DNA from: a virus
Reading direction: 5' to 3' (one strand)
IMG/VR virus record: IMGVR_UViG_3300037827_000484
Coordinates: 1 to 38,619 of that record
Length of the DNA: 38,619 nucleotides
In this document: positions 1-38,619 of the stretch, in pieces
Layout: every line of letters begins with the position of its first letter
Numbering within the stretch: position 1 is the stretch's first letter
Program-made: the position numbers and the translations under genes
The notes under the pieces: model-generated
Seen by the model: only the letters and a program-made list of their open reading frames with translations
Database searches by the model: none
What the model was told of the DNA's origin: nothing

Positions 1-127
1 CAATCAGAAAATTTTAATGTTTAACAAGATTCTTCGTATCATCAACATGATAGGAGGATACCAACGCGATAATAGATTAGCTACTGTTATTGCTCCGTCA
101 GATAATGACCCTGATTCTGGCGAGACA
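1..127. repeat. Terminal direct repeat, left copy
   Basis: The first 127 bases are identical to the last 127. Both copies lie inside the portal reading frame, which continues without interruption across the junction. This is what an assembler overlap on a circular, or circularly permuted and terminally redundant, molecule looks like. The length suggests an assembly k-mer overlap rather than a biological terminal repeat. Confidence 0.95.
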
Positions 128-1945
128 GCTGATCAATTAACAACAATAATAAATTGGGTCATGCAACAAGATCAAACATATGAGAAAATTTCTGATTGCT
201 TTGATGGTTCTAACATCTGTGGGCTCAATCTTCTTCATATGTGGATGGATTATCGGGAAGATCCGGAAAATGGAGAGATTAGATCAGATCGAATACCTTT
301 TAATTCTTTTCTTATGGATAATTATTGGACTAAACCTGATCTATCTGACTGCGACAGAATTTGGACAAGGAAATATGTTACGACTAGGCAACTAACTGCT
401 CTCTTTCCCGATATCAAAAAAGATATTCCATACTTAGGCAAAGGATATGCCGCTAAGGATGGCAAATTTCAATTCTTGGCACAAAATTGGTATCAATATC
501 AGCAAGAGATGTACGCCTATGATGAATACTGGGTAAAAGATTATCGACAGACAGAAAAGATCCTGGATACAAATACTGGAGAAGTAACTGAGTGGTTAGG
601 GACTAAAGAAGAATTTAGAAGATTTAGGGAAAAATTTAATCCGAATGTAAAGTTGATAGAAGCTAGTGTCCCGACCATTAAGCTTCATTGCTTAGTGAAT
701 AATCATTTGATTTATGAAGAGCAGAGACCTTGGGGACTGGATCGATTGCCATTTGCTGTTTCTCTTTGCTATCATTTTCCAGAAGTGCAAAACTATGCGT
801 ATCGTTATCAAGGTGTAGTGAGGAATATTCGTGACTCGCAAATTGAACTCAATCGAAGAAGAAATAGACTTCTTGATATCATGGACGCCCAAATCCAATC
901 TGGACTTATGGTTAAGGAAGATGCTCTGGTTAATCCTGAAGATGCATTTTTTCAAGGACCTGGTAAAGTTCTTTATTTTAAACAGAATGCTAATCTTGCA
1001 ACAGACGTATTACCTATTCCGGCTCCGCCAGTGGCGCAAGGGTGGCCAGAACTTATCGCGACTATTGAGAAGGAGATTACGGAAATAGTAGGTCCTGAAG
1101 AGCTATTTGGCCAGAATCTTGGTGCTAAAGAGATGACAGGAATCTTGCTCAAGCTTAAGCAGGGATCTGGTTTAGTCGGTTTAAGAAATATCTTTGATCG
1201 TTTAAATCAACTGCAAATGTTTGTGGGTGAGATCATGAGCGATCTTGTCTTAAATAATTTTGGCGTAGGGAAAATGGCTCACATACTAGGTAAAGAGCCA
1301 TCTCAAGTTTTGAAATCTATTGTAACGCCTGAGAATCAGCTTCAGAAGATGGCTTCAACGATGTTTAAATATAATTGTAGAGTGGAAGAAGCTGAGCTTA
1401 CAAATTCACAAAGACAGTTACAGTTTATGCAAGCTCTACAAATGGAACAAATGCTACCAGGCACTATTCCACGCGAATACTTGTTAGAAAAATCCACATT
1501 GCAAGGCAAAAAAGAGATCAAAGAATTTATCAAGAAACAAGAAGAGCAACAAAATAAGATTCAGCAAGCGCAAATGCAACAGCAAATGCAGCATCAAGAA
1601 ACGCTCACGAGATCATTTGAAGCTAAAGCACAAAGTGATTTTGCTCTTGCTGGAGAAAGACAAGCAGCAGCAGTACAGAAAATTGCATTGGCTAAACAAG
1701 AAACCTCTCAGGCAGTACATCAACGGGCTGCTGCTGCTTTAGATAATGCTAGAGCACTCAAAGAGCTAGACCACATGGATGATGATAAGCTTATCAAATT
1801 AGCTGAATTCATCATGAATATGCAGCTTCAGCAAAAAGAACTTCAAGGTGATGAAGAAGGTGATTCAGAAGAAAAAGCTCAAATGGTAGGTGCCTCTGCA
1901 GTACGTGCAGAACAGGAAACTAGACCAAAAATGCCTCAATCTTAA
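2..1945 (+). CDS. P22-like portal protein, C-terminal part (gene continues from 38332)
   Basis: The portal ring sits at the capsid vertex where DNA enters and leaves. The frame is open from base 2 and joins the start at 38332, giving about 701 residues, close to the P22 portal (about 725). The ATG at 17 is internal (codon 60). The middle holds conserved-looking stretches such as GPEELFGQNLGAKEMTG. The last 150 residues are Gln/Ala-rich and helical, as expected for a P22-type C-terminal barrel. It follows terminase and four small genes. The family call is from recognition, not a search. Confidence 0.88.
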   Translation, partial: NQKILMFNKILRIINMIGGYQRDNRLATVIAPSDNDPDSGETADQLTTIINWVMQQDQTYEKISDCFDGSNICGLNLLHMWMDYREDPENGEIRSDRIPFNSFLMDNYWTKPDLSDCDRIWTRKYVTTRQLTALFPDIKKDIPYLGKGYAAKDGKFQFLAQNWYQYQQEMYAYDEYWVKDYRQTEKILDTNTGEVTEWLGTKEEFRRFREKFNPNVKLIEASVPTIKLHCLVNNHLIYEEQRPWGLDRLPFAVSLCYHFPEVQNYAYRYQGVVRNIRDSQIELNRRRNRLLDIMDAQIQSGLMVKEDALVNPEDAFFQGPGKVLYFKQNANLATDVLPIPAPPVAQGWPELIATIEKEITEIVGPEELFGQNLGAKEMTGILLKLKQGSGLVGLRNIFDRLNQLQMFVGEIMSDLVLNNFGVGKMAHILGKEPSQVLKSIVTPENQLQKMASTMFKYNCRVEEAELTNSQRQLQFMQALQMEQMLPGTIPREYLLEKSTLQGKKEIKEFIKKQEEQQNKIQQAQMQQQMQHQETLTRSFEAKAQSDFALAGERQAAAVQKIALAKQETSQAVHQRAAAALDNARALKELDHMDDDKLIKLAEFIMNMQLQQKELQGDEEGDSEEKAQMVGASAVRAEQETRPKMPQS

Positions 1946-1980
1946 AAATCATTTTTCATAAATTATTGCTTTCTATAAAG

Positions 1981-2100
1981 TTAGAAAAGCACATATTCTT
2001 CAATATCCAAGTGTGTAAGGGGCGCTAGTCAGAAGCGCGTGAGCTCAGATATCATATTATAGGTTAGATTCCTATTTGTTGGATATGTGCTTTTTTCTAA
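1981..2100 (+). ncRNA. Structured RNA-like element ending in a U-run (tRNA-like arms)
   Basis: GCACATAT (1989-1996) pairs with ATATGTGC (2083-2090), which is followed by six Ts and flanked by further TTAGAAAA/TTTTCTAA complementarity. A second, overlapping pairing is ATATCCAA (2003-2010) with TTGGATAT (2079-2086). Inside are a 5-bp stem with 7-base loop (GCGCT 2022-2026, AGCGC 2034-2038) and a T-arm-like ATAGG-TTAGATT-CCTAT (2059-2075). It does not fold as a normal tRNA: loop position 33 is G, there is no clean D arm, and spacer bases lie before the acceptor strand. A terminator with a large apical domain, a small RNA or a degenerate tRNA are all possible. Confidence 0.45.
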
Positions 2101-2119
2101 ACTCTGTAGAATTTAATTC

Positions 2120-2410
2120 ATGGAAGATTGCCTTAAAACAGGTTGCCGCAAACTGGAAACAAAATGTATTGAATGTGGGAGAATTGTCAATTCAATTTAT
2201 TTTCCAAAGGTGGCTGAATATTGGATTAGCGTCAAGGACGAAATGCCAATAGAAGGGCGTCGAGTTTTAAGCTATTCGCCAAATGATATTTTGCAAATTC
2301 GAAATGATTATATTGTAGCAATAATGGAATACCGACACACATGGGCGCATAGATTAGATGAAATTATAGTCACTCATTGGATGCCTTTACCCGAACCACC
2401 AAAGGAATAA
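2120..2410 (+). CDS. DUF551-like small protein
   Basis: 96 residues. The N-terminal third has Cys pairs (CLKTGC, CIEC) that could bind zinc. The rest matches the pattern I know for DUF551 phage proteins: YWISVKDEMP near the middle and THWMPLPEPP at the end. DUF551 proteins are common in phage accessory regions and have no established function. It is the first gene after the structured element behind the portal, with no strong ribosome binding site. A second protein with a similar WI..LP and HW pattern lies at 6051. Confidence 0.75.
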   Translation: MEDCLKTGCRKLETKCIECGRIVNSIYFPKVAEYWISVKDEMPIEGRRVLSYSPNDILQIRNDYIVAIMEYRHTWAHRLDEIIVTHWMPLPEPPKE

Positions 2411-2411
2411 T

Positions 2412-2597
2412 ATGGATGATAAAAAAATAAAATTTCAGAAACTTACACTAGACGAGAAAGTAAATATTTTTTTAGAATCGTTCACCCAAATAACAAAAGA
2501 AGAATGTAATACCATTTCTGAGATTTTAAAATGGGATGATGAAACAAAACTAGCTTTTGTAATTGCCAAAGGATTGTTTGAAGAAGAGGTGGAATGA
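2412..2597 (+). CDS. Hypothetical small acidic protein
   Basis: 61 residues, rich in Lys and Glu, without a recognisable domain. The ATG at 2412 follows the DUF551-like gene directly and has an AAGGA ribosome binding site at 2402-2406. It is probably co-transcribed with its neighbours; the next gene starts two bases after its stop. Function unknown. Confidence 0.55.
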   Translation: MDDKKIKFQKLTLDEKVNIFLESFTQITKEECNTISEILKWDDETKLAFVIAKGLFEEEVE

Positions 2598-2598
2598 T

Positions 2599-2805
2599 AT
2601 GCCGTTCTATCAATGTAGCGGAACCCAAATATATGTTAACATCGATCTCGTAAAAATATTTCATATAGAGAAATCTATGGATGGAAAGCATTTTTCCGTA
2701 TACGCAGATCTTTTGGGAGAAGACGGATTTTATTCATTAGAAACATTCGACAACCTAGAAGAAGCAGAAAAGTGCATAAAATATATTTTAGACGATAAGG
2801 AATGA
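2599..2805 (+). CDS. Hypothetical small protein
   Basis: 68 residues starting MPFYQCSG. The start at 2599 is preferred over an in-frame upstream codon at 2563 because the latter lies inside the previous gene, whereas AGGTGG sits just before 2599. It predicts as a small alpha/beta protein (strands, then an acidic helix LEEAEKCIKYIL). It overlaps the next gene by ATGA, suggesting coupled translation. Function unknown. Confidence 0.55.
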   Translation: MPFYQCSGTQIYVNIDLVKIFHIEKSMDGKHFSVYADLLGEDGFYSLETFDNLEEAEKCIKYILDDKE

Positions 2806-3035
2806 AAATGGAAGAAAAAGAAATGATTAATAAAGTGAGACCGCGAGTTGATATTTTAGATGCTATTTTTAAAGAATCTTGTATTGATGAAGAACATTTT
2901 TTAATAAATATGGATGCTCTTTCAAATACGATGGCAAAATGTATTTTTCATAACTTAGATGAGTGCTACTGGAATAATGTGGCTGATTTAGCAGCTCAAG
3001 CTATAAAGGATTTACTAAAAGCAAATAAAAAATAG
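2802..3035 (+). CDS. Hypothetical small helical protein
   Basis: 77 residues, charged and helical, with two Cys (CIFHNLDEC). Its ATG overlaps the previous stop as ATGA. It is the last gene of this short run; about 110 bases of non-coding sequence with a promoter-like motif follow. No family recognised. Confidence 0.5.
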   Translation: MKMEEKEMINKVRPRVDILDAIFKESCIDEEHFLINMDALSNTMAKCIFHNLDECYWNNVADLAAQAIKDLLKANKK

Positions 3036-3115
3036 TCTACATCCCAAAGGGTATTCTCTATGAGACACCTAATTAAAATCAAAAGTATATCTCACAGAAG
3101 TATGTTTTTTTAGTG

Positions 3116-3145
3116 TTGACACAAAATCCCACGATGTCTTAGACT
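3116..3145 (+). promoter_or_regulatory. Candidate promoter before the helicase gene
   Basis: A perfect TTGACA lies at 3116-3121. With an 18-base spacer the -10 would be TAGACT (3140-3145), four of six to consensus. It sits almost on the first ATG of the helicase gene (3149). Either the mRNA is nearly leaderless or translation begins at the in-frame ATG 3194. Confidence 0.4.
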
Positions 3146-3148
3146 TTG

Positions 3149-4573
3149 ATGCAACAAAACAAAAACAAGTCCTATCAAGGTTTGGCAGAAAAAATGAAAA
3201 GCATTCAGCTAAAGGAATTTCAAAAAGAATGCATAGAGCAAATATGCAAACATTTTTCGGTTTATAAAAAACAATTAATACAACTTCCTACAGGATCTGG
3301 AAAGACTTTTATCTTTCTACACTATCTTAGGGATTATAGCAAAAAATCTGTTATTGTGGTTCCCAGTAAAGAACTGGAGGAACAAGTTTTTTATTGGGGC
3401 AAGATTATTTGTAAAGATAAATCAATTATAAGAAATCGTTACAATATGATCCATCTCTTTAATCAACCAGATATTATTATCACAACAGCAGCAGCCTTAC
3501 GATTTGATAAAACAAAAGAATTCATCAAAGAATTTGATTTCGACACTCTTGTTATAGATGAAGCGCACCATGCGCAGGCAATCACATACAAAAAATTTCT
3601 TAAAACAATAGATCAAAAGAGTTTTAACTTGCTAGGGTGTACAGCAACTCCGGAAAGATTAGATAAAAAACCTCTTTTTGAAATTTTTGAGCATCTAACT
3701 TATAAAAAAAACATACTAGATCTCATCTTAACAAAAGATCTTTGTAACGCCAAAGCTTTTAAAATAAAAACAGGATGTAAGATTTCTTCTAATGAGGTTA
3801 GAAAAGGAGACTTCTTACCAAAATCACTCTCTAAACTAAACAACGAGACTAGAAACAAGATACTGCACAAATGTTTTTTAGAACATGCTTTTGATAAAAA
3901 AACTTTGATTTTTTGCGTGAATATTAATCACGCTGTCGCTATTGCTGATTCTCTAAAAAAATGTGGGATAAAGTCAGCGGCAGTTTGGGGTAGTATGCCG
4001 TTAAAAGAAAGGGAAAAAATTTTAGAAGATTTTAAAAAAGGAGATATTCAAGTTATTTCCAACTGCCAATTGCTTACAGAAGGATTCGACGAACCTAGCA
4101 TAGAATCATTAATAATCGCACGACCCACTCTTAGTAAGTCATTATATTGTCAAATGATAGGTAGGGGACTCAGGAATTTTCCCGGAAAAGAATTTTGTTA
4201 TATTTATGAGTTAACAGATAACGCACATAACATTTGCGACTTGACATCTACACTTGAAATTTCCTCCAATTTTAAAAAAGAATATTCTAACAATACCGAT
4301 ATCCTCGCACTCGCAAAAGAATATGAACACATAGATGAAGAAAATATAGAGATAAAAAAAGAAGAATTTAACATTTTAAATCAAAAATTTGTATTAAACG
4401 ATAACGGTTATTTAAACATTTTTAATACAAATTTCGATAAAATTAAACCAACAAAACGGCAACAAGAAAAATTAAATAAACATAATTTCATAAGTGAAAT
4501 GAGTTGCTTAGAAGCGTCTTTTATTTTGTGGAAGGAAAAATTAAGAGAAAAGTATGGCTACGTTGAGAAATAG
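3149..4573 (+). CDS. SF2 DEAH-type DNA helicase
   Basis: 474 residues from the ATG at 3149. The superfamily 2 motifs are clear: Walker A QLPTGSGKT (about 45-53), DEAH (137-140), TAT motif III (165-167), and QMIGRGLR motif VI (about 335-342). This is the core of RAD25/UvsW-like phage helicases that remodel branched DNA or help replication and recombination. A 125-residue lysine-rich C-terminal extension is not recognised. An alternative start is ATG 3194. It overlaps the next gene by 20 bases and lies outside the replication cluster, in the accessory block. Confidence 0.9.
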   Translation: MQQNKNKSYQGLAEKMKSIQLKEFQKECIEQICKHFSVYKKQLIQLPTGSGKTFIFLHYLRDYSKKSVIVVPSKELEEQVFYWGKIICKDKSIIRNRYNMIHLFNQPDIIITTAAALRFDKTKEFIKEFDFDTLVIDEAHHAQAITYKKFLKTIDQKSFNLLGCTATPERLDKKPLFEIFEHLTYKKNILDLILTKDLCNAKAFKIKTGCKISSNEVRKGDFLPKSLSKLNNETRNKILHKCFLEHAFDKKTLIFCVNINHAVAIADSLKKCGIKSAAVWGSMPLKEREKILEDFKKGDIQVISNCQLLTEGFDEPSIESLIIARPTLSKSLYCQMIGRGLRNFPGKEFCYIYELTDNAHNICDLTSTLEISSNFKKEYSNNTDILALAKEYEHIDEENIEIKKEEFNILNQKFVLNDNGYLNIFNTNFDKIKPTKRQQEKLNKHNFISEMSCLEASFILWKEKLREKYGYVEK

Positions 4574-5126
4574 ATCAGGAAAGTTTTATGTTATGATAAG
4601 GAAAAAGGGCCATCCTACATTGCACCGTGTTTTTTCTAACAAAGAAGATGCCGAGATATTTGCATATTGGAAAGAAGACATACTAGAGCAAATAACAAAT
4701 TTTGAACCGCCTCTTGAAGAACTAATTACCCTAGACACAGCAATAGAAATGAAAATCCAAGAAGCAACGAATCAAAAATTAGGAAAAAAAACTATAAAAG
4801 ATATAAAAGATCTTAAAAATTACTTTGCAAACCTCTTAGACCAATCGCTTTTTTCGATTTCATATGAAAATTTAATGTGTGCGTATAATGAGTTGTCTAA
4901 AAAAGAAATAAGAAGGGGTGGTTCTATAATAAAGGGAGGAATATATAAACTGCCTTCACAAAAAACGTTGCGAAATAGATTTGCTATCCTAAGTTCAGTC
5001 TATTCTCTAATGATAAAAAAAGGAGTCAAAATTGTTAATCACCCTCTTAATATACTTTCTTTTATAAAAGACAAACTATATACTGAAGGGCATTCAAAAT
5101 CAATTGGAGAAGGGAAAAATAAATAA
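4554..5126 (+). CDS. Truncated tyrosine-integrase-like protein (DNA-binding domains only)
   Basis: 190 residues. The N-terminus (MATLRNRSGKFYVMIRKKGHPT, written here only in part as RSGKFYVMIRKKGHP, then VFSNKEDAEIFA) is like the three-stranded arm-binding domain of phage tyrosine integrases. Residues about 60-175 resemble the helical core-binding domain. The catalytic domain with R-H-R-Y is absent: the frame stops at 5126 and no such domain is coded nearby. It may be a remnant, or a stand-alone binding or directionality protein. It overlaps the helicase gene and is linked by TAATG to the next reading frame. Confidence 0.7.
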   Translation: MATLRNRSGKFYVMIRKKGHPTLHRVFSNKEDAEIFAYWKEDILEQITNFEPPLEELITLDTAIEMKIQEATNQKLGKKTIKDIKDLKNYFANLLDQSLFSISYENLMCAYNELSKKEIRRGGSIIKGGIYKLPSQKTLRNRFAILSSVYSLMIKKGVKIVNHPLNILSFIKDKLYTEGHSKSIGEGKNK

Positions 5127-5206
5127 TGCCTGCTGATATTTTATGGTGCGCAACTGCATATCTTTGTTTATGCTTTTTATACTTAACCATATTCACAAAC
5201 TTATGA
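5126..5206 (+). CDS. 26-residue hydrophobic peptide, coupled on both sides
   Basis: A short frame starting MPADILWC, hydrophobic from residue 9 (AYLCLCFLYLTIF). Its ATG overlaps the stop of the integrase-like gene as TAATG, and its stop overlaps the ATG of the serine recombinase (5203) as ATGA. GGAGAAGGG at 5106-5114 could serve as ribosome binding site. Being locked between two overlaps suggests it is translated, perhaps only to couple recombinase translation. A membrane peptide function is also possible. Composition alone cannot prove it. Confidence 0.45.
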   Translation: MPADILWCATAYLCLCFLYLTIFTNL

Positions 5207-5826
5207 CGATTACAGGAAAAAAAATAGGTTATATCCGTGTAAGTACGGTAGATCAAAACCCAGAAAGACAGCTAGATAATATCACTTTACACAAGAAATT
5301 TATAGATTATGCCACCGGCGGATCTATGGATCGTCCTCAACTCCAACTACTAAAAGAATTTGTTAGAGAGGATGACATACTTTATATCCATAGCATGGAT
5401 CGTTTGGGAAGGAAAGTAAAAGATATCCGCGATTTGGTGGACTTTTTTCTTGCAAAAGGCGTACAAGTGGAATTTGTGAAAGAGAACTTAAGGTTCACAA
5501 GCCAACAAGACGCCCTCTCCAATTGCATTTTAAACATACTGGGAGCCGTTGCAGAGTTTGAGCACGCCTTGATAAGGGAAAGACAGATGGAAGGTATTAA
5601 AATAGCTGCAAAACAGGGTAAATATAAGAATAAAGGCATCCGAGTAGGCAAAGGCACTAATGAACGTTTACAGCAACTTTTATTCGAAGGAAGGACAAGC
5701 AAAGAGAAGATCGCAATGGAACTTGGGATGTCGCGATCGACTATATACAGGCGGTTAGAGGAATTGAGAAAGCAAAAACAAATTGTCATACAAGGAGAAA
5801 CAATTGAACAAAGAGGAAATAAATAA
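5203..5826 (+). CDS. Serine recombinase, resolvase/invertase family
   Basis: 207 residues. The nucleophile lies in YIRVST (Ser14), followed by the catalytic arginine motif SMDRLGR (about 64-70) and the long E helix (AEFEHALIRERQMEGI). A C-terminal helix-turn-helix (SKEKIAMELGMSRSTIYRRL) binds DNA. Size fits resolvases and DNA invertases, not large serine integrases. Start 5203 is chosen over 5143 because homology begins right after it and it overlaps the 26-residue peptide as ATGA. It could resolve genome dimers or act on a site elsewhere; I found no invertible segment. Confidence 0.93.
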   Translation: MTITGKKIGYIRVSTVDQNPERQLDNITLHKKFIDYATGGSMDRPQLQLLKEFVREDDILYIHSMDRLGRKVKDIRDLVDFFLAKGVQVEFVKENLRFTSQQDALSNCILNILGAVAEFEHALIRERQMEGIKIAAKQGKYKNKGIRVGKGTNERLQQLLFEGRTSKEKIAMELGMSRSTIYRRLEELRKQKQIVIQGETIEQRGNK

Positions 5827-6070
5827 GGACTTACATGATGACGTAGAATCAAATGCTATTGTAGATATTGTAGTGTCATATTCCTTATATACAAAGAAAT
5901 TTATAGTAGAAGCTAGAAAAGATCTTAATGACACGGAAGTATTAGAAAAGTTATTAGAAAAATGTGACGAAAATATTAACTTAAACCCAGAAATTGCTTT
6001 GCATATGAATAAAGTTTTGAATGATTCGATGAATGATAAAAGAAATAAAAATGAGATGGAAATGCATTAA
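5804..6070 (+). CDS. Hypothetical acidic protein, TTG start
   Basis: 88 residues if translation begins at TTG 5804, which has AAGGAG at 5792-5797 with ideal spacing. An upstream TTG at 5783 has no such signal. The frame overlaps the end of the recombinase gene. It is acidic and helical; no family recognised. Confidence 0.55.
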   Translation: MNKEEINKDLHDDVESNAIVDIVVSYSLYTKKFIVEARKDLNDTEVLEKLLEKCDENINLNPEIALHMNKVLNDSMNDKRNKNEMEMH

Positions 6071-6254
6071 ACAAGAGTTACCACTGAAAGACGGTCGTTT
6101 CAAAATAAAGACTGAGCGTGAAGAGGAAATTGATGCTTTCTTTTATTTGGATGGCATGGAATGGATAAGATTTTATGGTAGACAGCCCACCCACTGGTGG
6201 AATTCCAAAACACTAGAGCCTATATATGATGCAACTCATTGGAAAGAAATATAG
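6051..6254 (+). CDS. DUF551-like small protein
   Basis: 67 residues from ATG 6051; ATG 6033 is an in-frame alternative. The pattern MRWKCIKQELPLKDGRF near the start, then EWIRFYGRQPTHWW, is reminiscent of DUF551 proteins (W-I..LP..G and a C-terminal HW), weaker than in the protein at 2120. It overlaps the preceding frame by about 20 bases. Function unknown. Confidence 0.55.
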   Translation: MRWKCIKQELPLKDGRFKIKTEREEEIDAFFYLDGMEWIRFYGRQPTHWWNSKTLEPIYDATHWKEI

Positions 6255-6263
6255 AAACATTTT

Positions 6264-6326
6264 AGGAATTTGAAAAACTTATCACACACTGACGTTTTCA
6301 AATGTTTTGACGTTAAAAACATTCCT
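6264..6326. promoter_or_regulatory. Nested inverted repeats in intergenic gap
   Basis: Three complementary pairs overlap in 63 bases: AGGAAT (6264) with ATTCCT (6321), TTTGAAAA (6269-6276) with TTTTCAAA (6295-6302), and AATGTTTT (6301-6308) with AAAACATT (6316-6323). GACGTT occurs twice between them. The gap 6255-6402 has no convincing gene. It may be an operator, or an RNA leader for the membrane gene at 6403. Confidence 0.45.
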
Positions 6327-6402
6327 GACCTAATGGTGATTATATAAGTTAACCCGATGGCAATTCGTATAAACTCAGGTTGAGGGTGTGGGATTTTTAT
6401 AA

Positions 6403-6585
6403 ATGAGAAAAGAAATAATGAAAAAAAATTTAATCATATGTGTTTCACTCATTTTTTTGGGGATTGTTTTCATTCCACAACAGATATATAGATTTAAACA
6501 CCCAGAAATGACAGAAACTCAACTATTTTTAAATTTTTTTAAGGCTTATCTGACAGGAGAAAAATGGAGAAATCAGCATGACTAA
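6403..6585 (+). CDS. Small single-pass membrane protein
   Basis: 60 residues with one membrane span at about 9-27 (LIICVSLIFLGIVFIP) after a Lys-rich N-terminus, so N-in/C-out or an uncleaved signal anchor. ATG 6418 is an alternative start. It ends in a short polar tail. It is a candidate lysis or membrane-modifying protein, as no classical holin or endolysin is visible in the genome. It overlaps the next gene. Confidence 0.55.
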   Translation: MRKEIMKKNLIICVSLIFLGIVFIPQQIYRFKHPEMTETQLFLNFFKAYLTGEKWRNQHD

Positions 6586-6994
6586 TGAAAACGTGATTTT
6601 TGAATTCAGAGATGATGACGGAAATAACTATCGCGGCGTTTTATTTGCGGAAATAGATTTTGCAGCCATAGACAAGGATATAGATTCTCCCGTTCCTCAG
6701 CCCAAAGGATTTATCGCGGGTTTTATGGCTATAATATGGACTGATAAATCCAATATTTGGCATATGAAAGGAAGAACCAAGTTTCCTTCAGGAAGTAAGA
6801 TGGTTCACTCTAAGTCATATGGCAAAGAAAGTAATGAGACGCTTATTTTGCAGGATCTTTATAAGATGGCATTACATAGAAAAAAATGGTGCAAAAACAA
6901 TAGCGGAACAGTTAACGGAATCATGAACATTATGCATGAAAATGACATGATTGAGTACGAAAAAATTGTAAAAGCTAAAGACGGAGAAAAATAA
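6578..6994 (+). CDS. Hypothetical protein
   Basis: 138 residues, predicted mixed alpha/beta, without a recognised motif. It begins FEFRDDDGNNYRG and has a central Trp-rich stretch (IWTDKSNIWHMKG). It starts inside the end of the membrane-protein gene and its last base overlaps the ATG of the next gene (TAATG), so it lies in a tightly coupled run. Function unknown. Confidence 0.65.
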   Translation: MTNENVIFEFRDDDGNNYRGVLFAEIDFAAIDKDIDSPVPQPKGFIAGFMAIIWTDKSNIWHMKGRTKFPSGSKMVHSKSYGKESNETLILQDLYKMALHRKKWCKNNSGTVNGIMNIMHENDMIEYEKIVKAKDGEK

Positions 6995-7194
6995 TGGACT
7001 GGACTCAAGTATTTGTAATGTTAGCAGGGAATGCTGCTTTAATCATCCCATTGTTCCTCTGGAATAGGTCAGAATCTAGAAGCGATCACAGGCATTTAGA
7101 GGCAATGGTTAATGCTCAAATTGAAGCTATACGGCAAGACATGAAGGATTTCCATGGGCGTCTTTGTGCAATCGAAGAAGGAAGAAAAAAATAA
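6994..7194 (+). CDS. MDW-type small membrane protein with helical tail
   Basis: 66 residues. MDWTQ is followed by one membrane span (VFVMLAGNAALIIPLFLW, about 7-24), then a polar helical tail ending DFHGRLCAIEEG. I recall proteins of this shape (MDW, one span, conserved DFH-R-L-C-IEE tail) in several copies from Parachlamydia-like bacteria; this is memory, not a search. Related reverse-strand proteins are coded at 22288-22943. Role unknown; a holin-like role is possible. Confidence 0.65.
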   Translation: MDWTQVFVMLAGNAALIIPLFLWNRSESRSDHRHLEAMVNAQIEAIRQDMKDFHGRLCAIEEGRKK

Positions 7195-7228
7195 TGGAAT
7201 GGATTAAATAGGAATTTAAAAGAAAATT

Positions 7229-7591
7229 ATGTTAGAACAACACAAACACGATAAATTTTTAGAACGCCTGCACCAAATTTTCCCAACAGACAAGGAAAAA
7301 TTAAGAATTCTAGTAACCATTTTAGGGTGTAGTGCACGTCTGGTTGAGTATTTAGGAAAAAAAGAACATATTAAAAACTTAGATACTATGACTAAATACG
7401 CAGCAAGCTTGGTATGTGCAAATATGGTGGCGCTCACCTCAGATACAATACCTAAAGAGATTAAAGATTTTAGTGAATACACAAAAAGTGATGATTATGT
7501 TATGAGCGAACAAACACAGGAAAGAATTCTAAGGGTGATGAAAGAAATCGTTAGAAATCTTTATGAAGATCTTTTCGAGAAGGAAAAATAA
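7229..7591 (+). CDS. Hypothetical protein
   Basis: 120 residues, mostly helical, with a central hydrophobic segment (SLVCANMVAL) that looks buried rather than membrane-spanning. Just upstream, at 7194, a five-codon frame ATGGAATGGATTAAATAG copies the start of the MDW-type genes and then stops, perhaps a remnant. Function unknown. Confidence 0.65.
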   Translation: MLEQHKHDKFLERLHQIFPTDKEKLRILVTILGCSARLVEYLGKKEHIKNLDTMTKYAASLVCANMVALTSDTIPKEIKDFSEYTKSDDYVMSEQTQERILRVMKEIVRNLYEDLFEKEK

Positions 7592-7593
7592 TT

Positions 7594-7797
7594 ATGGACT
7601 GGATTAAAGTAGAAGACTGTGTATTTAAAGACGATGAAAATTTATTTGTGATAAATATAAACGTAGATATGCTTCCTATTAAAGCATTTTATGATGATCT
7701 AAGTCGATGTTTTCTATGCCTTGAAGTGTTTGCTGTTACGATTCCTATTTCTGTTACTCGTGTGATGAAGATTCCTAATCTCCCAAGTATGGACTGA
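7594..7797 (+). CDS. Hypothetical small protein with MDW start
   Basis: 67 residues starting MDWIKVEDC, but without the membrane span of the other MDW proteins. It is predicted as beta-strand rich. AAGGA lies upstream of the start. It may have gained its start by the same sequence duplication seen at 6994 and 7194. Function unknown. Confidence 0.5.
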   Translation: MDWIKVEDCVFKDDENLFVININVDMLPIKAFYDDLSRCFLCLEVFAVTIPISVTRVMKIPNLPSMD

Positions 7798-7804
7798 AAG
7801 GAAA

Positions 7805-8047
7805 ATGAAGATGGTTGACTGCTTAGCTTCATGTATTTGCAGGCCGTTTGTTACGATGTATAAAGGCTGTTGTCACAAGCCCACAAAGCCACAAGTAGGG
7901 AAAGTGACTACAGTAGCAACAGCTACATTCGACCCTGCTGCACCATATCGCAGTCAACCAATACAACCTGAGAATAGAGAAGCGGCACAAGCTAAAGTGA
8001 AGAAACTGAAATCTTACCGTAGTCCGAAGGTGATTAGAGATGAATGA
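7805..8047 (+). CDS. Cys-rich N-terminus small protein
   Basis: 80 residues. The first 25 carry five cysteines in a C-x3-C-x-C-x-PF ... CC pattern; the rest is Thr/Pro-rich, then basic. The same pattern starts the protein at 9068, so the two look like distant copies. Cysteine clustering could mean metal binding, lipidation or surface cross-linking. There is no signal peptide I would trust. Function unknown. Confidence 0.55.
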   Translation: MKMVDCLASCICRPFVTMYKGCCHKPTKPQVGKVTTVATATFDPAAPYRSQPIQPENREAAQAKVKKLKSYRSPKVIRDE

Positions 8048-8225
8048 ATTTGAAGAAGAAGGAACCTGCGAGCTAGTAATTTATTGTTATGAATGTAAAG
8101 AAATTTGGCAGTTAAACTCTGAAATGATCGCCATAGCACTAGCGACAAGTGCTAGTATATGGGAAGTATATAATTACATTTTGAAGTATAGATGCAAAAA
8201 CTGTGGTAAAAAATATGATAATTGA
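8040..8225 (+). CDS. Small zinc-ribbon protein
   Basis: 61 residues with a CYEC knuckle at about 16-19 and CKNC near the end (52-55), the spacing of a four-Cys zinc ribbon. It overlaps the previous gene and the following phosphoesterase gene. Such phage zinc ribbons often bind nucleic acid or a host protein, but nothing here says which. Confidence 0.6.
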   Translation: MNEFEEEGTCELVIYCYECKEIWQLNSEMIAIALATSASIWEVYNYILKYRCKNCGKKYDN

Positions 8226-8892
8226 CTGTATCGCAGACCTTCACGGTCATTATCCAAAACTCGAAGGCGGAGATCTGCTTATTGTGGCTGGGGATTTGAC
8301 GGCTAGAGATACTGTTCAGGAATATGAGAAATTCTGTGATTGGATGCATTTACAAAACCATTATCAGAAGAAAATTGTCATAGCTGGAAATCACGATAAT
8401 GGAATGGTAGGAAAAAAAGCTCAAAAATGTTTAGATCCGATAAATCCAAATTATGAATGGTTTGAATATCTATGCGACTCAGGAACTGACTTCAATAGAC
8501 TAAAAATTTGGGGTTCACCATGGACAAAGACTTTTGAGGGAATGAATCCGCGTTGTAAGGCTTTCACATGCGATACGGAAGAAGAATTAGCTGTCAAGTT
8601 TTCCTTGATACCTGACGATATAGATATATTGATTACTCATAGTCCTCCTAACGGTGTTTTGGATATAGTGCAAAATTATATAACTGGAAAAGCTGAACGT
8701 GTTGGCAGTAAATCTCTTAGAAGAATTATTGGAAGAATCCAGCCCAAATTGTGGGTGTGTGGTCATATACATGAAGGATACGGAGAGTTCAAAGATGACA
8801 CCTTAACTAGAAGTAAATATCACATAGTAAATTGTAGTCACGTAAACGAACGCTATGAACCAGTCAACAAACCTGTGAGAGTTATTTTATGA
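8215..8892 (+). CDS. Calcineurin-like metallophosphoesterase
   Basis: 225 residues from ATG 8215. All metal-binding motifs are present: D-x-H (DLH, 8-10), GD (AGDLT, about 26-27), GNHD (58-61), THSPP, and GHIHEG near residue 182. The compact length and GHIHEG with SPP resemble the UPF0046/MPPED phosphodiesterase group. Substrate is unknown; a cyclic nucleotide or other phosphodiester is plausible. It is surrounded by zinc-ribbon and Cys-rich genes and overlaps the next gene by ATGA, so it is part of the accessory operon. Confidence 0.92.
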   Translation: MIIDCIADLHGHYPKLEGGDLLIVAGDLTARDTVQEYEKFCDWMHLQNHYQKKIVIAGNHDNGMVGKKAQKCLDPINPNYEWFEYLCDSGTDFNRLKIWGSPWTKTFEGMNPRCKAFTCDTEEELAVKFSLIPDDIDILITHSPPNGVLDIVQNYITGKAERVGSKSLRRIIGRIQPKLWVCGHIHEGYGEFKDDTLTRSKYHIVNCSHVNERYEPVNKPVRVIL

Positions 8893-9071
8893 GCATATTC
8901 AAAACTATAGGTATAGAGCCTAGTATGTGTGAATGCGGCCGACTTTATAAAGACAGAAAAGATGAACATGGTAAAATGATATGTTCTGCTTGTTACACAA
9001 AGTTGGAGGTGAAAGATCTGAAAAGGTTGTGGAGTACGCCTATTTATACTTTGCAAGGAGAACTGGAATGA
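8889..9071 (+). CDS. Small zinc-finger protein
   Basis: 60 residues with CECG (about 14-17) and CSAC (31-34), a four-Cys metal site. It starts as ATGA on the phosphoesterase stop, and its own stop overlaps the next ATG (9068). It could be an RNA- or DNA-binding accessory factor; no family recognised. Confidence 0.6.
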   Translation: MSIFKTIGIEPSMCECGRLYKDRKDEHGKMICSACYTKLEVKDLKRLWSTPIYTLQGELE

Positions 9072-9304
9072 CAAATGAATGCTACGCAACGAGTTGTTGG
9101 TGTGCGCCTTTTCGGTGGTTATGTTGTTCTATTCCTAAAAAACGTCCGCAGATATCAGTGACGACCGCAGTTGCTTTACCTGCTATGCAAACGCAAGTAG
9201 TACAGCCACAGACTGCGACTAGCCCAAGAGAAAGAACATGGAAACTTTCACACGGCAGATTAAATTATTCTTTATCCCAGCCTTATGATGGCTATCATTA
9301 CTAA
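9068..9304 (+). CDS. Cys-rich N-terminus small protein, relative of 7805
   Basis: 78 residues from ATG 9068 (ATGA overlap; AAGGAG just upstream). The N-terminus CYATSCWCAPFRWLCC mirrors the protein at 7805 (C...SC-x-C-x-PF...CC), followed again by a Thr/Gln/Pro-rich middle and a basic-aromatic tail. The shared layout suggests duplication within the accessory block. Function unknown. Confidence 0.55.
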   Translation: MTNECYATSCWCAPFRWLCCSIPKKRPQISVTTAVALPAMQTQVVQPQTATSPRERTWKLSHGRLNYSLSQPYDGYHY

Positions 9305-9326
9305 ATCATAGAAATATAGGAAAAAT

Positions 9327-9548
9327 ATGTCGGGCGAATGCGAGAAATGTAATGAACATACTTTAGACTGTAATTGTAAGAAATGTGAAAATGAATTAGA
9401 ACTTTATTCCCCAGATTGGCCATGGGAAAAACAATATTGGGTATGTCCAAATTGTGGTTGGAATAGTGAATCAAACACTCAAAATCCTTATGGCACGAAA
9501 ATGTTAGCAGATCTTCTTCATAAAACATTCTGGTCTACTAAAAAGTAA
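9327..9548 (+). CDS. Zinc-ribbon protein with multiple Cys pairs
   Basis: 73 residues. Cys pairs at CEKC, CNCKKC and CPNC would allow two metal sites. The central PDWPWEKQYWVCPNCGW resembles zinc ribbons of transcription or translation factors. No partner is visible. It ends the run of small genes before a 108-base gap holding a palindrome. Confidence 0.6.
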   Translation: MSGECEKCNEHTLDCNCKKCENELELYSPDWPWEKQYWVCPNCGWNSESNTQNPYGTKMLADLLHKTFWSTKK

Positions 9549-9621
9549 AAATTTCTGTCTATAAATTTCCTAGACCATTTCATTGTCAAAATCATCCCCT
9601 AGTGTTAATGCTCTATATGTA

Positions 9622-9638
9622 AAGTAAATGATTTACTT
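9622..9638. promoter_or_regulatory. 17-bp perfect palindrome, operator-like
   Basis: AAGTAAAT-G-ATTTACTT reads the same on both strands around one central base. It lies 19 bases before the ATG at 9657 and just upstream of AGGAG (9645-9649). Its position suggests a repressor site over the transcription start or leader of the following genes. Confidence 0.5.
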
Positions 9639-9656
9639 ACTTATAGGAGTATAGAC

Positions 9657-9887
9657 ATGTCTAAAGGTAAAAACTTAAAGCATTCTGATCCTGATCGTGG
9701 TCCTCCAATGCACGAGGGTGCTCACCATTGGGATAAAGGTTATGAATCTGACGAGGAAGAATTTTCCCCTCGCGGTGTATATCCCGATGATCACGAGAGA
9801 GGGAATGCTTATATGAAGCATCAGAATGAAATATGTCATCGCGACTCTAAAAAACTTAACAGAGGTAAGTTTACTAAAATCGCATGA
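9657..9887 (+). CDS. Hypothetical charged protein
   Basis: 76 residues, very rich in His, Asp, Glu, Lys and Pro, with almost no hydrophobic core, so probably disordered. AGGAG at 9645-9649 supports the start. It overlaps the next gene by ATGA (9884). Such small charged proteins often sit among phage virion genes, but no function can be assigned. Confidence 0.6.
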   Translation: MSKGKNLKHSDPDRGPPMHEGAHHWDKGYESDEEEFSPRGVYPDDHERGNAYMKHQNEICHRDSKKLNRGKFTKIA

Positions 9888-10279
9888 TACACATCCCTTA
9901 TCAATCTTCAGGTCAGCAACTTGGTGAAACTCGTACAGAGATGGGAAAACGTCTTATGCGAGATTTAGAGGACGTGGTTAATAAATACAAGGATAAGACC
10001 GAAAAGTATTATGTCCTTGTACATGCTAAACCATTTCCACAACAACCTAATATTATCAAGATTAAATTAATTCCAACTAATCTTAAACCTCCGATGATGC
10101 TGTCATGCCTTTTATTTGGCGTAGATAACTCTAATGGAACTTTAACGTTAGAATGGAGTTTGCCTGGCTCATGGCCAGTATGGAGTGTAGGGGGTACTCA
10201 GGAACCTATTCCGGAAGTAATAGGATCCTTAAAAGAATTGGAAAAAACATGCAACATAGATAGCGTAATAGCTTACTAG
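9884..10279 (+). CDS. Hypothetical protein before the scaffold
   Basis: 131 residues, alpha/beta, with a Trp-rich segment (LEWSLPGSWPVWSVGG). No motif recognised. It is coupled to the charged protein upstream and is the last gene before the scaffold-capsid block. It might be a virion-associated or assembly factor by position only. Confidence 0.6.
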   Translation: MIHIPYQSSGQQLGETRTEMGKRLMRDLEDVVNKYKDKTEKYYVLVHAKPFPQQPNIIKIKLIPTNLKPPMMLSCLLFGVDNSNGTLTLEWSLPGSWPVWSVGGTQEPIPEVIGSLKELEKTCNIDSVIAY

Positions 10280-10356
10280 TTTAGCAAAAACGGAGCCGGT
10301 TTTCGGGCTTAAAAATTATTGGGCGTAAAAGCATTGTCGCCGAGTGCAGAGGTGTT

Positions 10357-11055
10357 ATGACAGAAGAAAAGGAAATTGTAGAAGAGCAAATACAAGATCA
10401 AAGTCAGGAAGTTGAAACAGCGCAAGTTGAAGCAGCTATTGAAGAACCCAAAAAGGATATTAATCACAATTGGGCTCAAGCTAATGAAGTTATGAGACTT
10501 CAAAAGCAGCGTATAGATGAACTTGAGGCAAGAGTTTCTCAAACTCAAAAGCCTAAAGAAGAGGAACAAGATGAATTTAAAGATCTTGATCCTGAGGACT
10601 ACCTAAAGGTTAGCACCGCTAAAGAATTAGCTAAGAAATTAGCTAAGAAAGAAGCAGAAATAACCGCTAAACGTGTAGTCCAAGAATATGCTCAACAGCA
10701 GCAAATCGTGCATGATGAACAACGTATGCGTGATAAACATGAAGACTTTGACTATATCATTGAAAACTATGCAATTCCAATGATTAAAAATGACCCCGCT
10801 CTAGCATATAAAATACAGACATCGAAAAATCCTGCTGAAATAGCTTACAAATTAGCAAAAATCTCGGATGAATATGAGGCGAATAATATGAAACAACCCG
10901 TTAGTGCAAAAGCCGAAAAAATTCTTAAAAATGCTTCAAGGCCTGTTAGCTCTAACTCTGTTAATAGTTCACTCAAAACTCAAGTCGATGATTTTTCTAA
11001 AATGGATAAAGGGCAGATTTGGGAGATGTCGCAAAAATTTGCTAAGAGCGCTTGA
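10357..11055 (+). CDS. Scaffolding-like protein
   Basis: 232 residues, acidic N-terminus then a long coiled-coil-like region with Gln/Lys/Glu repeats, and a short amphipathic C-terminus (KGQIWEMSQKFAKSA). Composition, size and position directly before the major capsid gene fit a phage scaffolding protein that guides procapsid assembly. AGAGGTG precedes the start. Scaffolds diverge strongly, so the call rests on context and composition. Confidence 0.75.
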   Translation: MTEEKEIVEEQIQDQSQEVETAQVEAAIEEPKKDINHNWAQANEVMRLQKQRIDELEARVSQTQKPKEEEQDEFKDLDPEDYLKVSTAKELAKKLAKKEAEITAKRVVQEYAQQQQIVHDEQRMRDKHEDFDYIIENYAIPMIKNDPALAYKIQTSKNPAEIAYKLAKISDEYEANNMKQPVSAKAEKILKNASRPVSSNSVNSSLKTQVDDFSKMDKGQIWEMSQKFAKSA

Positions 11056-11066
11056 TGGAGAATTAA

Positions 11067-11104
11067 ATGACAATAACAACCACAAACGCGTTGCCCGCGC
11101 CGGT
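11067..11104 (+). CDS. Major capsid protein, exon 1
   Basis: Codes for MTITTTNALPAP plus the first two bases of a Val codon, after GGAG at 11057-11060. Read straight on it hits TGA at 11109. NALPAPV matches the start I recall for N4-gp56-like capsid proteins, while the rest of that protein begins in the frame at about 11774. The exon ends in CCGGT, which pairs with an internal guide sequence, so splicing restores one frame. Confidence 0.8.
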
Positions 11105-11773
11105 AAAGTGAGTGTGCCGGCCTTAAATCGGAGGTAATTACTTGGAAAGTCTAAGCATAATATGATACAATGTTGTACCGAAAGCAATACAACAAAGGAG
11201 ATATTATGTATGATAACCAGAGCCAAGCAGCTTATGCGTATATTGCTGGCATTATTGATGGTGAAGGTGCTTTTATGATCTCAAGATCAACAAGCGGAAA
11301 AGGAAGGAAAACTCCTTCATATTCACCAAGAATGAAAGTCAGTATGACCACAAAACCTTCAGTAGAGTTCATAAAAAAACATACTGGAATTGGAATTGTG
11401 ACGTATGAGCCGACTCGAAAAAGTAGGCCTACAAGGAAAGGTCTATGGCAATGGCAGATATTTTCACTGAATGATGTGAGAGAGTTTATAAAGCTTATAG
11501 AGCCATATTTAGTTCTAAAACAAGCTCATGCTAAACATCTCAGAGAATATTGTGAAAGATTTACTATCCAAAAGAAATGTATGGATGGTGTGCCAGCCGA
11601 AGAGAGGGCTTTTCGTGAGGAGGCGTATCAAATGATGCGTAAGCTCAATGGAAGGCTCGCAGGCGCAACGACTAACCCCCCCGACATCCGAGAGGATGAA
11701 GTGATAGTCTAAACTTATGGGAAACCATAAGAGAAGAACTCGAAGCGGTTCTTCCGCCCGAAAGGGTCAGTAG
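11105..11773 (+). other. Group I self-splicing intron in the capsid gene
   Basis: The 5' site is defined by P1: GCCGGT (11099-11104) pairs with guide GCCGGC (11116-11121), with the usual U-G pair at the cut. P3: TCGGAGG (11128) with CCCCCGA (11678). P7: GACTA (11670-11674) with TAGTC (11705-11709). P8: CATCC-GAGA-GGATG (11685-11698). P9 is a 7-bp stem with GAAA loop (11714-11731), then stems at 11733-11754 and 11757-11766. Three G residues (11770, 11773, 11785) would end the intron in the right phase; 11773 is preferred. It carries its own endonuclease gene. Confidence 0.88.
11206..11712 (+). CDS. LAGLIDADG homing endonuclease in the intron
   Basis: 168 residues with one LAGLIDADG motif, YIAGIIDGEG (12-21), so it should work as a dimer. 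Such enzymes cut intron-free alleles and spread the intron. The start at 11206 has AAAGGAG at 11194-11200; the in-frame ATG at 11170 has none. The last 14 codons run through the P7, P3 and P8 strands of the ribozyme, so this sequence is constrained both as protein and as RNA. Confidence 0.92.
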   Translation: MYDNQSQAAYAYIAGIIDGEGAFMISRSTSGKGRKTPSYSPRMKVSMTTKPSVEFIKKHTGIGIVTYEPTRKSRPTRKGLWQWQIFSLNDVREFIKLIEPYLVLKQAHAKHLREYCERFTIQKKCMDGVPAEERAFREEAYQMMRKLNGRLAGATTNPPDIREDEVIV

Positions 11774-12716
11774 ATCAGTGAATCGATCGAAAGTAATAGC
11801 TAGACAACAATGGTTTGATAACGTGCTTTTAAGCCGTCCAATGCCAAAGTTGATTCACAAGCAAATGGCAATGAAAAAAGAGCTGCCTCCAAATAGTGGC
11901 CGTATCGCCCGATACAGAAGGTACACAAACTTGCAGACAGCTACAGTACCACTACCTGATAGCGGATTAACGCCACCAGGTCAAGTGTTAAATGCGATCG
12001 ATATTGACGCGAGACTAGACTGGTATGGAACTTATGTAACTATAACCGACCAGGTTATGTTTATCAACCAAGATCCTGTCTTGAATCAAACAGTATCTCT
12101 TTTGGCTCAGTCCATGAGGGAAACCGAAGATGAACTGATTAGAAACATGTTAGCTTCAACTGCTGCGGTTATTAACTGTACAGGTGGGGTTAATGGGGAT
12201 AATCCTACTGAGTTGAGCCGTACAGATATTGACGCTACGATCTTGGCATTGCTAGGTAACGACGCAATGATGATCAGTGACAATATTGAAGGTACGCTGA
12301 AATTCGGTACAGCACCAGTAAGGGAAGCCTTCTGGGGCATGATGAATACAGGTGTTCTTGATGATCTTGAAGCAGTAACTGGCTTTATTTCACAAGCTCA
12401 GTATCCATCAAACATGAACGTGCTTAATGCTGAATGGGGTTCAGTATCGAATATTAGATTCTTGTATAGCTCAAGAGGCTCTACAACTCTAGGTGCTTCT
12501 TTAAATGGAAATACCATTTACAACATTTTTGTAACTGGTCAAGAAGCATATGCGATGGTTGAACTTACAACAGCTACAGCATCGTTTATTTATACACCAC
12601 CAGGCGGACCCACCGATCCACTGAGAAGGTTGCAATTAGGTGCATACAAGTTCGCTCAGGTACCGCGCTTACTGAACGATGCTTGGTTATTTAACCTTCG
12701 CGCAACCCATTCATAG
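11774..12716 (+). CDS. Major capsid protein, exon 2 (N4-gp56-like)
   Basis: Forms the icosahedral shell. The frame is open upstream of the first possible GTG (11778), so that codon is not needed as a start. Stretches such as LLSRPMPKLIHKQMAMKK, PPNSGRIARYRRYTNL and DARLDWYGTYVTITDQV are typical, as I recall them, of N4-gp56-like capsid proteins. Joined to exon 1 the protein is 326 residues if splicing uses G11773 (322 with G11785). It sits between the scaffold-like gene and a beta-rich structural protein. Confidence 0.88.
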
Positions 12717-12727
12717 GAGGTTAATTT

Positions 12728-13807
12728 ATGCCTTTTGCAGAAAATTTCATGATAACTGGGCAAACTGTTGCTTCTCAGACAGCAACGTTACCAGCTACGA
12801 TCAATATCAATTGTGGTTTCTTGCCTTCCAAAGTATGGTTGACTAATGAAACCGAATATGGTGTAACAACCACAGGTTTTGAAACTATTCAAACAATTTA
12901 TTGGGATGCTACTAATCCTACCAATACAAAGTTACAATATTTCAATGCTGCTGGTACTGCGGTATCGAATGCTGTATTAACATCTAATGGGATTTCCCTT
13001 TATGATGGCCATGCTGCATCTCCTACAGAATATGCACTTGGTCCTAAATTAGCTGGAACAACATATGCTAAGTCTACTGGTACATTCACTATCAGTTCGA
13101 CTGCAAGTTTATATGTTGGTGCTACTGTTTTAATGACTGGTTTTTCAGTTGATAAACAATTGGGCGGAATGTTGTTTACTGTTGCGACAGTACCCAGTTC
13201 CACCACCTTTACCATTGCTAATTCTGGTAATTGGTTGAATACAGCTAGCTTTACTGGCGGATCTCAAACATTTAACGTACAGTTAGTAACAACCCCAGCT
13301 CTTTATTATCCTCAGAATTCACAGATTGTATATATATCAGCTGCTAATCCGGCTGTTATTACCACAAGTACAACAATGAATTTAACAGCTGGTCAACAAG
13401 TACGTCTTTATGTTCCAAAAGCTTTTGGAATGACACAGGCTAACTTTACAACAGCTGTAATTTCTTCTGTAAGTGGAAATCAAATCACTTTGGGAGGAGC
13501 GGCATTGGGTACTGGTGGTGGATTCGGAGTACAGAACGGTCTTAATTCGACTGCATTTACTGCGTTTACATGGCCTCTTGCAACTGGAGTACCTTATACA
13601 CCAGCGTATGTCGTACCGATTGGATCCGGACCTTATCCCGATTCACTAGGATACTATAATGCTGATACGTTACAAGATGCTATGATTAATACAGCCTTTC
13701 AAGGCTTTACAATCGGCTCTAGCATCCTACAAACCGCTACTTCAGGTGTTATCGGTATTGTAGCTAGTGACGTGTTCTCATGGACCGCATGGAGGGCAGA
13801 CGTCTAA
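12728..13807 (+). CDS. Beta-rich structural protein (decoration or head-tail)
   Basis: 359 residues, Thr/Ser/Ala/Gly-rich and almost all beta. AGGAGGT before the start is the strongest ribosome binding site in the region, fitting high expression. A segment near 215-260 (ANPAVITTSTTMNLTAGQQVRLYVPKAFGM, shown in part as NLTAGQQVRLYVPKAFGM) recurs in the next gene product and resembles the FCCH-like beta module in phage proteins. It is likely a virion surface or head-completion protein. Its stop overlaps the next ATG as TAATG. Confidence 0.7.
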   Translation: MPFAENFMITGQTVASQTATLPATININCGFLPSKVWLTNETEYGVTTTGFETIQTIYWDATNPTNTKLQYFNAAGTAVSNAVLTSNGISLYDGHAASPTEYALGPKLAGTTYAKSTGTFTISSTASLYVGATVLMTGFSVDKQLGGMLFTVATVPSSTTFTIANSGNWLNTASFTGGSQTFNVQLVTTPALYYPQNSQIVYISAANPAVITTSTTMNLTAGQQVRLYVPKAFGMTQANFTTAVISSVSGNQITLGGAALGTGGGFGVQNGLNSTAFTAFTWPLATGVPYTPAYVVPIGSGPYPDSLGYYNADTLQDAMINTAFQGFTIGSSILQTATSGVIGIVASDVFSWTAWRADV

Positions 13808-14217
13808 TGACTTTCTCGCCTCCACGAGTAGCTATTAGTTCGATCACGCAAGCTAATCCTTGCGTGATCACAACTTCTCAAGATCATAATTTGAGTACGG
13901 GCGGCGTCGTGCGTATTCACGTTCCTAAAACTTATGGAATGTTTCAGTTAAACAATAATTTATATAGTGTGACAGTGTTATCGCCAACGACTTTCAGTTT
14001 GCAATATTCTCAATATCCACAATATCTCAATGTGAATTCCACACAATATCCAACTTTTTCAGTGCCATCTAATCCGCAGTTTACAGCAGAAGTTTTATCT
14101 GTAGGTTCAGGACCTACTTCACAAACTGCATTACCATGGCAAGTTACTAATAATACGTTTGACTCAACTTTAAAGGATCAAACTTATAACAATTCAACAT
14201 CAGAAATCCCTTTTTAG
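13807..14217 (+). CDS. Small structural protein with shared beta module
   Basis: 136 residues from ATG 13807 (TAATG overlap). Residues about 8-60 (VAISSITQANPCVITT, then VRIHVPKTYGMFQL) repeat the beta module of the preceding protein (VRLYVPKAFGMTQ), so the two genes probably share a duplicated domain. Likely a virion component. Exact role unknown. Confidence 0.7.
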   Translation: MTFSPPRVAISSITQANPCVITTSQDHNLSTGGVVRIHVPKTYGMFQLNNNLYSVTVLSPTTFSLQYSQYPQYLNVNSTQYPTFSVPSNPQFTAEVLSVGSGPTSQTALPWQVTNNTFDSTLKDQTYNNSTSEIPF

Positions 14218-14228
14218 GAGGAAAAAAT

Positions 14229-14606
14229 ATGGCAAAGATGATCATACCTAAAGAAGAAAAAAAAGATCCATTGATTCATAAAAAGATTAATAGAACAGCA
14301 GTAAATAAAGATTCCATAGAAGGAATGACTCCTGAAAAAGATAAAAAAGTTACTGGAACATTTTTAAATGTAGAATGTCCAGGTCAACCAGCAAAAATAT
14401 GTGCAATTCTTTATAAAGGAATGCAATATTTTTCCCAGGTTTTTGAAGAAGGAATTTCATATACCATTCCTCTATCAGTTGCACGATTCATCAATGAAAG
14501 ATGTCAATATGAAGAACATTCATACCTAACAGACGAAAAAGGAAGTCCTTTAAAAACTAACAAATATCGTTCTCGTTATAAATTCATGATTGAATCAATG
14601 GGGTAA
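14229..14606 (+). CDS. Hypothetical head-tail region protein
   Basis: 125 residues: a Lys-rich N-terminus, then an alpha/beta domain (GTFLNVECPGQPAKICAILY ... SVARFINER). TAGGAGG precedes the start. Position between capsid and connector-like genes suggests a small structural or completion protein, but no family is recognised. Confidence 0.65.
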   Translation: MAKMIIPKEEKKDPLIHKKINRTAVNKDSIEGMTPEKDKKVTGTFLNVECPGQPAKICAILYKGMQYFSQVFEEGISYTIPLSVARFINERCQYEEHSYLTDEKGSPLKTNKYRSRYKFMIESMG

Positions 14607-14607
14607 T

Positions 14608-15762
14608 ATGACTACTTGGGATCTGAATAGGTTAAGATACACAGTGCGTAAGATAACAGGGCAATATGACACGACTCAATTGCCAGATTCTAGTAATGGA
14701 GAGATAAATATCTCCAATCCTGCTGGGATTGATGATTATATCAATGATTACTATCTTTATGATATGCCGGAGGATCTTAGATCTTTAAGACTTAGAGATT
14801 TCTATACATTTACTACAGTTCCAAACTGTGGGACCTATTCAATTCCCCAAAATGTTATTCAAATTTATGACCCTGTCTATGTAGATAACTATCAATTTGC
14901 ATTCTATCAAGATCCGAATATTTTTTATCGTATCTGGCCTGAACTTAACTTCATTGATCGAAATTTATTTACTGCGGTCACATCAAAAGCAACATATACA
15001 TTTACATTAACACAAACTCCAGTGCAACAGGGAACAGTTGTAATAGGATTACAACCCAATATAGATGGACAATCAGCTGGAGCGTTGGAAACATTTACAG
15101 ATAGTGATCAACCTATTCCTTTAGATATTCCAGTTCAACAATATTTTGTAAATCCTGGGACCTTGACAGGTAATCAAGGTGGTACTGGTACTATAGATTA
15201 TCTTACAGGGAGTGTAACAATTACGTATGCAAATCCCAATCAACTTCCTAACGGAACCAACAGTAGTTGTCATTACCACCCTTATGTTGCAAGTCGTCCT
15301 AGGGACATTATGGTATGGCAACAGCAAGTATTTATGAGGCCGATCCCTAATGATACATATGCAGTTAAGATGATGGCGTATCTTTTGCCAACTACCGTAC
15401 TTTCGGCTGCAACAAATGCCACTCAGAGGCCGTCTTTATACGTAGATCCTGCTACCACACCAGGATCAGCTCCAACTTCAACCACGGTCCAAATACAAGG
15501 GTTCACGGGCAATTCAGGAAGTCTGCCAACAGATCTTCCTCAATTTAATGAATTTTGGCAGTTATTGGCTTATGGAGCTTCATTAAAGATTTTCATTGAA
15601 AATGGAGATCATGAAGAACATGAACGGTATATGCCTTATTACGAAAAAGCAAAGCTATTAGTACAGAGAAAAACATTAAAACAATTGGCACAAAATAGGA
15701 TACAGACCCCCTATGCAGAGAATGTCTCAGGTCCTGCATTCCCTATTTTCCCAATATACTAA
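14608..15762 (+). CDS. Head-to-tail connector/tail adaptor-like protein
   Basis: 384 residues from ATG 14608. It starts MTTWDLNRLRYTVRKITGQY and has helical ends (EFWQLLAYGASLKIFIENGD ... YYEKAKLLVQRKTLKQLAQ) around a beta-rich insertion, a layout seen in podovirus adaptor or connector proteins that bind below the portal. An in-frame start at 14590 lies inside the previous gene. Assignment is by layout and position. Confidence 0.6.
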   Translation: MTTWDLNRLRYTVRKITGQYDTTQLPDSSNGEINISNPAGIDDYINDYYLYDMPEDLRSLRLRDFYTFTTVPNCGTYSIPQNVIQIYDPVYVDNYQFAFYQDPNIFYRIWPELNFIDRNLFTAVTSKATYTFTLTQTPVQQGTVVIGLQPNIDGQSAGALETFTDSDQPIPLDIPVQQYFVNPGTLTGNQGGTGTIDYLTGSVTITYANPNQLPNGTNSSCHYHPYVASRPRDIMVWQQQVFMRPIPNDTYAVKMMAYLLPTTVLSAATNATQRPSLYVDPATTPGSAPTSTTVQIQGFTGNSGSLPTDLPQFNEFWQLLAYGASLKIFIENGDHEEHERYMPYYEKAKLLVQRKTLKQLAQNRIQTPYAENVSGPAFPIFPIY

Positions 15763-15769
15763 GGAATAT

Positions 15770-15967
15770 ATGGCAGAAATTAAGTCTGGTAAAAATTATA
15801 TGGATAAACGCGGAAGAAAAGGAAAAATGACTAATGTTCCTCTAGGAAATACCGGACATTCGTCTTCAGGAAAGTTAACTAAAAAAGGTCAAGTATACAA
15901 AAATGATCTCTTAGATACGGATCTAACTTCACAACAAGCCACAAGAAGAAAGTTAAAAGGAGTATAG
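15770..15967 (+). CDS. Small basic protein
   Basis: 65 residues, Lys/Gly/Ser-rich (SGKNYMDKRGRKGKMTN). AAGGA at 15761-15765 supports ATG 15770. Probably disordered. It lies in the tail gene run, so it may be a minor virion protein. Function unknown. Confidence 0.55.
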   Translation: MAEIKSGKNYMDKRGRKGKMTNVPLGNTGHSSSGKLTKKGQVYKNDLLDTDLTSQQATRRKLKGV

Positions 15968-15968
15968 A

Positions 15969-16613
15969 ATGCCTAACACATTCACTGATAATCCTCAAGC
16001 AGGTCATACTTTAGCAACAGATCAGCCCAATATTGAAGCTAACTTTCTTTATTTGGCCAATACTTTAGGAACATCCAATTCAAATAATGGAGATCATCAA
16101 ATATCTATAGGTGGTACTGATGCTGTTACATTTGAAGGAAGGCATAGACAAGTTTGTTTTAATAATAGACATGGATCTGCTCCTACTGTAGCAGGAATTG
16201 GCGACGGTACGAATGCTCTTTTATATGCAGATAATGGTAATGTTTTTTTCGGTAGTGTTACAGGTGCAGGAGCATTTCAGTTAACAACATATAATTCGGG
16301 AGCTAACTTTGGTGGTCATGCTACAATCGGTGGAAGTATAAATGCTGGATGGACATTTTTACCAGGTGGACTAATTTTGCAATATGGAACCGTACAAAGT
16401 CCGGGAGGAGGAGGAACAGTACAATTTCCCATTGCATTTCCTAATGCTCCTTTATCTATTACATTTTCAATTGTTACTGATACAGGTGGTTTGCATGGAT
16501 ACTGGATTAATAAAGATCTTCCAAATAGATTTACTCAAACACAATTTATATATACAGGAGATACTGCTTCAGCCTCTATTACTAATATGTTTTGGATGTG
16601 TATAGGTTATTAA
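15969..16613 (+). CDS. Fibre-type protein with gp53-like C-terminal domain
   Basis: 214 residues. The last 90 residues (GWTFLPGGLILQYGTVQS, then FPIAFPNAPLSITFS and a closing FWMCIGY) fit the gp53-like C-terminal receptor-binding domain of phage tail fibres. The first half is Gly/Asn-rich and beta. It likely forms trimeric fibres that touch the host. Its stop overlaps the next ATG (TAATG). Confidence 0.8.
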   Translation: MPNTFTDNPQAGHTLATDQPNIEANFLYLANTLGTSNSNNGDHQISIGGTDAVTFEGRHRQVCFNNRHGSAPTVAGIGDGTNALLYADNGNVFFGSVTGAGAFQLTTYNSGANFGGHATIGGSINAGWTFLPGGLILQYGTVQSPGGGGTVQFPIAFPNAPLSITFSIVTDTGGLHGYWINKDLPNRFTQTQFIYTGDTASASITNMFWMCIGY

Positions 16614-18667
16614 TGGGATATGAACCTAAAATGATCGCTCCTTTCGAGAATAGCGGTCTAAAAAAATGGTATAAACCTTGGATTACTGGTCCCACTGCAT
16701 TTCCTATTCTTCAAGATGCATATGCTAGAAGAGGTGTAGTAAGAAAAAGGGAAGGTACTAGATTACTTGCTTCATTTCCTGCCTCAGATAAGCCAGTTCA
16801 AGGCATCAAGAATTGGATTAATCCATCTACGTTAGGAGAAAGTTTAATAGCATTTAGTCTCACTAAGTCTTATCTTTTTAGTGATACATCACAAACATTT
16901 TCAAATATAACTCAGGTTAGTGATGGAGCCACTGCATTTTCTTTCGGGAATGGTACGAATGATTATTATTGGAGTAGTAATTTTGCAGGTTCCATGTGGT
17001 TAGCAAATGGAAAAGGATATACAACTGCTACTTTTCCAGCGGCAGCAAATGGTTTATTTTTTCTAACGTCTAATGGCGTAAATTCTTGGAATGTATTCAC
17101 TCCTCAAGTTGATGGAACTCCAAATTATTTGAATGGAGGGTTAATAATTTTGCCCTATAAGGGGAGATTAGTTGTTTTGAATACTATAGAAGGAAATGCA
17201 ACGGGAACAACCAATACATCTTATTCAAATAGAGCTAGATGGTCGCAATTAGGAACTCCTTATTATCCTACTTATAATAAAACAGGTGGCACAGGGCCTA
17301 TAACTCAACCGTCTCCTTTTGGAACAGATGTTAATGCTTGGAGAAGTGATATACCTGGAAGAGGTGGATTTATTGATGCAGATACTTCTCAAAGAATTGT
17401 GTCAGCAGAAATTATTAAAGACACGCTTATTGTGTTTTTCCAAAGGTCTACTTGGCGTTTAAGATATACAGGCAATGAAATTCTCCCTTTCATATGGGAA
17501 AGATTAAACACTCAGTATGGTTCTGAATCCACATATAGCAGTATTGCCTTTGATGAAGCGGCTCTTACATTTTCCAGATTTGGATGGATTGCTTCTGATA
17601 CTAATGACGTTGCTAGAATAGATCTTGATATTCCAGATGACTCATTTGCAATCGAAGGCACAAACACGAATATCTCTGGTCTTAATAAGGTGCAAGGGAT
17701 AAGAGATTTCTTCAGAAACTTTGCTTACTGGACTTATTTGCCAATTGGACAGACAAATTCCAATCAAATTTATGGTTATAATTATATAGATAAATCGTGG
17801 ACCGTCTTTAATCCTACAGTGCCCATCAATGTCTTTGGAACTTATCGCAATACTTCCGGAGATTTTACTTGGTCAGTCTTCAATGCTATTGATGATACTT
17901 GGGCCAATTATAATTCTCCAAATGACACTTGGGCTAATTTTGGAGCTGGACAAAATGAAGATTTTCCATATATTTTAGGTGGAGATTTAAATGGAAATGT
18001 CTATCTAATGTTCGAATTTTTTCAATCTCCCACTACTGATAATGGCACAAATTTCAACTTCAGCATATTTACCAAGAGATTCAATCCTTATATTGAAGGT
18101 GGGCATAAATGTCGTTTAGGATTTGTAGATTTATATTGCACTGCTTTAGTCGGAGGAGAAATAACGGTAAATCATTTTGTCGATGATCAAGAAACTCCTG
18201 TCATTACTAAAACAGTGGAATTGTTTTCTAGAGGTGTTGTAGCCATTTCTACCGTTACAGTAGGAGCTACGACGACTATAACCACAAAAACAGATCATGA
18301 ACTTGTCGTAGGTGAATTTGTTACAATTTCTGACATTGTAGGATCTGTAGGCACTATATTGAATAATAATACTTATCTAGTCAGTGTCGTATCTTCTACT
18401 ACAACTTTTACGATCACAGATGCTAAAGGAAATAATATAAATACATCTGGATACGCATATATTCAGGCAGGATATGTCTATAATGCTGATCTAGAAGAGG
18501 GAGATTCTAAATACACAAGAATTTATCTAGGTGCAACTGGATATATGCATCAAATAGAATTTACATTATCTGAGAACCAAGTTGCTGATATCGTTAAAGG
18601 TGCTGCTCAATTCGAAATGCAGGGTTTAGTGGTATGGACAAGGAGAATGGGGAGGATTAGAGGATGA
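16613..18667 (+). CDS. Tail hub / DNA-stabilisation-like protein
   Basis: 684 residues. The N-terminus (FPILQDAYARRGVVRKREGTRLLASFP) and the beta-propeller-like middle, with LPYKGRLVVLN and RRGRLVVLN-type strands, resemble podovirus tail-hub proteins of the P22 gp10 / T7 gp12 kind, which close the portal channel. Near residue 545 there is an FCCH-like beta module (TITTKTDHELVVGEFVTI). Start 16613 is coupled to the upstream stop. The next gene starts as ATGA on its end. Confidence 0.7.
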   Translation: MGYEPKMIAPFENSGLKKWYKPWITGPTAFPILQDAYARRGVVRKREGTRLLASFPASDKPVQGIKNWINPSTLGESLIAFSLTKSYLFSDTSQTFSNITQVSDGATAFSFGNGTNDYYWSSNFAGSMWLANGKGYTTATFPAAANGLFFLTSNGVNSWNVFTPQVDGTPNYLNGGLIILPYKGRLVVLNTIEGNATGTTNTSYSNRARWSQLGTPYYPTYNKTGGTGPITQPSPFGTDVNAWRSDIPGRGGFIDADTSQRIVSAEIIKDTLIVFFQRSTWRLRYTGNEILPFIWERLNTQYGSESTYSSIAFDEAALTFSRFGWIASDTNDVARIDLDIPDDSFAIEGTNTNISGLNKVQGIRDFFRNFAYWTYLPIGQTNSNQIYGYNYIDKSWTVFNPTVPINVFGTYRNTSGDFTWSVFNAIDDTWANYNSPNDTWANFGAGQNEDFPYILGGDLNGNVYLMFEFFQSPTTDNGTNFNFSIFTKRFNPYIEGGHKCRLGFVDLYCTALVGGEITVNHFVDDQETPVITKTVELFSRGVVAISTVTVGATTTITTKTDHELVVGEFVTISDIVGSVGTILNNNTYLVSVVSSTTTFTITDAKGNNINTSGYAYIQAGYVYNADLEEGDSKYTRIYLGATGYMHQIEFTLSENQVADIVKGAAQFEMQGLVVWTRRMGRIRG

Positions 18668-19200
18668 CATTAGGCCCTTCCAATGCACAATCAAGCTATC
18701 TGCCAATTGAATTTGATATTCCTAACGATGAAAAAACATCAAGAGAATTAATCTCGAAAAGAGAACGCTTAACTTCATCGATAGTGAATATAAAAGAAAA
18801 TGGACAATATGAGACTACTGAACTTTTGACAGCTCAGCAATGGTTCAATCCTAATGTTTCTCAGGCTACCAGTACAACATCTCCAAGACAACCTAGATAT
18901 TCATTTAGAAAAGTTTTTGATTTTGTAGCATTAAATGGTGGACCTTTGTTAGTTGCAACAACCTATTCCTTTCCCCATGGAATCACCGGAATAACTATTC
19001 CTACAAGGATTTTCGGAACAGCTACAACTTCTACGGGAAAATACTATCCTTTGCCTTTTGTTTCTGCTACACTAAATACAGATGAAATAGAGATGTATGC
19101 GACTGCTACTAATGTGGTGATAGTTACTGATTTAACGATCGACGGTGGAGCAAATACTTTGACGCAAGCATATTTTGTATTTGAATTTTTAAAAACTTAG
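18664..19200 (+). CDS. Tail-associated structural protein
   Basis: 178 residues: a helical N-terminal 50 residues and a beta-rich remainder (YSFRKVFDFVALNGGPLLV ... YSFPHGITGI). The HGI segment and overall pattern resemble small phage tail-tip or fibre-attachment proteins. It overlaps the hub gene by ATGA. Function inferred from position. Confidence 0.6.
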   Translation: MTLGPSNAQSSYLPIEFDIPNDEKTSRELISKRERLTSSIVNIKENGQYETTELLTAQQWFNPNVSQATSTTSPRQPRYSFRKVFDFVALNGGPLLVATTYSFPHGITGITIPTRIFGTATTSTGKYYPLPFVSATLNTDEIEMYATATNVVIVTDLTIDGGANTLTQAYFVFEFLKT

Positions 19201-19207
19201 GTAATTT

Positions 19208-19765
19208 ATGGCTAATTTTGGTGAATTTCTTTTCGGTAATGATACTAAGATGAAAGCGTTTAATAAAGATGCTTTGGCTAAATTAATGCAATTAATACAA
19301 AATGGAGGAGTAGGAAATAGTCCTTTATATCAACAAGGTAGTAATTTTTTACAAAGTTTATATTCTAATGATCCTGAAGGGTTTAAACATTTTGAAGCAC
19401 CTTTTGTAGAAAACTTTGAACAAAACATTGCACCTGGTATTGCCGAAAGATTTACAGGAGGATTGGGATATGGAGGAACAGGAGCAGGTGCTTATAGTTC
19501 TAGTGCACTACAGAATTCATTAGCACAAGCAGGAAGAGGTTTACAAACTGATTTAGCTTCATTGCGTGGAGGCCTACAAATGCAAGGTTTAAGCCAAGGG
19601 TTAAATTATGCTCAAGCGCCTTATCAGGAATTATTAAATGCTCTTAAAGCTCTTCAAGGTCAATATTATGAAATACCTGGCCAAGAAGGTCTTGTACAGG
19701 GCGCAGTTAAAAAATTCGCACAAGGTGCCGGAATGACTGCTGGAGCTTCGGCAGGAGGTATATAA
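19208..19765 (+). CDS. Internal/ejection protein 1
   Basis: 185 residues, Gly/Ala/Gln-rich and helical, with GLGYGGTGAGAYSSSALQ in the middle. This matches, in composition and place after the tail hub, the first of three ejection proteins of P22-like podoviruses, which leave the virion with the DNA and form a channel. Its stop overlaps the next ATG. No direct sequence motif proves it. Confidence 0.6.
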   Translation: MANFGEFLFGNDTKMKAFNKDALAKLMQLIQNGGVGNSPLYQQGSNFLQSLYSNDPEGFKHFEAPFVENFEQNIAPGIAERFTGGLGYGGTGAGAYSSSALQNSLAQAGRGLQTDLASLRGGLQMQGLSQGLNYAQAPYQELLNALKALQGQYYEIPGQEGLVQGAVKKFAQGAGMTAGASAGGI

Positions 19766-20955
19766 TGGTACATGTAGCAACCCCAAGACCGTCCATAGGA
19801 GCTGCATTAGGAGAAGCATTAGGATCATATGGGGCAAGACAACTCCATCAGCATGTTTCAAGTAAAAATGAGCAGGAACAAAAATCTAAATTCAATCAAG
19901 CTTTACAAGATGCTGAAGAAATTTTCACAAACCCTAATCTGACACAAGAACAAAAATTATTTGGTCTTAATAATGCACTACGCGAGCATCCTGAACTTGC
20001 AAAAAATCTTATAAGTCAATCACAAAATCAACAGAAAATTGATGTATCTAAGCAAAAATTAGGACAAGGACAGCAGTTATTTAGTCAATTATTTGGAACG
20101 AATCAACCGCAATCGAATCAACAGAATCAGCAACAAAATCAAGCTTTGCCTCAACAGCAGCAGCAAATTGATCCGCAGAATCCATCTTCCTGGCCAGAAG
20201 AATTAGTGAATAAAGCTAGAGCATTTGCTGGACAACCTGGGGATTCTGGCATTATTGGGCAAATGGCTGAGAATGAATTTCAAAACAGATTAAAAGATAA
20301 GTCGCGCTCTTGGGAATTAGAAGATCTTGCCAGAAAAGAAGAGACAGAAGTTTCTAAGCCAATTTTACTTGAGCTTAATGAAGCCAGAAAAAATATTCCT
20401 CTTCAAGAACAAGCGATTGAAGATATAAAAAATACTTCTCCAGAAGTTGGATGGCAGGATTATATCGCTGATGTAACCGGCTATGAGCCTTTAAGATCTG
20501 CTAAAGGAGCAAAATTAAAAACAGCACTCAAGGATTTCTTTCTATCAGATCTTTCCAGAGCTGGTGCGCGCCCTAATCAATGGATAGAACAACAACTAGC
20601 GGATGCTTTGCCCAAATTAGGAAGATCAGCTGAAGCAAATTTGACCGTAGCTGAAGGAATGAATTTTAAAGTAGATTTAGCAAAAAAAAGAATAGAAATA
20701 ATTGATAAATTGGCTGAAGAAGATAAGAAAAAATATGGCTATGTAAAAGGAGACATAGACTCAAGAGCGTATAAGGAAATGCTTCCCTATGTTAAATATA
20801 GACAAACTGAATTGAGAAATTCCATAAGAAAAATTCAAAAAGAAAATAACACAAAAAAAATGACGCCAGAAATAGCTTTAAATTATTTGAATAAAGCCAA
20901 AGGAAATAGAGAAGAAGCTGAAAAATTAGCAAGGAATGAGGGGTATGAATTCTAA
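19765..20955 (+). CDS. Internal/ejection protein 2
   Basis: 396 residues, long helical regions with a Gln/Asn-rich low-complexity stretch at about 96-140. The C-terminal part is Lys/Glu-rich coiled coil ending in an EEAEKLARNEGYEF helix. Position and composition fit a P22-like ejection protein. Its end overlaps the next gene. Confidence 0.6.
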   Translation: MVHVATPRPSIGAALGEALGSYGARQLHQHVSSKNEQEQKSKFNQALQDAEEIFTNPNLTQEQKLFGLNNALREHPELAKNLISQSQNQQKIDVSKQKLGQGQQLFSQLFGTNQPQSNQQNQQQNQALPQQQQQIDPQNPSSWPEELVNKARAFAGQPGDSGIIGQMAENEFQNRLKDKSRSWELEDLARKEETEVSKPILLELNEARKNIPLQEQAIEDIKNTSPEVGWQDYIADVTGYEPLRSAKGAKLKTALKDFFLSDLSRAGARPNQWIEQQLADALPKLGRSAEANLTVAEGMNFKVDLAKKRIEIIDKLAEEDKKKYGYVKGDIDSRAYKEMLPYVKYRQTELRNSIRKIQKENNTKKMTPEIALNYLNKAKGNREEAEKLARNEGYEF

Positions 20956-22243
20956 TGCTTTTGATGTTGCTCAACAATTATATCAAAAGAAATCTTCAAA
21001 TCAAACTACTTCCAATCCTTTTGACGTAGCTGAAAGACAATTTAATCAAAAGTTAATAGAAAATGAAGATGAAAATGACATTCAAAGAGAAATTGAAAGA
21101 AGCCAAGCACAACTTACATCTAGATCTCTAGAAGCTGTTGTCGGATTGCCTTCGGACTTAATTAATTTTGCAGGAAATCTTTTAGGATTTGACCCTAATC
21201 TTCCTGGGTCACAAAAATTAAGAGAAGTCAGTGAAAATTTGACTCAAGGCTATACGAAACCTAAAAATGAAATGGAAGAAAGGACAGGGGAACTATTTCA
21301 GGATATATCCTTAATGGCTCTTCCAGGCGCTAAACATTATAGCTTTGCTAGAAATTTAGGAATCCCAATTGTTGGAAATCTAGTTAAAGAAGGATTGAAA
21401 TATAACAATGCTGACGATAAATCTCAAGCTTATGGAAAAATCGGCACCATGATAGCATTAGATTTAATGTCTGGAAGAAAAGGCGGTGCAAAAGCATATG
21501 TAAGTAGTCTTTTTAAGAAATCAGAGGAATCGATTCCTAAAGGTGTTTCCATTAAAGCAACTGATTTAGAAAAATCTTTGAATAATTTAGAAAGATCGTT
21601 AACTATGGGAGGGTCGCGTCCAACAACAAAAAAAGCTCTTGAAAAAGTTGGAGAAATAAAGAAAGAAATAAAAAATGGAAAAATAGATGCAAAGAGATTA
21701 GCTGCTTTTCGTCCTTCAATCAATGAAGCTATAGAAGAACTCGGAGGCTTTCAATTGGAAGTTCCAAAAAAACTGAAACCACAAGCTATTAGAAATTTGA
21801 ATGAGGTAAAAGGACAGGTCATTAAAACATTGGAACAATATGGAGAAAATCTTAATCCTGAATATTTGAAGTATAGTAAATCAGCTAATGAATCTTATGC
21901 GGCATTGCAGAAAAGTAATTTGATCGCAAATTTCTTGAGAGATAAAGTTCCATATTCACCCAAAAGCAAAGCAGTACAGTCTTTATTTTCATTTGCTCCG
22001 CATGCAGGTGCCCTTGGTTTAATTAAACTAAGTCCTGCTGCGAGTGCTGGGGCAGCAGCTGGCATAGTAGGATATCAGGGTGTAAAAGTTTTACATCAGA
22101 TTATGAATAGCCCAACACTAAGAAAATATTATCAAGATGTTTTAAAATCGGCATCAGCAGGAAATGTGCCTCATACAGTTAGAAGTTTAAAGGCATTGGA
22201 TAAAGCTCTTAAGGCTCAGGAGATTGATCAGGAGGAAAAATAA
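20945..22243 (+). CDS. Internal/ejection protein 3
   Basis: 432 residues from ATG 20945. The N-terminus repeats a short motif, NAFDVAQQLYQKK then NPFDVAERQFNQK. A hydrophobic segment near 350-385 (LGLIKLSPAASAGAAAGIVG) could insert in a membrane, as expected of a DNA-ejection channel protein. Third in a row of helical proteins after the tail hub. Its 3' end is overlapped by a possible reverse-strand peptide gene. Confidence 0.6.
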   Translation: MNSNAFDVAQQLYQKKSSNQTTSNPFDVAERQFNQKLIENEDENDIQREIERSQAQLTSRSLEAVVGLPSDLINFAGNLLGFDPNLPGSQKLREVSENLTQGYTKPKNEMEERTGELFQDISLMALPGAKHYSFARNLGIPIVGNLVKEGLKYNNADDKSQAYGKIGTMIALDLMSGRKGGAKAYVSSLFKKSEESIPKGVSIKATDLEKSLNNLERSLTMGGSRPTTKKALEKVGEIKKEIKNGKIDAKRLAAFRPSINEAIEELGGFQLEVPKKLKPQAIRNLNEVKGQVIKTLEQYGENLNPEYLKYSKSANESYAALQKSNLIANFLRDKVPYSPKSKAVQSLFSFAPHAGALGLIKLSPAASAGAAAGIVGYQGVKVLHQIMNSPTLRKYYQDVLKSASAGNVPHTVRSLKALDKALKAQEIDQEEK

Positions 22244-22286
22244 TAACTAATAAAACAAATGCTAACACATAAAGAATCAATTCCAT
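22209..22286 (-). CDS. Possible 25-residue hydrophobic peptide
   Basis: Starts MELILYVLAFVLLVII, a single membrane span, then a short Pro/acidic tail. AAGGA lies about nine bases upstream. It is the last frame of the reverse-strand membrane-protein cluster and overlaps the end of the + strand ejection gene. Small size makes it uncertain. Confidence 0.35.
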   Translation of the reverse strand: MELILYVLAFVLLVIIFPPDQSPEP

Positions 22287-22287
22287 G

Positions 22288-22467
22288 TTATTTTTTTCCT
22301 TCATTAGCCAATAATTCATTAGGCAATATTTTTTGAGTTACGAGTATTGTTTTAATGATCAAAACGTCTTTTTCTAGAGAATTTATTTTTTCATTCACTG
22401 TCCAAAAACATAAAGCAAATGATCCTAAAATCACAACTGTGTCCGCGTGTTTTTTAAACCAATCCAT
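22288..22467 (-). CDS. MDW-type small membrane protein
   Basis: 59 residues starting MDWFKKHADTVVILGSF, one membrane span (about 11-23), then a helical tail. AGGAG precedes its ATG. It shares MDW/MEW start, single span and short helical tail with the proteins at 22469, 22755 and 6994, so all four look like one family. The cluster might make a set of holin-like or membrane-modulating proteins, but function is unknown. Confidence 0.6.
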   Translation of the reverse strand: MDWFKKHADTVVILGSFALCFWTVNEKINSLEKDVLIIKTILVTQKILPNELLANEGKK

Positions 22468-22468
22468 G

Positions 22469-22753
22469 TTATTTCTCCTCCTTTTCCGTCAGACCATATG
22501 CTTTATTAATTAAAATGTTATAAAGTCCGTCCAAACGCATGTTCATTAATTTTGACTCACGAGAAAGTTCTTCCCATTTTTTTTCAAAACTTTCAAACGT
22601 TTTTTCGTGTTGATCAAATCTTTTTTCGTGTAGCTCAAATCTTTTTTCGTGTAACTCTATGTCTTTACGGATATCTTTCAACATAAATTTAATCAGGCCA
22701 AACATACCCCCCAGAATTGATATGATTCCGACGATGGTTTGAATCCATTCCAT
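22469..22753 (-). CDS. MEW-type membrane protein with heptad repeats
   Basis: 94 residues: MEWIQ, a membrane span (IVGIISILGGMFGLIKFML), then about four heptads (ELHEKRF, DQHEKTF and variants) forming a coiled coil, and a final helix. The heptads are encoded by 21-bp near-perfect DNA repeats. It should oligomerise with the coil on one membrane side. AGAGGGAAG upstream of the start is a plausible ribosome binding site. Confidence 0.7.
   Translation of the reverse strand: MEWIQTIVGIISILGGMFGLIKFMLKDIRKDIELHEKRFELHEKRFDQHEKTFESFEKKWEELSRESKLMNMRLDGLYNILINKAYGLTEKEEK
22600..22662. repeat. 21-bp tandem repeat, three units
   Basis: TTTTTTCGTGT recurs at 22600, 22621 and 22642 with TGATCAAATC or AGCTCAAATC between. 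The period of 21 keeps frame and encodes one heptad each in the MEW protein. It points to growth of the coiled coil by unit duplication. Confidence 0.8.
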
Positions 22754-22754
22754 A

Positions 22755-22943
22755 TTATTTTCTTCCCTCTCTCAGTAGATCATAGAATTTTTGATCTACT
22801 TCTTTCCTAAGATCAATAAACATTTGATAAAGTTGATCAGTTCGTGCGGTTTGTGTTTTCATATCTTCTCTAATATCCCTGTGTATGAAGTATGCAGATC
22901 CTATTACAGTAATTATAATTGACAAAGTTTGAACCCAATCCAT
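22755..22943 (-). CDS. MDW-type small membrane protein
   Basis: 62 residues starting MDWVQ, with one span (LSIIITVIGSAYFI) and an acidic/basic helical tail (EVDQKFYDLLREG). Start 22943 is chosen over an upstream in-frame codon at 23006 because AAGGAG lies just before it and a good promoter (22978-23006) would start transcription inside the longer frame. First gene of the reverse-strand cluster. Confidence 0.7.
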   Translation of the reverse strand: MDWVQTLSIIITVIGSAYFIHRDIREDMKTQTARTDQLYQMFIDLRKEVDQKFYDLLREGRK

Positions 22944-22977
22944 TTTCGTATCTCCTTCGTGTTTTCCGCATAATCTT

Positions 22978-23006
22978 ATCATATCACATAGATCTTTCCT
23001 AGACAA
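22978..23006 (-). promoter_or_regulatory. Reverse-strand promoter for the membrane cluster
   Basis: On the minus strand, TTGTCT (23006-23001), a 17-base spacer, and TATGAT (22983-22978; five of six to consensus). Transcription would begin about 30 bases before the ATG at 22943. Confidence 0.6.
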
Positions 23007-23036
23007 ATTTGGTGCAAAAAAATGATTTAAAAGCTA

Positions 23037-23065
23037 GTCATACAGTTGAAATTTCAAACTGACAA
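23037..23065 (-). promoter_or_regulatory. Second reverse promoter with palindrome in its spacer
   Basis: TTGTCA (23065-23060), 17-base spacer, TATGAC (23042-23037) on the minus strand. The spacer is almost exactly the near-palindrome CAGTTGAAATTTCAAACTG (23043-23061). A protein bound there would block this promoter, and may also affect the + strand gene at 23086. Confidence 0.45.
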
Positions 23066-23085
23066 AAACACTATGAGGTGTATAT

Positions 23086-23775
23086 ATGAGCGGCAAAAAC
23101 CCACTAGGTCTAGGAAAGGAACCACAAGCTTACGAGGGCATAAATATTATCGTGCCTGTAGGTGGATGGCAATTAATCAAAGCTAAAAGAGATCCAACTA
23201 CTAACGATAAGAAATATCCTGTTGGTGCAATGTGGGTCAATACAGTTTCACAAAACGTTTGGATTCAAACTCAACCAGCTGGCGTATGGTCTGAAATTAT
23301 TGCGGGTGGTGGAGACGTATCCTCTATCGCAGGAACAGCTAATCAAATTACAGCATCATCTTCAACCGGAGCCGTTACTTTAAGTGTTCCTGCTACTTTT
23401 ACATCTCCTGGAAGCGTTACAGCAACTACCGGTGCAATTACCGCAACAAATGGTAACTTGGTTTTCGGAACTGCTGGAAATAAGATTGTTTCGACAAGTG
23501 TGGGAACTACGACAGCTGCGGGCGCTAATAGCTTTGGTAGTGTGACTTTAGTTGGTGGCACCGCAACAGTTGCAACTACAGCAGTTACAGCCTCTTCTCT
23601 TATCTTTCTATCAAGACAAAGCATTGGATCTACTGGAGCAGCTGCATTGGGACAATTGACAGTAGGAACTATTACAGCAGCCACATCTTTCGTTATCAAT
23701 GCTAACGTGACTGCTACCGCTACATCATTAGCAACAACGGACGTTTCAGTAGTTTCGTGGATGATAGTAAACTAA
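23086..23775 (+). CDS. Fibre/adhesin protein, short
   Basis: 229 residues. A 75-residue N-terminal part (WQLIKAKRDPTTNDKKYPVG then WVNTVSQNVWIQ) is shared with the large fibre at 24624 and may anchor both to the virion. The rest is a Ser/Thr/Ala/Gly beta repeat region of phage fibres. GAGGTG precedes the start. Likely a tail-fibre subunit. Confidence 0.7.
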   Translation: MSGKNPLGLGKEPQAYEGINIIVPVGGWQLIKAKRDPTTNDKKYPVGAMWVNTVSQNVWIQTQPAGVWSEIIAGGGDVSSIAGTANQITASSSTGAVTLSVPATFTSPGSVTATTGAITATNGNLVFGTAGNKIVSTSVGTTTAAGANSFGSVTLVGGTATVATTAVTASSLIFLSRQSIGSTGAAALGQLTVGTITAATSFVINANVTATATSLATTDVSVVSWMIVN

Positions 23776-23785
23776 GAGGTGACAA

Positions 23786-24157
23786 ATGGTTTTTTCAAAA
23801 ATAGCTGGGTTTGATGTCATCAGAACGTTGGGTTTTGCTTCAATATCATCAACTTATGCAGCTGTAGGAACTGCATTTGCACATAAAGTAAGAGCTTTTT
23901 CCTTTGTAAATGCTACGGCTGGTGATATGTTCTTCACTTTTACTAATGGATCAACTCCGGCTTCTGATGGAACAGCAGACGCAATCTTTGTTCCTACGGC
24001 CACAGTAAGGGTATATGATGTCTCGGCAAATTCTAGTCATTTAACGAATGATCCAGCTTTTGTTTTACCTGAAGGGACACAAGTTTGGGTGAGATCTTCT
24101 ACCGCAGCAACATCAAAGGGTGTCTATGTAGAATGTTTAATCGCAGTAGGTGAATAA
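23786..24157 (+). CDS. Small fibre-associated protein
   Basis: 123 residues, beta-rich (FTNGSTPASDGTADAIFVP ... WVRSSTAATSKGVYVECLI), like small phage decoration or fibre-cap proteins. Preceded by GAGGTGA. Its stop overlaps the next ATG (TAATG). No certain family. Confidence 0.6.
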   Translation: MVFSKIAGFDVIRTLGFASISSTYAAVGTAFAHKVRAFSFVNATAGDMFFTFTNGSTPASDGTADAIFVPTATVRVYDVSANSSHLTNDPAFVLPEGTQVWVRSSTAATSKGVYVECLIAVGE

Positions 24158-24624
24158 TGAGTCAAAGTTCAGTGCTTACTTTACCAACAGCCGTACTGTT
24201 GATTAATAATACAGGAATCCCTCCTGTTTCTGGAACTCTTGGTGAACAAATAAGACAATTCACTCCTCAAGGATCTGCCATTGCATTGTCAGAATCATCT
24301 GTAAATACGTTAGCAAGTGTAACATTAACTCCAGGTATTTGGGATATGACAGCAGTTGCAAGTTTTACCACTTCTGATATTACTGGTACCTGTCTCATAG
24401 CAGGAATTTCTACAACTAATAATTCATTCACGGGTTCAACGGTTGGAGATACTTTATTTTATGAGAATGCACTTCCTCAAAATGGAGCAGATGAATCCAT
24501 CGTGATTCCAACTCATCGAGTCAACGTTACGACTAATACCACTTATTATTTAGTTGCAAAAGCAATTTTTAGCTCAGGCACTATTAGTGGATATGGAAGA
24601 ATCTCTGGTGTGAGGGTTTGTTAA
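24157..24624 (+). CDS. Fibre tip-type protein
   Basis: 155 residues. SGTLGEQIRQF, then VNTLASVTLTPGIWDMTA, matches the C-terminal domain of the beta-helix protein at 26579 (GFLGEQIRSY ... TVASIVLTAGVWDISG). I know similar LGE-x-I ... L-T-A-G-x-W-D domains at the ends of phage fibres. So this gene is a stand-alone copy of a fibre head domain. Coupled by TAATG on both sides. Confidence 0.75.
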   Translation: MSQSSVLTLPTAVLLINNTGIPPVSGTLGEQIRQFTPQGSAIALSESSVNTLASVTLTPGIWDMTAVASFTTSDITGTCLIAGISTTNNSFTGSTVGDTLFYENALPQNGADESIVIPTHRVNVTTNTTYYLVAKAIFSSGTISGYGRISGVRVC

Positions 24625-26579
24625 TGTCATTTCCTTCATATTCTGACAGTCCATTAAACCCTTCAGGATATACAGGGATAACCTATTCATATACACCTAG
24701 ATATGTTAGAGGAAGGAACCCCACTACTTCGGATTTGAAGCCTAAAGAAAATCAGGGTTATTATCCAATAGGATCAATCTGGATCAATTCAACATCTCCT
24801 CAAGAGATTTGGATTTTATCAGATATCAATAGTGTTAATTCTGTCACGACTGCCCATTGGGTATTAATTGCAAATAGCACTATTGAAGGACCTTTGCTAA
24901 CTTTATCTGATAATGCAGGTACGGTGGTACCTCCTTCTTCTAGTATTTCCAATCCTCCTGGAAATATTCAATTCAAATCTGGAGGTGCAGGTTTAACTAT
25001 TGTTGGGAACGCATCCACAAACACCATCACTATTACAAATACAGGTGCCTCAGGTACAGAAACTTTAACTGGAGATGACGGCGTTCCTGTTTCACCTTCA
25101 GGCGGGACAATTCAAACCCTTGGCAATACTGTTGCCAATGCAACACACGCAAAACCTCTTTATACCACAAATCCCTCTACTAATATAGAAAGATTCGATA
25201 TACAAGTTGCAGCAGCTATAGCATCTACTGCAATAAATAGTGTAGGCTTAGCAGCATTCAGCAATACACAGTTCGCGGTCGATGGTAATGGTTTTGTGAC
25301 TCTTCTTGGAGGAACAGGTGCAGCAGTTCAACAATTAACTACAAGTGACTCCAATACGGTTATACCTTCTGGATCACCAGAAAACATCAATCTTCTTGGA
25401 GCAGGCAGTGTTACAACAATTGGATCAGGCTCAACAGCAACAGTTGAATTAACGGGATTAACGGCCTTTTCGGTATTAACCGGTGCAGGGACGACAACGA
25501 TAAATAAAGTAGCTCCATCTGTAACTTCAGGTGTGCCTTTAATTTCTCAAGGATCTGCTAGTCAACCTATATTTGGAACAGCAGTCGTAGCAGGAGGCGG
25601 AACCGGTGATACTTCATTTACAGCTTATAGTGTAATTACTGGTGGAACAACTTCAACCGGAGCTTTACAAAATGTTGTGGGTGTTGGAACCTCTGGTCAA
25701 CTACTAACTAGCAATGGCGCAGGTGCATTGCCAACATGGCAAAACGCTGCTGCAAGCTCTGTAGTTTCAGTTACTGGCACAAATGGTGTTACGGCATCTC
25801 CAACTACAGGAGCTGTCGTTGTGAGCGGTGTAGATGCTACCACAAGCACTGTAGGGGTAGCATCATTTAATTCTGCACAATTTACCGTCACAGCTGGAGC
25901 AGTTTCCTTAATCAATGGATCTAATATTAGTGGTGTTACTGTAGATGCGGATTCCGGAAGCGGAACTAATCCTGTCGTGCCAAATGGAAGCGGTTTAATT
26001 TCTATTTTGGGTGGTACTACTTTTTCTACTGGATCACGAGCAAACCCCATAGAAGTTGTAAGCACTTCAGCAAATACAGCATCTTTGGAAATACAACTGG
26101 CTGGTGCTTCTGCTAGTGTTACTCCAAATGATTTCGGAGTAGCTCAATTTAATTCTACCAATTTTACTTCAACTGCTGGTTTCATTACCTCTAATAATAT
26201 CACGATAAATACAACTGGCGGGATTTCTGGGGGTGGTACAGTTACACTTGGAGGAGCACTCACCCTAAGCGGCACAAGCGGATCAGTAGCCTATACTAAC
26301 GTCAATCATGCAGCATCTCCATATACAGTAAAATTAACAGATCAATATATCTCTTGTGACACATCAGCTGGAACAGTGAGTTTACTTTTTCCCAATTCAC
26401 CTCCTTCATTTCAAACATGGATTGTTAAAGATCGGTTAGGAGATGCGTCAACTAATAATATAAGCATTACTACAGTTGGCGGTGGAGATGTCATAGACGG
26501 AGTAACCACTTATAAGATTACATCGAATTATGGTGCAGTTCAATTACTATTCAATAGTACAGGATATGAGGTATATTAA
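24624..26579 (+). CDS. Large tail fibre / adhesin
   Basis: 651 residues from ATG 24624 (TAATG). N-terminal anchor-like region (RGRNPTTSDL ... YYPIGSIWIN) shared with the protein at 23086; then long Gly/Thr/Ser beta repeats. A module like VGLAAFSNTQFAV / VGVASFNSAQFTV / FGVAQFNSTNFTS recurs three times near 210, 415 and 510. Ends in a compact beta domain (VKLTDQYISC ... GYEVY). A trimeric fibre is likely. Confidence 0.8.
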   Translation: MSFPSYSDSPLNPSGYTGITYSYTPRYVRGRNPTTSDLKPKENQGYYPIGSIWINSTSPQEIWILSDINSVNSVTTAHWVLIANSTIEGPLLTLSDNAGTVVPPSSSISNPPGNIQFKSGGAGLTIVGNASTNTITITNTGASGTETLTGDDGVPVSPSGGTIQTLGNTVANATHAKPLYTTNPSTNIERFDIQVAAAIASTAINSVGLAAFSNTQFAVDGNGFVTLLGGTGAAVQQLTTSDSNTVIPSGSPENINLLGAGSVTTIGSGSTATVELTGLTAFSVLTGAGTTTINKVAPSVTSGVPLISQGSASQPIFGTAVVAGGGTGDTSFTAYSVITGGTTSTGALQNVVGVGTSGQLLTSNGAGALPTWQNAAASSVVSVTGTNGVTASPTTGAVVVSGVDATTSTVGVASFNSAQFTVTAGAVSLINGSNISGVTVDADSGSGTNPVVPNGSGLISILGGTTFSTGSRANPIEVVSTSANTASLEIQLAGASASVTPNDFGVAQFNSTNFTSTAGFITSNNITINTTGGISGGGTVTLGGALTLSGTSGSVAYTNVNHAASPYTVKLTDQYISCDTSAGTVSLLFPNSPPSFQTWIVKDRLGDASTNNISITTVGGGDVIDGVTTYKITSNYGAVQLLFNSTGYEVY

Positions 26580-27910
26580 TGGCATATAGAAATTATAGCG
26601 CTGCTGTCTCTCATATAGTTGATGCTACTGGACAAGGAGATTTCACAACACTAGGGGCAGCATTAACAGCGTTAGCCGGAGCAGGCACAAATAATACTAC
26701 TCCAACCATTTTTATGCGTCCAGGGACTTACACCGAAAATGATACTATTTCAACTGCATGTAATATCGTAGCTTTTCCAGGGGATGGTCTACAGGGTAAC
26801 GTGATCATCAAAGGAAATATGACTATTTCTAGTGCAATCACTGTTTCTTTTTCTGGTGTAGAACTACAGACAAACTCAGCTGCTTTCTTAACAGTTTCTG
26901 GTTCAGCAGCGAGCATTGTCAATTTAATAAATTGTTACCTAAATTGTACAAATAATACGGGTATATCTTATAGTTCCTCAAGCTCTAGCTCGCAGATAAA
27001 TATATACAACTGTCAGGGAAACTTAGGAACAACAGGTATTGGATATTTCTCAGCATCTTCAGCCGGCACAATGAATATATATTATTGTTTTTTTCAAAAT
27101 ACAGGTGCTTCAACCACAGCTAGCACAACTTCTGCCACTGGTATAAATATTGGCTTCACCAATATATTCTCTCCATTATCAACCTCTTCAACAGGCGCAA
27201 TTGGCGCAAACAATGCCACAATACAATCTGGATCACAAAATGCAACCGCCTTGACTCTTGCTGGAACAGGAAGTTCTACAGCCATACAGTGTTATTTTAC
27301 GACCGGTACAGCTTCCGGAATTTCCATAGGAGCTGGAACAACTCTTTTCTTAACAAATAGTGTAATAAATTCATCTAATACAAATGCAATTACTGGTGCT
27401 GGAACAATTGAGTATCAAGGCATTTCTTTTACCAATTCGTCTTCTACAATAAACACCACTACGCAAACCGTTTCAGGTACACTAATAGGTTCTAGAAATA
27501 CAGCTCCGTCTGCTGGATTTTTAGGTGAACAGATAAGATCATATGTTAGCTCTCCAGTCTCTCTTGTGACCGGCACAGCAAAAACCGTTGCAAGTATTGT
27601 CTTAACAGCCGGCGTGTGGGATATTTCAGGATTGTTATCATTTACCCTGGGAGCAACAACTATTCCGACCTTGTTTCAATTATCTCTTTCCCCCACCAAT
27701 AATACCTCTCAAAATAATTTTGGAGATAGTGATAGTTCATTAAACTTACAAACAGGTGCTTCTCTTGGCACTGGTTATCAACCTACTCTAACAGTTCCGA
27801 GTTATAGAGTAGTTACAACTGGAGAAACATTTTATTTAGTAGCAACATGTACTTTTACCGTTAGTACGGCTGTAGCCGTAGGAAGGATCTCAGCCACTAG
27901 GGTGGGATAA
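26579..27910 (+). CDS. Parallel beta-helix fibre/tailspike-like protein
   Basis: 443 residues. The start (VDATGQGDFTTLGAALTAL ... TIFMRPGTYTEN) is the classic entry of right-handed parallel beta-helix proteins of the pectate-lyase/pectinesterase fold; repeated Asn/Ser/Cys turns follow. The last 130 residues are the LGEQIR...TAGVWD domain also found at 24157. It may bind or cut a host glycan; no catalytic residues can be assigned. Confidence 0.8.
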   Translation: MAYRNYSAAVSHIVDATGQGDFTTLGAALTALAGAGTNNTTPTIFMRPGTYTENDTISTACNIVAFPGDGLQGNVIIKGNMTISSAITVSFSGVELQTNSAAFLTVSGSAASIVNLINCYLNCTNNTGISYSSSSSSSQINIYNCQGNLGTTGIGYFSASSAGTMNIYYCFFQNTGASTTASTTSATGINIGFTNIFSPLSTSSTGAIGANNATIQSGSQNATALTLAGTGSSTAIQCYFTTGTASGISIGAGTTLFLTNSVINSSNTNAITGAGTIEYQGISFTNSSSTINTTTQTVSGTLIGSRNTAPSAGFLGEQIRSYVSSPVSLVTGTAKTVASIVLTAGVWDISGLLSFTLGATTIPTLFQLSLSPTNNTSQNNFGDSDSSLNLQTGASLGTGYQPTLTVPSYRVVTTGETFYLVATCTFTVSTAVAVGRISATRVG

Positions 27911-27913
27911 AAG

Positions 27914-28225
27914 TTAAATAAATTCTGGAAAAATTTCTTCTAAATCTTCTTGAGACATAGGATCTCTTGAAACAACCTCTTTAAGAAATAAAGAATTTTT
28001 ATAGTTTTCTAAATATGTGACGTAATATCCTTTACATTGTTTGGTTATCTTGTCTTGAATCAGAAATGCTATAATGCCGGTAGGATAAGTTAAAAATTTC
28101 ATGCTCAATAAACCATAAGATTCATCTTCATAAATATATTTATGTTCACATACACAATTAGAATATTCGTATCCATGAACATGCGTGAGTAATAAAACAA
28201 AAAGGATCGCGATCATCTTCACCAT
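27914..28225 (-). CDS. Secreted small protein on the opposite strand
   Basis: 103 residues with a clear signal peptide (MVKMIAILFVLLLTHVHG, cleavage about 18-19), then a mature domain with Cys at CVC and QC. AAGGA precedes the ATG. It lies alone against the late genes, like morons that change the host envelope or exclude other phages. Function unknown. Confidence 0.65.
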   Translation of the reverse strand: MVKMIAILFVLLLTHVHGYEYSNCVCEHKYIYEDESYGLLSMKFLTYPTGIIAFLIQDKITKQCKGYYVTYLENYKNSLFLKEVVSRDPMSQEDLEEIFPEFI

Positions 28226-28301
28226 ACTAATATTTTTCCTTACGTTTAAATGTTTCTTTTGCTAGGTTTTTGGTAGATAAGCATTAACATAGGAAAATAT
28301 C

Positions 28302-28451
28302 ATGCCCTTAAAAAAAGGTAAATCAAAAAAAAACATTAGTTCTAACATACGTACAGAAATGGAAGCAGGAAAACCCCAAAAACAGGCTGTAGCAATAGCT
28401 CTGAACGTGGCTAGAAAAGCGGGAGCTCATATAAAAAAGAGAGGTAAATAA
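28302..28451 (+). CDS. Small basic phage protein
   Basis: 49 residues starting MPLKKGKSKKNISSNI, with GKPQKQAVAIALNVARKAG. I recognise this short pattern from many phage genomes (KKGxS..xIS.NI..E...GxPQKQAVAIAL). Function unknown, often encoded near structural genes. AGGA precedes it; it is short but the pattern is distinctive. Confidence 0.75.
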   Translation: MPLKKGKSKKNISSNIRTEMEAGKPQKQAVAIALNVARKAGAHIKKRGK

Positions 28452-28452
28452 T

Positions 28453-28635
28453 ATGTGGAATGCACTTTTTTCATTTTTTAAAAAAGAAGTTTCGGCAGGT
28501 AAATTGGGAGAAGTTGCTACTCATATTGACAGCATTGTATCTCTATTCAATCAAAATTATCTTAACGATAAGAATGCCAAAAATGCTGCTATAGATTCAG
28601 TCATAGAAATTTTAATTCAACATAAGGACCAGTGA
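28453..28635 (+). CDS. Hypothetical small helical protein
   Basis: 60 residues, amphipathic N-terminal helix (WNALFSFFKKEVSAG) then acidic and helical. It starts right after the previous stop with a GAGG ribosome binding site. It might associate with membranes, but no family is recognised. Confidence 0.55.
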   Translation: MWNALFSFFKKEVSAGKLGEVATHIDSIVSLFNQNYLNDKNAKNAAIDSVIEILIQHKDQ

Positions 28636-28637
28636 GT

Positions 28638-28820
28638 ATGACTGAGAAATGGATACAAGACATTCATATGAAAAAAGGAGCTCTTCGGAAGACCTTGCAT
28701 GCTAAAAAAGGTGAAAAAATTCCTGAATCTATGCTCAAGAAAGCTGAGCATAGTAAGAATAAAACTACAGCACGCAGAGCTCGCTTGGCCGAAACCTTAA
28801 AAAAAATGCATAAAAAATAA
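28638..28820 (+). CDS. Conserved small basic phage protein
   Basis: 60 residues. The pattern MTEKWIQDIHMKKGALR then ESMLKKAEHS and TARRARLAETLKKM is familiar from many phages (W-I-Q-x-A-I-x-K-x-GALR ... ARRA-LA-TL). It probably binds nucleic acid or a virion protein. ATG 28638 is preferred to GTG 28632 because of spacing from AAGGA. Confidence 0.7.
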   Translation: MTEKWIQDIHMKKGALRKTLHAKKGEKIPESMLKKAEHSKNKTTARRARLAETLKKMHKK

Positions 28821-28832
28821 CGAGGTGTGAAT

Positions 28833-29129
28833 ATGACAAGAAATCAAAAAGTTTCTATTCCAGCTGATGGTGTGGATATTTTACCTAAATTGCGTCCAAA
28901 AAGCGACCCTCCAATGAAAGGTCGTCATGAGAAATTTCAATTCGGAAATAATCCGATGGAGATGACTCCGTTTGAAAAAAGCAGAGCTGCTTTAGAAGTT
29001 GAAGAAAGAAAAATGATCAAGGAAAAATATATCAAAGGGATTCAAGGTTGTGATGGTGGAGTATTCCCACAAGATCAAACAAAAGACGATAGCCTTACAG
29101 TCCCTTTCAATGTTAAGGCTACCTATTAG
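28833..29129 (+). CDS. Hypothetical charged protein
   Basis: 98 residues, Lys/Pro/Glu-rich with low hydrophobicity, from ATG 28833 after GAGGTG. It closes the late + strand run and faces the recombination operon. Possibly a minor virion protein; no family recognised. Confidence 0.55.
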   Translation: MTRNQKVSIPADGVDILPKLRPKSDPPMKGRHEKFQFGNNPMEMTPFEKSRAALEVEERKMIKEKYIKGIQGCDGGVFPQDQTKDDSLTVPFNVKATY

Positions 29130-29133
29130 TATT

Positions 29134-29159
29134 TCTCTAAGAAGCAGCTTCCTTAGAGA
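29134..29159. terminator. Hairpin between convergent genes
   Basis: TCTCTAAG (29134-29141) pairs with CTTAGAGA (29152-29159), with an inner AAG/CTT, so about 11 pairs. It sits between the stop of the + gene (29129) and the end of the ERF gene (29137), partly inside the latter. A proper U-run is missing on both sides, so terminator is a tentative label. Confidence 0.4.
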
Positions 29160-29793
29160 CTTGAGATTTCCATTTTTTAAAATCTTTCATGAAGATATCA
29201 TGATTTTCATAATCTTGCATAGCTTCTAAGGAATTCTTTTTATGATGCGCGCAATATTTTTTCATGTAGGTGATTATCATCGACTGGTCTTTTTCTTCAA
29301 AGCCTGAGGCAAATTCAGATAATCTCTTTTCGAAATCATCTTGTCTTTCGATATGTGTTACTTTTTCACTTTTACGCCCCATTGCCTTCTCTCCATCATC
29401 GTCTTCGTCTGCACATACACCAACCATAGCAGACAAAGCGTAACGACGTGCGTAGGTGATTGCAGATCCTAGTGATTGAGGATCTTGCTTCATCACGATC
29501 AAAGGCAATTTACTTTTCATCCATTCACCAGATGAATGGCCCAACCATGTCGTTAAAAACATCTCCTGTTTCGTTCCTTCTACTGTTTGCACAACAGCTA
29601 AACCATATTTAGGAAGAACTGGACGGCAAGCATCCCATACACTGCTTAAATCTGCATAGCTAGATTTAAAAAATGGATTTTTCTTATCTTTTAAAGCAGA
29701 TTGTATTTCTCCTTGGGCTTTGGATAAAGCCTCAAAAAGTTTTCCAACACCTTCGCTATGTGTCGTTTCATTAGATTGTATCATCTGATCCAT
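29137..29793 (-). CDS. erf: ERF-family single-strand annealing protein
   Basis: 218 residues. FFKSSYADLSSVWDACRPVL with KYGLAVVQ, then SLGSAITYARRYALSAMVG and ADEDDDG, are hallmarks of the ERF family (P22 essential recombination function), which anneals complementary single strands for recombination and circularisation. The C-terminal 70 residues are a variable helical region. It overlaps the nuclease gene by 23 bases, so both are co-expressed. Last gene of the reverse early operon. Confidence 0.93.
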   Translation of the reverse strand: MDQMIQSNETTHSEGVGKLFEALSKAQGEIQSALKDKKNPFFKSSYADLSSVWDACRPVLPKYGLAVVQTVEGTKQEMFLTTWLGHSSGEWMKSKLPLIVMKQDPQSLGSAITYARRYALSAMVGVCADEDDDGEKAMGRKSEKVTHIERQDDFEKRLSEFASGFEEKDQSMIITYMKKYCAHHKKNSLEAMQDYENHDIFMKDFKKWKSQVSKEAAS

Positions 29794-30328
29794 GTTTCAC
29801 CTTTCCTTTAAAAAAGTATTTATAAATTTCTAGACATTTTAGGAACATTTCAAAATCTTCTTCATATACAAAAACTTTAGCAGGTTTTCCACCCTTTTCA
29901 AGCTTAACAAACTCTATCCTGTCGATGGTGTAGCCATTCTTTCGAGCCAGGTAAGCATAAGCAGATCCTTGCAACTTCCATGTCTTGCTTTCTTGGGAAG
30001 AAGTCTTAAAATCAACTAATACCATATTTCCATTTTCTCTATAAACTGCATCACATTCGCCAGTGATTCCCAGAGTATCACAAAAAAAGCGATCAGGCTT
30101 AGGAAACCAGTTTTTATCTTGATTCCAACATAAATAACTTTCCACATATCCTAATATTGATTCTTCAGGTTCTGGATATCCAATTCCCTGAATAATAGCA
30201 TCGCAAATTGCATGCACCTTTGTGCCTCTTTCTGCCGCTCTTTGCAAAATTAAAGAGTCAATTTGACCCAATCCGGAAAAAGGAAAAAGCACATCGGTAA
30301 CTCTTAAATAAGTCTCGAATTCTTTCAT
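29771..30328 (-). CDS. PD-(D/E)XK nuclease
   Basis: 185 residues. RGTKVHAICD (34-43), GECDAV (90-95) and VDFKTS (105-110), followed by LQGSAYAYL, give the PD-(D/E)XK order with Asp93, Asp106 and Lys108 as metal/catalytic residues. It resembles RecB/Cas4-like phage exonucleases that make single-strand tails for the annealing protein next to it. Overlaps its neighbours on both sides. Confidence 0.88.
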   Translation of the reverse strand: MKEFETYLRVTDVLFPFSGLGQIDSLILQRAAERGTKVHAICDAIIQGIGYPEPEESILGYVESYLCWNQDKNWFPKPDRFFCDTLGITGECDAVYRENGNMVLVDFKTSSQESKTWKLQGSAYAYLARKNGYTIDRIEFVKLEKGGKPAKVFVYEEDFEMFLKCLEIYKYFFKGKVKHGSDDTI

Positions 30329-30552
30329 GTTCCTCCATGTATTTTTAATTCACTTTTAGGTAGTCTTATGTCGACAACTGCGCATACTTCTCCCAAATAT
30401 TCTTCTAGCAACCGAACATCAATAGGATCTTTTCCGTATAGAATTTTTAATATGCCATCCATGTAATCTTTTACATGTTCATAGTCATCCGGTTTCAATG
30501 GATTCTCATTGTACATCGAATCGTTATCCATTTTCCAAAGATCGTAACTCAT
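30325..30552 (-). CDS. Hypothetical acidic protein
   Basis: 75 residues, Asp/Glu-rich, alpha/beta, without known motif. It overlaps the nuclease gene by four bases (ATGA) and follows the small zinc protein closely, so it belongs to the same operon. Function unknown; a recombination or anti-host accessory protein is possible. Confidence 0.6.
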   Translation of the reverse strand: MSYDLWKMDNDSMYNENPLKPDDYEHVKDYMDGILKILYGKDPIDVRLLEEYLGEVCAVVDIRLPKSELKIHGGT

Positions 30553-30553
30553 A

Positions 30554-30718
30554 TTATTCCTCCATATATTCTATGGTTTTGATACGTGCTTCGTTTTCTT
30601 CACAAGATTGGGCAAAACAAGCGTCGCATATTTCGTTTTCGTTATAAGGGTGCTCTTCACATCCATTTATATCAGCGTCTCTATGCTGATCACAGTATTC
30701 GCAATAATATATGCTCAT
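30554..30718 (-). CDS. Small four-Cys zinc-binding-like protein
   Basis: 54 residues. CEYC (6-9) and CDAC (31-34) with further Cys/His form a zinc-ribbon-like pattern. GGTGAAAAT precedes the ATG at 30718. Its stop is two bases from the next ATG (30552). Regulatory or nucleic-acid-binding role is possible but unproven. Confidence 0.6.
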   Translation of the reverse strand: MSIYYCEYCDQHRDADINGCEEHPYNENEICDACFAQSCEENEARIKTIEYMEE

Positions 30719-30722
30719 ATTT

Positions 30723-30899
30723 TCACCCGTAAATTTCTTTTATCAGTTTAATGGTACTCAAATTTTTCTCAATTTCCCAGTTGCATTGTTCTACGTACAC
30801 ACATAACTCAAGACTATATTTCTTTTCATCTTTAGAGATGTCATCTAGAATTTGACAAAGTTTTTCGCCAGCCTCTGTTAGATCTTTAAGACTTGACAT
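30723..30899 (-). CDS. Hypothetical small helical protein, first gene of reverse operon
   Basis: 58 residues from ATG 30899, which has AAGGAG upstream; the longer frame to 30929 would begin at the promoter region. Acidic and helical. First gene after the reverse promoter at 30955-30983. Function unknown. Confidence 0.55.
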   Translation of the reverse strand: MSSLKDLTEAGEKLCQILDDISKDEKKYSLELCVYVEQCNWEIEKNLSTIKLIKEIYG

Positions 30900-30913
30900 T
30901 TTTTTCTCCTTTC

Positions 30914-30942
30914 TTGACTTTTTTTCCACGGTGCATTATGCT
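30914..30942 (+). promoter_or_regulatory. Promoter for the Cro-like gene
   Basis: TTGACT (30914-30919), 17-base spacer, TATGCT (30937-30942). A CACGGTG palindrome lies in the spacer at 30927-30933. It reads toward the regulator gene at 31025. Confidence 0.6.
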
Positions 30943-30968
30943 CGTGATAACATCAGCATAACACGGTG
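30927..30968. promoter_or_regulatory. Paired CACGGTG operators and inverted repeat
   Basis: CACGGTG occurs at 30927-30933 and 30962-30968, each within the spacer of one of the two divergent promoters. CAC-G-GTG is itself a palindrome. Between them TTATGCT (30936) and AGCATAA (30955) form an inverted repeat made by the two -10 boxes. These are good candidates for binding by the Cro-like protein at 31025. Confidence 0.6.
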
Positions 30969-30983
30969 TACATTTAAGCACAA
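30955..30983 (-). promoter_or_regulatory. Reverse promoter for the recombination operon
   Basis: On the minus strand: TTGTGC (30983-30978), 17-base spacer, TATGCT (30960-30955), with CACGGTG in the spacer. Transcription would start about 50 bases before the first gene at 30899. Confidence 0.6.
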
Positions 30984-30993
30984 GAAAAAAAAG
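30979..30993. repeat. CACAAG-A8-G motif, copy 1
   Basis: A 15-base string identical to that at 35581-35595. On the minus strand it reads CTTTTTTTTCTTGTG and supplies the upstream T-tract and the -35 of the reverse promoter. Confidence 0.6.
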
Positions 30994-31024
30994 AACTCAG
31001 CACAAAAAAACAAGGACTTCGTCT

Positions 31025-31252
31025 ATGGATTTAAAAGAATATCTTAATGATTCTCTCATCCCTTATAGCGCTTTTGCAAGAAAAGCGGGTATATCTCCCT
31101 CAACCTTGGATAACATCATCTATAGGCATAAGGATATGAAATTAAGCATAGCGATGAAAATAGAAAAAGCCTCAAACGGAAAAGTGACATGCCAAGACCT
31201 ATATTTTAACTCTATAAAAAAGAAACAAAAAAGCACAGAATCAGACATATAA
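31025..31252 (+). CDS. Cro-like HTH transcriptional regulator
   Basis: 75 residues. A helix-turn-helix of the Cro/CI type lies at about 15-45 (YSAFARKAGISPSTLDNII), followed by a short helix and basic tail. Size is that of Cro, not of CI. AAGGA lies 10 bases upstream. It starts just beyond the divergent promoters and their CACGGTG palindromes, so it very likely controls them. Confidence 0.8.
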   Translation: MDLKEYLNDSLIPYSAFARKAGISPSTLDNIIYRHKDMKLSIAMKIEKASNGKVTCQDLYFNSIKKKQKSTESDI

Positions 31253-31349
31253 ACATACACGCTAGAGACACGAGAAACATAACGAATATAGCCCTTATAT
31301 CTGAATATTTAGCCATTCCCTCCTTTATCTCTTTCCATACATTTCTCAT
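31212..31349 (-). CDS. Possible small membrane peptide opposite the regulator
   Basis: 45-residue frame with a polar start and a long hydrophobic segment (IFVMFLVSLACMFICLILCF). An in-frame ATG at 31316 follows AAGGAGGG very closely. It partly overlaps the end of the Cro-like gene on the other strand. AT-rich sequence makes chance frames likely, so this is tentative. The surrounding gap 31253-31464 shows nothing else certain. Confidence 0.3.
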   Translation of the reverse strand: MRNVWKEIKEGMAKYSDIRAIFVMFLVSLACMFICLILCFFVSFL

Positions 31350-31464
31350 AACTTTGCCTTTTTTAAAAATATTTATCCTATATTCTTCACGCTAGCATAA
31401 CCTAGAAATAGAAAATATAAAATTTTCCAAAAAGAGCTTGCTTAAATTTCGATTGAGGGCATAT

Positions 31465-31755
31465 ATGTACGCTCTTATGGATAAATACAAAAATCATCCT
31501 CCTATTTTTCATCTAATGGTTATCAAAGAAGTTTGTCCAAAATCTTTAAAAATGTATGTAACTTGTTGGGGAAAAAAAGATGAAAATAACATTACATATT
31601 TATCTAAGGGCTCTATGGCAACAGAACGTTTATTAAAACATTTTTATAAATTGCAAAAAGTTGGATTTGTTCGAATTCATGAGAATTGGGATGGGTATGA
31701 GATTACATTCTTACAAGAAGAGGAATTAGATGAACGAAACTATTTTATATTGTGA
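31465..31755 (+). CDS. Hypothetical protein of the replication region
   Basis: 96 residues from ATG 31465, with GAGGG upstream; TTG 31438 would add nine residues. Mixed alpha/beta (HPPIFHLMVIKEVCPK ... VGFVRIHENWDGYEITF). No family recognised. Overlaps the next gene by 26 bases. Confidence 0.55.
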   Translation: MYALMDKYKNHPPIFHLMVIKEVCPKSLKMYVTCWGKKDENNITYLSKGSMATERLLKHFYKLQKVGFVRIHENWDGYEITFLQEEELDERNYFIL

Positions 31756-32032
31756 TACCTGCATGGAAAAGATAAGGGCTTGGGGAGAGATACCGGCTTT
31801 TCTTTTCGAAAGCATTTGTGTTCACTATCTAACCACTGGCGATTGTATTCGCTTTATACATAGAAAAAATCAAGATCCTCTTATAGGCGCAGTAAACTTT
31901 CTAGAAATGAAAGAGTGTGTGATTACCACAGAATCGGACGTAGAGGAGTGGAAGGCAAAACCCTTAGGAATATCAATAATGGAAGATAACGGCCATACAA
32001 CTTGTTTAGTGTGCTTTCAAAACCACGAGTAA
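31730..32032 (+). CDS. Hypothetical protein with paired Cys motifs
   Basis: 100 residues with CDTC near the start and CLVC near the end, which could close one zinc site across the fold. Overlaps the previous gene. Followed by the 170-base leader of the replication gene. Function unknown. Confidence 0.55.
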   Translation: MNETILYCDTCMEKIRAWGEIPAFLFESICVHYLTTGDCIRFIHRKNQDPLIGAVNFLEMKECVITTESDVEEWKAKPLGISIMEDNGHTTCLVCFQNHE

Positions 32033-32076
32033 TACTTGACTATAAAGAACTCAAACATTAGCCTTTTAAAAGGAAA

Positions 32077-32099
32077 AACCCAGCTTTGTGGACTGGGTT
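32077..32099. terminator. Hairpin before replication leader
   Basis: AACCCAG (32077-32083) pairs with CTGGGTT (32093-32099). Read on the minus strand it is followed by TTTTTCCTTTT, a U-rich tail; on the + strand the tail is weak. It may end reverse transcription or form the first stem of the leader. Confidence 0.45.
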
Positions 32100-32122
32100 C
32101 TTCAGTTAGACCTAGAGTCGCA

Positions 32123-32172
32123 GAGACTACTAGAATAGGACACATTTGCTTAAATCCTATTCTAGCGGTCTC
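32123..32172 (+). promoter_or_regulatory. Leader stem 1 (antisequestering hairpin)
   Basis: GAGAC (32123-32127) pairs with GTCTC (32168-32172), and CTAGAATAGGA (32130-32140) pairs perfectly with TCCTATTCTAG (32155-32165); 14-base loop. Total 16 pairs. Its 3' arm shares bases 32169-32172 with stem 2, so the two cannot form together. Confidence 0.65.
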
Positions 32173-32195
32173 CTATATTTTAATGCAATAGGAGA
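32169..32195 (+). promoter_or_regulatory. Leader stem 2 hiding the ribosome binding site
   Basis: TCTCCTAT (32169-32176) pairs perfectly with ATAGGAGA (32188-32195). The latter contains AGGAG (32190-32194), the only ribosome binding site for ATG 32204. When this stem forms, translation of the replication protein should be low. Confidence 0.65.
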
Positions 32196-32203
32196 TTTAG
32201 CTT

Positions 32204-33019
32204 ATGTCTTCCGGTTTTATAAAATTGCCTCGTAGCTTACTTCAAGACCCTCTTTGGAAAAGTCTACCTTATACTTATCGTCATATTTTTCTCACGATTT
32301 TAGAACACGCCGTGTGGAAACCTACTAAAGTTAATGATCATGGAAAAATCATTGACTTGAAGCCCGGGCAACTTCTTACGACTTTGCGTTTACTCGTTAA
32401 ACTTTGTGATGAACCAGACATAAACAAGAGGCTTATAGAGCGCGCATTAGTAAAATTTAATTTACTCGATTTTTCGGGACATGAAGTGGGACAAAAAAAA
32501 ACCGTTATCACTATAACTAGAAAGGATATTGTGGAATTATGGGGGACAGAAAACGGGACAAAAGTGGGACAAACTCGGGACATAAAAGAAGAAGTAAAGA
32601 CTTTAAGTAGTGTTAAGTCTTGTTCTAATGATAGATATAAAAAGAATACTCTTAAACACATAAACGCGCGAGAACGCGCTGACTCGCTTCGCTCGCCTGT
32701 TTTTGTGAAAAATTCTTCTTCTTTATCTCAAAAAAAGCAATATCGTGATTTCGTTCATCTCACGGAAGAAGAGCATCAAAAGCTTGTAGGTTCTCATGGT
32801 GAACCTGTAACCAATGAAATTTTAGACTTTTTGAATAACTACAAAGCTAGTAATGGCAAACGCTACAAATCAGACTATCACGCTATCCTCAACTGGGTGA
32901 TAGATGCAATAATAAGCAAAAAGCAAGTCTTCCGCAGCAGCAAAATCGTGCCAATTGATCGCAGCACCAAAGACATGCAAGGCAATCCTATCAAAAGCCG
33001 TGCTGAGGAGTTATTTTGA
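32204..33019 (+). CDS. Phage replication initiator-like protein
   Basis: 271 residues. The N-terminal 110 residues (GFIKLPRSLLQDPLWKS, then RLLVKLCDEPDINKRLIERAL) look like the winged-helix DNA-binding domain of phage replisome organisers. After a basic low-complexity linker, the C-terminal part (FVHLTEEEHQKLV, NNYKASNGKRYKSDYHAILNWV) is a segment common in phage initiation proteins. It precedes a DnaC-like loader, as O precedes P in lambda. Its expression is probably gated by the hairpins upstream. Confidence 0.8.
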   Translation: MSSGFIKLPRSLLQDPLWKSLPYTYRHIFLTILEHAVWKPTKVNDHGKIIDLKPGQLLTTLRLLVKLCDEPDINKRLIERALVKFNLLDFSGHEVGQKKTVITITRKDIVELWGTENGTKVGQTRDIKEEVKTLSSVKSCSNDRYKKNTLKHINARERADSLRSPVFVKNSSSLSQKKQYRDFVHLTEEEHQKLVGSHGEPVTNEILDFLNNYKASNGKRYKSDYHAILNWVIDAIISKKQVFRSSKIVPIDRSTKDMQGNPIKSRAEELF

Positions 33020-33540
33020 TGAACATCATAGCTTCCATAGACAAAATTGATCAAACACCAGAAGATATTGAGCTCTTGAGAAACTATGCCATGCAGCCTT
33101 TTGGCTTTCTTTTGCTAGCAGGTGCCAACGGCACAGGAAAATCTTATGCCGCGGAAGCAATTTACTATTGCAATACGCATTTCATTCTTCCAGCTAGAGA
33201 CGATGATTTAGCTATTTTTAAAACACAAGCCGACTTGAATGCAGAATGGCTAGAAAGTCAAGGCGTAGAAATGCGATGGATGATGGAAAAATATAAAGAA
33301 ACAAAGCTTTTGATCATAGACGATTTAGGCACAAGAACACCGACAGAGGCTTTTTTAGATTTTCTATATGCCGTGATCGATTACCGCTGGCGCTTAAGGG
33401 ATAAAGCAGGTACAATTATCACCACAAACAAAACAGGAGCAGAGATAAGACAAATTTTTGGAAGTGCAATCTTAAGCCGAATAAGTTCGGGAGTTGTAAA
33501 AAGATGGGACGGTGCAGATCGAAGAATGGTAGCGTTCTAA
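33019..33540 (+). CDS. DnaC/IstB-like helicase loader ATPase
   Basis: 173 residues from ATG 33019 (TGATG overlap). Walker A GANGTGKS (35-42), Walker B LLIIDDLG (97-104), sensor-like ITTNKTG, and SRISSG arginine finger region. Short for DnaC (245) because the N-terminal helicase-binding part is missing. It probably loads the host replicative helicase at the phage origin set up by the upstream initiator. Confidence 0.85.
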   Translation: MNIIASIDKIDQTPEDIELLRNYAMQPFGFLLLAGANGTGKSYAAEAIYYCNTHFILPARDDDLAIFKTQADLNAEWLESQGVEMRWMMEKYKETKLLIIDDLGTRTPTEAFLDFLYAVIDYRWRLRDKAGTIITTNKTGAEIRQIFGSAILSRISSGVVKRWDGADRRMVAF

Positions 33541-33563
33541 AAATCGATATGGAGGTGGTTTAA

Positions 33564-33641
33564 ATGCAATTGGTTGCTTTAAAAACATTAAACCGACTCA
33601 AGATAGCCGTGAGCAAAAAAAGATCAACCAATCTAATCTAA
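33564..33641 (+). CDS. Possible 25-residue basic peptide
   Basis: A short frame starting MQLVALKTLNRLKIAVSKK. A very strong GGAGGTGG (33551-33558) lies at good spacing, better than for most genes here. Amphipathic and basic. Could be a leader peptide or a small regulator. Size keeps it uncertain. Confidence 0.4.
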   Translation: MQLVALKTLNRLKIAVSKKRSTNLI

Positions 33642-33654
33642 TGAGGTTTTTGGT

Positions 33655-33900
33655 GTGTTGCAAGAACAGTTCGACATTATAGGCTTTTGGGAGAATCAAA
33701 TATTTTTTAAATTGGCGGAGAAAGTCATTGCCCTTAGCACGAAATTGCCAAAAGAAGATTTAATCCTTCAGCTCAAAATTGAGCCAGAGGATGTAAAAGC
33801 CATGCGGGACGAAATACTTTTTCAGGCAAGTCGATTGCCTCTTACATATGCAAATTACTTAGATCTTGAGACTATCATCTATTCTCAGGAAAACCAATAA
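33655..33900 (+). CDS. Hypothetical helical protein, GTG start
   Basis: 81 residues; GTG 33655 follows GAGG at suitable distance. Helical and acidic (FKLAEKVIALSTKLPKEDL). Part of the replication operon. No family recognised. Confidence 0.55.
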   Translation: MLQEQFDIIGFWENQIFFKLAEKVIALSTKLPKEDLILQLKIEPEDVKAMRDEILFQASRLPLTYANYLDLETIIYSQENQ

Positions 33901-33919
33901 AATTATTTAAAGGATTTAT

Positions 33920-34255
33920 ATGGAAATAACTCATTACAAACCAATTAACCATAAACTTCTACAGGGTACATTTACTCTCAAAATACCAAAATGGGGTAAT
34001 TTACTCATTAACGAAATTTCCTATTTCAAAAATGATATTACAAATCAACGTTGGATTAACTTTCCTTCCAAAAAGTACGAAAAAGACGGGAAAACAAAAT
34101 ATTTTAAATACTTATATTTTGAAGATCAGTCGATCTCTGAAGCTTTTCAAGATAAAGTTATGAAAGCTTTAGATCTTTTCTTTGAAAAAAACCCTGAATT
34201 GCTTACCATTCAATCAAATAAATCATTCGACGACAATGAGGAAGTGCCATTCTAA
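33920..34255 (+). CDS. SSB-like single-stranded DNA-binding protein
   Basis: 111 residues. Beta-rich body (GTFTLKIPKWGNLLINEISYF ... WINFPSKKYEKDGKT) and the acidic tail DDNEEVPF at the C-terminus, the signature tail of SSB proteins that binds partner enzymes. It is not a classic OB-SSB by sequence. Located in the replication operon, directly before the RusA-like gene. Confidence 0.65.
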   Translation: MEITHYKPINHKLLQGTFTLKIPKWGNLLINEISYFKNDITNQRWINFPSKKYEKDGKTKYFKYLYFEDQSISEAFQDKVMKALDLFFEKNPELLTIQSNKSFDDNEEVPF

Positions 34256-34611
34256 ATAAAATATTTGATGAAATAGTTCCAGTTTACACAGTCAGCGAGA
34301 GTAACTGTTCAGAGCATTGGACAAAAAAAAAGAAAAGACACGATTTACAAAAAAAATGGATATGGGTAATATTTAAAAGACAAAATATCAAAATGCCGCT
34401 TCCTTGCCATATTGTTCTAACACGCATAGGGAAAAAGAAGTTGGATAGTGATAACTTGCCAATGTCAATGAAATGGGTCCGTGATGCGGTAGCCGATCAA
34501 CTCATTCCTGGTCTCCTTCCCGGAAGAGCAGATGATGACTCTCGCATCACATGGGACTATGCTCAGGAAATAGCAAAAGAATATGCCGTGCGAATAGAGA
34601 TCTTCATTTAA
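34249..34611 (+). CDS. RusA-like protein with AUU start
   Basis: About 120 residues. VYTVSESNCSEHWTKKKKRH at the start, then LPCHIVLTRIGKKKLDSDNL, KWVRDAVADQLIPG and ADDDSRITWDYAQ are typical of RusA-like Holliday junction resolvase-type phage proteins, including the acidic D-x-DN and DDD residues. The frame is open from 34240 but has no ATG, GTG or TTG before ATG 34393, which would cut off the conserved N-terminus. ATT 34249 has AGGA six bases upstream and overlaps the SSB stop. Confidence 0.65.
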   Translation: MLNKIFDEIVPVYTVSESNCSEHWTKKKKRHDLQKKWIWVIFKRQNIKMPLPCHIVLTRIGKKKLDSDNLPMSMKWVRDAVADQLIPGLLPGRADDDSRITWDYAQEIAKEYAVRIEIFI

Positions 34612-35365
34612 CAGCTTCTCCAAACTCTTTTTCAATCTTCGTATGGCTTCTAAAATTATATATGTCAATCAAGATTTCATACCAATCTTGAGCAGAACTT
34701 TTGGGCTTCATATCAAACCACTTTAAATCTAACTTCTTAAAAAATGTCGGCGCATCGAAACCGGTCGTCTTATGCAGCCATCTAAAAGCTTGAGTGAACT
34801 TATAATTGGTGAACATGCTAAATGGTTTTATTCTCTTATCTTTGCAATAACTCATGAAGTCATTATAAAGAGTCATGATTTCGCTCATTTCGGTATCTTT
34901 TAAGCTTTGATATTCTCCCTTTTTCAATCCGTCCATCATCTTGGCATTCATATTACCAAATAACAAACTCAGTAAAGCCTTTGGCTTCAGTGCCGAACTC
35001 TTTAAGGCGTCTTTAAGCATGATATAATCGGGATTCTTTTCCTTCGTTGCATAATAATCTATATAGTTTTCAATCTCCCAACATCTTTGATTTACATTGC
35101 ATTCAATAATATGACCTTCTTTAACATCCATGGATTTTACGTAAAACACTTCACAATTTAACTGCTTCGCCGCTTCAATACGATGCTGCCCATCGATAAC
35201 ATAATAGTCTTTATTGACAATTATAGGATGCAACTTCAATTGATTGTCTCTTTGGATAGCCTGCTTAAGTTTATTCAAATGACGTGATTGTATAGGCCTA
35301 TTTCCTATAGATTTCTTAAATAGACTATAATTTTTAGTCCCTAAGATAATTTCCCCTGCTTGCAT
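34604..35365 (-). CDS. ParB/sulfiredoxin-fold protein
   Basis: 253 residues. LKLHPIIVNKDYYVIDGQHRIEAAKQL (shown here by its core VIDGQHRIEAAK) is the ParB/Srx nucleotide-binding core with GQHR. The remainder is helical. In phages such proteins are used as nucleases, CTPases or partition-like factors. No ParA is visible, so partition is not supported. Transcribed against the replication operon; its end overlaps the RusA-like gene end. Confidence 0.8.
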   Translation of the reverse strand: MQAGEIILGTKNYSLFKKSIGNRPIQSRHLNKLKQAIQRDNQLKLHPIIVNKDYYVIDGQHRIEAAKQLNCEVFYVKSMDVKEGHIIECNVNQRCWEIENYIDYYATKEKNPDYIMLKDALKSSALKPKALLSLLFGNMNAKMMDGLKKGEYQSLKDTEMSEIMTLYNDFMSYCKDKRIKPFSMFTNYKFTQAFRWLHKTTGFDAPTFFKKLDLKWFDMKPKSSAQDWYEILIDIYNFRSHTKIEKEFGEAVK

Positions 35366-35532
35366 ATATACCTCTCTAGTATTGCTAATTTAATCTTTAA
35401 CTCCACGACTTCCGCAGTAATACCGTTCATACGGGCATAAGTACTTTTCCTAACTTTATCCAATGTGTCCTTTACCGCATCCATCTCACACTCGTCAACA
35501 CTTTTTAACATATCAAGTTGTACTTCTCTCAT
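35341..35532 (-). CDS. Small helical protein paired with ParB-fold gene
   Basis: 63 residues from ATG 35532, which has GGAGG upstream; an upstream in-frame start at 35667 lies before the promoter. Helical, charged. Overlaps the ParB-fold gene by 25 bases, so the two are co-expressed. Function unknown. Confidence 0.6.
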   Translation of the reverse strand: MREVQLDMLKSVDECEMDAVKDTLDKVRKSTYARMNGITAEVVELKIKLAILERYICKQGKLS

Positions 35533-35556
35533 AATATTTTCCTCCGGTGCAAAGGC

Positions 35557-35585
35557 ATTGTAAATATCCTCATTTTTTAACACAA
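35557..35585 (-). promoter_or_regulatory. Reverse promoter for the ParB operon
   Basis: TTGTGT (35585-35580), 17-base spacer, TACAAT (35562-35557; five of six). It shares its upstream T-tract with the reverse promoter at 30955-30983. Confidence 0.55.
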
Positions 35586-35595
35586 GAAAAAAAAG
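35581..35595. repeat. CACAAG-A8-G motif, copy 2
   Basis: Identical to 30979-30993. In both places it overlaps the -35 of a reverse-strand early-type promoter. Confidence 0.6.
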
Positions 35596-35634
35596 CACTT
35601 GACATATTCTGTACCAAATTTTAAGTGTTATCTC

Positions 35635-35656
35635 GATTCCAAGTTGTTTTGGAATC
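35635..35656. promoter_or_regulatory. Hairpin upstream of terminase genes
   Basis: GATTCCAA (35635-35642) pairs with TTGGAATC (35649-35656), six-base loop. TTGACA at 35599-35604 could be a + strand -35 for the packaging genes, but no good -10 follows at the right distance. Confidence 0.45.
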
Positions 35657-35679
35657 ATGAGACGCAATAGTCATAGGGG

Positions 35680-35710
35680 TGGCTTACGAGCTTAAAAAAT
35701 TCGTAAGCCA
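35680..35710. promoter_or_regulatory. 10-bp hairpin in terminase leader
   Basis: TGGCTTACGA (35680-35689) pairs perfectly with TCGTAAGCCA (35701-35710), followed by ATTTT. A tiny frame from ATG 35657 (MRRNSHRGGLRA) ends in the loop, as in an attenuator. It lies 15 bases before the terminase start. Confidence 0.5.
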
Positions 35711-35724
35711 TTTTAAAAGGATAT

Positions 35725-36135
35725 ATGCCTGGACAAAAAGGAAATAAAAACGCAATTGGGAATAATGGGGGAAGACCACGGAAATTTGATCTAGTAGAAG
35801 AAGCTAAAGCTTTCAAAGAATGGGCAGATAAACCCGATTCTTTAGTTCTAAGAAAGTTCGCAGCCGTGAGAGGATATGACTGCCAATCTCGACTCAATGA
35901 CTACGCAAATGAATCTGTGGAGTTTGGGCAAGCTTTTAAATACGCAAAGATAATGATAGGGGCTCGCAGAGAAGAATTATTAGTGAAAGGAAAAGGGCAT
36001 CCCGCCCCTTTCATGCGTTATGCTGCCATCTATGATCCTGAACTAAAACGTCATGAGCAAGATATCAAAACTCAAGAAGCGTTAGTTAATTCCAATCTTA
36101 AAGTTCAAATCGTAGACTTCAAAAATGCAAGCTGA
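35725..36135 (+). CDS. Terminase small subunit
   Basis: 136 residues. The start (GQKGNKNAIGNNGGRPRKF) is the familiar opening of phage small terminases, followed by a helical DNA-binding core (VLRKFAAVRGYDCQSRLNDY). It recognises the packaging site and brings DNA to the large subunit. AAAGGA precedes the start. Overlaps the large-subunit gene by 11 bases. Confidence 0.85.
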   Translation: MPGQKGNKNAIGNNGGRPRKFDLVEEAKAFKEWADKPDSLVLRKFAAVRGYDCQSRLNDYANESVEFGQAFKYAKIMIGARREELLVKGKGHPAPFMRYAAIYDPELKRHEQDIKTQEALVNSNLKVQIVDFKNAS

Positions 36136-37471
36136 AACAGTTATTCGGATACCGCATCTTTTTGAACCAAGATCGTATCAGCTTCCTTTGCTGCAAGCAC
36201 TCGATAAAGGAATTAAGAAGCATGTTTGGTGTTTACATAGAGGAGCAGGCAAAGATCTTCTTGCTCTCAATTATCTTATTTGTTGTGCTATCAAGAAAAG
36301 AGGCGTGTATCTACATTGCTTCCCAAACTATTCTCAAGGCAAAAAAGCTATATGGAAAAGTAACCATTCTACTCATGATGGTGATGTTGTTGCTTATCTT
36401 GATCATATCCCTGAATCGCTTATCAAGAGCAAGAATTCAAGCGAGATGATGATAGAATTTGTAAACGGCTCTATATATTGTGTGATGGGCTTAGATGGGA
36501 AGAATGCTAATAGAGCTCGGGGCATGAATCCCAATTTCGTTATTCTCTCAGAATATGCATTTATGGACCCTGAAAGCTGGTATACAGTAGAGCCAAGGGT
36601 AACTCAAAACAATGGCACTGTAATCTTTGCAAGTACCCCCAATGGACAAAATCATTTTTACCATCTTTATAATCATGCTAAAAATAATCCTGCTGAATAT
36701 CATGCTTCATTGCTTACTATTGATGACACATCTGTTTTCCCACCTTCGTTTATCGAAAGCAAAAGGGCTGAACAGATCCCAGAGGATTTCATTCAACAAG
36801 AATATTATTGTTCTTTTACGCGGGGTGCGGAAGGTTCCTATTATGGTAAACAAATACAGCGAGCAAGAGAAGAGAATCGCATTACTCGTCTTAATATTAG
36901 TGACGATCTCCCTTGTCACACTGCTTGGGATATCGGTATAGGGGACAGCAATGCTATTTGGGTATTCCAGATATTGAAAAGTGGTAATATAAATCTTCTT
37001 CATTATTATGAAAATAGCGGGGGGGGGCTGCCTCATAACTTACATTTCCTAAATCAATGGAAGGAGAAGCATAAGATCATATGGGGTAAACACTTTGTGC
37101 CGCATGATATGAAGAATAGAGAATATAGCACTGGAAACGAAAGGCTAGAGATAGCACGTGAAATGGGATATGAAATGAGCGTGATACCATTAACGCCTGT
37201 AGATGATGGCATACAATGTGTTCGCTCTCTATTAGCACATTGTTATTTCGATGAGAAGAATTGTACTCAAGGGATTAAATGCTTAGATCTCTATCGAAAG
37301 AAGTGGGATGAGAATCTTAAAGTTTATCAAGATAAGCCTTTACATGACCAATACTCACATGGAGCAGATGCGTTTAGAATGCTAGCTTTAGGTGTGAAGT
37401 TAGGCACATCAGATAATAAGTTGAGTGCTGAGAAGATTACAGAAATGAGAGTAAGAAATTTAGGATATTAA
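36125..37471 (+). CDS. Terminase large subunit
   Basis: 448 residues. Walker A HRGAGKD (38-44), Walker B FVILSEYAF (138-146), coupling motif STPNG (170-174), then the RNase H-like nuclease with DIGIGDS (269-275) and HGADAFR near 427. It drives DNA into the head and cuts it. SE in Walker B is a common variant. Followed by four small genes and the portal. Confidence 0.93.
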   Translation: MQAETVIRIPHLFEPRSYQLPLLQALDKGIKKHVWCLHRGAGKDLLALNYLICCAIKKRGVYLHCFPNYSQGKKAIWKSNHSTHDGDVVAYLDHIPESLIKSKNSSEMMIEFVNGSIYCVMGLDGKNANRARGMNPNFVILSEYAFMDPESWYTVEPRVTQNNGTVIFASTPNGQNHFYHLYNHAKNNPAEYHASLLTIDDTSVFPPSFIESKRAEQIPEDFIQQEYYCSFTRGAEGSYYGKQIQRAREENRITRLNISDDLPCHTAWDIGIGDSNAIWVFQILKSGNINLLHYYENSGGGLPHNLHFLNQWKEKHKIIWGKHFVPHDMKNREYSTGNERLEIAREMGYEMSVIPLTPVDDGIQCVRSLLAHCYFDEKNCTQGIKCLDLYRKKWDENLKVYQDKPLHDQYSHGADAFRMLALGVKLGTSDNKLSAEKITEMRVRNLGY

Positions 37472-37472
37472 T

Positions 37473-37712
37473 ATGTCAGATGATGTAAAACCACAATTGA
37501 AGAACAAGAAGAAGTGTTTAGAGTGCGATAAGGAGACTTTCAATTTTATTGATGATACATTCACCGAATGTAGATCTTGCGTATCAGATGAAAAAGTTCA
37601 TAGATATATTAAGGGTGACTTAGGGATAGCATTCGGTAAATGTAATCAATTCCAAAAGCAGAAGATTCTAAGAAGAATATTGAGAGATATGGTTTATTTA
37701 GTAACGATATAG
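37473..37712 (+). CDS. Small zinc-finger protein
   Basis: 79 residues with CLEC (about 15-18) and CRSC (33-36), a four-Cys site, then a basic helical tail (KCNQFQKQKILRRILRD). Starts two bases after the terminase stop. Function unknown. Confidence 0.6.
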   Translation: MSDDVKPQLKNKKKCLECDKETFNFIDDTFTECRSCVSDEKVHRYIKGDLGIAFGKCNQFQKQKILRRILRDMVYLVTI

Positions 37713-37719
37713 AGGAAAT

Positions 37720-37992
37720 ATGAATAAAGAATTTAATTATACCGAAGAAGACTTCGAGGAGTTATCCTCTTACTTAGACAGATCCCAATTAATGTCCTAT
37801 GCAACCCCAGATCAGTATCAATGGAGACACAATGAATTGTGTAGAGCAATAGCTAATTTTTTATTACAACCATATCACAAAAAAAAGAAAGAGGAATATG
37901 CACAAAAAAATCATGAAGAAAGCAGCAAAAGCGTTATCAAAAGATGCAAAGCATTACGAGAAGGAAATCAAACACGACAAGAAGAAACATAA
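37720..37992 (+). CDS. Hypothetical helical protein
   Basis: 90 residues: acidic N-terminus (FNYTEEDFEELSSYLDRSQL), basic C-terminus. AGAGG precedes the start. Overlaps the next gene by 95 bases in another frame, so the C-terminus may be less constrained. Function unknown. Confidence 0.55.
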   Translation: MNKEFNYTEEDFEELSSYLDRSQLMSYATPDQYQWRHNELCRAIANFLLQPYHKKKKEEYAQKNHEESSKSVIKRCKALREGNQTRQEET

Positions 37993-38089
37993 TAAGACCA
38001 AAGCAAAGCATGATATGGTAGAAAAGAAAGAGGCTCTTTCGGCGGCCAAAGACATGAAGAAAAGATCTAGCAAAGCACATGAGTATTAA
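37898..38089 (+). CDS. Lys-rich small protein
   Basis: 63 residues, about one third Lys, with His and Ala, helical and probably disordered alone. AGAGG lies before ATG 37898. It might bind DNA or virion proteins; similar Lys-rich proteins occur near phage portal genes. Overlaps the upstream gene in a different frame. Confidence 0.5.
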   Translation: MHKKIMKKAAKALSKDAKHYEKEIKHDKKKHNKTKAKHDMVEKKEALSAAKDMKKRSSKAHEY

Positions 38090-38092
38090 AAT

Positions 38093-38278
38093 ATGGTTAT
38101 TCGTAACAAATCTATGGATGAACGGCTTGCCAGAATAAAAAAATCTAATGATAACTGGTTAAGCCGTGATGCAAATGATAAAAAGAATACTCAAAAAATG
38201 CATCATCCTTGGCATAGAGAAGCTAGGGCCACATACAAATATAATACGTGGAAAAGAGAAGTTCTTATAGACGAGTAA
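38093..38278 (+). CDS. Hypothetical basic protein
   Basis: 61 residues, charged with conserved-looking aromatic residues (HHPWHREARATYKYNTWKRE). Last gene before the portal. No family recognised. Confidence 0.5.
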   Translation: MVIRNKSMDERLARIKKSNDNWLSRDANDKKNTQKMHHPWHREARATYKYNTWKREVLIDE

Positions 38279-38331
38279 GCAGACTTCTGTTAGTCATAAA
38301 GTTAAAATATTTATGATAACTGAGGAATGCG

Positions 38332-38619
38332 ATGACGTGGCCTACTTCAAACCCTATTGCTCGTGAATTGGATGATTTTTGGAAAGAGAGTCAGTCTTTA
38401 TGGCAACAGTGGTGGTATGAGGCTGATTTAGATACAAAGATGGCCACTGGTCAGCAAGACTATTGGAATACATTCTACAACATCAATTATCGCAATCAGA
38501 AAATTTTAATGTTTAACAAGATTCTTCGTATCATCAACATGATAGGAGGATACCAACGCGATAATAGATTAGCTACTGTTATTGCTCCGTCAGATAATGA
38601 CCCTGATTCTGGCGAGACA
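38332..38619 (+). CDS. P22-like portal protein, N-terminal part (continues at base 2)
   Basis: The ATG at 38332 follows GAGG at 38322-38325. The frame runs MTWPTSNPIARELDDFWKES and onward through the 127-base repeat without a stop, then continues at base 2. It adds 59 residues to the part seen from ATG 17. The helical N-terminus rich in Trp (SLWQQWWYEADLD) fits the outer wing of P22-type portals. Confidence 0.88.
   Translation, partial: MTWPTSNPIARELDDFWKESQSLWQQWWYEADLDTKMATGQQDYWNTFYNINYRNQKILMFNKILRIINMIGGYQRDNRLATVIAPSDNDPDSGET
38493..38619. repeat. Terminal direct repeat, right copy
   Basis: Exact copy of bases 1-127. Removing one copy gives a circle of 38,492 bp and joins the two parts of the portal gene in frame. 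Confidence 0.95.

Follow-up and report, generated by a model that had tools for sequence, protein, structure and literature searches.

A group I intron in a phage major capsid gene, and introns of its relatives that probably encode ssrA-like tails and excise core-less inserts

The question raised by this locus is how a major capsid protein can be made from a gene whose reading frame closes almost at its start. The window, i.e. the whole stretch of DNA analysed, corresponds to a virus record in IMG/VR and has 38,619 bases. Its first 127 bases recur at the end as a direct repeat (38493-38619 and 1-127) and a portal gene (P22_portal, PF16510) runs across this repeat, which makes a complete, circular genome probable. 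The capsid gene begins with ATG at 11067, and translation of the unspliced RNA gives MTITTTNALPAPVK followed by a stop; the frame is therefore closed after 14 codons, as the first-pass annotation had stated, and no full capsid protein can be formed without splicing. A 312-codon frame, open from GTG 11778, carries a match to PF25209 Phage_capsid_4 (E 2e-9, Pfam). The same annotation attributed the interruption to an in-phase group I intron, joined 11104 to 11774 to obtain a capsid of 326 residues, and held that splicing gates head production.

The limits of the intron can be read from relatives that lack it. A scan with the capsid protein retrieved 60 related loci and, in more than 40 of them, which are intron-free, MTITTTNALPAPV is followed directly by QQWFDNVLLS or a near variant. 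Since this stretch is unbroken in the relatives, the intron corresponds to 11105-11803, and both splice sites are fixed by this sequence comparison. The Val codon at the junction consists of GT (11103-11104) and A (11804). The intron and its phase had thus been recognised correctly, whereas the exact junction was off by 30 nt: it is the joining of 11104 to 11804, directly after the omega-G 11803, that restores the protein of the relatives, and the capsid reconstructed from them has 316 residues instead of 326. The spliced joint would read ..GCCGGT followed immediately by ACAACAATGG, and the capsid protein made from it would include MTITTTNALPAPVQQW.

We attach almost no weight to a 3' splice site between 11773 and 11774. 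The frame would indeed stay open, since 11774 and 11804 are 30 nt apart, and a G stands directly before 11774; yet this choice would insert ten residues (SVNRSKVIAR) that are found in no intron-free relative, cut the last hairpin, which covaries, and leave in the exon the conserved motif AAGUAAYAG, which lies downstream of 11774 in the window. An equally negligible chance is given to a capsid that begins at GTG 11778 without any splicing, the upstream part being a dead insertion. An open frame exists for it, but this GTG sits within the 3' part of the intron and would add ten residues unknown in the relatives, whose capsid protein starts MTITTTN.., and purifying selection with covariation acts on the ribozyme core. 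Within the genome collection, the sole relative is an intron-free capsid gene, 92% identical, in a Syntrophaceae MAG (L299, DLME01000147); it gives a weak hint of a Syntrophaceae host, as the gene lies on a 5.3-kb contig that may be misbinned.

Table 1. Features of the interrupted capsid gene in the window, and loci of the inserts and tailed introns in its relatives.
Feature	Position or locus	Strand	Basis
Exon 1, major capsid gene, 13 codons less one base (MTITTTNALPAP+GT)	11067..11104	+	uninterrupted N-terminus in >40 relatives
Group I intron, 699 nt, omega-G 11803 at end	11105..11803	+	relatives' exon junction, covariance model match, covariation
P1: GCCGGU 11099-11104 / GCCGGC 11116-11121, U.G at 5' splice site	11099..11121	+	sequence; same P1 in L015
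P10 guide UGU, pairs with exon 2 ACA 11804-11806, 3 bp only	11113..11115	+	sequence
P3 5' strand UCGGAGG, pairs with 11678-11684, one A.C mismatch	11128..11134	+	pair 11129-11683 covaries vs L015
LAGLIDADG homing-endonuclease gene, 168 aa, motif YIAGIIDGEGAF, AAAGGAG upstream	11206..11712	+	Pfam PF00961; ORF list
3' catalytic domain	11667..11799	+	model R1 103.5 bits, E 2e-26; covariation in alignment A1
P7	11670-11674/11705-11709	+	
P8	11685-11689/11694-11698	+	
P9	11714-11720/11725-11731	+	
P9.1	11733-11739/11748-11754	+	
P9.2	11756-11759/11764-11767	+	
Last hairpin, then AAGUAAUAG	11773-11776/11785-11788	+	
Exon 2, major capsid gene, PF25209 Phage_capsid_4; spliced protein 316 aa	11804..12716	+	Pfam, reconstruction, tblastn
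Inserts of relatives	L039:4943-5000, L040:1129-1184, L052:487-545		
Further insert loci, among others	L065, L076, L079, L095, L111, L131, L132, L147, L149, L157, L166, L167, L174, L181		
Loci with tailed internal introns	L033, L035, L037, L039, L040, L041, L045, L047, L049, L052, L053, L055, L059, L060		

The joining of 11104 to 11804 is the reading we retain, and the structure of the intervening RNA can be described in the terms of a group I intron. Exon 1 ends, as first proposed, at the U.G pair of a 6-bp P1, in which 11104 U faces 11116 G of the guide, and the same pair is present in the twin intron of L015 (IMGVR_UViG_3300019996_000012). The intron ends with G 11803, at the junction set independently by the intron-free relatives. 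The helices P3, P7, P8 and P9, which had been said to be drawable, are present and display compensatory changes. The twin resembles the window in insertion site, structure, endonuclease type and the 14-residue length of the unspliced peptide, but its intron sequence has diverged, with compensation: pair 11129-11683 of P3 is C-G in the window and U-A in L015, a G-C of P9.1 becomes A-U, and an A-U of the last hairpin becomes G-C. P10 (UGU/ACA) is limited to 3 bp and is invariant between the two. The P4-P6 motif AAUUACUUGGAAAGUCUAAGC is present in the window, with the endonuclease gene between the two halves. In alignment A1, which comprises 16 introns, compensatory changes on both sides with pairing kept were observed at 23 of the 35 predicted pairs of the 3' domain, including P7 and P8.

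The Rfam search for group I introns that had been advised for the window gave no match at the gathering score; at a relaxed score RF00028 reached 23 bits against a gathering score of 50, which is a practical threshold and no defining trait of group I introns, and its alignment was convincing only from P7' onward. Because RF00028 aligned only partly, a covariance model of our own (R1) was built from 14 introns of the relatives, the window and L015 being left out. This model recovered the 3' catalytic domain of the window (Table 1) and gave no other meaningful match within it; an E-value of 2e-26 from a model without the window or L015 excludes chance for the intron core. These results support the view that the major capsid gene contains a group I intron whose exon junction is in phase. 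We propose that the ribozyme would join 11104 to 11804 and restore the 316-residue capsid, as suggested by the intron-free alleles and the covariation, and that unspliced RNA would yield just the 14-residue peptide.

Capsid-gene group I introns are already known from LittleE and Tuc2009, and the arrangement of the window's intron is ordinary. For the major capsid intron of mycobacteriophage LittleE, splicing was shown by RT-PCR and N-terminal sequencing in infected cells (PMC3706429). This intron (JF937101) is similar to that of the window in its location in a major capsid gene, its LAGLIDADG-type endonuclease gene, the U before it and the G at its end, but it belongs to another capsid family and another insertion site, and its endonuclease gene lies on the opposite strand. 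The intron of Tuc2009 mp4 (NC_002703, lactococcal phage), annotated as a group I intron with an endonuclease gene in the major head gene, differs by an HNH instead of a LAGLIDADG enzyme and by its internal site. We regard it as very unlikely that head production is gated by regulated splicing, as opposed to depending on a constitutive step: capsid protein is impossible without splicing, which speaks for a gate, but no regulatory element was found, the LittleE capsid intron is reported to be efficiently spliced in late expression (PMC3706429), and most relatives manage without an intron. The observations are equally well accounted for by an intron that splices itself efficiently and constitutively.

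The LAGLIDADG gene of the window's intron was absent from the first-pass annotation. Its product matches PF00961 with 25 bits (cut-off 23.1, Pfam), and the 3' end of the gene overlaps the ribozyme core (P7, P3, P8 and P7'). Alleles of the exact insertion site that lack the intron exist in L004 and L025, as is expected for a homing intron. The endonuclease would presumably cut such alleles, in which GCGCCGGT abuts TCAACAATGG, the candidate target being the intron-free site GCGCCGGTTCAACAATGG, and the cut allele would then receive a copy of the intron. The endonuclease cannot date the insertion, since a scan of viral contigs with it returned no relative; among GenBank phages, only remote Streptomyces-phage matches were obtained.

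Introns are frequent in this capsid family. They occur in about 17 of the 60 capsid relatives, at about ten sites from residue 12 to residue 183, and some genes harbour two or three; in other phages the number reaches four, and one capsid-gene region (L167) seemingly contains four complete introns (1846, 2384, 2842, 3739) together with a core-less insert at 1101. The records holding L015, L037 and L039 (34-39 kb) have a single capsid gene, so that these phages must be using the interrupted copy.

A first peculiarity of these introns is the peptide read from them when they are not spliced. For relatives picked by capsid similarity, not by intron sequence, translation was begun at the start codon and continued into whichever internal intron came first. 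The exon frame ends in Ala-Ala or Val-Ala in all 14 internal capsid-gene introns, against 0/14 in each of the other two frames of the same introns. Immediately before the stop codon one reads, for example, LLVA, LKAA, LLAA, ELLAA, LLKAA or ALLAA, and likewise LEAA, ENALAA, LIAA, LELAA or QKAA. A wider set, gathered by intron motif, comprises 44 introns whose 5' site is set by P1 and whose exon frame is clear, and 36 of them carry such a tail; of 8,683 further long frames taken from the loci of this wider set, Ala-Ala terminates 1.4% and Val-Ala 0.5%. The introns of the wider set share descent, so that their counts are not independent. The ssrA (tmRNA) tag is AANDENYALAA. No element of this degron matters more to ClpXP than its terminal Ala-Ala (PMC7652416), and LVA is a known variant of its LAA end (PMC9382460). 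The tails of the relatives differ from this tag in being encoded by the intron in the exon frame and not added by tmRNA. We propose that they probably act as a ClpXP degron for the truncated capsid made from unspliced RNA: the internal introns would place Ala-Ala or Val-Ala at the first stop, so that the truncated product is removed.

The C-terminal trait of a ClpXP degron, Ala-Ala or a known variant, is lacking in the window's intron, which is too near the start and would need none. Read unspliced, the three introns at codons 12-13, that of the window included, give PVK, PVK and PNL before the stop, and the tail-less introns near the start comprise those of the window, L015, L114, L142 and L264 and the first intron of L039. 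A tail in every capsid-gene intron was ruled out by the introns near codon 13, by Tuc2009 (mp4 intron, ..FPAWS before the stop) and by the 28-36 nt inserts at the FYG site.

It could be argued that the Ala-Ala and Val-Ala ends merely follow from RNA structure or from shared descent and do not serve as degrons. Most tagged introns do have in common a related LIDLELLAA segment in P4-P5, and the tail is missing in Tuc2009, in a Nitratidesulfovibrio phage intron and in the 28-36 nt FYG-site inserts. We nevertheless judge this explanation improbable. The Ala codons of the tails use all four third bases and the stops all three codons, which argues for selection on the tail peptide. The same follows from the frame, kept in 39/39 cases since the distance from the 5' site to the core, which ranges from 29 to 67 nt, shifts in step with codon phase, from the place of the tail, which may be the P1 loop, P5, P6 or across the 3' site, and from recurrence in unrelated introns, namely LLAA in a P22-type coat gene and ATAAA in LittleE, whose unspliced frame ends ..GGWNSVATAAA (L296, JF937101). 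The silent other frames (0/14 twice) likewise speak against a by-product.

Several further cases may be recorded. In L131 and L076 the tail continues past the putative 3' splice site of a core-less insert and reads exon 2 out of frame (LCAA and LVA before the stop). The P22-type coat gene intron of L297 (MW202674) gives YQDAYFLLAA before the stop, and its GenBank annotation is a short P22 coat protein. Likeness to the DENYALAA of E. coli ssrA extends beyond the last three residues in L049 (1570-1600; ENALAA) and in L147 (minus strand, near 2158 of the reverse strand; DNYAIAA). By eye, related introns with Ala-Ala or Val-Ala tails also lie in apparent tape-measure genes (L064, L156, L177, L066 and L124). 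In the open-access literature, a weak search scope, no precedent was found for intron-encoded ssrA-like tails. We are highly confident that the window's capsid gene has an intron with a LAGLIDADG gene and that joining 11104 to 11804 gives 316 residues; that the tails of the relatives' internal introns serve as degrons is probable.

A second peculiarity of the relatives is the presence of short inserts. L039, L040 and L052 carry 56-59 nt after TACGGT, at residue 88, and other capsid genes have inserts of 28-36 nt at this TACGGT site or of 32-48 nt at nearby sites. A first, stricter pattern had returned one locus; 22 TACGGT-site inserts were then gathered without requiring P10. The last base is G in 22/22. 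Exon UACGGU pairs with the guide, GCCGUA in nearly all, to form a P1 whose U.G lies at the site. Upstream of the guide, the four adjacent bases can pair with the first four of exon 2 as a P10, in which 84 of the 88 cells are Watson-Crick (67.7 of 88 on shuffling; none of 20,000 shuffles reached 84). The third P10 pair, which involves the synonymous base of an ACN codon, matches in 22/22 with all four pair types. In addition, an extra helix links the 3' part of the insert to exon 2, immediately ahead of the next intron (mean 8.6 bp vs 5.8 shuffled, 0/2,000). An unbiased scan, covering loci that the insert pattern had not fetched, examined 6,478 eligible positions that precede a complete intron and found 14 insert signatures there, against 24 at 578,511 positions elsewhere; its 69 candidates without a downstream core are mostly chance. 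With the covariance model, a complete intron domain was found downstream of all inserts searched except L218, whose contig ends first.

The inserts therefore look like group I substrates in sequence, with U.G P1, P10 and terminal G, but at 28-59 nt they have no catalytic core of their own, which is why they are not filed as group I introns and are only described as working like substrates of such introns. An intron of 28 nt would be, to our knowledge, far below any known group I intron in size. We hypothesise that the complete downstream introns probably excise them, the downstream intron being named as catalyst since it holds the core nearest to them. The inserts would be introns cut down to P1, P10 and terminal G and held by the helix between intron and exon 2, and the complete intron 26-50 nt downstream would supply catalysis, so that one core removes two introns.

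Alternatively, the inserts could be bypassed by the ribosome or be dead remnants. They are too small for any group I core, and in T4 gene 60 about 50 nt can be bypassed by the ribosome, which offers a precedent. Translational bypass was rejected, as no landing codon matches the take-off GGU and P10 covaries; the terminal G in 22/22, the P10 match at the synonymous ACN base in 22/22, with all four pair types, and the single capsid gene of the phage record that contains L039 also speak against inserts that are not spliced. Non-spliced inserts are considered unlikely. Excision by a downstream intron has an analogue in split or trans-splicing group I introns, whose catalysis and splice sites can reside on separate RNA pieces. 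The two would be alike in that catalysis and splice sites are separable, but the inserts have no core at all, the nearest one being in a separate, complete downstream intron. No precedent for core-less group I introns was found in the open-access literature, which is a weak search scope. We assign a probability of roughly 0.65 to the joint proposition that introns of the relatives encode an exon-frame ssrA-like degron and that core-less introns of 28-59 nt are excised by a separate downstream ribozyme.

The window's own intron has neither an exon-frame tail nor a core-less insert, and is one more mobile intron in an abundant structural gene; the introns of its relatives matter more. The tails and the core-less inserts have been deduced by comparison of mostly metagenomic contigs. 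Should the tails be degrons, evolution would have equipped selfish introns to curb the damage done by unspliced messages, and this would directly answer how introns persist in genes where a truncated product might poison assembly. Splicing of the core-less inserts, if it takes place, would make them a group I counterpart of the route on which introns lose their own catalyst and come to rely on another RNA.
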